DNA from: Mucilaginibacter sp.
GTDB taxonomy: Bacteria > Bacteroidota > Bacteroidia > Sphingobacteriales > Sphingobacteriaceae
DNA: 64,000 nucleotides
Assembly: GCA_028288025.1 (NCBI GenBank)
Contig: JAQBOM010000018.1
Coordinates: forward strand, 1-64,000
Direction: 5' to 3'
A program made the position numbers and the translations under genes. Below are positions 1 to 64,000 of the stretch, in pieces (positions within the stretch are counted from its first letter, which is position 1; the number at the start of each line of letters is the position of its first letter). Under the pieces are notes generated by a model. The model was not told where the DNA came from. It saw nothing but the letters and a program-made list of their open reading frames with translations, and ran no database searches.

Positions 1-12
1 TTTAATATCGGC

Positions 13-119
13 TGTCCGGTAAAAAATGTATTTTTACTCATGTTGTTTATTTAAGTGTGGTAACTCAAATATCAACATTGGGATAGCTATTCGCTATCCC
101 TAATTTTTTTTACCGGACA
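13..119. repeat. Small element with 14-bp perfect terminal inverted repeats
   Basis: The arms TGTCCGGTAAAAAA (13-26) and TTTTTTACCGGACA (106-119) are exact reverse complements and enclose about 80 bp. The right arm overlaps the T tract of an internal hairpin. No reading frame lies inside. It could be a MITE-like element or a large terminator structure for a gene left of the window. Just downstream (124-170) is a stretch resembling the GTTCAGCATGACG dispersed motif also seen near 15030 and 22230. The remaining bases up to 272 hold no gene that I can see. Confidence 0.45.
80..111 (+). terminator. Intrinsic terminator
   Basis: Perfect 8-bp stem GGGATAGC/GCTATCCC with a five-base loop (TATTC), followed by TAA and a run of eight T. 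It would end a plus-strand transcript entering from the left of the window. Confidence 0.65.
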
Positions 120-272
120 ACAGTGAAACAAGTTCGGCATGACCGTGGGGTTTTTTAAAAGCAATTTCCCTGGTGGGAAAGTGCTCCATTTGTAACAAAT
201 CCATGATGAAAACCAGCCGAAAGTATAGCTTACAGGAATGTTTAATATATTAGGGCAAACTATTGACTGACC

Positions 273-3200
273 ATGAAGAAAATTTTACTTTTTTGCTTCG
301 CGCTGTTTCTTGCCCGGCTGTGTATGGCCCAGGAAACATTCCCTGTAAACGGGGCCTGGGATATCCGCCCGGGACAGTACGCTTTTACAAACGCTAATAT
401 TGTTGTAAGCGCCGACCAAACCATTACCAACGGTACCTTATTGGTAAAAGACCGCCAGATCGAGGCGGTTGGCCCGGATGTTAAGATCCCGAAAGGCTAT
501 GTAACCGTCGACCTTAAGGGGAAATACATTTACCCCGGGTTGATAGATGCTTACAGCACTTACGGCATGCCCGAGGCGCCGCGCCAGGCTTTTGCGCAAG
601 GCGGGTTTGGCCGCTCGCTGGTTTATACATCAACCAAGCCGGGCGCTTATGGATGGAATGAAGCCATCAAGCCCGAAATGAAAGCCAAATTGGTATTTCA
701 TTCGGATGCCGCAAAAGCGGAAGAATTTAAGAAAAATGGTTTCGGCGCGGTACAGTCGCTGATACACGACGGCATTTCCCGCGGTACATCCGTAGTAGTC
801 ACCCTCGGCGACGAGCGTGATAACCAGGTGATGCTGAATGACGAAGCCGCCGCGCATTACTCGTTCAGCAAAGGAACGGCGGCAACCAGCTACCCGGGTT
901 CATTAATGGGCGTGATCGCTTTGATACGCCAAACATACTACGATGCCCAGTGGTACAAAACCCAAAAAGGGGAATACAATATTTCGCTGGATGAGTTCAA
1001 CCGTACACAAGCTGTTCCGCAAATTTTTGAAGCGACCGACGAAATGAGCGTTTTACGCGCCAATAAAATCGCGCATGAATTTGGCAAGCAATATATCTTT
1101 AAAACAGACGGCGACGAGTACCGCCGCATTGATGCCATGAAGGCGACCGGCGGCAGTTTTATCGTTCCGCTGGCTTTTCCCGAGCCGTTTGATGTGGAAG
1201 ATCCGCTGGATGCACGCAACGTAACATATGCGCAGCTGAAAAGCTGGGAGCTGGCGCCAACCAATCCCGCGGTTATGGAAAAAGCCGGCATCAGGTTCGC
1301 CCTCACTGCCTATGGCTTATCGAAACCGACCGATTTTTGGGCTAACCTGCGCATTGCGATGGATAACGGCCTGAGCGAACGCCAGGCATTGAATGCGCTA
1401 ACCGTTATCCCGGCAGAAATGCTTGGCGTTTCCGACAAAGTAGGCACCCTGTCAAAAGGTAAAATGGCCAACTTTATCATTACTTCGGATAACCTGTTTA
1501 AAAAGGACAATGTTATTTATGAGAACTGGATAGAAGGCCGCCAATACGTGGTAAGCCGGAAAGATGTAACCGACCTGCGCGGCAACTATAATTTAGCAAG
1601 CGACGGGTTAGGAAATTTGACCCTGAAGATTGGCGGCACACCGGGTGCTTACGATGTGAACATTGAACGCAACGACGCCGACAGTACAAAGGTTAAGGGA
1701 ACAATTACCCGCAGCGGCGACATGGTGAGCGTTTATTTTGATCTTAAAAATAAACCGGCAGGTAACATCCGGTTAACCGGGTATATTACCAAAGTATCGC
1801 CGCTTGCTTTCCGCGGCAATGGTGTTTTGCCTGATGGTTCTGAAATAAAATGGACCGGCACCTATATGGGTCCGGCTACGCTGACCACTCCGCGTGAGCA
1901 GCCAAAACAGGCTATTGCCACCGGTTCGATGATCTACCCTTTTACCGCTTACGGTTATACCGAACTGCCTAAGACTGAAAGTGTATTATTTAAAAATGCC
2001 ACTGTTTGGACCAACGAAAAAGAAGGTATTTTAAAGAATGCTGATGTATTGATCGAAAACGGAAAAATTAAAGCGGTAGGTAAAAACCTTGCGGCCGGTA
2101 ATGCCAGGGTGATTGACGCAACGGGCAAACATTTGTCGCCAGGAATTGTAGATGAGCATTCGCATATTGCAGGTACAGGCGGCATTAACGAAGGCACGCA
2201 AGCCGTTACCTCCGAAGTACGGATAGCCGATGTGCTTGATCCCGAAGATATAAACCTGTATCGTCAGTTAGCGGGCGGAGTTACCACTTCGCATATTCTG
2301 CACGGCTCGGCTAACCCCATAGGCGGGCAAACACAACTTATCAAGCACCGCTGGGGTGTATTGCCCGATGAGATGAAATTTGAAGGTGCCGACGGCTTTA
2401 TCAAATTCGCGCTGGGCGAAAATGTTAAACAAAGTAACAATACACCGGCAATAGGCTCTATTGCCCGCTACCCGCAAACCAGGATGGGTGTTGAGCAGGT
2501 TTACGTAGACGAGTTTACCCGCGCAAAGGAATACAAAGCAGCCCGTGCGGTTAAAGGGAACAATGTGCGCCGCGACCTCGAGCTGGATGCAATAGTTGAG
2601 ATATTGGACAACAAACGGTTTATCACCTGCCACTCCTATGTGCAGTCGGAAATTAATATGCTGATGCATGTGGCCGATTCGATGGGTTTCCGCATCAATA
2701 CGTTTACCCACATTCTTGAGGGTTACAAAATGGCCGATAAAATGAAGGCGCACAATATTGCAGGATCAACCTTCTCCGACTGGTGGGCTTACAAAATGGA
2801 AGTTTCGGACGCTATCCCGTATAACGGTGTGCTGATGCATGACATGGGAGTAGTTACCGCCATCAACTCTGATGATGAAGAAATGGCGCGCCGCCTGAAC
2901 CAGGAAGCCGGTAAAGCGGTTGCTTACGGGCACATGAGCGAAGAGGAAGCATTAAAGCTGGTGACGCTTAACCCTGCAAAAATGCTGCATGTGGATAATC
3001 GCGTTGGAAGCATTAAAACAGGCAAAGACGCCGACCTGGTATTATGGTCGGCCGACCCGCTTTCGATATACGCGGTTGCCGAAAAAACATTTGTTGATGG
3101 TATACCATACTGGGATATTGATAAAGATGCGGCCAACCAAAAGGCGATGAAGGCTGATGAGGCAAGGATCATCCAAAAAATGATTGCCGCTAAAAATCGT

Positions 3201-3323
3201 GGCGCGGTAACGCAACGCCCGGCAGCACGTAGGCCGAGAATGGATGAGGAATCCGAAGGAGACGACGATGGCGTTGGAAGCGATGGCAACGCTATGCAAA
3301 CCACAAACGGAACACACCAGTAA
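273..3323 (+). CDS. Secreted tandem-domain amidohydrolase family protein
   Basis: A 1016-residue exported protein with a lipid-poor signal peptide ending near residue 19 (CMAQ/E). It has two amidohydrolase-like halves. The second half (from about residue 570) keeps the metal-binding HxH of the imidazolonepropionase-like superfamily (VDEHSHI) and later His and Asp candidates (CHSY, FTHILEGY, NSDDEE). The first half has the same beta-sandwich entry (YIYPGLIDAYSTYG), but HxH is replaced by AYS, so it is probably not metal-competent. Both halves end in the typical G-x-GKxAxx/GKDADL segment. The Ser/Asp-rich tail after residue 980 looks disordered. The next gene starts 19 bp downstream and is a shorter homologue, so the two are likely co-transcribed. 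The substrate cannot be told from sequence; a periplasmic or outer-membrane hydrolase acting on a cyclic amide or dipeptide is only an inference. Confidence 0.9.
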   Translation: MKKILLFCFALFLARLCMAQETFPVNGAWDIRPGQYAFTNANIVVSADQTITNGTLLVKDRQIEAVGPDVKIPKGYVTVDLKGKYIYPGLIDAYSTYGMPEAPRQAFAQGGFGRSLVYTSTKPGAYGWNEAIKPEMKAKLVFHSDAAKAEEFKKNGFGAVQSLIHDGISRGTSVVVTLGDERDNQVMLNDEAAAHYSFSKGTAATSYPGSLMGVIALIRQTYYDAQWYKTQKGEYNISLDEFNRTQAVPQIFEATDEMSVLRANKIAHEFGKQYIFKTDGDEYRRIDAMKATGGSFIVPLAFPEPFDVEDPLDARNVTYAQLKSWELAPTNPAVMEKAGIRFALTAYGLSKPTDFWANLRIAMDNGLSERQALNALTVIPAEMLGVSDKVGTLSKGKMANFIITSDNLFKKDNVIYENWIEGRQYVVSRKDVTDLRGNYNLASDGLGNLTLKIGGTPGAYDVNIERNDADSTKVKGTITRSGDMVSVYFDLKNKPAGNIRLTGYITKVSPLAFRGNGVLPDGSEIKWTGTYMGPATLTTPREQPKQAIATGSMIYPFTAYGYTELPKTESVLFKNATVWTNEKEGILKNADVLIENGKIKAVGKNLAAGNARVIDATGKHLSPGIVDEHSHIAGTGGINEGTQAVTSEVRIADVLDPEDINLYRQLAGGVTTSHILHGSANPIGGQTQLIKHRWGVLPDEMKFEGADGFIKFALGENVKQSNNTPAIGSIARYPQTRMGVEQVYVDEFTRAKEYKAARAVKGNNVRRDLELDAIVEILDNKRFITCHSYVQSEINMLMHVADSMGFRINTFTHILEGYKMADKMKAHNIAGSTFSDWWAYKMEVSDAIPYNGVLMHDMGVVTAINSDDEEMARRLNQEAGKAVAYGHMSEEEALKLVTLNPAKMLHVDNRVGSIKTGKDADLVLWSADPLSIYAVAEKTFVDGIPYWDIDKDAANQKAMKADEARIIQKMIAAKNRGAVTQRPAARRPRMDEESEGDDDGVGSDGNAMQTTNGTHQ

Positions 3324-3342
3324 TCTTAACGATCTTAAAGAA

Positions 3343-4659
3343 ATGAACAGGATATTTTTAATTTTTGGAGGATTACTGCTAGGCACGATCCTTACATACG
3401 GCCAGGCAAATATTTCGCCGGCTAAACCGCAATCAAAGCCTGTTGTAATAACAGGCGGCACTATACATATTGGCAACGGGCAGGTGATCAGCAATGGTTA
3501 CATCGCTTTTGACCACGGCAAAATAACCGCAATAGGCGAAGGCGCTGCGCCGAATACCGCAGGCGCCGAGGTTATTGACGCCAGCGGCAAACAGATATAC
3601 CCGGGCTTTATTTGCCCGATCACTACGCTCGGCCTGGTTGAAGTTGAATCGGGTGCCCGTGGTACCGTTGATGAATCGGAAACAGGTGAGTTGAACCCGA
3701 ACGTACATTCGCTTGTGGCTTATAACACCGATTCAAAGGTAATACCAACTATCCGGTCGAACGGTATATTGCTTGCGCAGCCAACTCCGAGCGGTGGCAC
3801 CCTTTCGGGACAATCGTCGGTTGTTCAGTTGGATGCCTGGAACTGGGAAGATGCGGCCTATAAAACCGATATCGGTTTGCACTTAACCTGGCCGGTTGCC
3901 CGCGTTGTAACCCGCAGGAGGGCTATTCCAACACCCGGAACCCCTCAGGAAACACCGGCTGAAAGGGCGCAAAAGGCGGTTGACGCGATAGAAAAGCTAT
4001 TTACCGAAGCCAAAGCTTATGCTGAGATAGGCCATCCTTCAGTAACCAATGTGCGCCTCGACGCGATGAAAGGGCTGTTTAACGGTTCAAAAAAACTGTT
4101 TGTAAACGCCGACGGGGCGAAGGAAATATTGCAGGCTGTAGCTTTCGCGAAAAGGATGGGTATTTCGGCCGTGATCGTAGGCGGAAATGAATCGTACCTG
4201 GTTACGGATGTATTAAGAGAGAATAATGTGCCGGTCATACTGAAAGAAACGCAAAGGCTGCCCGACCGCGAAGAGGACGACGTCTACCTGCCCTACAAAC
4301 TGCCAAAAATGTTGCAGGATGCAGGCGTTCTGTACGGTTTGACCGGGATCGGCTTCTGGCGCCAGCGCAACCTGCCGTTCGAGGCCGGAGAGGCTGTTGG
4401 CTACGGGTTGACCAAAGAGCAGGCTGTTTCTATGATCACACAAAATAACGCAAAAATTTTAGGCATCGACAAAACGACCGGAACGCTTGAAACCGGCAAA
4501 GACGCCAACCTGTTTATATCAAAAGGCGATGCACTGGATATGATCACCATTGATGTGGATGCCGCGTTTATACAAGGAAGAAATATCAACCTCGATAACG
4601 TGCACAAACAACTGTACCGCAAGTTCAGTGGTAAGTACGGACTGAAGGCGAATTTGTAG
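3343..4659 (+). CDS. Secreted amidohydrolase-like protein lacking the HxH motif
   Basis: A 438-residue exported protein. I chose the ATG at 3343 because it opens a clean signal peptide (MNRIFLIFGGLLLG..TYGQ). The longer open frame from 3244 overlaps the preceding gene and has no signal. The protein aligns in layout with amidohydrolases: an N-terminal sandwich (GGTIHIGNG..), YPGF, then a C-terminal TGTLETGKDANLF segment. The usual HxH is replaced by CPIT, however, so catalytic metal binding looks lost. It may be a structural partner of the larger upstream enzyme, which is 19 bp away on the same strand. Confidence 0.85.
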   Translation: MNRIFLIFGGLLLGTILTYGQANISPAKPQSKPVVITGGTIHIGNGQVISNGYIAFDHGKITAIGEGAAPNTAGAEVIDASGKQIYPGFICPITTLGLVEVESGARGTVDESETGELNPNVHSLVAYNTDSKVIPTIRSNGILLAQPTPSGGTLSGQSSVVQLDAWNWEDAAYKTDIGLHLTWPVARVVTRRRAIPTPGTPQETPAERAQKAVDAIEKLFTEAKAYAEIGHPSVTNVRLDAMKGLFNGSKKLFVNADGAKEILQAVAFAKRMGISAVIVGGNESYLVTDVLRENNVPVILKETQRLPDREEDDVYLPYKLPKMLQDAGVLYGLTGIGFWRQRNLPFEAGEAVGYGLTKEQAVSMITQNNAKILGIDKTTGTLETGKDANLFISKGDALDMITIDVDAAFIQGRNINLDNVHKQLYRKFSGKYGLKANL

Positions 4660-4676
4660 ATTTTGCCGGGTTAAAA

Positions 4677-4705
4677 ATAGCGGTGGGTTTAAAACTCATC
4701 GCTAT
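4677..4705 (+). repeat. Solo REP-like palindrome, also terminator-like
   Basis: Arms ATAGCGGTGGGTTT and AAACTCATCGCTAT pair with two mismatches around a single A. A short T run (4705-4709) follows, so it may terminate the amidohydrolase operon. The same 29-nt palindrome occurs twice at 50033-50562, flanking a REP/IS200-type transposase, so this is a dispersed copy of that element. The rest of the 4660-5101 gap holds only the rpoD promoter and leader. Confidence 0.7.
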
Positions 4706-4896
4706 TTTTGTAATAAATTGAGTACACAGCTATTTATCTTCGTCACCTTTTATAAACGCAGCAATAAAACTTAGGAAAATAGAGTTTAAAAGGGGAATGA
4801 CCTGTTGGGCATTGGAAATGTTTCAATTTAACCGATAGGCTTAAGTCAATAATTAATTTCCCGCATTTTTTTACATACAATCAACAATTAATTCCA

Positions 4897-4904
4897 TATC
4901 TTTG
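4897..4904 (+). promoter_or_regulatory. -7 box of the probable rpoD promoter
   Basis: TATCTTTG is a perfect match to the Bacteroidota -7 consensus TAnnTTTG, in a strongly AT-rich stretch. It lies about 200 bp before the rpoD start, which implies a leader of roughly 190 nt. I see no clear -33 TTG at ideal spacing. Confidence 0.5.
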
Positions 4905-5101
4905 CACATCAAAAAAACAAGCAATACTACCTGTTCCCCTGACATGCTGTGTAAAAACGGCATAAATTCAACATTGATAGCTTCGATTTCTAAAGGCCGG
5001 ATTATCACTAAGGTAATGCGTTCTTAATTTTTTTACTTATTCCCCACCCGGTGATATGATCCAATTTTATTGGCTATTACCAGGCTGATATTTATTACGA
5101 G

Positions 5102-5959
5102 ATGAGACAACTGAAAATAACCCAATCCATTACCAATCGCGAATCACAGTCGCTTGAAAAGTATTTACATGAAATTGGAAAGGTTGACCTGATCACCGCG
5201 CAGGAAGAGGTTATTTTAGCCCAAAAGATCCGCGAAGGCGACCAGGCCGCTTTAGAACGCTTAACCAAAACCAACCTGCGCTTTGTGGTGTCGGTTGCCA
5301 AGCAATACCAGAGCCAGGGGCTTACCCTGGGCGACCTGATCAACGAGGGTAACCTGGGTTTGATAAAAGCCGCCAAACGTTTTGACGAAACTAAAGGATT
5401 TAAATTTATATCGTACGCCGTATGGTGGATCCGCCAGTCGATCTTATCGGCTGTAGCCGAACAAAGCCGTATTGTACGCCTGCCTTTAAACCAGATAGGA
5501 TCACTTAGCAAAATACATAAATCTGCCTCCAAACTGGAGCAGCACCTCGAACGTCAGCCAACCCCTGAAGAACTGGCTGAAGACATGGAAACCACCGTTG
5601 AACGGATATCCGATTCGTTATCCAACGCGGGTCGCCAGGTGTCTGTTGACGCGCCGTTTATTGCAGGTGAAGAAAACACCCTGCTGGATGTATTGCAGAG
5701 CACAGATAACGCCACGGATAACGACCTGATGATCGACTCGCTTTCGCAGGAGATCAAACGCTCGCTCAGTATTTTAGCTGAACGCGACAGGCAGGTTATC
5801 GTACTGTTTTTTGGGCTGGGCAGTCATGCTGCACATTCGCTTGAAGAGATCGGCGAAAAATTCAGCCTTACCCGCGAGCGTGTTCGCCAGATAAAAGATA
5901 AAGCCCTAATGCGTTTACGTCACAATTCGAAAGCCAATTTGCTGCAATCGTATTTGTAG
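5102..5959 (+). CDS. rpoD: Primary RNA polymerase sigma factor RpoD/SigA
   Basis: A 285-residue sigma-70 of the short Bacteroidota primary type, lacking the long region 1.1. Region 1.2 starts at [16 protein letters not shown]. Region 2 holds [29 protein letters not shown] and the -10-melting segment [15 protein letters not shown]. Region 3 follows RIVRLPLNQ. Region 4.2 is the helix-turn-helix [19 protein letters not shown] near residues 245-265. This factor would direct core RNA polymerase to the TAnnTTTG promoters seen through the window. The gene stands alone with its own promoter, and a tandem-unit hairpin follows it. Confidence 0.98.
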
Positions 5960-5963
5960 GGAA

Positions 5964-6147
5964 AGAGCCAAGACGTCAAGAGCCAAGAATCAAGATGGAG
6001 TTGTAAATCAACCCGGTCTTAATTCCTGGCTTTTTTGTTTTTGTTACAGCATATTTCAATATGGAGGAGAATCGATCTTGGCTCTTACTTCTTGGCTCTT
6101 CGCTTAACATCTTGCTTCTTGCCTCTAAATATCTTGCCTCTCTCCAA
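5964..6147. repeat. Tandem-unit hairpin (CCAAGA-type)
   Basis: The left arm (5964-5997) is built of repeated AAGAGCCAAGA-like units. The right arm (6076-6147) is built of their complement, TCTTGGCTCTT-like units, repeated about five times with small changes. It sits between the convergent rpoD and barrel-protein genes, so a bidirectional terminator role is possible. Related loci with the same unit lie at 10856-10952 and 22559-22639. Confidence 0.6.
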
Positions 6148-6153
6148 CCTCTC

Positions 6154-7389
6154 TTAAAATACTTCTCCAAGGTTTACAAAAAATCCGTGTGAGCCCATAA
6201 CGCCAACCCCATAGTCGATACCAATATTGGTGTTGGAATGTTTGTTTAGTTTTATCCGTATGCCTGTGCCGGCGGCAGGGGCGATCATGGCAAAACGGTT
6301 GCTGTTATATTCGGAAAAGCTTTGGCCATTGGTAAACACTACCCCGCCCAGCAACCCGTTACGGGTAATGCCAAAACGGTATTCAGCTTCTAAATACAGC
6401 ATATTTGTGCCCCTGTACCGGCCAATGGCGTAACCGCGACCGCTGTTATTGTACATGTCGCCTCCTGTGGCGGGCAGATCCAAATAGGGTGCAGTGCCGG
6501 TAGTAAAGGTAGCCATTCCCCAAAAAGCGAGTATGTTATTTGACCGGGAGGATAGTTTAAAGTACTTCCGTAAATCAAACTGTAACGACCGCCAATTGGC
6601 ATCGCTGCCCAAAGCGGTTAAATTTTGCCGGTAAATTACACTTGCATACCCACCGGGAAGCGGGTTTAACGAATTTTTGCGGTTATCATATAAAAAGTTA
6701 ACATTCAACCCCGATGAAGCAGAGCTTTCTGTTTGGCCATATTTTGTAAAATCCGAAACAGAATTATCCGGGTTGCCGGATGCATTAATATTATAATGAT
6801 AATCAAGATTATAGCCGATACCGGCATAATAATCCGGGCCGATTTTTTTAAGTACGGTGCCGTAAAACCGCATATAATTAAAATCCAGGCTATTATTTTC
6901 TGAAAATGTTGTAAATGTTCCTAAACCATAGGTATTGATCGGGTACTTTTCCCAACGCATGTCGCTAACTATTTTATAATTATTTTCGTCTGTCCAGATC
7001 TCTGAACGCGTAAGAAAAACTTCCTGGCTTTTAGCATCATAACCGATATCTGTAGCAATTACCGAGAGGTTTTGATTACGGGCCGGGCTGGTGTAAAAGC
7101 TAACATTACTGCTTATATCTACGGCAAATCCTGTTGAAAGCGTGTAACCTGCATAAGGGACAAGCGAATAAAAGGTATTGCCGGGCATCTTTTGCCTGTT
7201 GGATGCTTTTCTGTCGGAGTTCCGGGGAAAAAGATCGGTAATATCCTTTTGTTTTACCGAATCAATACGTTGTATTTCTGAATTATTAAGCGATATCTCC
7301 TCTCCGGCGGTATTCAAAGAGCTTTGCGCAAAGCTTTGGAAACAGGCCAGGACAGCAACAATTGTGAGCAAATATTTAGGCAGTTTCAT
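6154..7389 (-). CDS. BamA/TamA-family (Omp85) outer-membrane barrel protein
   Basis: A 411-residue exported protein with a signal peptide ending near residue 22 (CFQSFAQ). It reads as a C-terminal surface-antigen (D15/Omp85) barrel without POTRA domains. It has alternating aromatic strands, a conserved NSLNPLPGGYASVIYR-like segment (a D/NxRxxxxxPxxG strand), a late RGTNMLYLEAEYRFG strand, and a terminal phenylalanine as expected for barrel assembly. An acidic/polar linker (residues 30-70) precedes the barrel. The substrate is unknown. Members of this shape in Bacteroidota are usually annotated only as BamA/TamA-family proteins. Confidence 0.85.
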   Translation of the reverse strand: MKLPKYLLTIVAVLACFQSFAQSSLNTAGEEISLNNSEIQRIDSVKQKDITDLFPRNSDRKASNRQKMPGNTFYSLVPYAGYTLSTGFAVDISSNVSFYTSPARNQNLSVIATDIGYDAKSQEVFLTRSEIWTDENNYKIVSDMRWEKYPINTYGLGTFTTFSENNSLDFNYMRFYGTVLKKIGPDYYAGIGYNLDYHYNINASGNPDNSVSDFTKYGQTESSASSGLNVNFLYDNRKNSLNPLPGGYASVIYRQNLTALGSDANWRSLQFDLRKYFKLSSRSNNILAFWGMATFTTGTAPYLDLPATGGDMYNNSGRGYAIGRYRGTNMLYLEAEYRFGITRNGLLGGVVFTNGQSFSEYNSNRFAMIAPAAGTGIRIKLNKHSNTNIGIDYGVGVMGSHGFFVNLGEVF

Positions 7390-7589
7390 AGGCGATTAAT
7401 TATCAGCCAGTTATTAACCTTCATTTATAAAATCGTTTAATTAACGCCAACCCGGCTATTAAGCGACATTGGTAACGTGCGCAAATAGAAATTTGTATGC
7501 ACGTATTAACTGTTTTACGTAACAATATTGCAATTCGTTACTTTTATTGATAAATAAACAGCGCGGACATATTGATATACAACAAAGAA

Positions 7590-7617
7590 GGCGCCCCGCC
7601 TCTCACAGCGGAACGCC
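7590..7617 (-). terminator. Probable terminator of the 955-residue barrel gene
   Basis: Read on the minus strand, GGCGTTCCGC and GCGGGGCGCC form a 10-bp stem (two G-U pairs) with an eight-base loop, followed by TTCTTTG. It lies about 100 bp downstream of the stop codon at 7716. The rest of 7390-7715 is the AT-rich 5' flank of the Omp85 gene and shows nothing else I can name. Confidence 0.55.
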
Positions 7618-7715
7618 CGATCTGGGTCAAATAATCCAACCAACTAATCCGGCCAATCCCGGGTTTGACCCATTCTCATGTTCTGTGAAGAAACAATAAG
7701 GTCTTTTATGCGGTA

Positions 7716-10583
7716 TTAAAACGAGCCGGGGCCACCCGGACCATCGCCACCCGGGCGGCCGCCACCCGGACCAGGTCCGCCGAATCCCCTCATACCAGGC
7801 CCCTGGGGCGCTTTACCCGCAAGCTTTTGAAACCGGTAAGTAAAGGTCAACAGGTAATAACGCCCAAGCCTGTTGGCATTGGTTTGTGTAATAAAATTGC
7901 CGTTTTGTGTGGAGGTGTAACCTGCGTTCTGATTAAACACATCCATTACCGATGCCCGCAGCGTTGCCATGTTGCCCTTTAAAAACCTGCGCTCGACGTA
8001 AGTGTTAAATATATTGGGATTGGTTGCGCCCTTGTAACCGTAATACGTGGTTTTGGTAAAATCGTAGCTATAGGTCCAATCTTTCCACACATAATTTTTA
8101 CCGTTAAGGCCTACCACCCACATACGGAAATTGTTTTGTATGCCCGGTTGGGTGATAGAGTTTTGTGATGAGTTAACGCTATAGGTCGTATTGGCTTCGG
8201 CATCAATTATATCGGTAATATCAACCCGGAAGCGTAGGCCCTGTGAGGCTACGATCGTTTTGGCGATATTTTTTTCAGTAGTGAAATCAAAGGTAGTTGG
8301 GCTAACGCTGGTGATGTAGGAGATGTTGTTATTGTACGATAGGTTTCCTATAAAAAACAGGTTATATTTCCGTTTTTCCCATGGCTTGGCAAAAATATAA
8401 AATGCGGATGCCTGGTAGTAGCCGGGCGCATTCAGATATTGTGTTTCGATAGAGCCGGCAAGCCGTTTATTTGGCGTGTAATTGCGCGGGTAGGTTATGG
8501 TATTTGAAACAATTTTGTTATCGGTTTGAATAAAATTAAAGTTGCTGAAAAATACGTTTCCCGACTCAAACATAAAGTTGTTGTACCTCAGCGAGAAGAC
8601 GTTGTTGTATTCCTGTTTCAAATTTGGGTTACCTGTAATTGGGTACGATGCATTCGAGAAGTCGGTCACCGGCTGCAACTCCGAATAAGTAGGCTGGCTG
8701 CTGCTGCCGCTATAATTGGCGCTGAATGATTGTGTGCGCGAAAAATTATAGATAAAACGCGCATTCGGCGAAATGTTGAAATCGCTTACCCGGGTAGGGG
8801 CGCTGTTTGGCGAGCTTCCTTCCAAAAGCGATGGCTGCGCGGTTACGCCCAATACAAAATTGTATTTCTTTTCAATAAACCGGTAATTTAAACCAAACCG
8901 GTTGGTAATGAACGTGAAATTATAGTTATTGCTTAACAGCGGATAGTAATTTAACTGGTTGGTGCCGGTTAACGTATCTGTCATTTTATCCGCAGTGGTA
9001 TAGGAGTGCTTGTAGTTATAGTTTACCTCCAGGTAAGAGTGTTTAGCAATAGGCTCGATATACGACACATAGGCGCCCAGGGTATCAGTGCGGCTGTTGG
9101 TGTTAATGAACTGGTCGAGCGGAGCGTTGGCCGCGCCGGCTATGTACTGGTATACCGGGTTTTGAAACTGGTTGCTTGACGAATTGCCCGCACCCAAATT
9201 CATGCTGAAATTACGGCCATGCCCGTTGAGCCGGTGGTTAAACAGCACATTTATGCCATAATTAGGTGCTGATGAATGGCTGAGCAGGTTAAAATTATAT
9301 TGCGATATCAACGATGTATCGGCAGCCAGCTTGTTTGCGCCGGTTTGCGTGGTATTTAATCCTGCATAGGAGAACGAAGGGGTGATTTTAAGGTAGTTTA
9401 TTGTATCCGGCTTGTACTCCAGGTTAAAGGTGAGACGATGGTTGAGCCGTTTATCTTCCTGCGTACTGCTCTGCATGTTGGTACTCGGATTGGTTAACGA
9501 GATGTTATTTTGAATAACGGAGCTCACCGTGTTTACGGTATTATTCGTGAGGCTATAGCTGCCGTATACGGTTATTTTTTTACCCCACGAGTCGCGGTAG
9601 TTTAAGCCTAACGAGCGGGTAGTTGTAATGCCATTGGTCGCGTTATTTCCCCCGGGAGGGCCGCCACCGCCGGGGCCTCGTCCGCCGCCACCACCACCGC
9701 CCGGACCGCCGAAGTTAAAGAGGTTGGTGTTGGTATTGTTCAGATTACCCAATACAGCTATTTGCTGGTTGCCATTGAAATTAAACATGTTGCCCTGCAA
9801 AATATAGCGGCTGGCGCCTTTTACCAGGGGCGTTTCGGGGATGGCATCGTGACCGCCGCCGGTGCTTACCTGGCCAAATGTGCCGTGGTTGCGGCTTGGT
9901 AATATATTAATGTTCAGTACGGTTTGCGGGTCGCCGGTTTTTATCCCCGTAAGGTTAGCCTGGTCGCCGTAGTCGTTTAAAAACTGTACGTTTTGAACGG
10001 CGTTGGCAGGCAGGTTTTGCGTTGCTGTTTTTATGTCACCACCAAAAAAGTCTTTGCCGTTAACCCTTACCTTGGTAACGTTTTTACCCTGGAAAGTAAT
10101 GTTTCCATCTTTATCCACATCTGCACCCGGTACTTTTTTAATAACGTCTTCAATGGGCGCGCCGTCGCGTACTTTGTAGGCCGCGGCGTTAAATTCAACC
10201 GTGTCTTCTTTTATTTTAACCGGGAGCACATCGCTGATGGTAACTACGCCCAGCATGGTGGTAGAGGGCTTTAGTAATATTGGCCGTAAAAAAACAGGAG
10301 TGTTGGTGTTATCCAAAACAATGCGGCGTTTTACCGGCTCGTATCCTATAGACTGTATCACCAGACTAAACTGGCCAACTGTTACCGAACGGAAAAGAAA
10401 AGCGCCCTTTAAGTCGGTGGTGGTCGACATGCTGTCCTTGCCGGTTAAGAGTTTAACTGTTGAGCCTGGTAGCGGCTGTTTGGTGGTGTCCTGCACGGTG
10501 CCATGTACATCGCGGCCGGTTTGGGCAAAGCCTTGCATGCTGATCAGGAGTGCTGCGGTAATTAGAAAGTATCGTATTTTCAT
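7716..10583 (-). CDS. Outer-membrane beta-barrel protein with CarboxypepD-like and plug domains
   Basis: A 955-residue exported protein (signal MKIRYFLITAALLISMQGFAQ). Residues 25-105 form a CarboxypepD regulatory-like beta-sandwich (VHGTVQDTTKQPLPGSTV). Residues 120-230 form a TonB-receptor-like plug (VIKKVPGADVDKDGNITFQG, VRVNGKDFF). The rest is a large barrel of the OMP_b-brl_3 type. Two Gly/Pro-rich stretches stand out: a surface-loop-like GGPGGGGGGGRGPGGGG near residue 300, and an extreme C-terminal tail made of GPGG/GGPG repeats that replaces the usual aromatic barrel terminus. No TonB box is evident. Gene position opposite a LytS/LytTR pair, with a 21-bp-spaced octamer pair upstream (10643-10671), suggests control by that regulator. 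Confidence 0.9.
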   Translation of the reverse strand: MKIRYFLITAALLISMQGFAQTGRDVHGTVQDTTKQPLPGSTVKLLTGKDSMSTTTDLKGAFLFRSVTVGQFSLVIQSIGYEPVKRRIVLDNTNTPVFLRPILLKPSTTMLGVVTISDVLPVKIKEDTVEFNAAAYKVRDGAPIEDVIKKVPGADVDKDGNITFQGKNVTKVRVNGKDFFGGDIKTATQNLPANAVQNVQFLNDYGDQANLTGIKTGDPQTVLNINILPSRNHGTFGQVSTGGGHDAIPETPLVKGASRYILQGNMFNFNGNQQIAVLGNLNNTNTNLFNFGGPGGGGGGGRGPGGGGPPGGNNATNGITTTRSLGLNYRDSWGKKITVYGSYSLTNNTVNTVSSVIQNNISLTNPSTNMQSSTQEDKRLNHRLTFNLEYKPDTINYLKITPSFSYAGLNTTQTGANKLAADTSLISQYNFNLLSHSSAPNYGINVLFNHRLNGHGRNFSMNLGAGNSSSNQFQNPVYQYIAGAANAPLDQFINTNSRTDTLGAYVSYIEPIAKHSYLEVNYNYKHSYTTADKMTDTLTGTNQLNYYPLLSNNYNFTFITNRFGLNYRFIEKKYNFVLGVTAQPSLLEGSSPNSAPTRVSDFNISPNARFIYNFSRTQSFSANYSGSSSQPTYSELQPVTDFSNASYPITGNPNLKQEYNNVFSLRYNNFMFESGNVFFSNFNFIQTDNKIVSNTITYPRNYTPNKRLAGSIETQYLNAPGYYQASAFYIFAKPWEKRKYNLFFIGNLSYNNNISYITSVSPTTFDFTTEKNIAKTIVASQGLRFRVDITDIIDAEANTTYSVNSSQNSITQPGIQNNFRMWVVGLNGKNYVWKDWTYSYDFTKTTYYGYKGATNPNIFNTYVERRFLKGNMATLRASVMDVFNQNAGYTSTQNGNFITQTNANRLGRYYLLTFTYRFQKLAGKAPQGPGMRGFGGPGPGGGRPGGDGPGGPGSF

Positions 10584-10642
10584 AATGGTTCCTTGTTAGG
10601 TAAATGCAAAACAATATCAAACAGCAACTATTAAAAAATCGA

Positions 10643-10671
10643 ATAGACATGGACTGTAAGGAAATAGACCA
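10643..10671 (-). promoter_or_regulatory. Candidate LytTR operator of the barrel-protein gene
   Basis: ATAGACAT (10643-10650) and ATAGACCA (10664-10671) are direct repeats with starts exactly 21 bp apart, 60-88 bp before the barrel gene start. LytTR-family regulators typically bind two nine-base direct repeats separated by 12 bp, which gives the same 21-bp period. The rest of the 10584-10968 gap holds a tandem-unit hairpin and nothing else recognised. Confidence 0.55.
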
Positions 10672-10855
10672 AAGCAGGGTTTTGCCCGTTAAAGGCCTGT
10701 TTTTTTGTCGTATCCGTAAAAGCGCCTTTCCGACGGTAATTATTAGCCGCCTGTCGGTAAAGTGTTGCTGCTTATAGATTTTGATTGGCTTAATGTTAAA
10801 TTCGTTTGTAATATTGCCGGGTAATTATGTTGTTGAAAACGAATTAATTAGGTTA

Positions 10856-10952
10856 AGAGGCAAGAACCAAGATTCAAGAGCCAGGAGTCAAGACAAGAAA
10901 AAAGATTAATCGTTAAAACCGTCTTGGCTCTTGCTTCTTGACTCTTGGTTCT
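10856..10952. repeat. Tandem-unit hairpin (CCAAGA-type)
   Basis: The left arm carries GAACCAAGATTCAAGAG-like units and the right arm (10921-10952) carries their complement, TCTTGGCTCTTGCTTCTTG-like units. About 25 bp of loop lies between them. It ends directly before the histidine kinase start codon at 10969, so it would lie in or just ahead of that gene's leader. Confidence 0.6.
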
Positions 10953-10968
10953 ATTAAATATTTATGAA

Positions 10969-12054
10969 ATGATCTTTCCAAAATCAAAAAGCACGCTGGT
11001 AACAATCATCATCCATATCCTGATATGGGCGGCTTTCGGCCTGATCTATTTTTTCCAGCCGATAACCTGGAACATTGCAGTACCTTACCAGCTGTGGATA
11101 AAACAGAGTATTATACTGGGCCTGGCAATTATTGCCTATTACCTGAACTCGTTTGTACTGGTGCCGCGGTTTTTGTTAAAGGGTCGCAACGGGATCTATT
11201 TCCTGATTTTGATAACGGTAACTCCTTTAATCGTTATAATCAGCGGGTACCTTGACCAATGGCTTAATATGCACCAGCTAATGGATGCCGCGTTTCACCG
11301 GGCCGGGCCACTCCACCGCCATGGCGGAAGAAACCGTATGTGGGATGTGGGTATGCTGGCCGCCCTCGGCGCAACTGTCGCGCTGGTGTTAGGTATAAGC
11401 ACCAGCATTACCGTTATACAAAAATGGCAGACGGATAAACAGGTGCACCAGGAAATGGAACAGGATAAGATCAGTTCGGAGCTATCATTCCTGAAGGCGC
11501 AGATCAACCCGCATTTCTTTTTTAATACACTGAACAATATTTACGCGCTTACGCATATAGATGCCGAAACATCGCGCAAAGCCATACACCAGTTGTCGCG
11601 GATGATGCGCTACGTATTGTATGATACACAAAACAGCATGACCCAGCTGAGCCAGGAGATCGCCTTTATTAAGGATTATATCAGCCTGATGCAGCTGCGG
11701 CTGACCGATGTGGTTAAAATAGATTTCCGAGCTCCGGAGCTGGTTAAAGATATGGCAGTGGCGCCAATGATCTTTTTGCCTTTTGTAGAGAATGCCTTTA
11801 AACATGGGGTTAGCGCGACGCAGCCCAGCTATATCGAGATATCGGTTGAACAGCGCGATAATATCCTTGACTTAAAGGTGGTAAATACTATTATTAAAGA
11901 ACAAAGTAATAACTTAGAGGAAGCCAGCGGCATAGGGCTCAATAACACCCGGCGCAGGCTTGATTTATTATACCCGGGCAAGTACACACTGCTGATCAAT
12001 GAGGATACAGCGGAAAATGTCTATTTGGTACACTTAAAACTCGACCTGTCATGA
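10969..12054 (+). CDS. LytS-type sensor histidine kinase
   Basis: A 361-residue membrane kinase. The ATG at 10969 is preferred over a TTG at 10945 that lies inside a repeat. Four N-terminal membrane segments (about residues 8-30, 42-65, 73-95 and 122-150) are followed by a coiled linker (HQEMEQDKISSELSFLK) and the His_kinase domain with the phospho-acceptor motif LKAQINPHFFFNTLNNIYAL. An ATPase region follows, with an N box (FVENAFKHG) and a G box (GIGLNNTRRRL). It overlaps the response regulator by 4 nt (ATGA), so the pair is translationally coupled. The signal sensed is unknown; there is no extracytoplasmic sensor domain. Confidence 0.95.
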   Translation: MIFPKSKSTLVTIIIHILIWAAFGLIYFFQPITWNIAVPYQLWIKQSIILGLAIIAYYLNSFVLVPRFLLKGRNGIYFLILITVTPLIVIISGYLDQWLNMHQLMDAAFHRAGPLHRHGGRNRMWDVGMLAALGATVALVLGISTSITVIQKWQTDKQVHQEMEQDKISSELSFLKAQINPHFFFNTLNNIYALTHIDAETSRKAIHQLSRMMRYVLYDTQNSMTQLSQEIAFIKDYISLMQLRLTDVVKIDFRAPELVKDMAVAPMIFLPFVENAFKHGVSATQPSYIEISVEQRDNILDLKVVNTIIKEQSNNLEEASGIGLNNTRRRLDLLYPGKYTLLINEDTAENVYLVHLKLDLS

Positions 12055-12812
12055 CATTAAACTGCATTGCTGTTGACGACGAGCCCCTGGCCCTTGGCCT
12101 GGTTTGTTCTTTTATTGAGCAAACCCCGTTTCTGAACCTGGTGGGGCGCTTTTCGAGCGCCGTTGAGGCGTTAAGGGCTATCCATGCCCAAAAGATAGAT
12201 GTTGTTTTTTTAGACATACAAATGCCTGATCTGAACGGTATTGAGTTGGCGCGCGTGCTGGATAACAGCAAGAGCAATAAACCGCGCATTATTTTTACAA
12301 CGGCCTATAACCAGTTTGCGCTGGAGGGCTACCGTGTCGACGCCCTCGATTACCTGCTTAAGCCATTTAATTACGAAGAGTTTTTGCACGCCGCCAACAA
12401 AGCCCTGGCCTATGGCGAACTGCTTGAAAAATCAAACGCCGTCCCTGCCGCCAATGCGCCTTCTCCTGCGGCAGCAGAGGAACGGATAGAAGATGAATAC
12501 TTATTTCTAAAGGTGGAGTACCAGCTGGTGCGTATCGCGTTGAATGATATTCTATACATTGAAGGGCTGAAGGATTATGTGAAGGTATGGCTCAAAAATA
12601 TTGAAAAGCCTATCCTGTCGCTCACCAGCCTTAAATCGCTCGAAGAAAAGCTGCCCGCCAAACGCTTTATGCGCGTACACCGCTCGTTTATCGTTTCGCT
12701 GGATAAGATCAACTCTATTACCCGCAACGCGCTGCAGATCGGCAAGGTAAATATTACCGTTGGCGACCAGTATAAAGAAGGGTTCAGCAAGTTTTTGAGT
12801 AAGTGGGTGTAA
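12051..12812 (+). CDS. LytTR-family response regulator
   Basis: A 253-residue two-domain regulator. The receiver domain has acidic residues D9/D10, the phospho-acceptor D55 in VVFLDIQMP, the switch Thr in FTTAYN, and the Lys in YLLKPF. A Pro/Ala-rich linker (about 129-143) leads to a LytTR DNA-binding domain (residues 150-250; YIEGLKDYVKV, FMRVHRSFIV). It is coupled to the kinase by a 4-nt overlap. Three nearby minus-strand genes have 21-bp-spaced octamer pairs upstream that match the geometry of LytTR operators, so it probably controls the barrel protein, the small secreted protein and the GH3 enzyme. That link is inference. Confidence 0.95.
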   Translation: MTLNCIAVDDEPLALGLVCSFIEQTPFLNLVGRFSSAVEALRAIHAQKIDVVFLDIQMPDLNGIELARVLDNSKSNKPRIIFTTAYNQFALEGYRVDALDYLLKPFNYEEFLHAANKALAYGELLEKSNAVPAANAPSPAAAEERIEDEYLFLKVEYQLVRIALNDILYIEGLKDYVKVWLKNIEKPILSLTSLKSLEEKLPAKRFMRVHRSFIVSLDKINSITRNALQIGKVNITVGDQYKEGFSKFLSKWV

Positions 12813-12815
12813 GGA

Positions 12816-12855
12816 GGAGTTGTAAGTTGCAGGTTGTGAGTTGCAGGAGTGAAAA
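12816..12855. repeat. Short tandem unit array (AGTTGCAGG-type)
   Basis: Repeated AGTTGTAAGTTGCAGG-like units follow the LytTR stop codon. Only one arm of the usual tandem-unit hairpin is evident here. Confidence 0.35.
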
Positions 12856-12889
12856 GTTCGGTCGAAAGTCGCCTATAAAGACAAGTGTT

Positions 12890-12993
12890 TTATTTTAGTT
12901 TTTTGTGTAAAACAAAAATAATTCAATTTCTTATTTTAGTTTTTTGGCAAAAACTAAAATAACAACTATCTTTATTTTAGTTAAGTAAAATAA
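12890..12993 (+). promoter_or_regulatory. Three palindromic operators at a 41-bp period before fic
   Basis: TTATTTTAGTT begins at 12890, 12931 and 12972, exactly 41 bp apart. Each copy is the left half of a palindrome. The middle one is perfect (14-bp arms, 12931-12944 and 12949-12962, loop TGGC). The first (right arm 12909-12921) and third (right arm 12983-12993) each have one mismatch. The third ends 2 bp before the fic start codon, so a bound protein would block transcription or translation. A period of 41 bp is close to four helical turns, which places the sites on one face of the DNA. The Fic protein itself, with its C-terminal winged-helix-like domain, is the obvious candidate ligand. 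Confidence 0.75.
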
Positions 12994-12995
12994 GG

Positions 12996-14120
12996 ATGAA
13001 AACATTTCGGGCAGGCAGGTACATTAATCACGGTCATTATAATAGCTTTCAACCCAATTTAATCAATAAGGACTGGAAACTGGATGACATGGAGATCATT
13101 CATCTTCTTGGCCAGGCCGACAGGCAATTAGGCCGGCTGGATATGTTTTCGAAGTACACGCCAAACCTCGAAATGTTTATCCAAATGCACGTAACCAAAG
13201 AGGCTACGCAATCCAGCAAAATTGAAGGCACTAAGACCAATATCGAAGAGGCCTTAATGGAGAAAGAAGATGTTGCATTAAGTCAGATAGACGACTGGAC
13301 CGAAGTGCAAAATTATATTGGTGCTATGAATTACGGGATGGCGCGTTTGCAGGAACTGCCCTTTTCATCCCGCCTGATCAAAGAAACCCACGGTATAATA
13401 TTAAAGGGAACGAGGGGAGAGCAAAAACATCCGGGAAACTTCAGGACAAGCCAAAACTGGATTGGAGGGGCAACCATTGCCGATGCTGTGTTTATACCTC
13501 CGGTCCATACGGGCATAAATGATTTAATGAGCGATCTGGAAAAGTTTGCCCATAATGAATCTGCATATTTTCCTGAATTACTTAAAATAGCATTAATACA
13601 TTACCAATTTGAAACCATTCACCCATTTTTAGACGGCAACGGGCGGGTGGGGCGTCTATTCATTACTTTATACCTGGTTGCAAAGGGGATATTGAAGCAA
13701 CCTATTTTATATATATCCGACTTTTTTGAAAAAAACCGAAGTCACTACTACGATAATTTAATGCGCGTACGCTTGAGTAATGATATAAATCAATGGTTCA
13801 AATTTTTTTTAGCTGGCGTTGTTGAAACGGCGACCAAGGCCATTTCAACCTTTGAACAGATACTTCAATTGCAAAAAATATCCGAAATTAAAATAAGCAC
13901 ATTGGGAAGCAGGGCGGCAAATGCGCAAAAGGTATTGAATCATTTATATCAGAAGCCAATAATAAATACAGCTGCTATAGGTAAAGTAACCGGGTTATCC
14001 GTGGCTTCGGCGTATAAGCTTGCACGCGACATGGAAAAACTCGGAATTTTTAAAGAAGTAACCGGCGCGCAAAGGGGTAAGTCGTATGTATTTGAAGATT
14101 ATTTGAATTTATTCAGGTAA
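12996..14120 (+). CDS. Fic family protein with N-terminal inhibitory motif and C-terminal winged helix
   Basis: A 374-residue Fic protein. The Fic core has the full catalytic motif HPFLDGNGRVGR (residues 209-220), so it should transfer AMP (or another nucleotide part) to a hydroxyl side chain of a target. The alpha-inhibitory motif S/TxxxEG is present upstream as SSKIEG (residues 73-78), which marks a class II, self-inhibited Fic. The C-terminal 70 residues (AIGKVTGLSVASAYKLARDMEKLGIF) look like a winged helix-turn-helix of the type used by Fic/DNA-binding proteins. No separate antitoxin gene is adjacent, in keeping with built-in inhibition. Three palindromes at a 41-bp period precede the start, which suggests autoregulation. 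Confidence 0.95.
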   Translation: MKTFRAGRYINHGHYNSFQPNLINKDWKLDDMEIIHLLGQADRQLGRLDMFSKYTPNLEMFIQMHVTKEATQSSKIEGTKTNIEEALMEKEDVALSQIDDWTEVQNYIGAMNYGMARLQELPFSSRLIKETHGIILKGTRGEQKHPGNFRTSQNWIGGATIADAVFIPPVHTGINDLMSDLEKFAHNESAYFPELLKIALIHYQFETIHPFLDGNGRVGRLFITLYLVAKGILKQPILYISDFFEKNRSHYYDNLMRVRLSNDINQWFKFFLAGVVETATKAISTFEQILQLQKISEIKISTLGSRAANAQKVLNHLYQKPIINTAAIGKVTGLSVASAYKLARDMEKLGIFKEVTGAQRGKSYVFEDYLNLFR

Positions 14121-14150
14121 GTACTCCGTTCCAGGGAATTTCACCCACAT

Positions 14151-14186
14151 AAAAAAACGCCCTCAAATTATTGAAGGCGTTTTTTG
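14151..14186. terminator. Bidirectional intrinsic terminator
   Basis: AAAAAACGCC and GGCGTTTTTT arms pair around a TCAA/TTGA inner stem with one bulge, and carry A and T runs on both sides. It lies between the convergent fic gene and the 125-residue secreted-protein gene and can serve both. Confidence 0.8.
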
Positions 14187-14205
14187 GTTTTAAGTCCCGG
14201 TGGCG

Positions 14206-14583
14206 TTATCCTTTTATAAAAAACATTTTGTTCTTGCCATCGGTGTAAACGTGGATGTCTTGTTTTACTGATTTATCTTTTGAAACAACTTCGATGGTGT
14301 AGTCCCCTTCATCCAGTTTGGTTAAGATGTAATTTTTTTCCATCCCTGCCTTGTTAGATAGTTCGTCTTTTCTTAAAACGTTTCCGTCTTCGTCCGAGAT
14401 GATAACAATAGCCTTGCCGGCCAGGTTTTTTTCTGCCTTAACGGCCAGGCCCTGTAAGGATGGCAATGAGGTAAAAGTTATGGCATTCAGTTTTGGCGGG
14501 ATAGCTGCCTTTGCGGGAATTGTGGCAAAAACGCTTGCGCCTGCCAGCAATAATAGTGCGGTGAATTTGATGGATGCTTTCAT
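14206..14583 (-). CDS. Small secreted protein with a beta-sandwich-like domain
   Basis: A 125-residue exported protein with a signal peptide (MKASIKFTALLLLAGASVFA). The mature part (residues 35-125) has the strand pattern of secretion-associated sandwich domains common in Bacteroidota: FTSLPSLQGLAVKAEKNLAGKAIVIISDEDGNVL, then LDEGDYTIEVVSKDK, then a short final strand. No enzyme motif or lipobox is seen. Function is unknown. An ATAGACCA pair at 21-bp spacing lies 89-117 bp upstream, which links it to the nearby LytTR regulator. Confidence 0.75.
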   Translation of the reverse strand: MKASIKFTALLLLAGASVFATIPAKAAIPPKLNAITFTSLPSLQGLAVKAEKNLAGKAIVIISDEDGNVLRKDELSNKAGMEKNYILTKLDEGDYTIEVVSKDKSVKQDIHVYTDGKNKMFFIKG

Positions 14584-14671
14584 GATCTTTAAATTTTAAT
14601 ATTGTTTTTAATATGTTTGTTAGTGTTTCACAGAACAAAGAAACAACATGAAAAAGCACAAAAAAAATGAA

Positions 14672-14700
14672 ATAGACCATCGCGGGTTAAGTATAGACCA
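14672..14700 (-). promoter_or_regulatory. Candidate LytTR operator of the small secreted gene
   Basis: Two exact ATAGACCA octamers start at 14672 and 14693, 21 bp apart, upstream of the gene that begins at 14583. A further single ATAGATGG at 14751 has no partner at this spacing. Confidence 0.6.
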
Positions 14701-14840
14701 ACGCCTTTTTTGACGGGTTAAACACCCATAACCTATTAATAATTAGCGCAATAGATGGTTTATCGGTTGAGACGCGGGATTGGTGGATATGTTTTGTTGG
14801 TTGGTCGGGTGGGAGGGTGGAAAATACGGAAAAAGCCACC

Positions 14841-15011
14841 GCGTCATTGCGAGGAACGAAGCAATCTCTACACATGCCAATCCCTGGAACAAAATGTTAA
14901 ATTGGAACAAAAAGCCGCTTGCGCCGATTTGCGCCCGGCGAAATTCCCCTACATTCACCTATCTCTTTGATCGGCACGGCTTATAGATTGCTTCGTTCCT
15001 CGCAATGACGC
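14841..15011. repeat. Palindrome-ended dispersed repeat, copy 1
   Basis: A 27-bp perfect terminal inverted repeat beginning GCGTCATTGCGAGG (14841-14867, partner 14985-15011) encloses 117 bp. A second copy in the same orientation lies at 17813-17987, with related interior sequence (TGGAAC.AAAAGCC). No reading frame of note is inside. The copy ends 57 bp from the GH3 stop codon. A GTTCAGCATGACG motif follows at about 15035. The rest of 14584-15067 is the promoter region of the small secreted gene. Confidence 0.8.
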
Positions 15012-15067
15012 GCGGAAAGGGTTACGTTGAAACAAGTTCAGCATGACGTGTCTTTTTTATGACCTGC

Positions 15068-17614
15068 TTATTTTATACTATACACCACCATGCTGCTATT
15101 ATCCACCCCATATAGTTTGGCGATGGCTTTTATGGTGGTGCCGTTATTTATGCTGAAAGGTTTTACATATTCGTCTGCCTTTACAAATGAGGGCGTTGCG
15201 CCATTGGTGGTATAATATACTTTGGTACCTGGCGCCGCGGTGACTGAAATCATTTTACCCTGCACATGGATCACCGGTTTAGGTACGCGGTTCACATATT
15301 TGGCAGTGCGGGCATCGTGTATCACACCCTTCCAGTTAAGGCCGTAGCCGAAATCGTAGGTATGATGATCGGCATCGGTGTAGCAGATCATATCGTGCGG
15401 GATATCCTCGTCCTGCAGCTCGGCGGTTTGCATGTTCGCGGGCATCTGGAAGGGTAATAGCCCGGAAGGCTCTGCAGCTCCGGTTAATATATCCAACACG
15501 GCCTGGTTCTGTACGCCAAAGGTAGCCACGATGGCATTCGCATCCGGCTCAAACTCGGCGGGGATGGCGGGCTTGGTTAAAGTTATTACCACGATAACTG
15601 GCTTGCCGTGCATGGCTGCTTTTGTTTCGCGAATGGTTTTAAGGTCGTTATAGTTGGCGGCGGTAATGCTTTTGCCTTTGTATGTGCGGTTGGTTACGCC
15701 TGGCTCAACAGGGTCGTCGGCGGCAATGCTTTGCGCGCGGGCATCGGTTGCGGTGTAGGCGCCATATTGCAGGGTGATGGGCACATAACCGTTGCCGCCT
15801 GTCTTTACATCGTCAGGGTCATAGCCTGCGCCGCCGCTGGGGCTGCTTACAAACACGATGGCATAGTCGGCTTTAGCCGGATCATCCGTAACGTTAAAAT
15901 ATTTTTGCGCGAGTGCCGGATTTACCGCAACGTCCCATTTTTCCTTCGACGGCGGGCCGAAAAAGCCGCGCGTAGATGGCGTGTATTTTTTTGGCATATA
16001 AACCGTTTTGCCCTTTTGCAGCGGCAGCACGCCTGCATGATTTTTCAGCATCACGATGGATTTTAGCTGCGCATTGAAACCAGCAGCCATAAACTGCGGG
16101 TTGCCTACCGTTTGTTTGGAGTGCTCCACATCCAGGTACGGGTTTTCAAAAAGGCCCACCCTGAAAATATTGCGCAATAACCTTACCGCCGACTGCTCAA
16201 ACCGGGCGCGCATAAAAGGCTGGCCGTATTCTTTAACGCCCATGTTATAGGCTTCAATTACCGGCCCGGCATCGTTATTGCCGCCAAACTGGTCGACCCC
16301 GGCCATTAATATTTTATAGTGGCGTTCGGCAACCGTTTTTGTTTCCATTCCCCACGATTTACCGGCGAAAATGTCGGGGGTTTTGCCTTCGTCGGCGGTA
16401 ACGCCCCAATCGGTGCAAACCACGCCGTCGTAATGGTATTTGGTGCGCAGCAGGTCGGTGATCAGGTATTTGCTGTAGCTGTTGCCGCCGTTGGCGCCGG
16501 TTACGTCGCGGTTGTACGATATGGTGTAATACGGCATCACCGCGGCGGCCATTTTTGTTTTGCCGGATAGCTTCAGCGCGCCATCCACGAACGATACCAG
16601 GTGCTCATCAAAGTTATTGCCGGGGTAAACGGCAAACTTGCCATAGGCAAAGTGCGCGTCGCGGCCGCCCTCTTCGGGGCCGCCGCCCGGCCAGTGTTTC
16701 ATCATGGCGTTTACGCTGTTATAGCCCCAGCCATTGCTGATCTCGGCGCTGCCGGTTGAGGTTTGAAAACCATTCACATAGGCACGCGCCATATCGGCCG
16801 CCAGCTGCGGGTCTTCACCGAAGGTGCCGTTGATGCGGGCCCAGCGCGGCTCGGAACCCAGGTCGATCTGCGGCGACAGCGCGGTGGCTATCCCCAAAGC
16901 CCTATATTCTTTAGCTGCAATAGAGCCGAACTGCTCAACTACGGCAGGGTCAAAGGTCGCCGCAAGGCCAAGCTGATCCGGCCATTGGGATATTTTTCCT
17001 CCTGCCCCGGCGGTATACTCAACGCCTGAATTGGTGCTGTGCCGCGGGTCGGAGCTGTTGTTGGCCGGGATGCCAAAGCCAATGCCCTCAACCAGCGCCT
17101 GCACGTTGTTGTTCCATTTGGCGGCCACTTCGGGCGACTGCACCGAAGTAACCAGCACATGCCTTAAATTATCGTTCACCAAAAATTTCTTTTGCTGGTC
17201 GCTCACCCATGATGGGTCGACGCCGCCGTCGCTGAATTTTTTGCCATTGTAAGTTCCCGCCCCAAGCGGCCCGCCCCCCGCAGCCGGGATGGCCTGGTGC
17301 GCGCTGTACAGCATCAGCCCGGCAATTTGGGCGATGGATAGTTTTGATGCCAGGTCCTTCGCCCGCACATCAACCTGCAGGCGCCAGTCTTCATACTTAT
17401 CCAGCTTGCCGTTTTTGTTGAGGTCCTTAAACGAAAGACCGTCCACGGTTAAAATCTTTACGCCCGACGCGGGTGAATAACCCAGCGTTGGCCCGTTTGG
17501 ATTTTTGACGAGGATAAAGCCGTCATCGGCGATAACGGCCATCCCGACCGATAGTAGCAAAAATGCCGCGCCCGAAAGCAACAGAACGACAAGTACGGAA
17601 AGTTTAAATTTCAT
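15068..17614 (-). CDS. Glycoside hydrolase family 3 (beta-glucosidase-like) with C-terminal beta-sandwich
   Basis: An 848-residue enzyme with an N-terminal membrane-spanning or signal segment (residues 5-27). The GH3 (alpha/beta)8 domain spans roughly residues 60-470 and includes the nucleophile region VVCTDWGVT (Asp in TDW) and the substrate Lys/His segment MKHWPGGGPEEGGRD. The GH3_C sandwich (IVMLKNHAGVLPLQKGK) covers about 495-740. The last 75 residues resemble the chitobiase/hexosaminidase C-terminal module (APGTKVYYTTNGATPS). It likely releases terminal beta-linked sugars in the periplasm; the exact linkage is not readable. Two direct copies of a palindrome-ended repeat flank the gene, and a 21-bp octamer pair lies upstream. 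Confidence 0.95.
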   Translation of the reverse strand: MKFKLSVLVVLLLSGAAFLLLSVGMAVIADDGFILVKNPNGPTLGYSPASGVKILTVDGLSFKDLNKNGKLDKYEDWRLQVDVRAKDLASKLSIAQIAGLMLYSAHQAIPAAGGGPLGAGTYNGKKFSDGGVDPSWVSDQQKKFLVNDNLRHVLVTSVQSPEVAAKWNNNVQALVEGIGFGIPANNSSDPRHSTNSGVEYTAGAGGKISQWPDQLGLAATFDPAVVEQFGSIAAKEYRALGIATALSPQIDLGSEPRWARINGTFGEDPQLAADMARAYVNGFQTSTGSAEISNGWGYNSVNAMMKHWPGGGPEEGGRDAHFAYGKFAVYPGNNFDEHLVSFVDGALKLSGKTKMAAAVMPYYTISYNRDVTGANGGNSYSKYLITDLLRTKYHYDGVVCTDWGVTADEGKTPDIFAGKSWGMETKTVAERHYKILMAGVDQFGGNNDAGPVIEAYNMGVKEYGQPFMRARFEQSAVRLLRNIFRVGLFENPYLDVEHSKQTVGNPQFMAAGFNAQLKSIVMLKNHAGVLPLQKGKTVYMPKKYTPSTRGFFGPPSKEKWDVAVNPALAQKYFNVTDDPAKADYAIVFVSSPSGGAGYDPDDVKTGGNGYVPITLQYGAYTATDARAQSIAADDPVEPGVTNRTYKGKSITAANYNDLKTIRETKAAMHGKPVIVVITLTKPAIPAEFEPDANAIVATFGVQNQAVLDILTGAAEPSGLLPFQMPANMQTAELQDEDIPHDMICYTDADHHTYDFGYGLNWKGVIHDARTAKYVNRVPKPVIHVQGKMISVTAAPGTKVYYTTNGATPSFVKADEYVKPFSINNGTTIKAIAKLYGVDNSSMVVYSIK

Positions 17615-17729
17615 AACGCAGGTTTAATTGGTAAGCCATGGTGGGCTTTTGAGATAATGAGGCCAGCTACTATTGTGTTGAAATGACACAACTAAAAGTA
17701 AATATAACCGATTAATAATGAAGAACGCA

Positions 17730-17758
17730 ATAGACGGGGGAGAAAGAAGAATAGATGA
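17730..17758 (-). promoter_or_regulatory. Candidate LytTR operator of the GH3 gene
   Basis: ATAGACGG (17730-17737) and ATAGATGA (17751-17758) start 21 bp apart, 116-144 bp before the GH3 start. This is the most degenerate of the three pairs near the LytTR regulator, but the spacing is identical. Confidence 0.45.
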
Positions 17759-17812
17759 AGAGGCGGATTTGGGGGGATGAAGAGGAATAGCAGCATGTCA
17801 CCTTCTCTCCGC

Positions 17813-17987
17813 GCGTCATTGCGAGGAACGAAGCAATCTCTACATAAGCAGATCAATGAACCTTATGCCCATGTGGAACCAAAAGCCATTGCCCATGCCT
17901 ATTTGAAAGGCGGCTTATTCCTCCCAACCATCACCTGCCTCCCTGACTTGCATAGCTTATAGATTGCTTCGTTCCTCGCAATGACGC
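17813..17987. repeat. Palindrome-ended dispersed repeat, copy 2
   Basis: The same 27-bp terminal inverted repeat as at 14841-15011 (17813-17839, partner 17961-17987), in the same orientation. Its right end lies 24 bp before the vsr remnant. The two copies bracket the GH3 gene. The remainder of 17615-18010 shows only the GH3 upstream region. Confidence 0.8.
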
Positions 17988-18010
17988 GGTGTATTATGTA
18001 TTTTTGCCTT

Positions 18011-18106
18011 ATGGCAGATGTACACTCCAAGGCAACCCACAGCTACAACATGTCGCGCATCCGGAGCAAGGATACGAAGCCGGAAATGTTGGTGCGCAGG
18101 TTTTAA
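18011..18106 (+). pseudogene. vsr: Remnant of a very-short-patch-repair endonuclease gene (vsr)
   Basis: A 31-codon frame reading MADVHSKATHSYNMSRIRSK and ending TKPEMLVRRF-stop. This matches the conserved N-terminus of Vsr endonucleases (SYNMSRI..KDTKPEMLVR). The catalytic part, which should follow at once, is missing; after LVRRF the sequence turns into the promoter block of the next gene. A -7 box (TATTTTTG, 17999-18006) still precedes the start. Vsr nicks T:G mismatches beside cytosine methylases, but no methylase of that type is present here. The stump probably marks the insertion or recombination point of the following module. Confidence 0.7.
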
Positions 18107-18124
18107 CGTTTGCAACTTTTTCCG

Positions 18125-18171
18125 AAGTTCACTTATTTCCGATTGACCTATTGCCAAATAGCCGATACCTT
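18125..18171 (+). promoter_or_regulatory. Duplicated promoter block, copy 1 (zinc-ribbon/HNH unit)
   Basis: Positions 18125-18147 (AAGTTCACTTAT..ATTGAC) match 19134-19156 with one mismatch. In both copies TTGAC is followed, 23 nt from its first base, by TA[CT]CTT (here 18166-18171), and the start codon comes 11-12 bp later. That gives a -33/-7 promoter with an almost leaderless transcript. No Shine-Dalgarno site fits. Confidence 0.6.
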
Positions 18172-18177
18172 CCGACT

Positions 18178-18354
18178 ATGGCTACAGAAAATTTTTGGCT
18201 TTATTATTTAATGGGCGACCAGCCCACAATTTGCCCGATTTGCGGAGCGCGGACAGAGATTTTAGGAACGGTTTATTACACTGATACGGAAGTATTCATC
18301 AATGAGTGTTTGAGTAATGAATGTAAATACATATTTTGCGAAGTAGAAGACTAA
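18178..18354 (+). CDS. Small zinc-ribbon protein preceding an HNH nuclease
   Basis: A 58-residue protein with C19 and C22 (CPIC) and C44, C49 and C54, enough for one zinc ribbon. I start it at the ATG at 18178 because the conserved-looking part begins there and a promoter lies just upstream. The longer frame from 17989 reads through the vsr remnant in another frame. Its stop codon abuts the ATG of the HNH nuclease gene, so the two are translated from one message. A role as accessory DNA-binding factor or inhibitor of the nuclease is possible, but it is only a guess from position. Confidence 0.65.
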   Translation: MATENFWLYYLMGDQPTICPICGARTEILGTVYYTDTEVFINECLSNECKYIFCEVED

Positions 18355-19134
18355 ATGAAAGAAGGCCAGACACTTTGGACAAAAGATGAATTGATGTTAG
18401 CCATCAATTTGTACAGCAAATTGACATTTGGCCAAATGTCGCAAACCAACCGTGATATAATTGAACTAGCTCATCTTATTGGCCGAACACCCGGCTCTGT
18501 AGCTTATAAATTAGTGAATTTTGCCAGCCTCGACCCTAGGCTAGCCCAAAAAGGAATGGTAAATGCCAGTAAGTTGGATAGGGCGGTTTGGCAGGAATAT
18601 ATGAACAATTGGGGCGAAGTATTTTTTGAGAGCGAAAAGCTGCTTGCCAAGAAAAAGCACACCACAATTGAAAAAGTGTACGAAATAGACCTTGATAACC
18701 TGCCGAATGTTCAAGGTAAGGAACGGGAGCGTTTGGTTATGGTAAGGGTCAATCAGTCGCAATTTCGGAAAATCGTGTTGTCTAATTATAATAATCAATG
18801 CTGTGTCACCGGGATACGCATGCCGGAATTGATAGTCGCCAGTCATATTGCGCCATGGAGCATCGATGAGGGTAATAGATTAAGCCCTCAAAATGGATTG
18901 GCCTTAAATACTTTGCACGACAAGGCTTTTGACAGGCATCTGATTACCGTAACCAAGGATCTTAAAATTAAAATATCTTCTAGGTTTTATAATTATGAGG
19001 ATGTATTGAGCATCAAGCAAAATTTTATAGATTTTGATGGCAAGGATCTGATCGCCCCTAAAAAGTTTTATCCTGAAATTGAATTTCTAAAAATCCATAA
19101 CGATAAGTTTGCTTTGGTTGAAGCTAACATCTAA
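18355..19134 (+). CDS. HNH endonuclease, restriction-like
   Basis: A 259-residue nuclease. Residues 8-60 form a helical DNA-binding-like head (WTKDELMLAINLY, IGRTPGSVAYKL). Residues 147-195 hold the HNH fold of the HNH_2 type: CCVTG (149-153), ASHIAPW (162-168), PQNGLALN (178-185) and LHDKAFD (187-193). Proteins of this layout are usually annotated as putative restriction or defence nucleases; no partner methylase is seen. It starts at the base after the zinc-ribbon stop codon. The pair lies between a vsr remnant and a duplicated promoter block, which suggests a mobile defence cassette. The cleaved substrate is unknown. Confidence 0.9.
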   Translation: MKEGQTLWTKDELMLAINLYSKLTFGQMSQTNRDIIELAHLIGRTPGSVAYKLVNFASLDPRLAQKGMVNASKLDRAVWQEYMNNWGEVFFESEKLLAKKKHTTIEKVYEIDLDNLPNVQGKERERLVMVRVNQSQFRKIVLSNYNNQCCVTGIRMPELIVASHIAPWSIDEGNRLSPQNGLALNTLHDKAFDRHLITVTKDLKIKISSRFYNYEDVLSIKQNFIDFDGKDLIAPKKFYPEIEFLKIHNDKFALVEANI

Positions 19135-19180
19135 AGTTCACTTATATCCGATTGACAAACCTTCTCCTTCCTTTTATCTT
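19134..19180 (+). promoter_or_regulatory. Duplicated promoter block, copy 2
   Basis: Second copy of the 23-bp block, starting at the base after the HNH stop codon. TTGAC lies at 19152-19156 and TATCTT at 19175-19180, and the next start codon is at 19186. Spacing from TTGAC to the -7 box is identical to copy 1. Confidence 0.6.
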
Positions 19181-19185
19181 GGCGG

Positions 19186-19521
19186 ATGCCAAATATAAAA
19201 TTCAATTACCTGTACCGCGACGGCGGGAATTATAAAAACTACAGTTCGGTAATTTTTGCTAATCCTGACAATATCGATTTGACGGAATTAGAAAAGTTAA
19301 TCAAATCCAAACTCATCTATGGCGAATGGTTTTATGTTAACGAATGGAAAGTGCCCGATTTGCATTTCGGCACATGGGATAACGAAATCGATCATACGTT
19401 TCATGAGTTCGAAAGCGTGGAGTATACGGATGAAGCTGAAAATTCGGACATTAATTGCATAGAATTTAAAGCGACAATCGAGAAGGTAGTTACAGTAATA
19501 AATAACTACTTCCTAGGATAA
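19186..19521 (+). CDS. Conserved-looking hypothetical protein of the accessory island
   Basis: A 111-residue acidic soluble protein (IKFNYLYRDGGNYKNY, then helices around TELEKLIKSKL, then WKVPDLHFGTWDNE). It has no signal, membrane segment or catalytic motif that I recognise. The start is set by the promoter block ending 5 bp earlier. Its 3' end overlaps the convergent DUF262 gene by 16 bp. Shared promoter sequence with the HNH unit suggests common control. Function unknown. Confidence 0.7.
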   Translation: MPNIKFNYLYRDGGNYKNYSSVIFANPDNIDLTELEKLIKSKLIYGEWFYVNEWKVPDLHFGTWDNEIDHTFHEFESVEYTDEAENSDINCIEFKATIEKVVTVINNYFLG

Positions 19522-20600
19522 AGCGCATTTAATACACCTTCTTCTTTTGTCATTAAAAGAGTTTTTAGATATTTATCACGTAAAACACGTTCTTTCTTAT
19601 TATTTACCGCCTCTTTTGCAGCTAATTTATACTCTTCCGTAAGGCTATCCTCTAGTTGATTCAATCGGCTTTTAATTTTCGAAGCCGTTAAATGCTGAAT
19701 TATTGGTTCATAATTCATATATAAAACATAAATGATTGAGAAGAAATTCGCTTTGTTAAGCCAATAAGAACCCGGCGGAAGTCCAATCTCAAGGTAAAGC
19801 TTAGCTACTTTTTCAAGTTTTTCGACAATTTCATCTTTATTTGGATAATTGTCTTTGTATTCGTCAAGGATTGAAACAGGGATATTTCGGTTAAAAAAGC
19901 CTCTTTCTATTGTTGCTAAAACATTTAAAACAATCATTAAATGGACTTTCCTCGAAATTTCATAACCAGAAAAAACGCCAGACTCTAAAATTAATTTGTG
20001 AAAATTTGTTAACTTCCTTTTTTCACACCAATTGATGAAGCCTTCTGGAATATTTGGATCCAAAGAATGCGTGTCTTTTTCTTTTGGCAATCTTAACTCC
20101 TTAGACAATAAATTTGCAACTAGCATGAACTCAGAAGGTGCGTATTCGGTCGCTAATTTCTCTATGTTTGTTAAGCTATAAAAGGTCCTGTTAAGCCTTT
20201 GAAATACACTTTTTATATTGGGATCACTGGCCTCCATTTGCAATTCAATAATTGCTATTTCGTAGGTCAGAAAATTATCCTTACTTTCCCGTGTTAAGTC
20301 TTCGAAATATTGGTCATCAACATCAAACGCATTATCTAAATATTCGATTATACTACGCATCCTCTGCTGTCCATCGACTACCAATGATGTTGATGTAAAA
20401 TTATCAACATCAATTCCTCCCTTGGCTAAAAAAATTTGTGGGAAGGGAAAACCCAATAAGATAGTCTTTATAAAATCTTGTTTATGAATTAATCTCCAGA
20501 CCAGGTTTCTTTGAAAGTATGGGGCTAGTATAATTTTATTTCTTTTAATATCACCTACTATGTCGATCAGTTGTCTTGATCTTACTGAATATTTTATCAT
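19506..20600 (-). CDS. DUF262 (GmrS-like N-terminal) domain protein
   Basis: A 364-residue protein whose N-terminal half is a DUF262 domain of the ParB/sulfiredoxin-like fold: PYFQRNLVW (27-35), FPFPQIFL (51-58) and DGQQR (76-80). In GmrSD, SspE and BrxU these motifs couple nucleotide hydrolysis to DNA restriction. The DUF1524 HNH nuclease that often follows is absent; the C-terminal half is helical and Lys/Glu-rich. It overlaps the upstream nucleotidyltransferase gene by 4 nt (ATGA), so the two are translationally coupled. Base composition is clearly more AT-rich than the flanking core genes, a sign of transfer. It is likely one part of a defence or toxin-antitoxin module. Confidence 0.85.
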   Translation of the reverse strand: MIKYSVRSRQLIDIVGDIKRNKIILAPYFQRNLVWRLIHKQDFIKTILLGFPFPQIFLAKGGIDVDNFTSTSLVVDGQQRMRSIIEYLDNAFDVDDQYFEDLTRESKDNFLTYEIAIIELQMEASDPNIKSVFQRLNRTFYSLTNIEKLATEYAPSEFMLVANLLSKELRLPKEKDTHSLDPNIPEGFINWCEKRKLTNFHKLILESGVFSGYEISRKVHLMIVLNVLATIERGFFNRNIPVSILDEYKDNYPNKDEIVEKLEKVAKLYLEIGLPPGSYWLNKANFFSIIYVLYMNYEPIIQHLTASKIKSRLNQLEDSLTEEYKLAAKEAVNNKKERVLRDKYLKTLLMTKEEGVLNALYPRK

Positions 20601-21163
20601 AAAGTGTCTGTTTTAAATAAATCGATGTTCGATGCCTGTTTGAGCTCAAAAAAGGTTTGGCTGAAATATATTCCAGCGTTAATATTTGAAAACATGTCAA
20701 TGTATTTTACTGACAATTTATTAAAAAAATTTTGCCATTCTCGCTTAGCGATACATGTTGGCATGAAATCTGGTCTGAAAAAGCCTTTGGCGATGTACTT
20801 GTAATACGATCTCGCGTTACCCTCCGTAAAATTTGACAAATCTCGAAACCCATAGGTCTCCTTTAGGACAATCTCACAATATTTTTGAAAAAGCAGACTA
20901 TCAACAATTGCAATATCTAGATCCGAGGAGCCTCTCTTATATTCTGTGTTTTTATTGAAATTAAATCCAGTTTTAGCGGAACCGCAAACTTGAATAGCCG
21001 TTATAGGGACGTCAAACTCAGAACAGATTAAATTGAAAATTTCAAATTGAATATCATAATCGCCGTCAAAAGCAAAAGTGGGATATACTGTGTAAATCTT
21101 TCGCGATATTAAATCTACACTATAACCCGCCTGTAGCCCTGAATTAATTCCCTCTTTAAACAT
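20597..21163 (-). CDS. Nucleotidyltransferase-fold protein coupled to DUF262
   Basis: A 188-residue protein with the polymerase-beta-type signature: CGSAKTG (residues 60-66) followed by SSDLDIAIVD (79-88), where D81 and D83 would bind metal. A third acidic residue is not obvious. The C-terminal half is helical (YIDMFSNINAGIYFSQTFFELKQ). It resembles minimal or MNT-type nucleotidyltransferases more than the larger CBASS cyclases. It is the first gene of a two-gene AT-rich operon with the DUF262 protein. It could act as a modifier or antitoxin of its partner, but this is inference; I know of no named system with exactly this pair. Confidence 0.75.
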   Translation of the reverse strand: MFKEGINSGLQAGYSVDLISRKIYTVYPTFAFDGDYDIQFEIFNLICSEFDVPITAIQVCGSAKTGFNFNKNTEYKRGSSDLDIAIVDSLLFQKYCEIVLKETYGFRDLSNFTEGNARSYYKYIAKGFFRPDFMPTCIAKREWQNFFNKLSVKYIDMFSNINAGIYFSQTFFELKQASNIDLFKTDTL

Positions 21164-21274
21164 TTAAATATCAAGATAAGGTTTTACAAAGCAATATATA
21201 ATTTTATATTAATATTGCCATATTAAAGAGGAATTTACTTAAATCATTTGAATTATATCTTGACATCTCCCACC

Positions 21275-21994
21275 ATGGACAAAAGCGCATACAAATTTTC
21301 GGGCGAGGCAGCCAGCAATTACGACCGTTACCTGGGCCCGCTGCTGTTTGAGCCTTATGCTATTGATACAGCGAATAGTATTGACAACACAAACGTTCAC
21401 GCGGTACTGGAACTCGCCTGCGGTACGGGCCGGGTAACGCGGCACCTGCGCGAGCGGTTTAAGCCGCCTGTTAAACTGGTAGCCACCGACCTTAGCGCCG
21501 ATATGCTGCAAGTAGCCGAAACGATATTAAACGACAGCTCCATTACATTCCGGGTAGAGGATGCGCAAAATTTGTCGTTCGCGGATAATACGTTCGACGT
21601 GGTGGTGTGCCAGTTTGGTTTGATGTTTTTGCCCGATAAGCAGAAAGGGCTGCGCGAGGCGCTTCGGGTGCTGAAACCCGGCGGCCGGTTTATATTTACT
21701 ACCTGGGACAAAACGGGAAAAATGCCACTGCATAAGCTGATATTTAACGACATTATTGAGCCTTATTTTAAAAAGGACGATACCGCGCGGCTGTTTGTGC
21801 CTTTCGCGCTGCATGACACCCATGTTCTGGAAGGCTGGATGCGGGAGGCTGGGTTTGCGGATGTTGAATCGGAAAGGGTGGTGCTGCATGGTGGCGCGCC
21901 ATCTGCGGAGTCGATTATTAACGGGCTTTTTCTGAAGCACTCGCTCGGCAAAGAGATCATGGACAACCCCCCGCCGAATTTGAAAACGTGCTAA
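21275..21994 (+). CDS. Class I SAM-dependent methyltransferase, frameshifted near the 3' end
   Basis: A small-molecule-type methyltransferase. I start at the ATG at 21275 (MDKSAYKFSGEAASNYDRYL) rather than a TTG at 21248. Motif I is VLELACGTGRVTRHL, motif II VATDLSADML, motif III VEDAQNLSFADNTFDVVVCQFGLMF, followed by EALRVLKPGGRFIFTTWD. The frame ends early at 21994, after a run of six C (21967-21972). One more C would let it continue for 38 residues (AEFENVLKQFREG..FRVWGKKAG) to a stop at 22089, which has the expected family ending. The gene is therefore probably disrupted, phase-variable, or affected by a sequencing error. Confidence 0.8.
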   Translation: MDKSAYKFSGEAASNYDRYLGPLLFEPYAIDTANSIDNTNVHAVLELACGTGRVTRHLRERFKPPVKLVATDLSADMLQVAETILNDSSITFRVEDAQNLSFADNTFDVVVCQFGLMFLPDKQKGLREALRVLKPGGRFIFTTWDKTGKMPLHKLIFNDIIEPYFKKDDTARLFVPFALHDTHVLEGWMREAGFADVESERVVLHGGAPSAESIINGLFLKHSLGKEIMDNPPPNLKTC

Positions 21995-22103
21995 AGCAAT
22001 TCAGGGAAGGGATACAGCAACAGTTTGGCAGTGCGGATATTCATTTTGAGATGGCTGCGTTTAGGGTATGGGGGAAGAAGGCGGGGTAAATTGCCGGGGG
22101 TGA

Positions 22104-22316
22104 GGTGTTGTTGGAGACAGCTCCAACAACGGCGGAAACCGGAAAGATATACGACAGCAAGCCTGCTACATGCAAAAGCGCAGACTGAGCGCGCGTGAAT
22201 GTCCTGAGAGGTGCCGATCCGCCGATTGGCGGACGGCATGACGTAGTGGTTTTTTTTAAAGCGATTCCTGGCACGGTTTTCCGCTTCGCCTTTGTTGGAG
22301 TTGTCTCCAACAAACC
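22104..22316. mobile_element. MITE-like element with about 40-bp imperfect terminal inverted repeats
   Basis: The left end (22104-22143) and the reverse complement of the right end (22275-22316) both read GGT.TGTTGGAGACA..TCCAACAA.GGCG..G. Each end is itself a hairpin (TTGTTGGAG against CTCCAACAA). The interior has a small hairpin TCCGCCGATTGGCGGA near 22208, then a T run, and no gene. The length of 213 bp fits a non-autonomous element. The rest of the 22090-22636 gap holds a GTTCG array and a tandem-unit hairpin. Confidence 0.6.
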
Positions 22317-22444
22317 GGGATGTATGTTGAAACTCAACCGGCATAGTGTGTGAGCAGGCCAAATTCATCATCCCCGGTCTCGTAGAACTTAGCCGATATA
22401 TAAAACATTACGGAATGGCGGAGCATTTCAGATTTTGTTGGCGT

Positions 22445-22499
22445 GTTCGCGGGTGTTCGGGGGCGTTCGCGCCATGTTCGGGGGTGTTCGCGGTGTTCG
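22445..22499. repeat. GTTCG tandem array
   Basis: Six GTTCG cores start at 22445, 22455, 22465, 22476, 22486 and 22495, a period of 9-11 bp (close to one helical turn), in a G-rich context. No gene is present. It may be one arm of a tandem-unit hairpin or a protein-binding array. Confidence 0.45.
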
Positions 22500-22558
22500 T
22501 GTCTCACGCAAAGCGAACAGAACAGCGCAGGAAGAAGCGGATTGTGAGAAGCGGGACA

Positions 22559-22639
22559 CAAGAGATCAAGAAGCAAGAGCCACGACTGGAAAACTCCTGT
22601 CTTAACTCCTGCTTCTAACAATCTTGCCTCTAATTCTTA
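22559..22639. repeat. Tandem-unit hairpin (CCAAGA-type)
   Basis: CAAGAGATCAAGAAGCAAGAG-like units (22559-22580) face CTTGCCTCT/CTTCT units (22600-22639). It is the third copy of the unit type seen at 5964 and 10856. It ends at the stop codon of the PepSY-like gene. Confidence 0.5.
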
Positions 22640-23071
22640 GTCTTTCTTAAGGAATTTACCGTTCTCATCAAAAATAAGGTCGCCGCCTTTTATTTCGGCT
22701 TCGTACATGGTTTTACCGGCGGCGTCAGTTACGCGGCCAGCTTCCTTGATCTTCGCGCCCTTGTAGTGCGCCTTTACATAAGGTGCGATCACTTTAGGCA
22801 GTTCGGATACCGGGATAGCTTTAACTATTTCAACAAATGCGCCTGCAGGGGTAAACACAGCCGAGTTATCCTCGCCCGATTTGCCGCCCCAGTTGGCTTC
22901 GAAATTGCCTTTTTCTTTTTCCCAGCCTACCTTTTGTGAGGAGGCTTCAGGATATTTTTTAGCAAATTCGGTTTTTACCGCTGCCGGTACGTTTGCAGGT
23001 TTAAGGTCCTGCGCCCTTACTGTGATGGCTGCAGCTGCAATAGCAACCGCGAATAAAATTTTCTTCTTCAT
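22637..23071 (-). CDS. Secreted PepSY-like domain protein
   Basis: A 144-residue exported protein with a signal peptide (MKKKILFAVAIAAAAITVRA). The mature part fits the Bacteroidota PepSY-like (beta-lactamase-inhibitor-like) family: VPAAVKTEFAKKYPEASSQKVGWEKEKGNFEANW, then a second similar half with AHYKGAKIKEAGRVTDAAGKTMYEAEIKGGDLIFDENG. Such proteins are periplasmic and of unknown role. Direct ATTCTG repeats at helical spacing lie 33-75 bp upstream. Confidence 0.85.
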   Translation of the reverse strand: MKKKILFAVAIAAAAITVRAQDLKPANVPAAVKTEFAKKYPEASSQKVGWEKEKGNFEANWGGKSGEDNSAVFTPAGAFVEIVKAIPVSELPKVIAPYVKAHYKGAKIKEAGRVTDAAGKTMYEAEIKGGDLIFDENGKFLKKD

Positions 23072-23103
23072 GATCTTTTTGATTTTAACTAAGATAAAAC
23101 CTC

Positions 23104-23145
23104 ATTCTGTAGAAAGGTTGATAGTATTCTGTAGACATTCTGATA
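23104..23145 (-). promoter_or_regulatory. Direct repeats upstream of the PepSY-like gene
   Basis: ATTCTGTAGA occurs at 23104-23113 and 23126-23135, and ATTCTGATA at 23137-23145. Starts are 22 and 11 bp apart, multiples of one helical turn. This resembles a regulator-binding array, but the motif differs from the ATAGAC pairs. Confidence 0.45.
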
Positions 23146-23235
23146 TTGCAGGTTAATTTCTCCTGTCTCATTAAAAAGCGAAAACACACACAAGGCAATT
23201 AATTAACAGTACCTTTACAGAAATCAGCTGTGATC

Positions 23236-23517
23236 ATGATCCTGTTCTCAAGAAGAAACCTGCACTATTCCGATTATAAATGGACGGCTTATATTCAGCA
23301 CGATCCGCGGGTAAACGGCAGGCCGGACAGCACCTTGTTTGACAGGGAGGAAGGTAACGAAGTGGTTTACCTGATCAATAAGCTCATGATGCTTTGGGAT
23401 TACCGTTTTTCAAATACCGGCAACAAGATGGAAAAACTCATCCACGACAAAATGCCCGGCGAAATCACCAGGCAGGAAGAAGTTCAGCAATGGCTGCAGG
23501 CGAATTTGAAGTTTTAG
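23236..23517 (+). CDS. Hypothetical protein
   Basis: A 93-residue soluble protein (MILFSRRNLHYSDYKWTAYI) with no motif that I recognise. A GTG two codons upstream (23230) is an alternative start. A sequence like a -7 box (TACCTTTA) lies near 23209. It ends exactly where a tandem-unit hairpin begins. Charged, ordered-looking sequence and a clean upstream region make it a likely real gene. Confidence 0.6.
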   Translation: MILFSRRNLHYSDYKWTAYIQHDPRVNGRPDSTLFDREEGNEVVYLINKLMMLWDYRFSNTGNKMEKLIHDKMPGEITRQEEVQQWLQANLKF

Positions 23518-23577
23518 TTGATTGGTGAGTGGTTAGCCCATTCTAAACCAAATCAACCCAATCCAACTTAATCAACT
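23517..23577. repeat. Tandem-unit hairpin (CCAATCAA-type)
   Basis: The left arm AGTTGATTGGTGAGTGGTTAG faces CTAAACCAAATCAACC and further AATCAAC units to 23577. It lies between two convergent genes and may act as a terminator for both. Confidence 0.55.
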
Positions 23578-23578
23578 A

Positions 23579-25723
23579 TTACACCAATTTATCAGGCGTA
23601 ATAGGCAAATCCCGTACCCGTTTTCCTGTTGCATTATAGACCGCATTTGCAAGGGCCGCAGCAACCCCGATGGTTGCTATTTCGCCCATACCTTTAGCGC
23701 CCATTGGGTTTAAATAAGGATCGGGCTTATTAACAAAAAGGGCCTCGATCTGGGGTATATCTGCCTGTACTGGTACGTGGTAGTCGGCGAAGTTGTTGTT
23801 CATCAGCCGGCCATAACGGTGGTCGATCACTGCCTCTTCCATTAATGCCATTCCCGCACCCATTATTGAACCACCGATCATCTGGCTTCGTGCCGTTTTT
23901 GGGCTGACGATGTGCCCCGCATCTGCAACAGAAAGACCTTGCTGGATCTTTACCACACCCGTAACCGGGTGCACCAATACCTTCATAAAATGCACCGACC
24001 ATGAGTACATGGCATATTTGCCTAGCTCGGGGCCGCCCTTGGAAGTAACCGTAACCTCCAGCTGCGGCAAGTTGTGCTGCTGCAATATTTGTGCGTAGCC
24101 GGCGCTGGCACTTTCGCTGTTACCGTTAAGCTCCTTTAATTTTTCTTTAAGCTGCGTGCAGGCATCACTCACCGCCGAACCAACGGTTGCCGTAACCGAC
24201 GAGCCGCCTTGCGTAGGGGAAGGCGGCATGGTGGAATCGCCTAATTTAAAATTGACTTTGTCGGAGGAAATACCCATAACCTCCGATGCAATGGTGGTCA
24301 TGGCCGTGCCTGTGCCCGGGCCTATGTCGGTAACGGCAGTTTCGATATGAAGCGTGCCATCCGCCAGCAATCGGGCAACAACGGTAGCTGATCCGCGATA
24401 AGCGCCGAACATACCGGCGGCCATTCCATAACCGGCCAGCCAGCCGTTTTCCTTAACGGTACCTGGTTTTGCGTTACGTTTGCTCCAGCCTATGGCATCC
24501 GCGCCAATCTTATAAGCATCATTTAAAAACTTGCTTGAATAGGGTTTCCCGGTTTGGGGGTCTGTTTCAGCATAATTGCGCATGCGCAACTCTATCGGAT
24601 CGATATTAAGCGCATAAGATAATTCATCCATCGCTGATTCAAGCGCAAAAGCGCCTGTGGCCTCGCCCGGGCCGCGCATAGGGGTGGGCGTATTTACATT
24701 TAATGAAACAAGGCGGTATTTGGTATTAACGTTAGGGCAGGCATACATCAGTTGGCTGATATTTACCACGCCTTCGGTAAAATCTTCGTAAACAGATGTT
24801 TGTCCTGAAGCTTCATGGGTGATGCCAGTCAGCTTACCATCGGCAGTTGCCCCCAGGCCAATTTTTTGCCAGGTATGCGGCCTGTAACCAACCGACGTAA
24901 ACATATCGGCACGGCTTAAAACGAGTTTAACCGGTTTTTTGACAACTTTGGCTGCCAATACTGCGGCAATTTCGTGCGGCCAGGTACGGAGCGCGGCTCC
25001 AAAAGCCCCGCCAACAAATGGCGACATTACATGCACGTTTTCCTGCGGAAGCTTAAAGGCTTGCGCAATTGAACGCTGTGTGCTTTTAATGCCTTGTGTT
25101 TTATCATAAACAGAAACTTTATCGTCAGCATCCCAACTGGCTATTATAGCATGCAGTTCCATTGGGTTGTGAACCTCCGTCGGTATTAAATATTCCTGTT
25201 CAACCTTTACGGGTGCGTTTTTATAGGCGTCCCCGCTCCCGCGGAGGTAATCCGGCCCGTTGTGGGGGGAAACACCGGTGCTGAGGTTGCTTTTTAAGTT
25301 CGTTTGAAAAGTAGTGGCGTTGTAAGTCACCTTCACCAACGATGCTGCAAATAATGCACGTTCAAAAGTGTCGGCAATAACCAATGCTACCGGCTGACCG
25401 TTGAAAAATATCTTATCATCATAAAATATTTTTAAGGCGCCTTTTGCGGCCGGGGTCTCCGTTTGATAGCCGGGTATTTTCGGGGCATTCAGATAGGTGA
25501 TAACTGCCAGTACGCCCGGCGCGTTTTCCGCTTTTTTGGTATCGATCGTTTTGATGCTGCCGCTGGTAATGGTACTACCGGCCAGCACGCCGTAGGTAAC
25601 TCCTGCAACTTTATATTCGGCCGAATATTTGGCCCTGCCGGTAACTTTCATCCGGCCATCCACGCGGCTCAAGCCTTCGGGAGCGCCTTTATCTAATGTT
25701 ATCTTTTCCATGGGTTTGTTCAT
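23579..25723 (-). CDS. paoC: Molybdopterin-binding large subunit of a periplasmic aldehyde/xanthine-type oxidoreductase
   Basis: A 714-residue subunit with the aldehyde oxidase/xanthine dehydrogenase a/b hammerhead (residues 20-130: SRVDGRMKVTGRAKYSAEY) and the molybdopterin cytosine dinucleotide-binding domain (FVGGAFGAALRTWPHE, PMRGPGEATGAFALESAMDELS, GSSVTATVGSAVSDAC). The catalytic Glu is in KGMGEIATIGVAAALANA near the C-terminus. It lacks its own Tat signal, as expected when the iron-sulfur partner carries it. It is the last gene of a three-gene operon in the order Fe-S, FAD, Mo, as in E. coli paoABC. It oxidises aldehydes or aromatic N-heterocycles; the substrate is not known here. Confidence 0.9.
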   Translation of the reverse strand: MNKPMEKITLDKGAPEGLSRVDGRMKVTGRAKYSAEYKVAGVTYGVLAGSTITSGSIKTIDTKKAENAPGVLAVITYLNAPKIPGYQTETPAAKGALKIFYDDKIFFNGQPVALVIADTFERALFAASLVKVTYNATTFQTNLKSNLSTGVSPHNGPDYLRGSGDAYKNAPVKVEQEYLIPTEVHNPMELHAIIASWDADDKVSVYDKTQGIKSTQRSIAQAFKLPQENVHVMSPFVGGAFGAALRTWPHEIAAVLAAKVVKKPVKLVLSRADMFTSVGYRPHTWQKIGLGATADGKLTGITHEASGQTSVYEDFTEGVVNISQLMYACPNVNTKYRLVSLNVNTPTPMRGPGEATGAFALESAMDELSYALNIDPIELRMRNYAETDPQTGKPYSSKFLNDAYKIGADAIGWSKRNAKPGTVKENGWLAGYGMAAGMFGAYRGSATVVARLLADGTLHIETAVTDIGPGTGTAMTTIASEVMGISSDKVNFKLGDSTMPPSPTQGGSSVTATVGSAVSDACTQLKEKLKELNGNSESASAGYAQILQQHNLPQLEVTVTSKGGPELGKYAMYSWSVHFMKVLVHPVTGVVKIQQGLSVADAGHIVSPKTARSQMIGGSIMGAGMALMEEAVIDHRYGRLMNNNFADYHVPVQADIPQIEALFVNKPDPYLNPMGAKGMGEIATIGVAAALANAVYNATGKRVRDLPITPDKLV

Positions 25724-25762
25724 TAGTTCAATGTTCCTTGGTTTTTGGAAAGTATTTGGCTA

Positions 25763-26743
25763 TTAAGCCAAGCCTGCAGCATGTTTCAAAGCCTCGGTAA
25801 TAGTACCAGGCGCCATTTTTAGCTTAAAGGCATTGTATTCATACGCCTTTGCACCCTGCATAGCAATTTGCGCCGCATGTTTAAAGCTTGCTTCGGTTGC
25901 TGGTTTGCCGATCAACGACTTTTCCGCATCAAATAACCGCCATGGCTTATGCGCCACGCCGCCCATTGCCAGGCGTGCATTGCGGATAACGCCTCCGCTG
26001 ATATCCAATGCCGCCGCTACCGATACCAATGCGAACGCATAAGATTGCCTGTCGCGCACTTTTAAGTAATAGCTGTGTTGAGAAAAGTTATTATCCGGTA
26101 TCTCCACGCCAACGATCAGTTCGCCAGGTGCCAGGTGGTTATCCGTTTCGGGATGGTCGCCGGGCAGGCGGTGGAATTCAGTGAACGGTATGCGCCGATC
26201 GCCTTTTTTACCGGCGATCACCACAACAGCATCCAATGCGGCTAAACCAACGCACATATCGCTTGGGTGCACCGCTATACATTGCGGACTGGTCCCGAAT
26301 ATGGCGTGCATCCGGTTATAACCTTCCAGTGCGCCGCAGCCCGTGCCGGGCTCGCGTTTATTGCAGGGCATGGTGGTATCGTAAAAATAGCTGCAACGTG
26401 TGCGCTGCATCATATTGCCGCCCACGGTAGCCATATTACGTAACTGCGGCGATGCCCCGGCCTTTAACGCCATCGACAGCAAAGGTTGTTTCTGCAGCAC
26501 CAGGGTGTTTTCCGAAACCACGCTGTTCAGCGCAAGCGCGCCGATAAGCAGGCCTGTTTTAGATGGCGTAATGCTTTTTAGCGGGAGGTGGTTAATATCC
26601 ACCAGCTTATCCGGTGCGGTAACGCCGCGTTTCATCAGGTCGACCAGGTTTGTGCCGCCGGCTATAATTTTGGTGCCTGGTTTGGTTATCGCGTCCAGCA
26701 CATTTTGCTGGGTGGCAGGGCGGATGTATTGAAACTGTTTCAT
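25763..26743 (-). CDS. paoB: FAD-binding middle subunit of the molybdenum oxidoreductase
   Basis: A 326-residue subunit of the CO-dehydrogenase/xanthine dehydrogenase FAD type. FAD-binding motifs are IIAGGTNLVDLMKRG and ATVGGNMMQRTRC. The Cys-rich insert CSYFYDTTMPCNKREPGTGC, which in PaoB-type proteins carries an extra 4Fe-4S cluster, is present. The C-terminal CO_deh_flav_C domain starts near residue 215. It overlaps the iron-sulfur subunit gene by 4 nt and precedes the large-subunit gene by 39 bp. It passes electrons from the Fe-S subunit to an acceptor. Confidence 0.9.
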   Translation of the reverse strand: MKQFQYIRPATQQNVLDAITKPGTKIIAGGTNLVDLMKRGVTAPDKLVDINHLPLKSITPSKTGLLIGALALNSVVSENTLVLQKQPLLSMALKAGASPQLRNMATVGGNMMQRTRCSYFYDTTMPCNKREPGTGCGALEGYNRMHAIFGTSPQCIAVHPSDMCVGLAALDAVVVIAGKKGDRRIPFTEFHRLPGDHPETDNHLAPGELIVGVEIPDNNFSQHSYYLKVRDRQSYAFALVSVAAALDISGGVIRNARLAMGGVAHKPWRLFDAEKSLIGKPATEASFKHAAQIAMQGAKAYEYNAFKLKMAPGTITEALKHAAGLA

Positions 26744-27384
26744 ACGGCATGTCCTCCTTCCTTAACTTCCTGTATAGCGTTTACAATATTGGGATAAGCC
26801 CCGCAGCGACAGATGTTGCCACTCATAAATTCACGTATTTCCGTTTCGGAATTGGCATGCCCCTCGCGGATGCATGCTACTGCCGACATGATCTGTCCCG
26901 GCGTGCAATAGCCGCACTGGAAACCGTCGTGCTTTAAAAAGGCTTCCTGCATCGGGTGCAGCTCTTCGCCCTTCGCAAGGCCTTCAATGGTGGTAACCTT
27001 TTTACCGTTTACCATCACCCCGAGAGTGAGGCATGAGTTTACCCGGTGACCGTCAACATGAACGGTACAGGCGCCGCACTGGCCGTAGTCGCAGCCTTTT
27101 TTTGTGCCGGTAAGATCAAGCTGCTCGCGCAGGATATCCAGCAACGTGGCCCGTGGCTCAACCGACAAGCTTTGCTGTACACCGTTTACCTCGAATTTTA
27201 TAGGCAGCTTTTCAAAAGCTTCGGCTATTTTTTCGTCCACATGCATATCCGCGGCCTTGGTGGCAACAGCCGGCGTAAGCGCCACGGCGGTTATCAGTGC
27301 GGATTGTTTCAGGAAATTACGTCGGGAGTTTTCCGGTGCCTCCATCTCACATTCGGGCAGTGTACCGGGCATTTTACTTTTCAT
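26740..27384 (-). CDS. paoA: 2Fe-2S subunit with Tat signal
   Basis: A 214-residue subunit. The twin-arginine signal is SRRNFLKQSALITAVAL (residues 19-35), after a charged lead. The first 2Fe-2S cluster motif is CDYGQCGACTVHVDGHRVNSC. The second is CGYCTPGQ with GNICRCGAYP. It is exported folded and carries the whole complex through the Tat pore, as known for PaoABC. First gene of the operon, with an ATGA overlap to the FAD subunit. The upstream gap (27385-27695) holds a GATACA iteron set. Confidence 0.92.
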   Translation of the reverse strand: MKSKMPGTLPECEMEAPENSRRNFLKQSALITAVALTPAVATKAADMHVDEKIAEAFEKLPIKFEVNGVQQSLSVEPRATLLDILREQLDLTGTKKGCDYGQCGACTVHVDGHRVNSCLTLGVMVNGKKVTTIEGLAKGEELHPMQEAFLKHDGFQCGYCTPGQIMSAVACIREGHANSETEIREFMSGNICRCGAYPNIVNAIQEVKEGGHAV

Positions 27385-27576
27385 AGATAATAATGCTTTT
27401 AAGAGAAGTTAAAATTAGAGTTTTTTTAAGAAAACAATAAATAGAAACAAATAAATTACACAAATAGCGTTGGGTATTTTAAAATATAACGATAACAAAA
27501 TGAGGGTTTTAACTCCGCTGTTTTTGCTGAACACCCTGGCGTACAAACTTTTGAGGGTGTATCAATTTTTGAGAGA

Positions 27577-27619
27577 GATACAGGTGATACACCTGATACA
27601 AGATGATACAGCTGATATA
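27577..27619. promoter_or_regulatory. GATACA iterons between paoA and pbpC
   Basis: GATACA starts at 27577, 27586, 27595 and 27605, and GATATA at 27614 (period 9, 9, 10, 9 bp). An inverted TGTATC lies at 27558. No coding frame covers this. It may be a regulator array for the oxidoreductase operon, 190-235 bp upstream of paoA, or belong to the 3' flank of pbpC. Confidence 0.45.
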
Positions 27620-27695
27620 CTTGAACTAAAACGCATAGGCAGATTATAAGTAACTTGCATTTATTATCAAAAATAAACTAACCTTTTATTTGTAC

Positions 27696-30149
27696 TTATT
27701 TAACATCTGGCGGTTCGTTTTTCATCGCTGATATATTTCGCCCGCCGTCTTTATCCAGCACAATGAAAAATATTTGTAGCCTGCTACCGCGCGAATCAAC
27801 CAGGGTTAATTTATGTTTACCAGATGATGGATTTAAAGCAAACTGGTGGTAATCAATAGTTTCACCTACATACTGGTCATCAAGGTGCCAGAATATTTTG
27901 ATGCCCGGTTGCCTATGTACTGCAGTGCATATCATGCGGCCACGGGTTCCATCGGCTTCTAAAGGAACGTAAACTTTGGCACCATCTTTTGGATAGATCA
28001 ATTCCATAGTTCGTTGCTGTCGGTTTTGCTGGCAATCGGCCCGGAAGGGTGGCAGTTGTTTGTACTGATAATTTTTGCTACGATAATAATATTCCATTGA
28101 TGGCGGTAAAACAAACCAGGATTGATGCAACATGTTTGTGGGCAGTTCACAGTCCGACGTGACCTGCCATTTGCGGCTCGCATCCAAATGTATAAGCTGG
28201 TGGAAGGGACAAACGGGGGCTTTCAGCCCGCTTTTAGGTACCCACACCGTATCCACATGGTCACAGTTTTCGCCGGCGCGGTAGCCGCTTTGTGAGCAAA
28301 TGCCAATGCGGGCCATTTCGCCGATGGGCATATCAAACCAATCGTGACTAACCGGCAATTGCCTGAAGATTTCAAACATGATTGGGGCGGCTGTGCTTAC
28401 GCCAATAAGCCCGGTCCTGCCTTCACCGTTAGTATTGCCAACCCACACGCCAACCACATAGCGAGGGGTAATGCCAATAGCCCAGCCATCGCGAAAGCCA
28501 AAACTAGTACCGGTTTTCCAGGCGATGCGCTGTGACGAGCTAAACTGCTGCCAAAGCAATTCATCGCCTGGGCGCATTACTTCTTCCATGGCTTGCAGGG
28601 TATAATAAATAGATGCCGCATCCAGCAGGCTGCCCTTTTCTAAAACCGGCTTTGTGGCTCGTGTTTTGGTATAGTGGGGGTTATGGAAATCGGCGCGGTC
28701 ATAGAAGCCCTTATAACGGTGATAGTGATTGAGTACACGCGCCATGTCAGCATAAGCACCGCTCAGTTCCCATAAATTGTTTTCGCCGCCGCCTAAAATG
28801 AGAGAGAGACCGTAAAAATCAGCAGGCTGTTTCAGCGTGGTAATTCCCGCATTGCGCAACAAGGCATGAAAGCGTTCGTACTTGTATTGCTGTAGCATAC
28901 GCACAGCGGGTATATTGAGCGATCGCGCCAAAGCTTTTGAAGCCGGTACAGCTCCATCATAGCCCAGGTCGAAGTTTTCGGGACGGTAGCCTGCAATTTG
29001 TGTAGGGATATCGGGGATGATACTATTAGGCAATATCAAACCATCGTGCATCATTGCAGCATACAGTAAAGGTTTGAGCGTACTGCCCGGGCTGCGCGGC
29101 GCGCCTATCACGTCTACATTGCTTTCCAGTTCAGGTTGGTCAGTATGGAATATATTGCCAACATATGCCATCGTTTCGCCCGTTTCCACATCCAATACTA
29201 TGGCGGCACCGTTGCGAATATCGTTAGCTTTTAATACCTGGTGGTGGCGCTCCAAAATGTCAGTTACATTTTGTTGTAATACCGAATTGATGGTCGTGGT
29301 GATACGGCTACCATTTTGAGAATTGGCGGCATGGTCATTCTTAAAGCGGTCCAGTAGGTGCGGAGCGCCCTGAGGCAATGGTACAGGCCTTTCAGGCACG
29401 GGCTCACTTTTAGCCAAAGCAGCTGTTGTTGCATCAATAACTTTGAGCTTGCAGAGTTTATCGAGCAACTTGTTCCTTTTTTTGATTAAGATAAGCCGGT
29501 TTTTACCCGGATGCACCAACGATGGCGAATTGGGCAATACAGCCAGGGCTGCGGTCTCGCCCCAGGACAGTTTATCCGAACTACGGCCAAAGTATCGCCA
29601 TGAGGCCGCATCTAAGCCCACCACATTGCTGCCGAATGGAGCATTGCTCGAATACAGCGCCAGTATTTCAGCTTTCGAGTAAGTGATTTCCAGACGCATG
29701 GCCTGGAATAGTTCGACTAACTTTTGCCATATCGTTCTGTCATTCCGCGTGGCCAGTCGAATAACCTGCATGGTGATTGTGCTGCCACCGCTTACAACAT
29801 GATGAGCCCTGACGTTTTGTTTTATTGCGCGGACCAAAGCCAGCGGATCAAAACCTGCATGGTGCTCAAAGCGCTGGTCTTCAAAAGCGATGATACATGC
29901 CTTGAATTTAGGGGGAACTTTAGGATTATAAGGGAACCGCCACTGGCCGTCAGACGCGATCGCTGCACCAAGTAATTGCCCCTTGTTATCGTCAATTACA
30001 AAGGAAGTCGGCGACCTAAACAAGTGTTTAGGCAGGCAAAACCAGAAAAGCGACAGAAAGCATGCAATAATTACAGCGGCAATGGATCCTTTCTTTGATG
30101 AAAAAAACGATTTCACAAATCTATATATGATGCCACCGATCTTTTTCAT
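27696..30149 (-). CDS. pbpC: Penicillin-binding protein 1C
   Basis: A bifunctional peptidoglycan synthase of 817 residues. I choose the ATG at 30149 (MKKIGGIIYRFVKSFF) over an upstream TTG. One membrane anchor lies near residues 25-45. The GT51 glycosyltransferase has EDQRFEHHAGFDPLALVRA and GGSTITMQVIRL. The transpeptidase has the SxxK motif in RSPGSTLKPLLYA, SLN in ARSLNIPAVRM, and KTG in WKTGTSFGFRDGW. The C-terminal BiPBP_C domain ends the protein. It follows the alpha-2-macroglobulin gene, a pairing long known in bacteria and thought to couple wall repair with protease trapping. Confidence 0.97.
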   Translation of the reverse strand: MKKIGGIIYRFVKSFFSSKKGSIAAVIIACFLSLFWFCLPKHLFRSPTSFVIDDNKGQLLGAAIASDGQWRFPYNPKVPPKFKACIIAFEDQRFEHHAGFDPLALVRAIKQNVRAHHVVSGGSTITMQVIRLATRNDRTIWQKLVELFQAMRLEITYSKAEILALYSSNAPFGSNVVGLDAASWRYFGRSSDKLSWGETAALAVLPNSPSLVHPGKNRLILIKKRNKLLDKLCKLKVIDATTAALAKSEPVPERPVPLPQGAPHLLDRFKNDHAANSQNGSRITTTINSVLQQNVTDILERHHQVLKANDIRNGAAIVLDVETGETMAYVGNIFHTDQPELESNVDVIGAPRSPGSTLKPLLYAAMMHDGLILPNSIIPDIPTQIAGYRPENFDLGYDGAVPASKALARSLNIPAVRMLQQYKYERFHALLRNAGITTLKQPADFYGLSLILGGGENNLWELSGAYADMARVLNHYHRYKGFYDRADFHNPHYTKTRATKPVLEKGSLLDAASIYYTLQAMEEVMRPGDELLWQQFSSSQRIAWKTGTSFGFRDGWAIGITPRYVVGVWVGNTNGEGRTGLIGVSTAAPIMFEIFRQLPVSHDWFDMPIGEMARIGICSQSGYRAGENCDHVDTVWVPKSGLKAPVCPFHQLIHLDASRKWQVTSDCELPTNMLHQSWFVLPPSMEYYYRSKNYQYKQLPPFRADCQQNRQQRTMELIYPKDGAKVYVPLEADGTRGRMICTAVHRQPGIKIFWHLDDQYVGETIDYHQFALNPSSGKHKLTLVDSRGSRLQIFFIVLDKDGGRNISAMKNEPPDVK

Positions 30150-30202
30150 ATCAAACAGCCGCTCCAACTGTCACAAAATTCAATATTCACTATTCCAATT
30201 CC

Positions 30203-33200
30203 CTACTTCATCACATTAACCCAACGTCCTTTTGCCAGCGCACTTATGGAGTTTTGGTACATCGCTTCGCAATATACGCCCGGCTGGTAAAACCGCCCTA
30301 AGTAGGCGGCATTTAGCATCACAGAATAAGTGACTTCTTTATCTTCAGGCAAACTGAAATAAGTGTACACACGGTCGTCACGGATATCCATATAGTCTGA
30401 TGGCGACGATTTAAATGCTTCATCATTGTTCATCATACGGGTATTCAGTATTTCCCAGCCCGAAGGAAATATCTGCGATAGCGCCATATTATCATACCGT
30501 CCGCGGCGACCAGGATTTTTAATAGTTACCTGCGCCACAAAGTCAGTACCTTGTTTTAGGTTGGTAGGATCCACAGGCGTGCCTTTCAGATTGAAGTAGG
30601 ATACGCGCATTTGTAGTATATCCGGGTTCTCGATAGGTTTTACATCTTCTCCGCTAACAGGCTGTCCTTTTTGTATCAAACGCAAATAAAGTTTGTTTTT
30701 CCCGGTGTTTTGTAGCGTCAAATTACCCGATTGTGATTTTACCGGCAAAGACCAAATGTAGGACGAGGAATTGACATTAGTCTTTGCCCCGCCCGCTTTG
30801 TAGTTGAACACCAACTTGCTGCTGCCGGCATTTTTACCACAATATTCGGCAATGGCTACCAGGCAATAAGCCGTAGTTTGCGTACTGTGCCAACTATCAA
30901 CCGATAATTTTGATGCGATACTGCGTAGTACAGCCGATGCCTGGCTGCGCTGTCCTAGCAAGGTAAGCGTTTCCAGTATCATCGCGTCATCACGCAAATC
31001 AGAGCCATAAGTCCCAAACAGGGTATAATAGGGCTTAACGCTGGTAGCTAAGCCCGCTATCATATGGACAGCTACTTCGGGCTGGCCTGCGAGCTTATAA
31101 GCCGCTGCCAGCCGCCATTTTGCCTCGGCACTTATGTATGGGAACTCTTTTAAGCGGTTCATGGCGCCGAGCTCGGGGGCACGTGCTAATGCCAGCAGAT
31201 ATAAACGGTAAGCCTGCACAAGGTCCGCACCGTAAAAACTGCGCGAATTCGGTGCCCACGAGAGTGCTGTTTTGCGCTGGAAGTTTTTCCAGTGGTCGAT
31301 AAAACCAACTGGCAGGGCATATCCCGCTGCTTGTGCAGCCAGCATAAAGTGTCCTGCATAATTGGTGCCCCATTCGTCCGGTTCGCCAACGCCGGGCCAG
31401 TAACTTAAGCCGCCGCCAGGGACCTGGAAACCATTCAGCCTGCTGATACCCGATTTAATATTGCGGCCGGTGATGGCCTTTTGGTAATCGGAAAGATCAG
31501 TTAGCTGCCCCAAATACAACTGTGGAAATACAGCCGAGGTTGTTTGCTCTACACAGCCATAAGGATATTCTATAAGGTAATCTAGTCGTTTTGCCAGGTT
31601 TATTGCCGGAATGGTTGACGTTTCGAGAGTTGTTTTATTGGTGCCACTCATGCCAATGGCTTTATAATCAGTGCTATATATTTCTCCGGGCAATATCTCC
31701 TTTTCAATCACTTTGGTGATGGGAGGATTAGGGTTACGCACGGCCAGTTCCACATCATAAGCTGCCCGTTCATTTCCGCTTGTTGCGAGTACCTTTACTT
31801 TGCCGATACCTATGAAATCTTTTACCGTCAAATCAAAAGTGACCATCTGCTCGCCGGTTTTAGAAAAGGTTACTGTTTGATGATTATTTCCCGAAAGGTT
31901 GTTAAACGCATTCGACTGTACTTCGATGTTAACAGTTTTTACGCTGTTTTCCAACGCGAAAACAGTAACAGGCAACTGCACTTTTTCGGACGGTCCTAAT
32001 ATACGGGGCAGCGTGGCCAATATCATCAGCGGTTTTTTAACAGCAATCGTTTTATCGGCAAAGCCATAGCTGCCCTGATGCCCGGCTATCACCATTGCCT
32101 TGACTGAACCTATGTATTGCGGCAATGTAAAGGCATACGTTTGCTTTTCGCCCGCATTGAGGTGGAAAGGGCCAAGGAATTTAACAACAGGTTTAAACCT
32201 GTTTACAGATATATTTTTATTGACCGATTTACCACCCGCATCGCCGCCTATGCTTAAAATACGCTCCAAATCGCCGCCAAATGCACCGATAACATAATCG
32301 AACATATCCCAGGTTTTTACCCCCAACGCCTCACGCGCATAGAAGGCACTATGCGGATCAGGTGTTTTATAGTTAGTGATATCCAGCAGGCCTTCGTCAA
32401 CAATAGCTACGGTGTACGTCATTTCTTTGCCGGATGCTTCAGATACGGCAATAGCTGACGTTGTTTCCGGCCGGATCTTATCAGGCATGCTGATTACTGG
32501 TTTTAATATGGTAGCCGGATCTTCGATCAACAAGGGGATAGCGCCATACATCCTTATCGGCAGGTCGTTCACGGTTTGTGAGTGCGGTTGCAGCAGGGTA
32601 ACGTTTACAAACACATTTGGCGACATGTTTGCTTCAACCTTAAAATGGTATTGCGTTTCGCCTTTTTGCGTATTTATCCAGTCGGTCTTTAATACTTTGG
32701 TACCATTCTCAAAACTGATCAGCGCCCGGCCATTAGCCATGGTTGGAATGGTAAGCACAGCATCCTCCCCAACCTTATAGCTTGGTTTACTTGAAGTGAA
32801 CGACAGCATGGCCGCTTCAGTAGGGTTTTCCTGCTGCAGTCGCTGGGCATAGTTTGGCCAATCCATGTAAATGATCTTGCCGGTTGAGTGCCCCGTTTGT
32901 TCATCTTTAACACGGATAAGGTAACGCCCCCAATCGGCTTCTGCAATTTTTAAGTTCCATCTGCCGCGACCGCTATTCAATGCAACTGTTTCGGTACTTA
33001 TCAATTTATTGTATTTATCCTGGGTAAAATTGCTTACGGTGGCACCGGTATTATCCCACCACCAGCGCCATTGTATTTTGTATAACTCAACGGTTACGTT
33101 ACGCCGACCGGCAATTAAATTGCCTTTGGTATCTATATCGGCGATGTCAAACACATGGTTTTTGCCGGTTACCAGCATTCCCGATAAGGCATTGCCCTTT

Positions 33201-35815
33201 TCAGCTTTTATGCCGACGTAACCGGGGTAAACGTTGTATGGAATGCTCACCTGGCTAATGCTGAAGTTGCCGCCCGGTTCAAATACTTTTACTTCGAAGT
33301 TAGCCTTTAGTTGCCCCGGGGCTTGTTTGTCCACGTTCACATCTGCATTGATGGTGGTATTACCTTCTGCATCCAAACGGCCATCAAACACATTGCTCAC
33401 CTGTGTATCGAATTCCAGCGTCGGGTCATCAAAACCATAACCTTCGAAGTTTTTGAAGCTTGTTTTTTGTGATGACAGATAGGCATCAACCTTGGCCTTC
33501 AGATTTTGCGCAATGCCGCCAAACAGCCACCTGGCATTTAAAATACCGGTGGTGTTTTGTCCTTTGGTTAACTCCTTTTGATCGGCAAAACTGAGGTTAA
33601 GTTTCAAACGGTTAGGCATAATAGTTTCTACCTTTATGTTCTTTTCGAAAATAGCTCCGCCAACCTTTACCTTTGCTTTCCAGTTACCGGTAATGTCGCT
33701 TGTTTGTGTGGCCAGGTGGAAACTGTAAAATCCATCAACCGAAGCAGTGCGGGTAAGCGTGGTGTACAGCTGCCCCATCGGGTTGTAAAAGTCTAGCTCT
33801 ACCGGGTAATTGGACGGCAATTTATTTTGCTTATCCTCTAAAATAAACGAAACAAATATGCTATCACCCGGGCGCCAAACACCGCGCTCGCCATAAATAA
33901 AGCCTTTTAGCCCATGCTGTACTTCATCGCCGCCTACGTTAAACCTCGTTAGGGGTAGGGCACTGCCGTCATCTAATTTCAGATAGCCGCGCTCATCGCC
34001 ACGTTTGGCCACCAATAGGTAAGGCTTACGCGGCATATCGAACTTTGCGAGCCCATAACTGTCAGATGTGGCTTTGTGTATTACTTGTTTTTGATAATCC
34101 AGCAAATCAAGCTCAATGCCGGGTATCGGTTGCGCAGTAATGATATCAGTTGCTATTACCACCATGCTGTTATCAGTACCGCGTTTTGCTACAAGCCCAA
34201 TATTGGATGCAATGATGTTACGTGTTGCCCATTTTTGTTTAGTAAAATAAGAATCGGTACAAGGGTTATCACGGTCGCTCCAGTTAAAACCCGAAGGATA
34301 ATAACTGTCATATCTCGACCAAAAATCGTCGTCATCATCACTAATGGATGAGTTACCATCACCCCCGCCATAATAGCCGCCTCCGTCGCCTTCTTCATCC
34401 TGATTACCCTTGCCTGTTTTAACCGGGCCACCCGCTTTGCAGCTATAAAGCGAATATTCTTTGCGGAATCCAATTATTACCCTGTATATCGCGCCCGGTT
34501 CGCTCCGGAAGAGCTTATCGATATCGAGCATAAAACGGGTTTTTTTATTCAGGTTAACCGATTTATCGGCATCCAACCTGATGGTTTTTTGTACAATAGG
34601 TTTACCTACCCTCCTTAATTCATTATCTCCGTTTATATCGTTATTTTGGAAATACTGCGGCACGTTGTCTTCATAAATCTTAATGATACTCACATCAACC
34701 GCGTTGAGGTTAACAGCTTCAAAAGGCATTAACAATTTGCCCGAGCTTGGCAGGATGACACCCTTGCCGGGGATGGTTACCGCAGGCAGTTTGTTTTCGA
34801 AAAAAACATTGGCGGTATAATTCCTGGATATTTTTTTGCGCGATATGTTTTCGACACCCTGGTTTACAAATACGCTGTAATTACCATCCAGATGTTCACT
34901 GGCATACACCTTAACCTGGCTGCCTTCAATAGTATACGCGGGTTCTGTAGTATTGCTGATGCCGATCAGGCCATTCAACTCCTGCCCCACCATAATGGCG
35001 TCCGAAAACTGCACCAACACATATTGTTCCTGGTCTTGCACAGCTTTTATATCAAGCACTCTAAAATCGCCGATGGCGGGCACATCGTATTTTTGGTTTC
35101 CTTTTTTATCTACATTTAATGCACTTCCATCCCAGGAAACCATAACCGGATTAACGCCATTGGGCAGTCGCTTTAGTCGGTCGATGGTAAAGGCATGTGT
35201 ATGCGTATAACTGTTATGCTGCCAACTAATATGTGTTGCGGAGGAGTAATTTACGGCAATGATCTTTTCTACCTGATCCGTTTTTTCGGCATCGGCGGTT
35301 TGGATAACGCCTTCCAGTTTCATCATGTCTGTTGAAGTGCGTGTCGTGGTTTGCAGGCCGTTAAACGTTACCGTGTAATCAGGCCGTATAGTTTGAAACG
35401 TGAAAGTAAATTCATCGTAATGATCGGGTACCTTGATCACTTTGTCTAAAGCGAATTTAGCGTTATACTGCTTATCTGGGTCGAGGTTTTTGTCGGGTTT
35501 AAACTCGATGGTACGCGCGTCAACCCAATGGGCGCTGCCTTTTACCGAAGGTGATATATTAAAGATGCCGTCGGGCAATGTTTCGTTCTGCACGTGTATT
35601 CCCTCCACATTGTTAGCAAGCCGGACACGTATGCCACTCTCTTTGGAGATGATTCCCGTAGTGTACGATTCGATGTACTTGCTGAAAGAAGTATCGACCG
35701 GGCTTTTTTTGCTTTTGTGGATTAAATAATAAGTAATTCCGCTTGCCAATATTACAAGTGAGGCGGCGTAAAGAATGCCCGCTTTGCTAAAAAGTGAGCT
35801 TTTAAGTGATAACAT
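30203..35815 (-). CDS. Bacterial alpha-2-macroglobulin
   Basis: A very large protein of about 1870 residues, membrane-anchored by an N-terminal segment (residues 10-30, GILYAASLVILASGITYYLI). I start at the ATG at 35815; a GTG six codons upstream is possible. The MG-type sandwich domains run through the first 1200 residues, with an Asp/Gly/Ser-rich low-complexity insert near residues 480-510. The thioester signature GCVEQ lies near residue 1420 and is followed by the helical thioester domain, so covalent trapping should work. It acts in the periplasm against invading proteases, paired with PBP1C, whose gene starts 53 bp downstream. Confidence 0.95.
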   Translation of the reverse strand: MLSLKSSLFSKAGILYAASLVILASGITYYLIHKSKKSPVDTSFSKYIESYTTGIISKESGIRVRLANNVEGIHVQNETLPDGIFNISPSVKGSAHWVDARTIEFKPDKNLDPDKQYNAKFALDKVIKVPDHYDEFTFTFQTIRPDYTVTFNGLQTTTRTSTDMMKLEGVIQTADAEKTDQVEKIIAVNYSSATHISWQHNSYTHTHAFTIDRLKRLPNGVNPVMVSWDGSALNVDKKGNQKYDVPAIGDFRVLDIKAVQDQEQYVLVQFSDAIMVGQELNGLIGISNTTEPAYTIEGSQVKVYASEHLDGNYSVFVNQGVENISRKKISRNYTANVFFENKLPAVTIPGKGVILPSSGKLLMPFEAVNLNAVDVSIIKIYEDNVPQYFQNNDINGDNELRRVGKPIVQKTIRLDADKSVNLNKKTRFMLDIDKLFRSEPGAIYRVIIGFRKEYSLYSCKAGGPVKTGKGNQDEEGDGGGYYGGGDGNSSISDDDDDFWSRYDSYYPSGFNWSDRDNPCTDSYFTKQKWATRNIIASNIGLVAKRGTDNSMVVIATDIITAQPIPGIELDLLDYQKQVIHKATSDSYGLAKFDMPRKPYLLVAKRGDERGYLKLDDGSALPLTRFNVGGDEVQHGLKGFIYGERGVWRPGDSIFVSFILEDKQNKLPSNYPVELDFYNPMGQLYTTLTRTASVDGFYSFHLATQTSDITGNWKAKVKVGGAIFEKNIKVETIMPNRLKLNLSFADQKELTKGQNTTGILNARWLFGGIAQNLKAKVDAYLSSQKTSFKNFEGYGFDDPTLEFDTQVSNVFDGRLDAEGNTTINADVNVDKQAPGQLKANFEVKVFEPGGNFSISQVSIPYNVYPGYVGIKAEKGNALSGMLVTGKNHVFDIADIDTKGNLIAGRRNVTVELYKIQWRWWWDNTGATVSNFTQDKYNKLISTETVALNSGRGRWNLKIAEADWGRYLIRVKDEQTGHSTGKIIYMDWPNYAQRLQQENPTEAAMLSFTSSKPSYKVGEDAVLTIPTMANGRALISFENGTKVLKTDWINTQKGETQYHFKVEANMSPNVFVNVTLLQPHSQTVNDLPIRMYGAIPLLIEDPATILKPVISMPDKIRPETTSAIAVSEASGKEMTYTVAIVDEGLLDITNYKTPDPHSAFYAREALGVKTWDMFDYVIGAFGGDLERILSIGGDAGGKSVNKNISVNRFKPVVKFLGPFHLNAGEKQTYAFTLPQYIGSVKAMVIAGHQGSYGFADKTIAVKKPLMILATLPRILGPSEKVQLPVTVFALENSVKTVNIEVQSNAFNNLSGNNHQTVTFSKTGEQMVTFDLTVKDFIGIGKVKVLATSGNERAAYDVELAVRNPNPPITKVIEKEILPGEIYSTDYKAIGMSGTNKTTLETSTIPAINLAKRLDYLIEYPYGCVEQTTSAVFPQLYLGQLTDLSDYQKAITGRNIKSGISRLNGFQVPGGGLSYWPGVGEPDEWGTNYAGHFMLAAQAAGYALPVGFIDHWKNFQRKTALSWAPNSRSFYGADLVQAYRLYLLALARAPELGAMNRLKEFPYISAEAKWRLAAAYKLAGQPEVAVHMIAGLATSVKPYYTLFGTYGSDLRDDAMILETLTLLGQRSQASAVLRSIASKLSVDSWHSTQTTAYCLVAIAEYCGKNAGSSKLVFNYKAGGAKTNVNSSSYIWSLPVKSQSGNLTLQNTGKNKLYLRLIQKGQPVSGEDVKPIENPDILQMRVSYFNLKGTPVDPTNLKQGTDFVAQVTIKNPGRRGRYDNMALSQIFPSGWEILNTRMMNNDEAFKSSPSDYMDIRDDRVYTYFSLPEDKEVTYSVMLNAAYLGRFYQPGVYCEAMYQNSISALAKGRWVNVMK

Positions 35816-35963
35816 ATCAGGTTGGTTTATCACGTAAATTAAGAAATTTATATCACAAGATAATTTTTTTGAAAAAATATTTATTGCATATTAAACCTGT
35901 TTTTTATAGGGTTTAAATATAGTGTTCGCTTATGCAAGAAACACAACAATATGGTAAAACAAA

Positions 35964-35986
35964 AGCCCCTGCATTACACCGGGGCT
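35964..35986 (-). terminator. Terminator downstream of the ribonucleotide reductase gene
   Basis: On the minus strand AGCCCC and GGGGCT pair around an eleven-base loop, followed by TTTTGTTTT. It lies about 125 bp past the nrdJ stop codon. Confidence 0.6.
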
Positions 35987-36032
35987 AAGCAAATTAAACT
36001 ATAAAACTGAAACAAAACGCCTATTTAGTCAT

Positions 36033-36112
36033 TGGTCATTGTGTCATTCGTTATTGTTGCGTTAACCTTTACTCCTACCTTGCGCCCTTCGCCTTTGACC
36101 TTTCACCTCTCC
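36033..36112. repeat. Tandem-unit region (GGTCATT / CCTTTGACCTTT type)
   Basis: TTGGTCATTGTGTCATTCGTTATT is followed by CCTT-rich units (CGCCTTTGACCTTTCACCTC). Similar CCTT units occur at 49366-49408. Pairing between arms is weak here. It adjoins the nrdJ stop codon. Confidence 0.35.
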
Positions 36113-39100
36113 CTACGAGCATCCCATCGAATTCCCGCAGTTCAAGCATTTGTAACACGTGCCCGACCGTATGGTGGTATGCCCGCAGGTGTTACAAGCC
36201 GGGGCATCACTTTGCGCGCCCATGCTCAGGTCAACACTATACTGTTTTTGAAGGTTGCTACTACTGCTACTCTCCACTGCAACTGACTTAGCCGGCTGGT
36301 AAACATTGGTCTCATCCTGGTTTACATCGCTGTCGTCCATTTGCGGGTTGCCGGTGATGCCGTTTTGCTCGGTGATCACGTGCACCAGGTCGGTACGGTT
36401 CTGGTACTCATAGCCCAGCATCCTGAAAATATAGTCGATAATAGATGTCGCACTTTTAATATTGGCATGGCCAACTACCATCCCGGCAGGTTCGAAGCGG
36501 GTGAAGGTAAATTTCTCAACATATTCTTCCAGCGGAACGCCATATTGCAGTCCTACCGAAACCGCTATGGCGAAGCAGTTCATCAGTGAGCGGAAAGTCG
36601 CACCCTCTTTGTGCATATCAACGAATATCTCGCCCAAAGTGCCGTCTTCATATTCGCCGGTGCGTACAAATACGGTTTGCCCGTCGATCATAGCCTTTTG
36701 GGTATAGCCGCGGCGTTTAAAGGGCAGGCTCTTCTTTTGCACCACCCGCGAAAGCTGGCGCATAAAGTTGGTGTCCTTTGATTTCTCCATAATCGCGATG
36801 GCCGCCTCAATTACCTGTTCCGATGTCAAATCGCTCAATTTCACATTGGCTGCTTCGCCCAATACTTCTTCAACGCTATCCAGCTTTTCTTCGGCTGTTT
36901 CTATTTCTTCCTTCACATCCGATTTGGTCGAAAGCGGCTGCGACAATTTGCAGCCATCGCGGTAAAGCGCGTTGGCTTTAAGGCCCAGTGCCCACGATAG
37001 CTGGTAGCAATCTTTTATCTCTTCAACTTTCGCCTCGTTAGGCAGATTAATCGTTTTGGATATGGCGCCCGAAAGGAAAGGCTGCGCCGCCGCCATCATT
37101 TTAATATGGCCGTGTGCGTGGATAAAGCGTTCGCCTTTTTCGCCGCATTTGTTGGCGCAGTCGAATATAGGGTAGTGTTCTTTTTTAAGATAAGGTGCGC
37201 CTTCAAGGGTCATGGTGCCGCAGATGTACTCATTGGCTTCGGCAATTTCACGGCGGTTAAAGCCCAGCCCGCGCAGCACATTGAAATCGGGCGCATTGTA
37301 TTGTTCGGGCTTAAAGCCAAGGCGCTTCAAACAATCCTCACCCAGCGACCATATATTAAAGGCAAAGCTGATCTCGAAAGCGGCAGCCAGGCCGGTGTCA
37401 AGTTTTTCCAGCTCGGCGTCGGTAAACCCTTTTGCTTTTAAGGTATCCGTATTGATGTGCGGAGCGCCTTTCAGGGTTGCCGCGCCTTTAGCATAATTTA
37501 CTATCGCGATAACTTCGCTTTCGTTATAACCCAAATTGCTTAAAGCCTCTGGTACCGCCTGGTTAATAATTTTAAAGTATCCCCCGCCTGATAGCTTTTT
37601 GAACTTCACCAGCGCAAAATCAGGCTCGATGCCGGTGGTGTCGCAATCCATTACCAGGCCGATTGTGCCGGTTGGCGCGATAACGGTGGTTTGCGCGTTG
37701 CGGTAGCCGTATTGCTCACCCATTTCAACCGCTTTGTCCCACGCATTGCAGGCGGCAGACAATAAATAATCGGGGCAATGTTTCGGGTCGATTCCTGGAG
37801 GGGTTATTTCAAGGCCCTCGTAATTTTCGGTTGAGTTATAGGCCGCATAGCGGTGGTTGCGCATTACGCGGAGCATGTGCGGTTTGTTGTCTTGATAGCG
37901 GGCGAAGGTACCCAGCTCGCGGGCCATTTCGGCTGAAGTAGCATAAGCGGTACCGGTCATGATAGCGGTTATAGCGCCGCCTATCGCGCGGGCCCTGTCA
38001 CTGTCATACGGGATGCCGTTTACCATTAACGCAGAGCCAAGGTTGGCATATCCCAATCCCAATGTGCGGTAATCAAATGACAACTGCGCCACTTCTTTCG
38101 ACGGGAACTGCGCCATCAATACCGATATTTCTAAAACGATGGTCCAAATACGGCAGGCATGCTCAAACCCTTTTACGTCAAATACACGTGTTTTAGGATC
38201 AAAGAAATGCGCCAGGTTGATGGATGCCAGGTTACAGGCAGTATTATCCAAAAACATATACTCCGAGCATGGGTTCGACGCGTTGATGCGGCCGCCTTCG
38301 GGGCAGGTATGCCATTCGTTAATGGTGGTATCAAACTGAACGCCGGGATCGGCGCAGGCCCAGGCTGCAAAAGCGATATCGTCCCAAAGTTTTTCCGATG
38401 ATATGGATCTAACAGCTTTGCCCGTCATGCGGCTGGTCAATTCCCACGGCTTTTCGTTTTTTAAAGCTTTAAAAAAGCTGTTGGGTATGCGTACCGAGTT
38501 ATTTGAATTTTGACCGGATACGGTGCGATAAGCCTCACCTTCATAGTCGGATGAGTAGCCCGCAGCAATTAAAGCAGCAACTTTTTTCTCTTCTTCAACT
38601 TTCCAGTTTACAAACCCTTCAATTTCGGGGTGGTCCAGGTCAAGGCAAACCATTTTGGCCGCCCGGCGGGTTGTGCCGCCTGATTTGATGGCACCCGCGG
38701 CGCGGTCGCCGATCTTCAGGAACGACATCAGGCCGGACGAATAGCCACCGCCTGATAGTTTCTCGCTTTCGCCTCTTATCTTCGAAAAGTTGGTGCCTAC
38801 GCCCGAGCCATATTTGAATATCCGCGCTTCACGTACCAGCAGGTCCATAATACCGCCTTCGTTCACCAGGTCATCATCTACCGAAAGGATAAAGCAGGCA
38901 TGCGGCTGCGGGCGCTCGTAAGCTGAAGTTGATTTGCTTAACACTTCGGTAACAGGGTCAACAAAATAATGCCCCTGCGGCTTCCCGGTGATGCCATAAG
39001 ATGTATGCAGCCCGGTATTGAACCATTGCGGCGAGTTGGGCGCGGCCAACTGGCCGGTAATGGTGTATACTATTTCGTCATAAAATATATCCGCGTCCTT

Positions 39101-39454
39101 TTTGGAAGCGAAGTAGCCGTAGCGCATGCCCCAGTCTTTCCAGCAGTTGCCCATACGGTGGGCAACCTGTTTAATGCTTTTTTCGGATCCGGTTGAGCCA
39201 TCGGCCTGGGGCACGCCGGCTTTACGGAAATATTTTTGGGCAAGGATGTCAGTCGCCACTTGCGACCATGTTGCAGGCACTTCCACATCGTTCATTTCAA
39301 ATACGGCATCACCTGCAGGGTTGCGGATAACCGACGATCGTTTTTCATATTTGAAAAGATCAAATACATCAGTTCCCTCTTTAGTGAAAAACCGCTCAAC
39401 TTTCAATCCTTTGCTGTTGACTGCGTCTGTTTTTTTTGTAATGCTCTTGCCCAT
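36113..39454 (-). CDS. nrdJ: Adenosylcobalamin-dependent (class II) ribonucleotide reductase
   Basis: A 1113-residue enzyme that makes deoxyribonucleotides using vitamin B12. The N-terminal ATP-cone-like and catalytic barrel regions carry NSPQWFNTGL, NPCSEYMFLDNTACNLASINL and the finger-loop segment APTGTIGLVMDCDTTGIEPDF. The large C-terminal extension includes LKANALYRDGCKLSQP, a TSCPD-like domain (DGTLGEIFVDMHKEG..FRSLMNCFAIAVSVGLQYG), and a terminal zinc ribbon with paired CxxC (CNTCGH, CYKCLNC). The length fits the long NrdJ type. No cobalamin riboswitch signature (B12 box) was found upstream. A perfect ACAATG-6-CATTGT dyad near 39697-39714 lies about 245 bp before the start. Confidence 0.97.
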   Translation of the reverse strand: MGKSITKKTDAVNSKGLKVERFFTKEGTDVFDLFKYEKRSSVIRNPAGDAVFEMNDVEVPATWSQVATDILAQKYFRKAGVPQADGSTGSEKSIKQVAHRMGNCWKDWGMRYGYFASKKDADIFYDEIVYTITGQLAAPNSPQWFNTGLHTSYGITGKPQGHYFVDPVTEVLSKSTSAYERPQPHACFILSVDDDLVNEGGIMDLLVREARIFKYGSGVGTNFSKIRGESEKLSGGGYSSGLMSFLKIGDRAAGAIKSGGTTRRAAKMVCLDLDHPEIEGFVNWKVEEEKKVAALIAAGYSSDYEGEAYRTVSGQNSNNSVRIPNSFFKALKNEKPWELTSRMTGKAVRSISSEKLWDDIAFAAWACADPGVQFDTTINEWHTCPEGGRINASNPCSEYMFLDNTACNLASINLAHFFDPKTRVFDVKGFEHACRIWTIVLEISVLMAQFPSKEVAQLSFDYRTLGLGYANLGSALMVNGIPYDSDRARAIGGAITAIMTGTAYATSAEMARELGTFARYQDNKPHMLRVMRNHRYAAYNSTENYEGLEITPPGIDPKHCPDYLLSAACNAWDKAVEMGEQYGYRNAQTTVIAPTGTIGLVMDCDTTGIEPDFALVKFKKLSGGGYFKIINQAVPEALSNLGYNESEVIAIVNYAKGAATLKGAPHINTDTLKAKGFTDAELEKLDTGLAAAFEISFAFNIWSLGEDCLKRLGFKPEQYNAPDFNVLRGLGFNRREIAEANEYICGTMTLEGAPYLKKEHYPIFDCANKCGEKGERFIHAHGHIKMMAAAQPFLSGAISKTINLPNEAKVEEIKDCYQLSWALGLKANALYRDGCKLSQPLSTKSDVKEEIETAEEKLDSVEEVLGEAANVKLSDLTSEQVIEAAIAIMEKSKDTNFMRQLSRVVQKKSLPFKRRGYTQKAMIDGQTVFVRTGEYEDGTLGEIFVDMHKEGATFRSLMNCFAIAVSVGLQYGVPLEEYVEKFTFTRFEPAGMVVGHANIKSATSIIDYIFRMLGYEYQNRTDLVHVITEQNGITGNPQMDDSDVNQDETNVYQPAKSVAVESSSSSNLQKQYSVDLSMGAQSDAPACNTCGHTTIRSGTCYKCLNCGNSMGCS

Positions 39455-39488
39455 GTCGTTGTGTTTTGTACCAGTTATGAATATTCCT

Positions 39489-39574
39489 CAGTCTTAAGTC
39501 CCGAGTCGTAAGTCTTGAGTCAAAAAGAACCCTGAATTTGACTCAAGGCTCAGGACTTACGACTCCCGACTCAA
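39489..39574. repeat. Tandem-unit hairpin (GAGTCGTAAGTC-type)
   Basis: TTAAGTCCCGAGTCGTAAGTC (39494 on) faces GACTTACGACTCCCGACTC (39556-39574), with a further TTGAGTCA/TGACTCAA pair inside. The arms are nearly exact complements made of about ten-base units. It sits 35 bp upstream of nrdJ. The rest of 39455-39822 holds a terminator and an AT-rich promoter region. Confidence 0.65.
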
Positions 39575-39768
39575 ATAAAAAGGGTTTTTACTCAAATCTA
39601 TCGCTACCGCGGCTAGCATTCAATTCAAAGTTTTTAACACTGTGTGGGGAAGTGGTCTGTGAGGTAAAAGCGATTGGGTAAGGGATTAATTTACAATGAT
39701 TTAACATTGTGGAAAATTATAAAGTTTAATTTTTTATGCCGCTTTGTTATTAAAATCACTATATAAAA

Positions 39769-39797
39769 AACGGGCATTCCCGCCGAAATGCCCGTTT
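39769..39797 (-). terminator. Terminator of the acyltransferase gene
   Basis: Read on the minus strand, ACGGGCATT and AATGCCCGT pair around TCGGCGGG-type loop bases, and six T follow. It lies 25-55 bp past the acyltransferase stop codon. Confidence 0.8.
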
Positions 39798-39822
39798 AAT
39801 TGCAATTGTTGGATCAAGCTTG

Positions 39823-40971
39823 TCAGGTCATCCTGTTGTGGCCCGCAACGGCAATAACTTTTTCAGGATGGGCCCCGCGTTCGCGGTTATCCGCATCTTC
39901 ATTTTCCTTAAGCTGTATATTGATGGTTTTCTTTTTGCGCCTTAACATCGGCTCTTCGATAAATTTCCACGAGAACAACGCAATGCTAAACGCAATGGGC
40001 AGCAATATGGCAACATATTTCCATTGGCCGGTATAATGCAGCTGCACCAGGATATTTATGATCAGCCCGTGATAGATATAAACACCATATGATATATCAT
40101 TACCCCTTAAAAATTTATGTGAAAATCCCGGAGCCGTATAGGCCAGCGAAATAGTAAAGACAGCTAATATTAAGCTCGCGGCGATGATGGTGACGGCATT
40201 TGTAAGCGGAACGAAATAACAAAATGCCACGTAAAAAATAAGCCAGTATAAAGCCTTGCCGGCGATAAGAGGCGATTTGCTCGCGTTCAGCCGCTGCATT
40301 AACACACCGGCTAAAAACAGGTAAAAGTGTGGTATGAACGAATAGCGGAATAATTTTGCAGCACCAAAGCCATGGTCTTCCATTAAAAGGGGATATTTAG
40401 CCCTTAACCCTATACCAACGATTAAAAACAACGCCCAGGCAATGTAAAATGGAACATTTGACCCTTTGCTTTTGATAAAGAAACGATTGATCGGGTAATA
40501 AATAAAAGGCAAAACGATATAAAACTGTAATTCAACCGGGATGGTCCATAAACTGGAGTTATACGCGCCGATCCCGTAATGTTTCAAAAAACCGGGTGTA
40601 TAAATACCACCTATCAACTGGCTCACAAGCCAAATAGGTGCCTGCCAGTTCAAAAAGTTTATGCCCCCAAATATGCTGGCGGTAACAATAGTCAGAAATA
40701 TACAAAACCAAAGCGCCGGGTATATCCGGAAGACCCGGTTTTTAATATAGTTTTTAAGATCGGTATTTCTTTCGTAAGAGGCCGATATCAGATAGCCGCT
40801 CATCGCAAAAAACATAGGCACACCGGGAAAAAACAGGAAAATGTTGTACCCCGGCGGTTTGGCCAGGTGCAGGTACATCACCGAGTGAAAGATAACTACC
40901 TGCGTCGCGGCTAATATCCGTAAAAGGTCGAAATTGTTATATTTTAAAGCCTGGGTAGCGGTTGTTTTCAT
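39823..40971 (-). CDS. Membrane acyltransferase of family 3
   Basis: A 382-residue integral membrane O-acyltransferase (OafA/NodX type). The N-terminal motif FDLLRILAATQVVIFHSV carries the conserved His of the family, and the R-x-FRIYPALW motif follows (NRVFRIYPALWFC). About ten membrane segments are visible. The polar C-terminal tail (NIQLKENEDADNRERGAH) is cytoplasmic or disordered. It likely acetylates a surface sugar. The upstream gap 40972-41433 is AT-rich and holds only the tandem-unit hairpin at 41351. Confidence 0.92.
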   Translation of the reverse strand: MKTTATQALKYNNFDLLRILAATQVVIFHSVMYLHLAKPPGYNIFLFFPGVPMFFAMSGYLISASYERNTDLKNYIKNRVFRIYPALWFCIFLTIVTASIFGGINFLNWQAPIWLVSQLIGGIYTPGFLKHYGIGAYNSSLWTIPVELQFYIVLPFIYYPINRFFIKSKGSNVPFYIAWALFLIVGIGLRAKYPLLMEDHGFGAAKLFRYSFIPHFYLFLAGVLMQRLNASKSPLIAGKALYWLIFYVAFCYFVPLTNAVTIIAASLILAVFTISLAYTAPGFSHKFLRGNDISYGVYIYHGLIINILVQLHYTGQWKYVAILLPIAFSIALFSWKFIEEPMLRRKKKTINIQLKENEDADNRERGAHPEKVIAVAGHNRMT

Positions 40972-41350
40972 GCGTCGTGAAAAAAATATTTACTATTTTT
41001 ATTTGAGAAAACGTTAAAACAGGCGCTTTCCGCTATAAATTGTTTTGTAGCAATAACATTGCCGCCTGAAAAATGTTCAGGAAATAATAAATATTTTAAA
41101 GTAAACGTTAAAAATAAAAACGCAGACGAGGTTTTTTTTCGCACGGGTATCTTTTTGCAGGCTGCAATGTGAAAAAAGGAAGATACTAATTAAACCCTTG
41201 CTTCGTTATTTAAGTCGAAAAGAATATCCCGGTAAGCATCGGGGCCAAAAAATTACAAGTATGAGAATATTAAGAATTTATTGGGATTATTATTTTGCCA
41301 ATCTCGACAGGCTATTTCCAAAGGTGTGCGCAGCCGGAGTGTATTAAGAA

Positions 41351-41422
41351 AGTTTGCAGTTTAAAGCTGGCCGTTTGCGGTGTTTTTTCTTGCTGCCAAC
41401 TGCACACTGAAAACTGCCAACT
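41351..41422. repeat. Tandem-unit hairpin (AACTGCCAACT-type)
   Basis: AGTTTGCAGTTTAAAGCTGG and CCGTTTGCGG units face CTGCCAACTGCACACTGAAAA and CTGCCAACTT. The same unit type recurs at 48304-48333 and 48722-48790. It adjoins the pyk stop codon. Nothing else in 40972-41433 is recognised apart from a 28-codon frame at 41261 that I do not trust. Confidence 0.5.
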
Positions 41423-41433
41423 TCCGCCAGGAA

Positions 41434-42870
41434 CTACTCAATAACCGTCACCTTCAGCATATTTGTTTTTCCCTGCTTGGATATAGGCACTGCGGCGGTA
41501 TTGATCACCACGTCGCCTGCAAGTACCAGGCTTTCAGCTTTCAGTATATTATTTACGTCGGCGATGGTTTGGTCAGTACTATCCAGCTGGTCGTAATAAA
41601 ACGTCCTTACGCCCCAAACCAGGCTTAACGCATTTAAAAGGTGTTTATTTGATGTGAAAATATAAGTGCTTGCCTTAGGGCGGTAGCTGGATATTTCAAA
41701 AGCGGTGTAGCCCGACAACGTCATGGACACAATACCTACCGCGTTGGTATGCTCGGCAAGATATACGGCCGAACCGCACACGGCGTCGCTCAGGTAATTC
41801 GGTGAGCTTACATCGGTGTTTGATTCTTTATTCGTATTAAAAGGATAGCCAAGATCTTCAACATTCCGGATGATCTTCGACATCGTTTCAATTACTATAA
41901 CCGGGAACTCGCCAACAGAGGTTTCGCCGCTAAGCATTACCGCATCAGCGCCATCCAGTACCGAATTGGCCACATCATTCACCTCGGCGCGTGTAGGCCG
42001 CGGGGTGGTGATCATCGACTCCAGCATTTGTGTTGCAACAATTACAGGTTTCGATGCTTCGCGGCATTTGCGCGCAATCATTTTTTGTAATAATGGCACT
42101 TCTTCCAGCGGCATCTCCACGCCCAGGTCGCCACGGGCAACCATAACGCCGTCAGTCGCAGCTATAATCTCATCAATGTTGTCAATGGCTTCAGGCTTTT
42201 CAACTTTAGCAATCACCTTCGCAGCTTTTCCGCTGGCCGCGATGATCCGCTTCAGGTCGATAATGTCTTGTCCTGTCCGTACAAACGAAAGGCCTATCCA
42301 ATCCACATCCCATTCCAAAGCTAACTTCAGATTCTCCAGGTCTTCTTCTGTTAAGCTCGGGATCGATACTTTCGTGTTTGGCAGGTTAACCCCTTTGCGG
42401 GAAGTTAAAATACCGCCATGCATAATCTCGCACACCACGGTATCTAAACGGTTGGTTTCAATAACCTTCATTTGGATCTTACCGTCATCAAGCAAAATAA
42501 TTTCATTGCGCTGCACGTCCTGCGGGAAGGTTTCGTAAGTGATGTAAATTTGATTATCATCACCGATACATTCGTGGGTGGTGATATTAATTCGTGTTCC
42601 GTTTACCAGGTGAATACCGCCGTCTTTTACCAAACCGATGCGGATCTTTGGTCCCTGCAGGTCGGCTAATATGCCTACGTTGGTTTTATATTGTTCGTTT
42701 ATCTCGCGTATGGTATCAATAACTTCTTTGTGGTCGTTCGCACGCCCATGCGAAAAATTAAGGCGGCAAATATTTACCCCGGCCTTTATCATGGCTAAAA
42801 GCACATCTTTTTTGGCCGAAGCGGGACCCATGGTAGCAACAATTTTGGTCCTGTTATAATTTAATTTCAT
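41434..42870 (-). CDS. pyk: Pyruvate kinase
   Basis: A 478-residue glycolytic enzyme that makes pyruvate and ATP from phosphoenolpyruvate and ADP. The N-terminal motif TKIVATMGPAS and the barrel motif LNFSHG are seen. The catalytic Lys region is VIAKVEKPEAI, the metal-binding site GVMVARGDLGVEMP, and KPVIVATQMLESM follows. The C-terminal allosteric domain is complete and of normal length. It neighbours the IPExxxVDY gene on the same strand (69 bp), a conserved arrangement in Bacteroidota. Confidence 0.98.
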   Translation of the reverse strand: MKLNYNRTKIVATMGPASAKKDVLLAMIKAGVNICRLNFSHGRANDHKEVIDTIREINEQYKTNVGILADLQGPKIRIGLVKDGGIHLVNGTRINITTHECIGDDNQIYITYETFPQDVQRNEIILLDDGKIQMKVIETNRLDTVVCEIMHGGILTSRKGVNLPNTKVSIPSLTEEDLENLKLALEWDVDWIGLSFVRTGQDIIDLKRIIAASGKAAKVIAKVEKPEAIDNIDEIIAATDGVMVARGDLGVEMPLEEVPLLQKMIARKCREASKPVIVATQMLESMITTPRPTRAEVNDVANSVLDGADAVMLSGETSVGEFPVIVIETMSKIIRNVEDLGYPFNTNKESNTDVSSPNYLSDAVCGSAVYLAEHTNAVGIVSMTLSGYTAFEISSYRPKASTYIFTSNKHLLNALSLVWGVRTFYYDQLDSTDQTIADVNNILKAESLVLAGDVVINTAAVPISKQGKTNMLKVTVIE

Positions 42871-42939
42871 ACTGGTTTGGTTAAAGAAGGCTTATACCGG
42901 CTACAATTAGTGTAACAGTAACACTTCTGAAAATTTGCG

Positions 42940-43365
42940 CTAAAATAATAGATTTTCACGTGATTTTATTTTTTTCGGGTCAATCTTTACCGCGGCAACT
43001 ATTTCGGGTATCTTATTTAACGCCGAAATGAGGGCGTCGAGCTCCTTATCGTCGATATAATTTTTGATCATTAAAAAATAGTCAGCCCTGCTTATCTCAG
43101 GTACCAGGTAGCCTTCCGAACCTTTATTGGCAATAAAATAAAAATCGGTTTCGGTTGCCTCCCAGTTATAATGATATATCGAAAACAAAACCGGGCCCGA
43201 TGCCTGTGCTATATCGACCTCCAGATCAGGAATTTTTACAAAATTGAAGTTTAAAAATTTATTGATGAGGTAACAAATGCGGTAATCTTTTTGGGATGTT
43301 GTAACCGCAATCAGAACAAAATCAAGATCGATCTCAAACTTTAAAAATTTCCTGTTCAAAATCAT
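42940..43365 (-). CDS. IPExxxVDY family protein
   Basis: A 141-residue soluble protein. I choose the ATG at 43365 (MILNRKFLKFEIDLDFVLIAV), because the longer frame adds an unlikely head. The name-giving segment near the C-terminus reads KIPEIVAAVKIDPKKIKSRENLLF. Its family is restricted to Bacteroidota, has no assigned function, and typically sits next to pyk and the acpP-fabF-rnc cluster, as here. It is divergent from acpP, with a shared promoter region at 43366-43507. Confidence 0.85.
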   Translation of the reverse strand: MILNRKFLKFEIDLDFVLIAVTTSQKDYRICYLINKFLNFNFVKIPDLEVDIAQASGPVLFSIYHYNWEATETDFYFIANKGSEGYLVPEISRADYFLMIKNYIDDKELDALISALNKIPEIVAAVKIDPKKIKSRENLLF

Positions 43366-43507
43366 TACTTTTGCACCGGCAAAAATACAAATCGAAACTC
43401 TATCAATAAAATTTTGTTGCACATTATACAAAAGTTTTTAGATTTGATATTTGCCGGAATTTATTTTTCTTTGCACAAATTTTTATTAATCATTAAATTA
43501 TAAGACT

Positions 43508-43744
43508 ATGTCTGATATCGCTTCAAGAGTAAAAGCTATTATCGTTGAAAAATTAGGTGTTGACGAAAGTGAAGTAACACCCGAAGCTAGCTTCACCAAT
43601 GATCTTGGTGCTGACTCGTTGGACACCGTGGAACTAATCATGGAGTTTGAAAAAGAATTTAACGTGGCTATCCCCGATGACCAGGCTGAAACTATTGGTA
43701 CAGTAGGCCAGGCTGTTGCTTACCTCGAAAAAAACGTTAAATAA
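43508..43744 (+). CDS. acpP: Acyl carrier protein
   Basis: A 78-residue acidic protein with the phosphopantetheine attachment serine S37 in [15 protein letters not shown]. It carries growing fatty acyl chains. It is the first gene of the acpP-fabF-rnc cluster, 18 bp before fabF. Confidence 0.99.
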
Positions 43745-43762
43745 GCTCCCCAATTGTATTAA

Positions 43763-45016
43763 ATGGAGTTTAAAAGAGTTGTAGTAACCGGGCTTGGAGC
43801 ACTTACTCCGATTGGCAACAGCGTTCCTGAATATTGGGAGTCATTGCTTAACGGGGTGAGTGGCGCTGCCTTAATTAAGAGTTTTGATACTGAAAAGTTC
43901 AAGACGAAATTTGCTTGTGAAGTAAAGAATTTTGACGCAGACGCCTTTTTAGGAAGGAAGGATGCGCGGAAACTCGACCCTTTTGTTCAATATGCTTTAT
44001 TTTCGACAGAAGAAGCGGTTAAGGATGCAGGCTTAAACTTTGATAAACTGGATACCAGCCGTATCGGTGTTATCTGGGGATCAGGCATAGGTGGTTTAAA
44101 AACATTTTTAGATGAGGTTGTAAACTTTGCCAAAGGCGATGGGACACCCAAATTTAATCCCTTTTTTATCCCAAAAATGATTGCGGATATCGCCCCCGGG
44201 CATATTTCTATCAAGTATGGCTTGCGCGGTCCGAATTTTTCCACCGTTTCAGCGTGCGCATCGTCCAACAATTCACTTATCGATTCATTTAACTATATCC
44301 GCCTGGGTAAAGCCAATATGTTTATCAGCGGCGGATCGGAAGCGATCATTAACGAAGCCGGTATCGGCGGGTTTAATGCCATGCATGCTTTATCAACAAG
44401 GAATGATGATCCGTCAACCGCTTCGCGCCCGTTCGATCTCGACCGGGACGGTTTTGTAGCCGGTGAAGGTGCAGGAACAATTATTTTAGAGGAGCTGGAA
44501 CACGCTAAAGCACGTGGCGCAAAGATCTATGCAGAAATGATGGGTGGTGGCATGAGTGCTGATGCCTATCACATGACGGCTCCGCATCCCGAAGGGCTTG
44601 GCGCTGCCCTGGTTATGAAAGCGGCACTTGAAGATGCCGGGATGACACCTGCCGACATTGATTATGTTAATGTTCACGGTACATCTACCCCGATCGGCGA
44701 CCCGCAGGAAGTTAAAGCCATACAGCAGGCTTTCGGCGACGAAATTTATCGTATAAATATCAGCTCAACCAAATCAATGACCGGCCATCTGCTGGGAGCT
44801 GCCGGCGCTGTTGAAGCTATCGCGGCCATACTGGCTTTAAATCATGATATTGTGCCTCCCACAATAAATCATTTTACCGACGATCCCGCCTTTGATCCTA
44901 AAATAAACTTTACATTTAACAAAGCCCAAAAACGCCTCGTAAGAGTAGCACAAAGCAACGGCTTTGGTTTTGGCGGACACAATGCCTCTGTGATATTTAA
45001 AAAGTACGAAGATTAA
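43763..45016 (+). CDS. fabF: Beta-ketoacyl-ACP synthase II
   Basis: A 417-residue condensing enzyme that extends acyl-ACP with malonyl-ACP. The catalytic triad is C165 (VSACASSNN), a His in NVHGTSTPIGD and a His in KSMTGHLLGAAGAVEA. The Gly-rich C-terminal GFGFGGHNASVIF is typical. It is 18 bp after acpP and 9 bp before rnc, so likely one transcript. Confidence 0.99.
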   Translation: MEFKRVVVTGLGALTPIGNSVPEYWESLLNGVSGAALIKSFDTEKFKTKFACEVKNFDADAFLGRKDARKLDPFVQYALFSTEEAVKDAGLNFDKLDTSRIGVIWGSGIGGLKTFLDEVVNFAKGDGTPKFNPFFIPKMIADIAPGHISIKYGLRGPNFSTVSACASSNNSLIDSFNYIRLGKANMFISGGSEAIINEAGIGGFNAMHALSTRNDDPSTASRPFDLDRDGFVAGEGAGTIILEELEHAKARGAKIYAEMMGGGMSADAYHMTAPHPEGLGAALVMKAALEDAGMTPADIDYVNVHGTSTPIGDPQEVKAIQQAFGDEIYRINISSTKSMTGHLLGAAGAVEAIAAILALNHDIVPPTINHFTDDPAFDPKINFTFNKAQKRLVRVAQSNGFGFGGHNASVIFKKYED

Positions 45017-45025
45017 CTATTCTGA

Positions 45026-45751
45026 ATGCCTATAAGTCGTTTTTATAAGCTTTATATATCACCTAATAGGAAATACGTTAAGGTTTTAAAGAATTTGCTC
45101 GGATTTGTACCGGGCAATTTGTCGTTATATCGCCTCGCATTTCGTCATAAATCTGTTGCCCAAAACGTTAAAAAGGGGGTAAAAAACAGCAACGAACGTC
45201 TTGAATTTCTGGGCGATGCCGTGCTGGGCAGCGTGGTAGCCGAGGTGCTTTTTAAATTGTACCCTTACGAGGATGAGGGCTTTTTAACCGAACTGCGGTC
45301 CAAAATTGTAAGCCGGGTAAATTTAAACCAGCTTGCCCGCAAGCTGGGGTTCGATAAATTAATAGAGTACGACAGCCGCATGCTCAATTCATCGCGGCAG
45401 GGTTCATTGCTTGGCGACGCTTTCGAAGCCTTGATCGGCGCAGTGTACCTGGATAAAGGCTACGATTTCACCCGGAGCTTCCTCGTGAACCACATTATCA
45501 AATCGCATATCGACATCCACACGCTTGAACAAACCGAAACCAATTTTAAAAGCAAACTCATTGAATGGTGCCAGCGCCACAGTAAGGATATCGCCTTTGA
45601 CCTGGTTAGTAACGAAGAAGGGGAAAACATTAAGCTATTTACCGTACAGGCGCTCATCGACGGCGAGATAATGGGTATGGGCAAAGAGTTCAGCAAAAAG
45701 AACGCTGAGAAACTGGCCGCAGAGAAAGCCTGTGAAATGCTGGGAATCTAA
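45026..45751 (+). CDS. rnc: Ribonuclease III
   Basis: A 241-residue double-strand RNA endonuclease. The signature is ERLEFLGDAVLG with the downstream acidic residues in GDAFEALIGAVYLDKG. The double-strand RNA-binding domain (residues 165-240) ends the protein. It processes rRNA and structured mRNA. It would be the natural nuclease for the long hairpins found in many intergenic regions of this window, which is an inference. Confidence 0.98.
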   Translation: MPISRFYKLYISPNRKYVKVLKNLLGFVPGNLSLYRLAFRHKSVAQNVKKGVKNSNERLEFLGDAVLGSVVAEVLFKLYPYEDEGFLTELRSKIVSRVNLNQLARKLGFDKLIEYDSRMLNSSRQGSLLGDAFEALIGAVYLDKGYDFTRSFLVNHIIKSHIDIHTLEQTETNFKSKLIEWCQRHSKDIAFDLVSNEEGENIKLFTVQALIDGEIMGMGKEFSKKNAEKLAAEKACEMLGI

Positions 45752-45845
45752 TTGATTTCGGAATTCGGATTTTCGATTTTTCGCTGTTGTTTATTTTCAA
45801 CGGTGCTCAAGAGGGCTATCGCCGTTTCGGATTCAACCTAAGCCA

Positions 45846-46601
45846 TTACGGCTTTTTCTTTTTTACGGGAGTTAAAAGCGGGGAATTCAGATTTTGCAAG
45901 CCCTGTTTGTCTGCACTTTTATTATAAAAATTATACTCTTCCTGAACGTGCTTTATCAGCTCATAATCGTTCCATTGCTTTATATCGGTATACGATGGGG
46001 TATAATATTCCATAAACTTTTTCGCCGTACTGTCGGATGTATTGGTTACGCGCTTTACAAATGATAAATTATACCTTTTTTTAACTTCAGCATATTCGTT
46101 TTCTTCTTTTGCAAAGGCGGCAAAGCGGCGTGCCTTGCCGGGCGTACCGCCAAACAGTTCATATAAACCGGTTATAGGCGAGGTAAGGAACGACAGCGCC
46201 GGGGGTTTACCATCGTAAAACGTACCCTGCTTCCGGTAATCGGCCATTATATCATTTAATTCCTGGCGTTTAGATTGCCCCTGCACGGTTACCTGGCTGA
46301 GTTTAATGACCGGCTGCAAGTATACCGGGATATCGCTAGCGCTTGTTATGGCAATTTTTTGGTCGGTGTAATCTATCCTGCTGAAAAGCAGTGTATCGCC
46401 AATCGCGGCTTTAATGGAAAACCAGCCCAGCTCGTCGCTCATTTTGATCTCCCTGCTGTTTAAATTGGTAATTATAACCTGCGCTACCCTTTCGCCGCTT
46501 AGTTTTTTTGAGGTCACCCCTTTAATCATAAATACCTGCTGTGCTTCAGCGCTGAAAAGGCAAAACAGAAAAATAAAAAATAAAAAGAGCCTGTAGTGCA
46601 T
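45846..46601 (-). CDS. Secreted CarboxypepD-regulatory-like domain protein
   Basis: A 251-residue exported protein (start ATG at 46601, signal MHYRLFLFFIFLFCLFSAEAQ). Residues 22-105 form a CarboxypepD-like sandwich (VFMIKGVTSKKLSGERVAQVIITNLNSREIKMSDELGWFSI). The C-terminal half is helical and basic/acidic (FGGTPGKARRFAAFAKEENEYAEVKKRYN). Such proteins are widespread in Bacteroidota and of unknown role. The gene is convergent with rnc. Confidence 0.85.
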   Translation of the reverse strand: MHYRLFLFFIFLFCLFSAEAQQVFMIKGVTSKKLSGERVAQVIITNLNSREIKMSDELGWFSIKAAIGDTLLFSRIDYTDQKIAITSASDIPVYLQPVIKLSQVTVQGQSKRQELNDIMADYRKQGTFYDGKPPALSFLTSPITGLYELFGGTPGKARRFAAFAKEENEYAEVKKRYNLSFVKRVTNTSDSTAKKFMEYYTPSYTDIKQWNDYELIKHVQEEYNFYNKSADKQGLQNLNSPLLTPVKKKKP

Positions 46602-46671
46602 AGTCAAAGATGTCCCGCCGCAAACTTAAAGATAGTATTTGACAGCAAATGTGAAAAAATGTTAATGTTGA

Positions 46672-46763
46672 AGATTAGCGATAAGAGACCAGAGATTAGT
46701 CAAGCAAAGTCGGATTTAATCCGTGGTAACTAGCTAACCTCTAAACCCCAACCTCTAATCACT
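46672..46763. repeat. Tandem-unit hairpin (AGAGATTAG-type)
   Basis: AAGATTAGCGATAAGAGACC and AGAGATTAG units face CTAGCTAACCTCTAAACC and CAACCTCTAATCACT. The right arm ends 10 bp before the yicC -7 box. Confidence 0.5.
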
Positions 46764-46772
46764 AAAAAAAAT

Positions 46773-46780
46773 TATCTTTG
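46773..46780 (+). promoter_or_regulatory. -7 box directly before yicC
   Basis: TATCTTTG is a perfect TAnnTTTG box. The ATG is only 3 bp after it (46784), so the transcript would be leaderless or nearly so. Confidence 0.6.
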
Positions 46781-46783
46781 CGC

Positions 46784-47659
46784 ATGATAAAATCCATGAC
46801 AGGGTATGGGATTGCGAGCTTTGACGCGGGCAGCACAAAATATACTGTTGAAATAAAATCGCTTAACAGTAAATTTCTGGAGCTGTCACTCCGCCTGCCA
46901 AAATCTTTTGCCGAAAAGGAATTCCAGCTGCGTAACGAATGCAACAAGCAGATCGAACGCGGAAAAGTGAGCCTTTCTATAAATGTCGAAAAGGCAAACT
47001 CCACCGTAAACGCGGCCGGAATTGATAAAGACCTGCTTAAGCACTATTACGAGCAGCTAAAGTCTGTAAGCCTCGAAATGAATGAGCCCGGGCAAAATTT
47101 ACTGCAGCTGGCCCTGGGTTTACCCGAGGTGGTGAAATATGAGGAGGAAACTGTGTCGGAGGAAGAATGGAAAGTTGCAGAGAAAACATTTCAGCAGGCA
47201 TTGACAGCATTCCAGCAATTCAGAAGCGATGAAGGAAAAGTATTGGAGCAGGATGTTAAGTACCGCATTGGCATCATTCTAACAAACCTCGGACTGATCG
47301 AAATCGAAGAACCAAAGCGTGTTCCAATTATCAGGGAGAGATTGAACCAGTTTTTAGCTGAAGCCGTTGCACGTGAGGCCATTGATCAAAATCGTTTCGA
47401 GCAGGAACTGATCTATTATATTGATAAACTGGACATCACCGAGGAAAAGATCCGCTTGAAGGCCCACTGCGATTATTTTATCGAGACCTTGAAAAACGAT
47501 GACGCCAACGGTAAAAAACTGGGCTTTATTTCTCAGGAGATCGGCCGCGAAATAAATACCCTCGGCTCAAAAGCCAACGACGCCAATATCCAGAAACTCG
47601 TTGTAGGCATGAAAGAAGAGCTGGAAAAGATAAAAGAACAATTATTGAATGTGCTATAG
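46784..47659 (+). CDS. yicC: YicC family endoribonuclease
   Basis: A 291-residue protein with the family's opening MIKSMTGYG and the C-terminal DUF1732 region (KAHCDYFIETLKNDDANGKKLGFISQEIGREINTLGSKANDANIQ). YicC proteins of E. coli act on RNA. The start is fixed by MTGYG and by the -7 box 3 bp upstream. It lies ahead of gmk, as in many bacteria. Confidence 0.95.
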   Translation: MIKSMTGYGIASFDAGSTKYTVEIKSLNSKFLELSLRLPKSFAEKEFQLRNECNKQIERGKVSLSINVEKANSTVNAAGIDKDLLKHYYEQLKSVSLEMNEPGQNLLQLALGLPEVVKYEEETVSEEEWKVAEKTFQQALTAFQQFRSDEGKVLEQDVKYRIGIILTNLGLIEIEEPKRVPIIRERLNQFLAEAVAREAIDQNRFEQELIYYIDKLDITEEKIRLKAHCDYFIETLKNDDANGKKLGFISQEIGREINTLGSKANDANIQKLVVGMKEELEKIKEQLLNVL

Positions 47660-47737
47660 TCATTAGTCATTAAGTCATTAGTCATTAATTGGCTTCTGAG
47701 GTAATGACCAATGACCAATGACAATGACCAATGACCA
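47657..47737. repeat. Tandem-unit hairpin (TAGTCAT / AATGACC type) merging into gmk
   Basis: The left arm TAGTCATTAGTCATTAAG with a further GTCATTAGTCATTA faces a right arm of five ATGACCA-like units, starting at 47704, 47711, 47718, 47724 and 47731 (period 7, 7, 6, 7). The last unit holds the gmk start codon. The loop is about 14 bases. Confidence 0.7.
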
Positions 47738-48306
47738 AAGAAGGTAAACTCATCATATTCTCAGCGCCATCGGGGGCGGGTAAAACCACCATCGTACATC
47801 ATCTGCTTACAAAGTTTCCTGAGCTGGAATTTTCTATTTCGGCCACTACCCGCAAGGCCCGCGGAGATGAGCAGCCCGGTAAGGATTATTACTTTATTAG
47901 TAAAGAGGAGTTTCTGCATCGTATCGCCAAGAAGGAGTTTGTCGAATTTGAAGAGGTTTACTCGGGTACTTTTTACGGCACCCTGCGAACAGAGATCGAC
48001 CGCATCTGGAAGAAAGGTAAAACAGTTATATTTGATATAGATGTGGAAGGCGGCCTGCACCTCAAAAAAAAGTATGATGGCAATGCCCTGGCCATCTTTG
48101 TACAGCCCCCTTCGCTGGATGTGCTGATCGAGCGGTTAACGGCCCGCGCCACCGACAGTAAGGAAAAACTGAAAGAACGTTTTATTAAAGCAGAAAAAGA
48201 ATTGAATTATGCCCCTCAATTTGATATTATCCTAAAAAATTACGATCTTCAAACGGCATGTAACGAAGCGGAGGAATTGGTAAGGAATTTTATCACAAAG
48301 AATTAG
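47731..48306 (+). CDS. gmk: Guanylate kinase
   Basis: A 191-residue kinase that makes GDP from GMP. The P-loop SAPSGAGKTTIVHH and the GMP-binding segment SATTRKARGDEQPGKDYYFISKEEF are complete. The annotated start (47731) lies within the last repeat unit of the upstream hairpin; MTKEGKLIIFSAPSG makes it the best start. The hairpin may affect translation. Confidence 0.98.
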   Translation: MTKEGKLIIFSAPSGAGKTTIVHHLLTKFPELEFSISATTRKARGDEQPGKDYYFISKEEFLHRIAKKEFVEFEEVYSGTFYGTLRTEIDRIWKKGKTVIFDIDVEGGLHLKKKYDGNALAIFVQPPSLDVLIERLTARATDSKEKLKERFIKAEKELNYAPQFDIILKNYDLQTACNEAEELVRNFITKN

Positions 48307-48333
48307 TTTGCAGTTTTTAGTTTGCAGTTTGCT
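48304..48333. repeat. Left inverted arm of the four-helix-bundle cassette
   Basis: TAGTTTGCAGTTTT and TAGTTTGCAGTTTGC units. The complement occurs after the cassette gene at 48722-48790. Confidence 0.6.
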
Positions 48334-48341
48334 GAGATACA

Positions 48342-48710
48342 ATGGGCACTTATAAAGATTTGATTTTATATAAGAAAAGCTTTGTTCTTGCTATGGAAAT
48401 TTTCATAGTTACTAAACTATTCCCTAAAGAAGAGACATATTCTTTAACCGATCAGATCCGCCGATCTTCACGTTCCACTAATATTTGCACGATTGAAGCA
48501 TATCGTAAGCGAAAATATCCCAACCACTTTGTAAGCAAATTAACAGATGTTGATATGGAAAACAGCGAAACGCAAGGGTGGCTGGCGTTCGCCAAGGAAT
48601 GCAATTATATTTCTGTAGAGGTATATAATAAACTTCATGAACTATCGGATGAAATAGGGCGACTTGTTCAATATATGATTAATAACCCCGGAAAGTTTGG
48701 CTCGGGTTAA
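48342..48710 (+). CDS. Four-helix-bundle protein of the 23S rRNA intervening-sequence family
   Basis: A 122-residue helical protein (YKDLILYKKSFVLAMEIFIVT, LTDQIRRSSRSTNICTIEAY, then two further helices). The family was first known from intervening sequences of 23S rRNA genes. The gene is inserted between gmk and nadD and is bracketed by inverted arms of AGTTTGCAG/CTGCAAACT units. So the cassette has the same layout as the rRNA insertions. Function is unknown; nucleic-acid binding is suggested by family members. Confidence 0.9.
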   Translation: MGTYKDLILYKKSFVLAMEIFIVTKLFPKEETYSLTDQIRRSSRSTNICTIEAYRKRKYPNHFVSKLTDVDMENSETQGWLAFAKECNYISVEVYNKLHELSDEIGRLVQYMINNPGKFGSG

Positions 48711-48721
48711 AGTCCCATGCT

Positions 48722-48790
48722 CAGTTTGCCAACTGCCAACAGAAAACTGCAAACTAAAACCGCCAACTGCCAACTAAAAACTGCCAACTG
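48722..48790. repeat. Right inverted arm of the four-helix-bundle cassette
   Basis: Units CAGTTTGCCAACTGCC, AAAACTGCAAACTAAAA and CCAACTGCCAACTAAAAACTG run up to the nadD start codon. They are complementary to the arm at 48304-48333, and they also pair among themselves. Confidence 0.65.
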
Positions 48791-49363
48791 ATGAAAATAG
48801 GGCTACTATTCGGTTCTTTTAATCCCATACATATCGGCCATTTAATTATAGCCAACTACATGGCAAACCATACTACACTCGATAAAGTTTGGCTGGTTGT
48901 TTCGCCACAAAACCCGCTAAAGAAGTATAATGATTTAATCAATACCTACGACCGCCTCGAAATGGCCAAGCTGGCGACTGACAATTCAACGCATATTTCT
49001 GTCAGTGATGTTGAATTGAAATTGCCTCAGCCATCCTACACCATTGATACCCTTACCCATCTAAAAGAAAAATATCCGCAGCACGAATTCGCGCTGATCA
49101 TGGGATCGGATAACCTGGTATCATTACCCAAATGGAAAAACTATAAACTGATACTGCGCGATTACCAGATATATGTGTATCCCCGTCCCGGGTATGAAAA
49201 CACCGACCTGGCAACCCATCCCTCGGTAACCATCACCATGACGCCGCTCATGGAGCTGTCCGCCACCTTTATCCGCAAGTCGCTGGCCGAAAAAAAGAAC
49301 ATCCAGTACTTTGTTCCCGATTCGGTTTTGGAGTTTATTGAGAGTAAACATTTGTATAGGTAG
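48791..49363 (+). CDS. nadD: Nicotinate-nucleotide adenylyltransferase
   Basis: A 190-residue enzyme that joins nicotinate mononucleotide to AMP in NAD synthesis. The nucleotide-binding motif is GLLFGSFNPIHIGHL (H-x-G-H). The second motif is ELSATFIRKSL (S/TxxR type). The start follows directly on the inverted repeat, so its native promoter may have been displaced by the cassette. Confidence 0.97.
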   Translation: MKIGLLFGSFNPIHIGHLIIANYMANHTTLDKVWLVVSPQNPLKKYNDLINTYDRLEMAKLATDNSTHISVSDVELKLPQPSYTIDTLTHLKEKYPQHEFALIMGSDNLVSLPKWKNYKLILRDYQIYVYPRPGYENTDLATHPSVTITMTPLMELSATFIRKSLAEKKNIQYFVPDSVLEFIESKHLYR

Positions 49364-49365
49364 GC

Positions 49366-49408
49366 AATAAAACCTTTTGCCCTTCACCTTTAACCTTTCG
49401 CCTCAAAT
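49366..49408. repeat. CCTTTNACC-unit array
   Basis: CCTTTTGCCCTTCACCTTTAA and CCTTTCGCCTC units between nadD and miaE. Similar to the stretch at 36033-36112. No opposite arm is clear. Confidence 0.35.
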
Positions 49409-49413
49409 AAATT

Positions 49414-49421
49414 TATCTTTG
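49414..49421 (+). promoter_or_regulatory. -7 box before miaE
   Basis: Perfect TATCTTTG box; the GTG start codon lies 5 bp after it. The message would be nearly leaderless. Confidence 0.55.
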
Positions 49422-49426
49422 TATCC

Positions 49427-50026
49427 GTGAGCGAAAAAACCATTCTGAAACTTCAGCTGCCTACCGACCCACTTTGGGTAAAGAATGTGGTGGAAAGCAA
49501 TATTGAAGAACTGTTAACCGACCATGCTTTCTGCGAGCAAAAAGCTGCCAGCAATGCCATTACGCTAATTGTTCAAAATCCCAATCTATCCGATTTGGTG
49601 CAGGAAATGATCGCGCTGGTACAGGAGGAAATGGACCATTTTAAACGCGTTCACGAAATCATCCTGGAGCGTGGCTACGTACTGGGCCGCGAGCGAAAGG
49701 ACAACTACGTAAACGAACTGCGGAAGTTCATCATAATGGGAGGAGGTCGTGCTGTTCAGCTTATTGATCGGTTGTTGTTTTCCGCGATGATAGAGGCCCG
49801 CAGCTGTGAGCGCTTTAAAGTTTTATCTGAAAACATTAACGACGCACAGCTATCCGAATTTTATCACGAGCTGATGATCAGCGAGGCAACGCACTACTCA
49901 ATGTTCATCCGCCTGGCTAAAAAATATGCCGGCGACATTGATGTAGACAAACGCTGGAAACAATACCTGGCCTATGAAGCACAGGTGGTGCAAAATTATG
50001 GTAAGGGCGAAACGATACACGGATAA
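49427..50026 (+). CDS. miaE: tRNA 2-methylthio-N6-isopentenyl-adenosine hydroxylase
   Basis: A 199-residue di-iron hydroxylase acting on the modified A37 of tRNAs. Ligand motifs are HAFCEQKAASNAI, QEEMDHFKRVHEII (ExxH), EARSCERFK and ISEATHYSMFIRLAKKY (ExxH). The GTG at 49427 is preferred: a -7 box ends 5 bp before it, and SEKTILKLQLPTDPLW matches the usual N-terminus. Confidence 0.93.
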   Translation: MSEKTILKLQLPTDPLWVKNVVESNIEELLTDHAFCEQKAASNAITLIVQNPNLSDLVQEMIALVQEEMDHFKRVHEIILERGYVLGRERKDNYVNELRKFIIMGGGRAVQLIDRLLFSAMIEARSCERFKVLSENINDAQLSEFYHELMISEATHYSMFIRLAKKYAGDIDVDKRWKQYLAYEAQVVQNYGKGETIHG

Positions 50027-50032
50027 TTATCT

Positions 50033-50061
50033 ATAGCGATGGGTTTGAAACCCATCGCTAT
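50033..50061. repeat. REP-like palindrome, copy downstream of the transposase
   Basis: A perfect palindrome: ATAGCGATGGGTTT, one G, then AAACCCATCGCTAT. It overlaps the ancestral stop codon of the transposase frame (50058-50060) and follows miaE, so it may also terminate miaE. Confidence 0.85.
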
Positions 50062-50138
50062 GAAGATGACCGCGTTTTAATGTTCGCCTTTATCTCTTTT
50101 AATTCGTCACTAAAAGATTGGTTTTGATGATGTTTTAC

Positions 50139-50489
50139 CTAGTTGTAAATGTATCCGCGTACTCTTTTTAAATTATCAGGACTGACCGTAAATGCTGCGA
50201 AACCATCTTGCCATGTCACATAATTGTTGGGGTCGTCTTTAAATCTCTCCCAGGAATTTCCTTTGATTGTTTTTACGATATCGGCGACCGATTGATCAGT
50301 CCGCAATCTTACCAATAAATGTACATGGTCTTCAACTCCGTTGATACAATCAAGATAAATCTCGTAATCATTTGCTATTTCATTAATTGCCTTATAAACT
50401 TCACGTTTTAATAAAGGAGCTAATATAGGTTCACGATTTTTGGTAGACCAGATAAGGTGTACCCATAATGAGGAATAGCTTTGAGGCAT
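50139..50489 (-). CDS. IS200/REP-associated Y1 transposase, cut by an in-frame amber codon
   Basis: A 116-residue protein. The HUH motif is DHVHLLVRL, and the catalytic Tyr region is RVRGYIYN at the very end. Family members continue with Q and an HH..F-rich helix. Here the frame stops with TAG right after YIYN and then reads on without a break for 26 codons (VKHHQNQSFSDELKEIKANI..) to a stop at 50058. So a CAG-to-TAG change is likely. In IS608 TnpA the Gln four residues after the catalytic Tyr binds the metal; that is the residue lost. REP-like palindromes flank the gene in inverted orientation (50033-50061 and 50534-50562). Confidence 0.85.
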   Translation of the reverse strand: MPQSYSSLWVHLIWSTKNREPILAPLLKREVYKAINEIANDYEIYLDCINGVEDHVHLLVRLRTDQSVADIVKTIKGNSWERFKDDPNNYVTWQDGFAAFTVSPDNLKRVRGYIYN

Positions 50490-50533
50490 TTTGTAAATTT
50501 AACCCAATATATAAAAAAACAAATCAGATTTTA

Positions 50534-50562
50534 ATAGCGACGGGTTTCAAACCCATCGCTAT
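50534..50562. repeat. REP-like palindrome, copy upstream of the transposase
   Basis: ATAGCGACGGGTTT, one C, then AAACCCATCGCTAT; one mismatch. The central base is complementary to that of the other flank, so the two copies are in inverted orientation. A third copy is at 4677-4705. Confidence 0.85.
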
Positions 50563-50603
50563 CTTTGCAACACGTAATGGCTATGGTCTATCGTCTATGG
50601 ACT

Positions 50604-52202
50604 TTACTTTACCCCCGCCACAGTACGCAAATAATTATCCATCAACACCATATCCACCTTATCATTCATAAAGCCGATATGCATATCGGGCCTAACAATA
50701 ATGGCCATTTGGTGATGCGGATTAGCTTCAAAGGCATTAAACACATCCAGGTTTTTGCCCGAGGGCGGCAGGTAAAAGAAATTTAAGGTATCTGAATAGC
50801 GGCCGGCTATCCATTTGGCCAGGGTGAATAAAAATAGTTCCTCAAACCGTCCTAAAATAATGAGTGTAAAACCCGGCTTGCTGCACCAGGCATGTAAATC
50901 AGTTTCTTCCTCTTTTTTCTCGTCGTAAATTTTAAGATAGGGCAGCCGGTCGCCGGCTTTTATTTTTGAGGAATTGCTGAGGTGCAGGCTTAGTAGGCTG
51001 TTTCTGTACGATATGCTTATCTGCGATACGCGCTTAAAAAAAGCCTCCCTAAGTAGCTTCTTACTCCATACCATTTTAAGCAAGCCCGGCAGTATCCATT
51101 TTTTAAATAAGCTTGTTACCCAGTTCCCCGACATAATGAGGGAAAATGCTTTGTCGGTAGTGCTTAGCAGGCTTTTTGCAACCGGCATCCTTTCGGCGGC
51201 ATAGGTGTCAAGTATGGCGACATTAAACCGCTTGTTTATCACGCCGGCCAATTTCCAGGCCAGGTTATAGGCATCTTGTAAACCCGTATTCATCCCTTGC
51301 CCGCCGACAGGCGAATGAATGTGCGCGGCATCGCCTATCAAAAAGCACCGCTGTTTCCTGAAGTGATCGGCCATGCGGTGGTGCAGGCGATAAACCGTGA
51401 ACCAATGATTTTTTACAAGCCCTATCGGAAACTGCAAGGTGTTTTCCAGGTACGGCAGCAGATCCTCCAATAGCACGGCATCCTTTGTATTCAATTCGTC
51501 AGGCAGATTACCCACCACGCGGAAACGGTTTGGCTCGGGCATCGGGAAAAACCCGGCGAAACCACGCTTAGCCAAAAACAGGCCTACCTGTTCATCACCA
51601 AGCTGTTTGTTGTCAACTTCAATATCTGCAAGGTAAAACTGGTGTTGATAGGTATCTCCCTTAAAAGGTATCAGCAGATGTTTACGAACGCTGCTATGGG
51701 CGCCATCGGCCCCAACCACCCAATCACTTGTTAGGGTCATGTTTTTTTCGCCGCTTTGTAATTCAACCCGCGCGTTTTTATCATTTTGCTGGAGGCTGAT
51801 CAGCGATGTTTCCCAATAAACGGGGCAGGAGTTTTGGGTTAAAAAATCGAGCAGCAGCCGTTCATTTTTATTTTGCTGGAATATATGGACAAACGGAAAC
51901 AGTGTCTCCCCAACACCAACATTATTGAGCGACAAGCAAGCTACTTGCTTACCATCTTCATTAAACGCAACCTCCTTCGCCTGTTTGCCTCCGGCCAGTA
52001 TTTGGTCGATAAGGCCCATTTGGCGATATATCTCCAGCGAACGCGCTTGCACAGCCAATGCGTTTGAATGCATAGTTGGGCCTTGTTTGCTGTCGATAAT
52101 AATTGGCCTGATCCCATATCGAAGCAATTGCGCTGCCATCATCAGGCCCGAAGGCCCCGCGCCTACGATCAGTACTTTGCTATGGGTTTCGGTAATAACC
52201 AT
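50604..52202 (-). CDS. FAD-dependent aromatic-type monooxygenase
   Basis: A 532-residue flavoprotein of the PHBH/phenol hydroxylase (TfdB/MhpA-like) family. The Rossmann motif is VLIVGAGPSGLMMAAQLLRYG. The DG motif is VGADGAHSSVRK, and the GD motif FLIGDAAHIHSPVGGQGMNTGLQDAYNLAWKL. A thioredoxin-like C-terminal domain (residues 415-520) is present. It hydroxylates an aromatic or polyketide-like substrate using NAD(P)H and O2; the substrate is unknown. It starts 3 bp after the RsmI-like gene and is probably co-transcribed with it. Confidence 0.92.
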   Translation of the reverse strand: MVITETHSKVLIVGAGPSGLMMAAQLLRYGIRPIIIDSKQGPTMHSNALAVQARSLEIYRQMGLIDQILAGGKQAKEVAFNEDGKQVACLSLNNVGVGETLFPFVHIFQQNKNERLLLDFLTQNSCPVYWETSLISLQQNDKNARVELQSGEKNMTLTSDWVVGADGAHSSVRKHLLIPFKGDTYQHQFYLADIEVDNKQLGDEQVGLFLAKRGFAGFFPMPEPNRFRVVGNLPDELNTKDAVLLEDLLPYLENTLQFPIGLVKNHWFTVYRLHHRMADHFRKQRCFLIGDAAHIHSPVGGQGMNTGLQDAYNLAWKLAGVINKRFNVAILDTYAAERMPVAKSLLSTTDKAFSLIMSGNWVTSLFKKWILPGLLKMVWSKKLLREAFFKRVSQISISYRNSLLSLHLSNSSKIKAGDRLPYLKIYDEKKEEETDLHAWCSKPGFTLIILGRFEELFLFTLAKWIAGRYSDTLNFFYLPPSGKNLDVFNAFEANPHHQMAIIVRPDMHIGFMNDKVDMVLMDNYLRTVAGVK

Positions 52203-52205
52203 TTA

Positions 52206-52916
52206 TTATCTATGATATAGCAGAAAAATAGCAGGCCGTTTATGCAATTCGGGTATTCTTTTTTGCCATTCGGCGATTGTTTTTGTTTGCACGAATTCGG
52301 TTGCCGAAGTAAGGTCGCAGGCAATGCAAAGCCGCGTTTTCGGATGCGCTGTTTTCAATATTTCTTCGAGCATCGGATTATTCCGAAACGGCGTTTCAAT
52401 AAATATCTGCGTTTGGTCGTTTCTTTCTGATAGGTTTTCGAGCTCCCTGATCCGTTTGCTGCGGTCGGCCTTCTCAATTGGCAGGTAGCCATGAAAAGCA
52501 AAGCTTTGCCCGCTAAAACCCGACGCCATCAAAGCCAGCAGTATTGAGCTTGGTCCAACCAGCGGAACTACTTTAATACCCATTCGGTGTGCTTTTTCAA
52601 CTATTTCCGCACCGGGGTCCGCAACTCCGGGACAACCCGCTTCGCTCATCAGGCCCACATCGCTGCCGGCCTGTAGCCCTTTAAAAAAGTGAGCCGTTCC
52701 ATCGGCGCGGTTATGTTTGCCATAGTCGTGTATGATCAATTCGCTTTGCGGCGTTTTTAACCCGGCTTCCTTTAAAAACCTTCGGGCGGTTTTTTCGTTT
52801 TCAACAATGTATTCTTTGATGCTGTTTACGGTATCGGTTAAAAATGGGGTGAACGATTTAGCCGATGCTTCTTCAGCAAGGGGTACGGGGATCAAATAGA
52901 GTGTTCCAAAGGGCAT
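52206..52916 (-). CDS. RsmI-like SAM-dependent (tetrapyrrole-methylase fold) methyltransferase
   Basis: A 236-residue methylase of the TP_methylase fold. The opening GTLYLIPVPLAEE differs from the GTLYLVATPIGN of standard RsmI. The middle GLMSEAGCPGVADPGAEIV and PLVGPSSILLALMASGF are conserved. The usual RsmI C-terminal tail is missing. In Bacteroidota this paralogue often exists beside a true RsmI; its target (rRNA or other) is not fixed by sequence. Confidence 0.85.
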   Translation of the reverse strand: MPFGTLYLIPVPLAEEASAKSFTPFLTDTVNSIKEYIVENEKTARRFLKEAGLKTPQSELIIHDYGKHNRADGTAHFFKGLQAGSDVGLMSEAGCPGVADPGAEIVEKAHRMGIKVVPLVGPSSILLALMASGFSGQSFAFHGYLPIEKADRSKRIRELENLSERNDQTQIFIETPFRNNPMLEEILKTAHPKTRLCIACDLTSATEFVQTKTIAEWQKRIPELHKRPAIFLLYHR

Positions 52917-52972
52917 ATTGCAAAATTGCTCATTTTTGTTTAATTTAAGCTACTGAAAGGAATTCGAAAAAA

Positions 52973-53689
52973 ATGAAGTCACTAGGTACCAATTGGTTTA
53001 TTGAAGGCTCAATCGATTTTGAGCATAAAAAGTATATTCTGCTTGATTATCTGCAGGAAATTAACCGCCATTTTGATAAAAGCAAACTGTACCCAAATCT
53101 TACCGATCTCATATTCCACTTCAATAATCTGCTTTATTTCAAAAAAAATAAAACCATGCTGCAACAGGCTTTCCCGCAGCGTTTAACCCAGGCAGATTTG
53201 GATGCGGTGAAACTAACCTATCAAAAAATAGTGGACGATGATAATTCAATGAAGGAAATCGAATCCATCATCACTTATGCCCTGCAGCAAATGGATCCCG
53301 CCATACAAACCGGCAAGGAGATTTATGATTTTGTAGAAAGCCGCCTGAACATCGACCCGATAGGTATTGTACCTTTAATGCCTTACCAGGGATATTTTTC
53401 GCTACGGAACGGGCGCGAAAGAACCAACTGGATCTACGAATACCAGATAACCATCTTCGAAAACAAGGACGATAAATTCCGGGGCATCAATATCAACTTT
53501 ATTGAAACATACGAGCAAAGCATAACCAACACCCCCGAGGCCCTAAAGCTTGAATTGATACGTCGTAATAAGGATTTGCCCAACCCGGCAGTATACTATG
53601 TACAGAGCGATATTACATTCCCGCTCGAACAAACCTTATTGCCTGTTGCCAAGCGCAGCCTGGTAAAGTACATTTCGAAAGCCGCGTAG
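52973..53689 (+). CDS. Conserved hypothetical protein
   Basis: A 238-residue soluble protein (MKSLGTNWFIEGSIDFEHKKYILLDYLQEINRHFDKSKLYP). It has a helical N-terminal half and a mixed alpha/beta C-terminal half. No signal peptide, membrane segment or catalytic motif is seen. It is divergent from the methylase gene. The even codon use and length suggest a real core gene of Bacteroidota, with unknown function. Confidence 0.8.
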   Translation: MKSLGTNWFIEGSIDFEHKKYILLDYLQEINRHFDKSKLYPNLTDLIFHFNNLLYFKKNKTMLQQAFPQRLTQADLDAVKLTYQKIVDDDNSMKEIESIITYALQQMDPAIQTGKEIYDFVESRLNIDPIGIVPLMPYQGYFSLRNGRERTNWIYEYQITIFENKDDKFRGININFIETYEQSITNTPEALKLELIRRNKDLPNPAVYYVQSDITFPLEQTLLPVAKRSLVKYISKAA

Positions 53690-53741
53690 CCGGTTTGGAA
53701 TAAATCCATTTCATCCATTAATATTCGCATATTGCAACGGT

Positions 53742-55103
53742 ATGCCTGTCGCGAAACTACCCCTTAAAAAACAAATTGCTTATGCCTGCGGCATGATTGG
53801 CTGGAGCATCATGACGAATATTATTATCGTTATGCTTCCCTATTTTTATTTACCGCCATCAAGCGCCGGCCTAATGCCGTTGGTTCCGCAGCTGCTGCTA
53901 TTCGGAGTGCTGAATATCATGTCGGTTATAGCCGCTTCGGGCAGGCTGATCGATGCGCTTTACGACCCGTTTATCGCTTCAATGAGCGACAAAAGTCGTC
54001 ATAAACAGGGCCGTCGTATTCCATTTATGAAATGGGCCATTTTGCCGGCAGTTATTTTTTGCGGGCTTACGTTTTGTCCGCTGGTAAAGGCCGAAAGCAT
54101 TGCTAACGCTATCTGGCTAACGGTAATGCTCGTTCTTTTCTTTATGGGCATAACCACGTACGTTATACCTTATAATGCGCTTTTGCCCGAATTAACCGAC
54201 ACGCCCGCCGAAAGAGTTAAGCTTTCATCACTGCAGCAGGTTGGTTTTGTTATCGGCATTATTATCGGCGCGCTGGTAAACAATTTTGCCGACCTGGTTC
54301 AGCATTTTTTTGAGATCACCACGCGTGATGCAGCCGTGCAAATTACCATTTGGGGCCTGGCTGCTTTTTCGGGTTTGGTAATGCTGATCCCGGTTTTGGC
54401 TATCGACGAAAAAAAATATACCGTAAGCAAGCCTTCACATCTGCCTATTTTCCAGGCAGTACGCAAAACGTTCAGCCAGCGCAATTTTAAATACTACCTC
54501 ATCTCTGATTTTTCGTTTTATATAGCCCTCAGTATTATCTCCAGTGGCCTTTTATTTTTTGTTACTGTGCTGCTGCGCCTGCCCGAATCCCTCGGCGGAT
54601 TATTAATGCTAACCATGGTTGTGGTATCTCTTTTATTTTATCCGCTGATTAATTACTTATCTAAGAAAATTGGCAAAAAACCCATTGTTTTATTCTCGTT
54701 CGCATTATTGAGCATCGTATTTGTGGCTATTTATTTCTTAGGAAGGTTCCCGCTTTCGCCAAGAGTACAGGTATTTTCACTCGTGCTTTGCGCGGCATTT
54801 CCGCTTGCTTCTCTCGGGATTTTACCAAACGCTATATTGGCCGAGATCGCCGAAAAAGACGCGGCGGAAACCGGCGAGAACCGCGAAGGGATGTTTTTTG
54901 CCGTTAAATACCTGTTCGTAAAATTGGGCCAAACATTGGGCATCGCCTTATTTGCTTTCCTAACCGTTTACGGCAAAGACCCCGGTCATGATTATGGCCT
55001 GCGTTTAAACGGCCTATGCGGTTTTGCACTCTGCCTTATCGCTTTTGGCTTTTTTACACGTTTCCGCGACACAAAGCCACGCGGCAAAGCAGCGAACCAA
55101 TAG
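53742..55103 (+). CDS. MFS transporter, sugar-cation symporter (GPH/MelB) type
   Basis: A 453-residue membrane protein with about 12 segments. The MelB-type loop motif ALYDPFIASMSDKSRHKQGRR and the second-half loop YLSKKIGKKP are present, and the segment MGITTYVIPYNALLPELT is typical of the GPH family. It imports a sugar or glycoside with Na+ or H+; the substrate is not known. Confidence 0.92.
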   Translation: MPVAKLPLKKQIAYACGMIGWSIMTNIIIVMLPYFYLPPSSAGLMPLVPQLLLFGVLNIMSVIAASGRLIDALYDPFIASMSDKSRHKQGRRIPFMKWAILPAVIFCGLTFCPLVKAESIANAIWLTVMLVLFFMGITTYVIPYNALLPELTDTPAERVKLSSLQQVGFVIGIIIGALVNNFADLVQHFFEITTRDAAVQITIWGLAAFSGLVMLIPVLAIDEKKYTVSKPSHLPIFQAVRKTFSQRNFKYYLISDFSFYIALSIISSGLLFFVTVLLRLPESLGGLLMLTMVVVSLLFYPLINYLSKKIGKKPIVLFSFALLSIVFVAIYFLGRFPLSPRVQVFSLVLCAAFPLASLGILPNAILAEIAEKDAAETGENREGMFFAVKYLFVKLGQTLGIALFAFLTVYGKDPGHDYGLRLNGLCGFALCLIAFGFFTRFRDTKPRGKAANQ

Positions 55104-55142
55104 TTGGGAATAGTTGCAGCGTCGCTTCACAGGCATAAAAAA

Positions 55143-55168
55143 GCCAGGCCTTCAATTGAAAGCCTGGC
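55143..55168. terminator. Bidirectional terminator
   Basis: GCCAGGC and GCCTGGC pair with a further TTCAA/TTGAA inner stem. It lies between the convergent transporter gene and the epimerase-like gene. Confidence 0.75.
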
Positions 55169-55193
55169 CAGAGTTGATTGATTTGGTAATGTT

Positions 55194-56078
55194 TTAAACT
55201 AAATTCTTTTTGATATAGCTAATGCTTTGAGTTATGCTATCATAAGGATCGCCGGGGCAAACATCCTGCTCTACAAAAAAGTATTTTAACCCGGCCTTTT
55301 TGGCGTGTTCAAATATTTCTTTGAAATTGATGATACCGTTACCAACTTCGGTAAACGACCTTTTCGCGGTTTTGTCCATATCTTTTACATGCCATAACGG
55401 GAACCTACCCGGATGTTGTTTAAATATCGCCATAGGGTCCTGGTTGGCTTTGGTTATCCAAAACAGATCCATTTCCATCTTCACCAGATCTTTATCTGCA
55501 TTGGCCAGTAATATTTCATAAGGGAATTTGCCGTCCTGCTTGTCAAATTCAAAATTGTGATTATGATAACAGAACTGAATACCAGCCTTTTTGCAAATTT
55601 CTCCGGCTTTATTGAATTGTTCCCCAACATATTTATAGTGGTCTAAGTTTCCTCTTTCTGTTGCTGACAAATAGGCGCAAACCATATATTTAACCCCAAT
55701 GGCTGCGGCGTCATCAACGGCTTTTTCCCAGCCGTGGAGTATAGTGCCTTCAACTGCCTGTCCGTTATATTTATCTTCTCCCAGCCCATAATGCGCGCTC
55801 GGCATAATTAAACCATTCTCTTTTAAGGCTTTTGCAAACACTTTCGCATCAACATTGTAAAATTTGCCGGCGCTATTGTAGTTACCACCCTCTACAGAGC
55901 TATAACCTATTTGGGCAACTTTGGCAAGTGTCGCAAGCGGGTCTTTCGCCATGTGATCCCGTACGGTATATAATTGCAGGCCGATGTGTTTTTTATCATA
56001 AGCAAACAAATTGGGCGCTGCTAACAGCCCGGCAGAAAGCACGGCCGAAGTTTTGAGAAACGAACGTCTGGTAGTCAT
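55194..56078 (-). CDS. Secreted sugar phosphate isomerase/epimerase-like protein
   Basis: A 294-residue TIM-barrel protein (AP endonuclease family 2 fold). I choose the ATG at 56078, which opens a Tat-like signal (MTTRRSFLKTSAVLSAGLLAAP). The metal-ligand pattern of the family is visible: QLYTVRD, EGGNY, HYG, CYHNHNFEF (Glu/His), MEMDLFW, HVKDMD and EQD near the end. It acts on a sugar or derivative in the periplasm. A -33/-7-like AT stretch lies upstream. Confidence 0.88.
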   Translation of the reverse strand: MTTRRSFLKTSAVLSAGLLAAPNLFAYDKKHIGLQLYTVRDHMAKDPLATLAKVAQIGYSSVEGGNYNSAGKFYNVDAKVFAKALKENGLIMPSAHYGLGEDKYNGQAVEGTILHGWEKAVDDAAAIGVKYMVCAYLSATERGNLDHYKYVGEQFNKAGEICKKAGIQFCYHNHNFEFDKQDGKFPYEILLANADKDLVKMEMDLFWITKANQDPMAIFKQHPGRFPLWHVKDMDKTAKRSFTEVGNGIINFKEIFEHAKKAGLKYFFVEQDVCPGDPYDSITQSISYIKKNLV

Positions 56079-56148
56079 AAGTTTATAATTGGTTAAGTAA
56101 ATATAGTGTATTACGCACACTAAACAAACTGTTATATGATTGTTACAA

Positions 56149-56943
56149 TTATATCTGCGAACAGCTTGCCGGCACCAGAAATGTTGATGTTATATGTGAT
56201 ACCAGCTTTGCATCGGCATAATCCGGAATGGCGCGTATCTTTTGCCACTCAGGGTCGCCGCCAAAAGCTTTCCAGTGCTGGTCGTGTGCCTGCATATCGT
56301 CAAAAGTTACCATGTATATCAGGTTCGGCCGCCGTTCCCCGATAAGGGTCTCGCCAAAAAATACCGGGTTAAAGCCCAGCCGCTTAAAAATGTCAGCTTC
56401 GCCGGCGTCATTAAACATTTCCAGTTTCTTTTTCCCGGCGCTCTCGCTGGCATGTTCGTATCTCCGCAATTCAAATATGCGCTGTTTTTGCGCAGGCACA
56501 GCCAATTTGGGTGAATGCGAAAATGCCATAAGCAGCGAACTTTCTATCCGTTCGTAGGCCGGTTCAGTAGCCGGGGCGTTTAAATACGGCGCGCCTTTTT
56601 CCAGGTATACCGCATCGCCAAACAGTTTTTCCTGTACCGATAAAAAATCAGCCAGTGTATGATATGGTATCAAAACATATACCCTGGTTTGCCCGGCAGG
56701 TTTTAACTCCGTAAACACGCCGATATTTTTACTGCCCAGCCGGTTTAAAGCCGGAATTGCGGCATTTTTAAAATAATCTTCAACCAGCTTTTGCTGTTGC
56801 TCATTTTTCAACGTGTAAACCCGCAGCTCATAAAACTCCCTGCCGGTGTTCTTAAAATTTTCTGCAGCCATACTAATTTGAGAGCCCACGGCCCCCAATG
56901 CGGTTGTCAATAACGATGTTTTTACGAATGAACGTCTTTTCAT
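56149..56943 (-). CDS. Secreted NIPSNAP family protein
   Basis: A 264-residue protein. The ATG at 56943 gives a Tat-like signal (MKRRSFVKTSLLTTALGAVGS). Two NIPSNAP-type ferredoxin-like domains follow: FYELRVYTLKNEQQQKLVEDYF (residues 37-60) and FELRRYEHASESAGKKKLEMF (about 160-180). Bacterial members are of unknown role and are often found with sugar-modifying Tat proteins, as here beside the epimerase-like gene. Confidence 0.87.
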   Translation of the reverse strand: MKRRSFVKTSLLTTALGAVGSQISMAAENFKNTGREFYELRVYTLKNEQQQKLVEDYFKNAAIPALNRLGSKNIGVFTELKPAGQTRVYVLIPYHTLADFLSVQEKLFGDAVYLEKGAPYLNAPATEPAYERIESSLLMAFSHSPKLAVPAQKQRIFELRRYEHASESAGKKKLEMFNDAGEADIFKRLGFNPVFFGETLIGERRPNLIYMVTFDDMQAHDQHWKAFGGDPEWQKIRAIPDYADAKLVSHITSTFLVPASCSQI

Positions 56944-57166
56944 AGGTGTTTTTTTATAGAAATAAGCGGATGTTATACTAAAACACAGTGCAGGATACAA
57001 TATTACAATTATGCCGAACATATCGCATTTTTACAACAAACAAACATTCTTTTATATAAACTTGTAATTCAATATAATGAACTATTAGGTCGGCAAAGCA
57101 AGCCCAAAAATTTCTAAATCTTTTATTTGGTTTTTGGGTTATGATTAAGATTAAAATATTGTCATT

Positions 57167-57994
57167 ATGGATTACAGGTATACCATGAACGAACAATTTT
57201 ACCGGCAAATTTTTGATAAACAGCAGCACGTTGATGCGGTGCCTTCAAACAGGGAAATAACCGCCTGGGCTATGCAGCTCATCCGTTTATTGTATCCCGA
57301 ACAATCCAAGCAGGTTTTTACATCGGTTGAACAGCTTAAAGCTGAATTTTTAAAACTGGAAAAAGAGCTTTGCCAGGTGATGGATGCAACAAAAGCCTGC
57401 GAGGCCTGCGATAACGAAGAACTGGCAAAAGAGTTCTTTGAACAGATACCGGAACTTTACAGCGTACTAAACACGGACATACAGGCGATATTCAACGGCG
57501 ACCCTGCCGCCTGCAGCGAATTTGAAGTGGTGCGCACTTATCCTGGCTTTTTTGCGATATCGTTTTACCGGCTGGCACATAGTCTGTATAAGCACAATGT
57601 CCCGTTAATACCCCGTATTCTTACTGAATATGCCCATTCGAAAACCGGTATCGATATTCACCCGGCGGCTCAAATTGGCAAATATTTTTATATCGACCAT
57701 GGCACCGGCATTGTTATCGGCGAAAGCTGCATCATCGGCCGGCATGTTAAATTATACCAGGGTGTTACCCTGGGCGCGTTGAGTGTCGACAAAAATATGG
57801 CCTTCACCAAACGTCACCCTACAGTTGAAGATAACGTAGTGATTTATTCGGGCGCAACTATCCTTGGCGGCGAAACAGTTATTGGCCACGACAGCGTTAT
57901 CGGTGGCAACGTTTGGCTCACCAAAAGCGTCCTTCCCAATTCAACGGTTTATCATACACCAGCGATAACCGTTTTTAATAAAGTTAAAGCGTAA
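57167..57994 (+). CDS. cysE: Serine O-acetyltransferase
   Basis: A 275-residue enzyme that makes O-acetylserine. The helical N-terminal domain is followed by left-handed beta-helix hexapeptides (HPAAQIGKYFYIDHGTGIVIGESCIIG, LYQGVTLGALS). Catalytic His and Asp are in IDHGTG. An inner ATG at 57185 is an alternative start. It stops 3 bp before the cysteine synthase gene, so the two steps of cysteine synthesis form one operon. Confidence 0.95.
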   Translation: MDYRYTMNEQFYRQIFDKQQHVDAVPSNREITAWAMQLIRLLYPEQSKQVFTSVEQLKAEFLKLEKELCQVMDATKACEACDNEELAKEFFEQIPELYSVLNTDIQAIFNGDPAACSEFEVVRTYPGFFAISFYRLAHSLYKHNVPLIPRILTEYAHSKTGIDIHPAAQIGKYFYIDHGTGIVIGESCIIGRHVKLYQGVTLGALSVDKNMAFTKRHPTVEDNVVIYSGATILGGETVIGHDSVIGGNVWLTKSVLPNSTVYHTPAITVFNKVKA

Positions 57995-57997
57995 ATA

Positions 57998-58870
57998 ATG
58001 GCAGGCCTTATTGATTTAATTGGCAATACGCCAATGGTTGAAATACAAAAACTTAACCTCAATCCAAAAGTTAAAATTTTTGCTAAGCTCGAGGGCAATA
58101 ATCCGGGCGGCAGTGTTAAGGACCGGGCCGCTCTCAATATGGTAAGGAGTGCCCTGGAGCGCGGCGATATCAAACCGGGTTCCAGGCTGATAGAGGCCAC
58201 CAGCGGCAATACCGGCATAGCCCTGGCTATGATCGCCTGTTTATTTGGCCTTGAAATTGAACTGGTGTTGCCTTCTAATTCAACACGGGAGCGAACACTT
58301 ACCATGGAGGCGTTCGGTGCAAAGGTAACGTTGCTTGAGGGCATCGAGCTCTGCCGTGATTATGCTGAACAAAAGGCGGCCACCGGCGAGTATTTCTTAT
58401 TAAACCAGTTTGCCAATCCCGATTGTTACGAGGCGCACTATAAAACAACCGGCCCCGAAATTTGGCGCGATACTGCCGGCAGTATTACGCATTTCGTTAG
58501 CGCGATGGGTACAACGGGCACCATAATGGGATGTTCCCGGTATTTTAAAGAAGTTAACCCCAATATTCAGATCGTCGGTTGCCAGCCGACGGAAGGTTCA
58601 TCAATTCCAGGCATCCGTCGCTGGCCCGAAGCGTATTTGCCAAAAATATTCGATCCAAAACGGGTTGACCGCGTAATTGATGTTTCGCAGGATGAAGCTA
58701 CAGCCGCCACACGCAAACTGGCAAAAGTAGAGGGCGTATTTGCGGGGATGAGCAGCGGCGGCGCCCTATTTAGTGCATTAAAATTAGCGAAAGAGCTAAC
58801 GGAAGGGACCGTCGTATTTATCTGCTGCGATCGCGGCGACAGGTACCTGAGCAGCGACCTGTTCGGTTAA
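57998..58870 (+). CDS. cysM: Cysteine synthase (CysM type)
   Basis: A 290-residue PLP enzyme that turns O-acetylserine and sulfide into cysteine. The PLP lysine is K41 in NNPGGSVKDRAALNM. The phosphate loop is EATSGNTGIALA, and the asparagine loop and the C-terminal SSGGAL follow. The shorter length (290 residues) and the GNNPGGSVKDR motif favour CysM over CysK. Confidence 0.95.
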   Translation: MAGLIDLIGNTPMVEIQKLNLNPKVKIFAKLEGNNPGGSVKDRAALNMVRSALERGDIKPGSRLIEATSGNTGIALAMIACLFGLEIELVLPSNSTRERTLTMEAFGAKVTLLEGIELCRDYAEQKAATGEYFLLNQFANPDCYEAHYKTTGPEIWRDTAGSITHFVSAMGTTGTIMGCSRYFKEVNPNIQIVGCQPTEGSSIPGIRRWPEAYLPKIFDPKRVDRVIDVSQDEATAATRKLAKVEGVFAGMSSGGALFSALKLAKELTEGTVVFICCDRGDRYLSSDLFG

Positions 58871-58971
58871 AATTAAATTATACTATTCCTGCATAGTTAT
58901 TAATCTCGCAACGGTTTCGGCGAACAATATCAATTCCCCGTTGTTGGAGAGTAATATTATAAATTGAAATT

Positions 58972-59850
58972 ATGCAATGGTTTGGCGGACGCGAAAGCGA
59001 CAATGTTGAAGAAGGAAGCAGCAGCGGCGGTGGCCCGGGATTTCTCTTTGGCGGAGGTATTCTAGGCTTTATAGCTTTGCTGATTTATTTATTTACCGGG
59101 GTCAATCCTGCACAGTTATTCAATGGCCAGGGCAGCAGCGATAGCACACAGCAACGAAATACCCGGGTAAGCAATGGGCCAGAGGGCTCTCAAAAAAGAT
59201 TTTCACGGGTGATTTTTGCCGGAACCGAAGATGTATGGGATAGCCTGTTTAATGCAATGGGTAAAAAATATGTTCACCCAACCCTGCATCTTTACAGCCA
59301 GGGAGTAGATGCGGAAGGATGCGGCTTTGCCAGCTCAGCCACAGGTCCGTTTTATTGCCCGGCCGATCAAAAAGTTTATTTGGACACTTCTTTCTTTGCC
59401 GAAATGCAGCAGCGTTTCAAGGCGCCAGGCGACGCTGCTGCGGCATATGTTATCGCGCACGAGGTTGGACATCACGTTCAAAATCTTTTAGGCTTGTCAG
59501 CCAAAATAGATGAAGCAAGGCAACGATTAAGTAAAACGGAGTTTAACAAGCTGTCTGTTAAGCTTGAACTGCAGGCTGATTTTTATGCCGGCGTTTGGGC
59601 ACACTACGAGGCATTAAATCATCAGAATAACATTATTATCAACCGCGCTGATATCGATTCGGCGCTGGTGGCAGCAAACGCCATTGGCGACGACCGGCTG
59701 CAGCAACGTTACCAGGGCCGTGTAGAACCGGATAGCTTTACACATGGAACATCCAAACAGCGGGCATACTGGTTTAAGAAAGGTTTTGATACGGGAGATA
59801 TTATGCAAGGCCATACTTTTGACCCTGCTGATCTTGCTGAGAATCAGTAA
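58972..59850 (+). CDS. Neutral zinc metallopeptidase (YpfJ family)
   Basis: A 292-residue protein. The N-terminal MQWFGGRESDNVEEG and one membrane segment (GGGILGFIALLIYLFTG, residues 25-42) are typical of YpfJ/zinc metallopeptidase proteins. The catalytic motif is AHEVGHHVQNLLG. The downstream Glu lies in LELQADFYAGVWAH. The role is unknown in general. Confidence 0.93.
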   Translation: MQWFGGRESDNVEEGSSSGGGPGFLFGGGILGFIALLIYLFTGVNPAQLFNGQGSSDSTQQRNTRVSNGPEGSQKRFSRVIFAGTEDVWDSLFNAMGKKYVHPTLHLYSQGVDAEGCGFASSATGPFYCPADQKVYLDTSFFAEMQQRFKAPGDAAAAYVIAHEVGHHVQNLLGLSAKIDEARQRLSKTEFNKLSVKLELQADFYAGVWAHYEALNHQNNIIINRADIDSALVAANAIGDDRLQQRYQGRVEPDSFTHGTSKQRAYWFKKGFDTGDIMQGHTFDPADLAENQ

Positions 59851-59856
59851 GGCGAA

Positions 59857-61062
59857 TTATCGTTTCGCCTTATTTCCCCAACGCCTGTTTTGCGGCCTTT
59901 TGTTAGGCGCATGCTCATGCTTAACCTGCTGTATTCCTGCCAGTTCGTCAGGCACGTCGATCAGGCGGATCGGTTTATCTATCAGCACTTCAATACTCTT
60001 TAGCTTCCGCTCATCGCGGTGATTAACAAAAGTGATAGCTGTGCCGGTAGTTTCAGCACGGGCCGTCCGGCCTATCCGGTGAATATAATCTTCCGGGTCG
60101 CCTGGCACATCATAATTAATAACCAGGTCAATTCCTTCCACATCTATGCCCCGCGATAGTGCATCGGTGCCTATAATAATAGGGAGTTGTTTGTTTTTGA
60201 AACTAAGCAGTATATCTTCCCGTTCGCGCTGTTCAAGGTCTGAGTGGAATGCGCTTACGTTCATCTTCGCTTGCTTTAATTCTTTCGCCAGCGATTTTAC
60301 AATTTCCTTCCGGGATGCAAATATCAGGATGCTTGTGTATGACCCGTTCTTCAGCAGCATTTGCAGCAAAGGCGTTTTTTGCTGGTCGTGTACGCGGTAT
60401 ATCTGCTGATCAATACCTACCGCTGGTTGCGATACGGCAATATTTACTGATTGCGGGTTATTCAGAACGGATTTAGCCAGCGACCGTATCCGGCCCGGCA
60501 TGGTTGCTGAAAATAATAGCGTTTGCCTGGTTTTAGGCAGGTAGCTGATTATTTTCATGATATCATCCTGGAAACCCATATCCAGCATCCGGTCAGCCTC
60601 GTCAAGTACCAGGTGTGTTAAATGATTAAGCTTTAATACGCCCGAAGTAAGGTGCGCAATAAGCCTGCCGGGAGTGGCGATAATAATATTCACATTATTC
60701 TGGATGCCGCGCCGTTGTTGTTCGTAGGCCATGCCATCGCCGCCGCCGTATACAGCTATCGAGCTTACGCCGGTAAAATAGGCCAGGCCTTCAACTTGCT
60801 GATCTATCTGCTGGGCCAGCTCACGCGTTGGCGCTAAAATAAGCGTACTGATCTGGTGCTTGTTGGTTTTGCTGATATGGTCAAGCACAGGCAGCAAATA
60901 GGCCCCGGTTTTGCCGGTGCCGGTTTGTGCACAGGCTATAATATCCTGTCCTTTTAATATGATTGGAATGGCCATCTCCTGAATCGGGGTAGGGTTTGTA
61001 AAACCCATGCTGATGACGCCTTCTAATAAATGCTCGTTGAAATTAAAATCGTAGAAAGTCAC
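59857..61062 (-). CDS. DEAD-box RNA helicase (RhlE-like)
   Basis: I choose the GTG at 61062 (VTFYDFNFNEHLLEGVISMGF), which matches the usual family start; the longer frame would run into the mnmH promoter. The protein has 401 residues. Motifs: Q motif FTNPTPIQEMAIP, Walker A AQTGTGKTGA, motif Ia PTRELAQQ, DEAD box VLDEADRML, SAT (LLFSATMP), then ARGID-type SRGIDVEGIDLVINYD and HRIGRTARAE. The basic C-terminal tail (KRPQNRRWGNKAKR) binds RNA. It likely unwinds structured RNA in ribosome assembly or decay. Confidence 0.93.
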   Translation of the reverse strand: MTFYDFNFNEHLLEGVISMGFTNPTPIQEMAIPIILKGQDIIACAQTGTGKTGAYLLPVLDHISKTNKHQISTLILAPTRELAQQIDQQVEGLAYFTGVSSIAVYGGGDGMAYEQQRRGIQNNVNIIIATPGRLIAHLTSGVLKLNHLTHLVLDEADRMLDMGFQDDIMKIISYLPKTRQTLLFSATMPGRIRSLAKSVLNNPQSVNIAVSQPAVGIDQQIYRVHDQQKTPLLQMLLKNGSYTSILIFASRKEIVKSLAKELKQAKMNVSAFHSDLEQREREDILLSFKNKQLPIIIGTDALSRGIDVEGIDLVINYDVPGDPEDYIHRIGRTARAETTGTAITFVNHRDERKLKSIEVLIDKPIRLIDVPDELAGIQQVKHEHAPNKRPQNRRWGNKAKR

Positions 61063-61190
61063 TTCGTTATATGGTGAAGCATGCAAGTTATGAAAAAATG
61101 TTGTTTTATACAGCATATTGCTGATATAGCGGCGGTATCTCGTATTTTTGACCGGCATCTTACAAAATATATTGTCAGGCATACCAATAA

Positions 61191-62243
61191 ATGATTCAAA
61201 CCCTCGATATCTGCAATTTCATCGAACTGGATAAAACCATCCCGGTTATTGATGTGCGCACACCTGCCGAATTTGAGCAGGGGCATGTTTGCGGGGGATA
61301 TAATATACCGCTGTTTACTAACGACGAGCGGGTACAGGTTGGGACAACATACAAACAGGTCGGGCGTGAGCAGGCTATACTATTGGGATTTGATTTGGTT
61401 GGCACGAAATGGTCGGGCTATATCAAACAGGCATTGGAAATTGCACCCGGTAAAAAAGTTGCCCTTCATTGCTGGCGCGGCGGCATGCGCAGCGGCGCAA
61501 TGGCATGGGCGCTTAATTTATATGGTTTTGATGTTTACTTACTCGGTGGCGGTTACAAAAAATACCGGCGCTGGGTATTGGATAAATTCGGTGAAAAGTT
61601 AAACATCGTCATACTCGGCGGCTTAACCGGCTCTGGTAAAACAAAGGTACTGCTCGAATTAAAAAACAAAGACCAACAGGTGATTGACCTGGAAGATTTA
61701 GCCCAACACCAGGGTTCGGCATTCGGCTCGATGAATGCGATGGTTCAGCCAACCCAGGAGCAATTTGAAAACAACCTGGCAGCACAGCTAAGTGTTTTAA
61801 ATACAGACAAACCGGTTTGGATAGAAGATGAAAGCATTACTATCGGCAAGCGTTTTATTCCAACCGGGCTATTTCACCAGATGCGCGAGGCGGCCGTTTT
61901 TGCATTAAAAGTACCTTTAGAAGATCGTGTTAACTTTTTGGTGAGCGAATATGGCACACTCGACAAAGATTTTCTAAAAACCTGCACCGAAAAAATATGG
62001 AAACGTCTCGGCCCCGAGCAAACAAAAAAGGCGTTGACGGCAATTGATGAAGGCCGTATGGCTGATTTTATCCGGATCGTTCTGGTTTATTATGATAAAA
62101 CCTACCGCAATGGGCTAAGTAAGCGCAAGCCGGAAAACATAACAGAAATTGAATGCGCCGACACCAGCGCTGAAGCAAACGCAAAACTCATTATCGTACA
62201 GCAAAACAAATTAGCCACGGGGCAAGTGGTGGTCGAAAATTAA
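61191..62243 (+). CDS. mnmH: tRNA 2-selenouridine synthase
   Basis: A 350-residue enzyme that swaps the 2-thio group of mnm5s2U34 for selenium through a geranylated intermediate. The rhodanese domain (residues 1-130) carries the active Cys94 in HCWRGGMRSG. The P-loop domain has GGLTGSGKT (143-151). It abuts selD with no gap, so selenophosphate is made on the same transcript. No selA, selB or tRNA-Sec is seen in the window. Confidence 0.96.
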   Translation: MIQTLDICNFIELDKTIPVIDVRTPAEFEQGHVCGGYNIPLFTNDERVQVGTTYKQVGREQAILLGFDLVGTKWSGYIKQALEIAPGKKVALHCWRGGMRSGAMAWALNLYGFDVYLLGGGYKKYRRWVLDKFGEKLNIVILGGLTGSGKTKVLLELKNKDQQVIDLEDLAQHQGSAFGSMNAMVQPTQEQFENNLAAQLSVLNTDKPVWIEDESITIGKRFIPTGLFHQMREAAVFALKVPLEDRVNFLVSEYGTLDKDFLKTCTEKIWKRLGPEQTKKALTAIDEGRMADFIRIVLVYYDKTYRNGLSKRKPENITEIECADTSAEANAKLIIVQQNKLATGQVVVEN

Positions 62244-63293
62244 ATGAATACAAAAGATATTAAACTCACGCAATATTCGCACGGAGCCGGCTGCGGCTGC
62301 AAAATTAGCCCGGCAATTTTAGATACAATTTTGCACAGCCCGATAAAGCAGGCGCCCGATGCACGTCTGCTAGTAGGTAATGACACCCGCGATGACGCCG
62401 CCGTGTTTGACCTTGGTAACGGTACGGCGCTTATTTCAACAACGGATTTTTTTATGCCGATAGTTGATGATGCGTTTGATTTTGGGCGGATTGCCTCAGC
62501 AAATGCTATCAGCGATGTATATGCCATGGGCGGGAAGCCCGTTTTGGCTATCGCGATATTGGGCTGGCCAATCGATAAAATTCCCCCCGAGGCTGCGCAA
62601 AAAGTGCTGGAAGGCGCGCGCGCTATTTGTGCCGAAGCAGGTATTACCCTGGCCGGCGGCCATAGCATTGATTGCCCCGAGCCGGTTTTCGGCCTTGCCG
62701 TTAACGGCATTGTTGATATAAAAAATCTTAAACAAAATTCAACCGCTACAGCCGGCTGTCGCCTCTATCTTACCAAAGCATTAGGTGTTGGGATATTAAG
62801 TACTGCCCAAAAAAGGGGCATTTTAAAACCTGGGGATGCCAAAGTGGCGCTGCAAAGTATGAGCACGCTCAACAAAGCGGGCGAAGCATTGGGTCATATA
62901 CCCGGGGTAAAAGCCATGACCGACATTACCGGCTTTGGATTGCTCGGTCACCTTTCCGAAATGTGCGAAGGAAGCGGCCTGCGGGCTGTTATCGAATCCG
63001 ACAAAATACCAAAGATTGAATCTGTTGATAGCTACCTCGATATGGGTTGTATCCCGGGAGGAACTAACCGCAACTGGGCCAGTTACGGCCATAAAATTGC
63101 TCCTGTTTCCGAACGCCAAAAACACATTTTAGCTGATCCGCAAACAAGCGGCGGGTTATTGATCGCGGTCGATCCTTCGGGTGTTTCCGCTGTCGAAGAC
63201 GTTTTAAGAAGACATGGAATTGACGAAAAAAATATTGTCCCTATTGGCTGGCTGGAAGAGAATAACGGCGCGGAATTGGTAATTGTGCGATAG
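62244..63293 (+). CDS. selD: Selenide, water dikinase (selenophosphate synthase)
   Basis: A 349-residue enzyme that makes selenophosphate from selenide and ATP. The catalytic C17 and K20 are in GAGCGCKIS, at the same numbering as in the E. coli enzyme. The ATP-binding regions DDAAVFD, TDFFMPIVDDAFDFGRIASANAISDVYAMGG and GGHSIDCPEPVFGLAVNG are intact, so it is a Cys rather than a Sec form. It provides the selenium donor for mnmH upstream. Confidence 0.97.
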   Translation: MNTKDIKLTQYSHGAGCGCKISPAILDTILHSPIKQAPDARLLVGNDTRDDAAVFDLGNGTALISTTDFFMPIVDDAFDFGRIASANAISDVYAMGGKPVLAIAILGWPIDKIPPEAAQKVLEGARAICAEAGITLAGGHSIDCPEPVFGLAVNGIVDIKNLKQNSTATAGCRLYLTKALGVGILSTAQKRGILKPGDAKVALQSMSTLNKAGEALGHIPGVKAMTDITGFGLLGHLSEMCEGSGLRAVIESDKIPKIESVDSYLDMGCIPGGTNRNWASYGHKIAPVSERQKHILADPQTSGGLLIAVDPSGVSAVEDVLRRHGIDEKNIVPIGWLEENNGAELVIVR

Positions 63294-63305
63294 AGTGCCT
63301 TAAAT

Positions 63306-64000
63306 TTAACTGCCAAAAAGGGACAAAAGTCGGTACTTAAACCAAATAAAAAGTCTCCGCATAAAAACCACCTCTGTTATATGATAATGAAGTTTATTAG
63401 CAAGCGAACCAACATGTGCGGCTAAAAGTTCTTGCTCAGTTTTGCTTAACATTTTATCCTGGCGGTGCTGGTGTGCTTTAAGAATTTGCCCCGAAATTTC
63501 TTTGTCAGCAAAAACGCTATTGGCGCTAACGGGGATGCCGGCAACGGTTGGCTGTTTAAGCACATCCGCTATCTTAATATTAAGAAATGATGCCAGACTT
63601 TTGATAACCTTTTGCGGGTTTTCACAAAGGTCTTCATAGTATATAAGTAAATAACCGGGATCGTTTAATTGCGATTGCTCAAAAGCCACCATGTACGACA
63701 TTTTTAAGTCAAGAAGTGCCCTGCGAAGATCAAACAAAGGTTCCATTTTTTTGCGTGAAGTAATTGTAGTAACCGGGTCACGAATAATATGTACAATTTT
63801 GGCATCCGGCATCTCCTGCCATATACGGGTTAAAAAACGTTCATTCGTTGGGGTTTTATCAACCCAAAGTCTTGCATTCAGATTGCCGGTACATGAGGCG
63901 TAGGCCAGTACAACTGCAATATGCAACCCTTGTGCATCTTCATTGGTAACCTGTTGCCATGCCATAAAATAGCGTGCAAAATTTACATAAGGCGAGCCCG
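63306..64000 (-). CDS. Sulfotransferase family protein, 5' end beyond the window
   Basis: The open frame continues to the window edge without a stop (GSPYVNFARYFMAWQQV), so the ATG at 63965 is probably not the start. The visible 230 residues hold the PAPS 3'-phosphate motif IVHIIRDPVTTITSRKKM and the C-terminal YEDLCENPQKVIKSLASFLNI, as in Sulfotransfer_3 enzymes. The 5'-PSB loop should lie outside the window. It transfers sulfate to a sugar, peptide or lipid; the acceptor is unknown. It is convergent with selD (12 bp). Confidence 0.88.
   Translation of the reverse strand, partial: GSPYVNFARYFMAWQQVTNEDAQGLHIAVVLAYASCTGNLNARLWVDKTPTNERFLTRIWQEMPDAKIVHIIRDPVTTITSRKKMEPLFDLRRALLDLKMSYMVAFEQSQLNDPGYLLIYYEDLCENPQKVIKSLASFLNIKIADVLKQPTVAGIPVSANSVFADKEISGQILKAHQHRQDKMLSKTEQELLAAHVGSLANKLHYHITEVVFMRRLFIWFKYRLLSLFGS

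What the first reader, a model, noticed from the sequence alone, without database searches (positions are those of the whole stretch)
12890..12993. Three palindromes at an exact 41-bp period in the fic promoter
Each is TTATTTTAGTT plus its complement; the middle one has 14-bp perfect arms. The period is about four helical turns and the last site touches the start codon. This is a striking operator cluster for a Fic protein with its own DNA-binding-like C-terminus, and suggests cooperative autorepression.
Basis: partly seen in the sequence, partly recalled or inferred. Interest (0 to 1): 0.7.

Follow-up and report, generated by a model that had tools for sequence, protein, structure and literature searches.

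The report
Fic toxin's self-recognised operator array
In front of a Fic-type protein-modifying enzyme gene lies a row of DNA palindromes at a fixed 41-base step, kept across distant bacteria, whose letters change in step with the enzyme's own DNA-reading helix, so the enzyme very probably switches off its own gene.

Summary
The three palindromes are real and are a conserved operator array. Forward half-sites are exactly 41 bp apart; the third palindrome has no spacer, so dyad centres are 41 and 36 bp apart. No further copy was found in the held genome. In 67 of 92 orthologs a repeat at exactly 41 bp precedes fic (shuffles 4.5), including nine loci with non-Bacteroidota titles, although half-site letters differ. 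The letters track the recognition helix of Fic's own C-terminal winged HTH: for half-site positions 4, 6, 7 and 9 the protein column with most excess information is helix residue 336, 337, 337 and 341. Ala337 goes with T at base 7 (22 of 22), Pro/Val337 with A (45 of 48); the rule held in 10 of 10 later scorable loci, one of them a near copy. No neighbour family is shared by more than 5 of 94 loci. Best explanation: SoFic-type Fic dimers bind the array and repress their own promoter. Cooperativity is inferred. Autorepression by a Fic-HTH protein is known (CccR); the phased array and recognition code were not seen in the paper searches. No binding experiment was possible.

The parts
12890..12921 (.). 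Operator palindrome 1: TTATTTTAGTT-N10-AACAAAAATAA
12931..12962 (.). Operator palindrome 2, perfect over 14-bp arms; its centre holds the putative -33 TTG
12972..12993 (.). Operator palindrome 3, no spacer: TTATTTTAGTT-AAGTAAAATAA
12944..12946 (+). Putative -33 element TTG, 20 nt before the -7 box
   Evidence: in orthologs the commonest TTG-to-TAnnTTTG gap is 20 nt (14 cases)
12967..12974 (+). Putative Bacteroidota -7 box TATCTTTA (one base off TAnnTTTG), between palindromes 2 and 3
   Evidence: it starts 13 nt after the start of the reverse half-site, the commonest offset in orthologs
12996..14120 (+). fic: SoFic-type protein, 374 aa, Fic_N + Fic (HPFLDGNGR) + C-terminal winged HTH; inhibitory motif S73SKIEG78
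13914..14117 (+). C-terminal winged HTH (residues 307-374)
14001..14039 (+). Recognition helix (residues 336-348); residues 336, 337, 341 co-vary with the operator

Best explanation
The palindromes are operators of the Fic protein they precede. Fic dimers use their C-terminal winged HTH domains to read pairs of inverted 9-bp half-sites (here TTATTTTAG), whose starts lie 23 bp apart (about two turns). Neighbouring pairs repeat every 41 bp (about four turns), so the dimers lie along one face of the DNA. Palindrome 2 covers the -33 region, palindrome 3 the expected start of transcription, and the -7 box sits between them; bound Fic therefore shuts out RNA polymerase and keeps its own level low. 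Shown by comparison: conserved array, period, promoter phasing, co-variation of half-site letters with Fic's own recognition helix. Inferred: actual binding, repression, dimeric binding, cooperativity. The benefit is probably to hold a potentially toxic AMP-transferase at a safe level and to let it establish itself safely after horizontal transfer.
For: Array: 9-mers (up to 1 mismatch) repeated at exactly 41 bp before fic in 67 of 92 orthologs (shuffle mean 4.5), at 82 bp in 32 (3.8); control stretches at -700..-530 have lag 41 in 1 of 82, inside the gene 1 of 92. Specificity: for half-site positions 4, 6, 7 and 9 the best of 374 protein columns by excess mutual information is residue 336, 337, 337 and 341 (101 loci); for position 7 residue 337 has z 19.4 against 7.8 for the next (81 loci). 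Ala337/T7 22, Ala/A7 0, Pro-Val/T7 1, Pro-Val/A7 45, Fisher p 6e-17. On a tree of the Fic part alone (residues 1-300) residue class changes 9 times; of the 6 independent pairs on well-supported branches all 6 go together in 191 of 200 random pairings and 5 with 1 undecided in the other 9, sign test median p 0.031, range to 0.063 (alike). Held-out loci: 10 of 10 scorable Ala/Pro/Val cases as predicted, 9 of 9 without L114, which is nearly identical to L100. The residues open the model's recognition helix, 336-348. No neighbour family is shared by more than 5 of 94 loci within the DNA held. The -7 box is phased to the array in 27 of 86 loci (shuffle 0.4). Precedent: CccR represses its own gene through a palindrome and its HTH (PMC9755527, passages).
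Against: No binding, footprint or expression data for this protein. L090 and L111 lack an array by the k-mer test, and 20 of 46 held-out loci have no 40-42-bp lag (26 have, shuffle 8.9); in several of these, such as L119 and L151, another open frame ends just upstream. L073 (Pro337, T7), one Pro/G and one Val/C case break the rule. The ranking matters for positions 4 and 6: by z instead of excess information the main set puts columns 177 and 248 first, and column 248 still has the higher z for position 6 in the larger set. These z values ignore ancestry. With held-out loci added only 3 independent pairs lie on well-supported branches (3 agree in 194 of 200 pairings, p 0.25). The Lys336/G4 link is weak on the tree (about 2 of 4 pairs agree), Arg/Lys337 with non-T6 likewise (2.4 of 3). 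The window's own -7 box ends in A, not G. Several non-Bacteroidota records are metagenome bins, so their assignment is not certain.
Confidence: 0.88

Rival explanations
1. Another regulator of the host binds the palindromes and controls fic; Fic's HTH has another role.
For: No binding data exist; CbFic2, another Fic with HTH, bound random DNA with high affinity (PMC10628234, passages).
Against: Half-site letters follow Fic's own recognition helix; no widely shared neighbour in the DNA held; the array is kept in records of several phyla, whose host regulators will differ.
Confidence: 0.06
2. The palindromes act as RNA hairpins (attenuator, terminator or stability element) in the fic leader.
For: They can pair; palindrome 3 may lie partly in the transcript.
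Against: Palindromes 1 and 2 lie upstream of the likely start (inferred from the -7 box); no terminator-like site was found in 12700-14300; the 41-bp period and the link to the recognition helix have no RNA explanation.
Confidence: 0.02
3. The palindromes are a dispersed repeat (REP or MITE-like) that happens to lie at fic.
For: Short AT-rich palindromes are common in mobile repeats (recalled).
Against: No other copy in the held genome by two patterns; found at fic in most orthologs examined, with diverging letters.
Confidence: 0.01

Closest known systems
CccR of Yersinia pseudotuberculosis (PMC9755527)
   Same: Fic enzyme with C-terminal HTH that represses its own promoter through inverted repeats, as a dimer; DNA-binding helices 70.2 A apart (passages).
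   Different: One inverted pair (AGATAATCAT-N26-ATGATAATCT), not an array; half-sites 36 bp apart, not 23; secreted by a type VI system. No sequence comparison with CccR was run.
SoFic (Shewanella SO_4266, PDB 3eqx, 3zcn) and the SoFic defence family
   Same: Same fold and domain order; the PADLOC SoFic model matches with 388 bits. Sofic of E. coli is described as a toxic anti-phage AMP-transferase (PMC12249575, abstract start and passages).
   Different: Below the NCBIfam SoFic equivalog cut-off (154.9 of 550 bits); DNA binding by SoFic is stated as not demonstrated (PMC10628234, passage).
CbFic2 of Coxiella burnetii (PDB 8cil, PMC10628234)
   Same: Fic with C-terminal HTH; DNA binding promotes dimer formation and changes activity (passages).
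   Different: Tested with random DNA; no own operator reported in the passages seen.
AbiEi antitoxin operators (PMC7319586, search listing only)
   Same: Autorepression through multiple inverted repeats, with cooperativity in the title and abstract start.
   Different: Two-gene toxin-antitoxin system; here enzyme and presumed repressor are one chain.

Membership tests
SoFic-type class II Fic AMP-transferase with C-terminal winged HTH | Fic motif HPFx[D/E]GNGR | tested here: met
   HPFLDGNGR from residue 209; its H, P, F, G, N, G, R are invariant in the 32-sequence alignment
SoFic-type class II Fic AMP-transferase with C-terminal winged HTH | N-terminal inhibitory motif [S/T]xxxE[G/N] | tested here: met
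   S73SKIEG78; S73, E77, G78 invariant in 32; the motif definition is recalled and fits the examples
SoFic-type class II Fic AMP-transferase with C-terminal winged HTH | Fic_N + Fic + C-terminal winged HTH fold | tested here: met
   Pfam for the first two (Pfam gives no HTH match), AlphaFold2 mean pLDDT 87, best Foldseek match 3eqx over 362 columns
SoFic-type class II Fic AMP-transferase with C-terminal winged HTH | PADLOC SoFic model | tested here: met
   E 1e-116, 388 bits, residues 14-373
SoFic-type class II Fic AMP-transferase with C-terminal winged HTH | NCBIfam SoFic equivalog cut-off | tested here: not met
   154.9 bits against 550: a relative in the wider family, not the SoFic equivalog
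SoFic-type class II Fic AMP-transferase with C-terminal winged HTH | AMP transfer, toxicity, anti-phage effect | not testable with these tools
   needs the bench
Fic-HTH autorepressor (CccR kind) | Inverted repeats in the gene's own promoter | tested here: met
Fic-HTH autorepressor (CccR kind) | The operator is read by Fic's own HTH | tested here: inconclusive
   Strong co-variation but no binding assay
Fic-HTH autorepressor (CccR kind) | Deletion of fic raises promoter activity | not testable with these tools
   needs the bench
Fic-HTH autorepressor (CccR kind) | Single pair of half-sites with N26 | tested here: not met
   Tandem pairs, 10-11 bp between 11-bp arms, 41-bp step
Dispersed palindromic repeat | Many copies at unrelated places | tested here: not met

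The most novel reading that the evidence does not exclude
The array is an assembly track as well as a repressor site: because half-sites alternate in orientation at about two-turn steps (23 and 18 bp) on one face, Fic may polymerise along it through two different interfaces, and the DNA-bound state may also hold the enzyme inactive. Loss or takeover of the promoter DNA by a phage would then release both a burst of new Fic and the stored, active enzyme: a one-gene toxin-antitoxin-like phage alarm in which the operator is the antitoxin.
Probability: 0.15. Interest if true: 0.85.

Novelty: new variant of a known kind. Interest (0 to 1): 0.66.

Why it matters
The role of the winged HTH of SoFic-type Fic proteins, which include anti-phage members, is open: a 2023 paper says DNA binding by SoFic had not been shown (PMC10628234, passage). 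Here comparison alone names the DNA, the geometry and the likely contact residues, with a simple code (residue 337: Ala-T7, Pro/Val-A7, apparently Asn-C7 and Gln-C6) that one swap experiment can test. It also offers candidate matched operator-repressor pairs for Bacteroidota, and suggests how a toxic single gene can move between distant bacteria: it brings its own brake.

Tried and rejected
Dispersed repeat: rejected. RNA hairpin or terminator: no terminator-like site, and the co-variation argues for DNA. Regulation by a conserved neighbour: the best-shared neighbour family reaches 5 of 94 loci, 3 of these being plain synteny of the LytTR regulator in L001-L003 (frames of 90 aa or more, flanks of about 1.5 or 4 kb, shorter at contig ends). 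A first half-site caller put some loci into a shifted frame; it was replaced by one with a loose motif prior, which uses no protein information but does assume the 41-bp lattice and the 23/24 offset, so those two numbers are taken from the free lag test and the pair search, not from it. Residue-base links other than 337-base 7 are weaker: Lys336/G4 Fisher p 0.002 but about 2 of 4 tree pairs; Arg/Lys337 with non-T6 2.4 of 3 pairs. Arrays farther upstream in loci lacking one: 13 loci searched, one poor pair in L162.

Rows dropped: one search kept the best 80 of 585 relatives; one search gave 30 loci, of which L001-L014 are in the main set and L015-L030 were only read by eye. Of 94 main loci (the window's own among them), 2 had under 100 bp upstream, 1 (L099, 300 aa) was left out of the alignment, and 12 of the remaining 93 failed the half-site filter. 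Of 24 viral and 29 new phylum loci, L136 was not taken, L144 and L154 were not placed by the motif finder, and 4 identical proteins were left out, which leaves 46; of these 20 had a half-site call, 10 of them with Ala, Pro or Val at 337. L114 is nearly identical to L100 of the main set; the other nine are 42-78% identical to their nearest main-set protein.

Literature: searches (at most 20 rows listed of 199, 1035, 117, 228, 41, 7 and 485 hits). Among the rows listed I saw CccR and CbFic2 as Fic proteins with HTH and DNA binding, and no report of a Fic operator array. Subscription papers and preprints are mostly not in that library. No paper was read whole.

Full report
What is there. Between the stop codon of a LytTR response regulator (12051-12812) and fic (12996-14120) lie three palindromes. 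Forward half-sites TTATTTTAGTT begin at 12890, 12931 and 12972, exactly 41 bp apart. The first two pair with a reverse half-site after 10 bp; the third pairs directly, without spacer. The middle one is perfect over 14-bp arms. The stretch is 19% GC, so short palindromes come easily: 29 of 2000 dinucleotide shuffles had an 11-bp perfect inverted repeat, but only 1 had 14-bp arms, 2 had three equally spaced 11-mers, and none had three 11-mers plus an 11-bp inverted repeat. In the held genome the N10 palindrome with up to 3 mismatches is found only here.

The gene. Fic is 374 aa with Fic_N and Fic domains, the HPFLDGNGR motif and the inhibitory motif S73SKIEG78, whose S73, E77 and G78 are invariant in a 32-sequence alignment. 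AlphaFold2 with that alignment gives mean pLDDT 87 and a C-terminal winged HTH with helices 304-319, 325-332 and 336-348. The best fold match is SoFic 3eqx. PADLOC names it SoFic (388 bits); it is below the NCBIfam SoFic equivalog cut-off. One copy was found in its genome at E up to 0.001.

The array is conserved. Ninety-four orthologs (14 including the window's own, 80; by title mostly Bacteroidota, also Deltaproteobacteria, Gallionellales, Thiobacillus, Nitrotoga and others, several of them metagenome bins) were turned to one strand and their upstream DNA compared with itself. Without any motif assumption, 67 of 92 with at least 100 bp have a 9-mer (up to one mismatch) repeated at exactly 41 bp (shuffles 4.5), 24 at 40 bp (5.0) and 32 at 82 bp (3.8). 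Farther upstream (-700 to -530) lag 41 occurs in 1 of 82, inside the gene in 1 of 92. Eighty of 92 show both a 39-43-bp direct and an 18-23-bp inverted signal (shuffles 7.2), 90 at least one (39.2, so this looser count says less), and 2 (L090, L111) neither. Of 15 loci checked whose titles are not Bacteroidota, 9 have the exact 41-bp lag. A search for inverted 11-mers whose forward arm begins with TTA finds gaps of 10 (41 cases) and 11 (19); gaps of 3 (23 cases) and 2 (14) come mostly from reverse-to-forward pairs between neighbouring palindromes (my reading of the printed pairs), and gap 0 occurs 7 times. In 9-bp units this is forward to reverse 23 or 24 bp start to start, then 17 or 18 bp to the next forward site: alternating half-sites about two turns apart on one face.

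The letters vary, the geometry does not. Half-site consensus ranges over TTATTTTAG, TTATTTAAG, TTATTGCAA, TTAGTTAAG, TTAGTTCAG, TTATTATAC, TTATTCAAG and others. This variation allowed a test of who reads the sites. Mutual information between each half-site position and each of the 374 protein columns was compared with shuffles. In the combined 101 loci the best column by excess information is 336 for position 4, 337 for positions 6 and 7, and 341 for position 9. All lie within six residues at the start of the recognition helix. In the main set alone (81 loci) residue 337 has z 19.4 for position 7, the next column 7.8, and 341 is first for position 9. Ranked by z, however, the first columns for positions 4 and 6 there were 177 and 248, elsewhere in the protein and with less information than 336 and 337; so for those two positions the result depends on the ranking, and column 248 keeps the higher z for position 6 in the larger set. 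Position 1, which varies a little (70 T, 8 C, 3 A), showed no such link and was not rerun. Positions 2, 3, 5 and 8 barely vary.

The code. Ala337 goes with T7 in 22 of 22; Pro337 with A7 in 31 of 33; Val337 with A7 in 14 of 15. In the sister pair L070 (SKATNY, TTAGTTTAG) and L079 (SKVTNY, TTAGTTCAG) Val goes with C rather than A. Because related sequences are not independent, trees were built from residues 1-300 only. The residue class changes 9 times and the base 9 or 10 times. Six independent pairs lie on well-supported branches; in 191 of 200 random pairings all six change together, in the other 9 five do and one base does not differ; none goes the other way (median sign-test p 0.031, and alike). 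In a tree with held-out loci added only 3 pairs were well supported, agreeing (p 0.25). On all branches, supported or not, there are 9 pairs in each tree, for which the tool gave no agreement count.

Held-out check. Loci from viral contigs and from 395 genomes of the phylum were scored afterwards with the same caller. Of 46 non-identical loci 26 have a 40-42-bp lag by a looser 8-mer test (shuffles 8.9). Twenty had a half-site call; 10 of these have Ala, Pro or Val at 337 and all 10 follow the rule, nine Pro or Val and one Ala. One (L114) is nearly identical to a main-set protein; the other nine are 42-78% identical to their nearest. New residues gave new letters: Asn337 with C7 in 4 of 5, Gln337 with C6 in 2 of 2, or 3 of 3 with the main set. 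These last are post hoc.

Promoter. The box TAnnTTTG (Bacteroidota -7 consensus, recalled) starts 12 or 13 nt after a reverse half-site start in 27 of 86 loci against 0.4 in shuffles, and a TTG lies most often 20 nt before it. In the window TATCTTTA (12967-12974) and TTG (12944-12946) fit these distances exactly, with one base off the box. So palindrome 2 covers the -33 region and palindrome 3 the likely start. An activator normally binds upstream of the promoter; sites on top of it point to repression (inference).

Neighbours. Of 454 neighbouring open frames (90 aa or more, within the 1.5 to 4 kb held) none belongs to a family shared by more than 5 of 94 loci. Within that reach, fic is the only gene that travels with the array.

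Mechanism and what is known. CccR of Y. pseudotuberculosis is a Fic-HTH protein that represses its own promoter, protects AGATAATCAT-N26-ATGATAATCT in a footprint, needs its HTH and its dimer contact for strong binding, and has DNA-binding helices 70.2 A apart (PMC9755527, passages). Half-sites 23 bp apart would be about 78 A along straight DNA, so a Fic dimer of that shape is a plausible reader. CbFic2 dimerises on DNA with a change of activity (PMC10628234, passages). Thus the kind of regulation is known; the phased array, its spread and the recognition code were not seen among the rows listed by the searches. The function served, holding down a toxic enzyme, is inferred from Sofic of E. coli, whose wild type could not be cloned behind a single lac operator (PMC12249575, passages).

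Limits. No binding or expression was measured. The half-site caller assumes the lattice, though not any protein information. The z values ignore ancestry; the tree test is significant but small. Cooperativity, and any link of DNA binding to enzyme activity, remain conjecture.

Noticed in passing
window 10945-12812: Histidine kinase (His_kinase) and LytTR response regulator pair directly upstream of fic on the same strand; both recur directly upstream only in L001-L003 among 94 loci.
   Followed up: partly
window 12819-12846: Two near-identical 14-nt copies (GTTGTAAGTTGCAG / GTTGTGAGTTGCAG) just after the LytTR stop, upstream of the operator array.
   Followed up: no
window 18355-20600: Two restriction-like genes: an HNH protein (PADLOC HNH, 286 bits) and a protein with weaker NsnA, PD-T4-2_A and REase_II matches; a possible small defence neighbourhood near fic.
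   Followed up: no
L015, L017-L021 upstream of their fic genes: Distant Fic relatives (29-37% identity) also seem to have inverted repeats in front of the gene, with other letters and spacing, so own-promoter operators may be general for Fic-HTH genes (read by eye; no control).
   Followed up: partly
L122, L124, L125, L134 (viral contigs): Fic relatives on contigs classed as viral, with TTATTTCA half-sites and Asn337.
   Followed up: partly
L111, L119, L151: Orthologs without an array, where another open frame ends just upstream of fic: an operon promoter may have taken over control.
   Followed up: partly
L083 upstream of fic (Tannerella forsythia): Almost identical 41-bp units in a row, as if the array had recently grown by duplication.
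   Followed up: no
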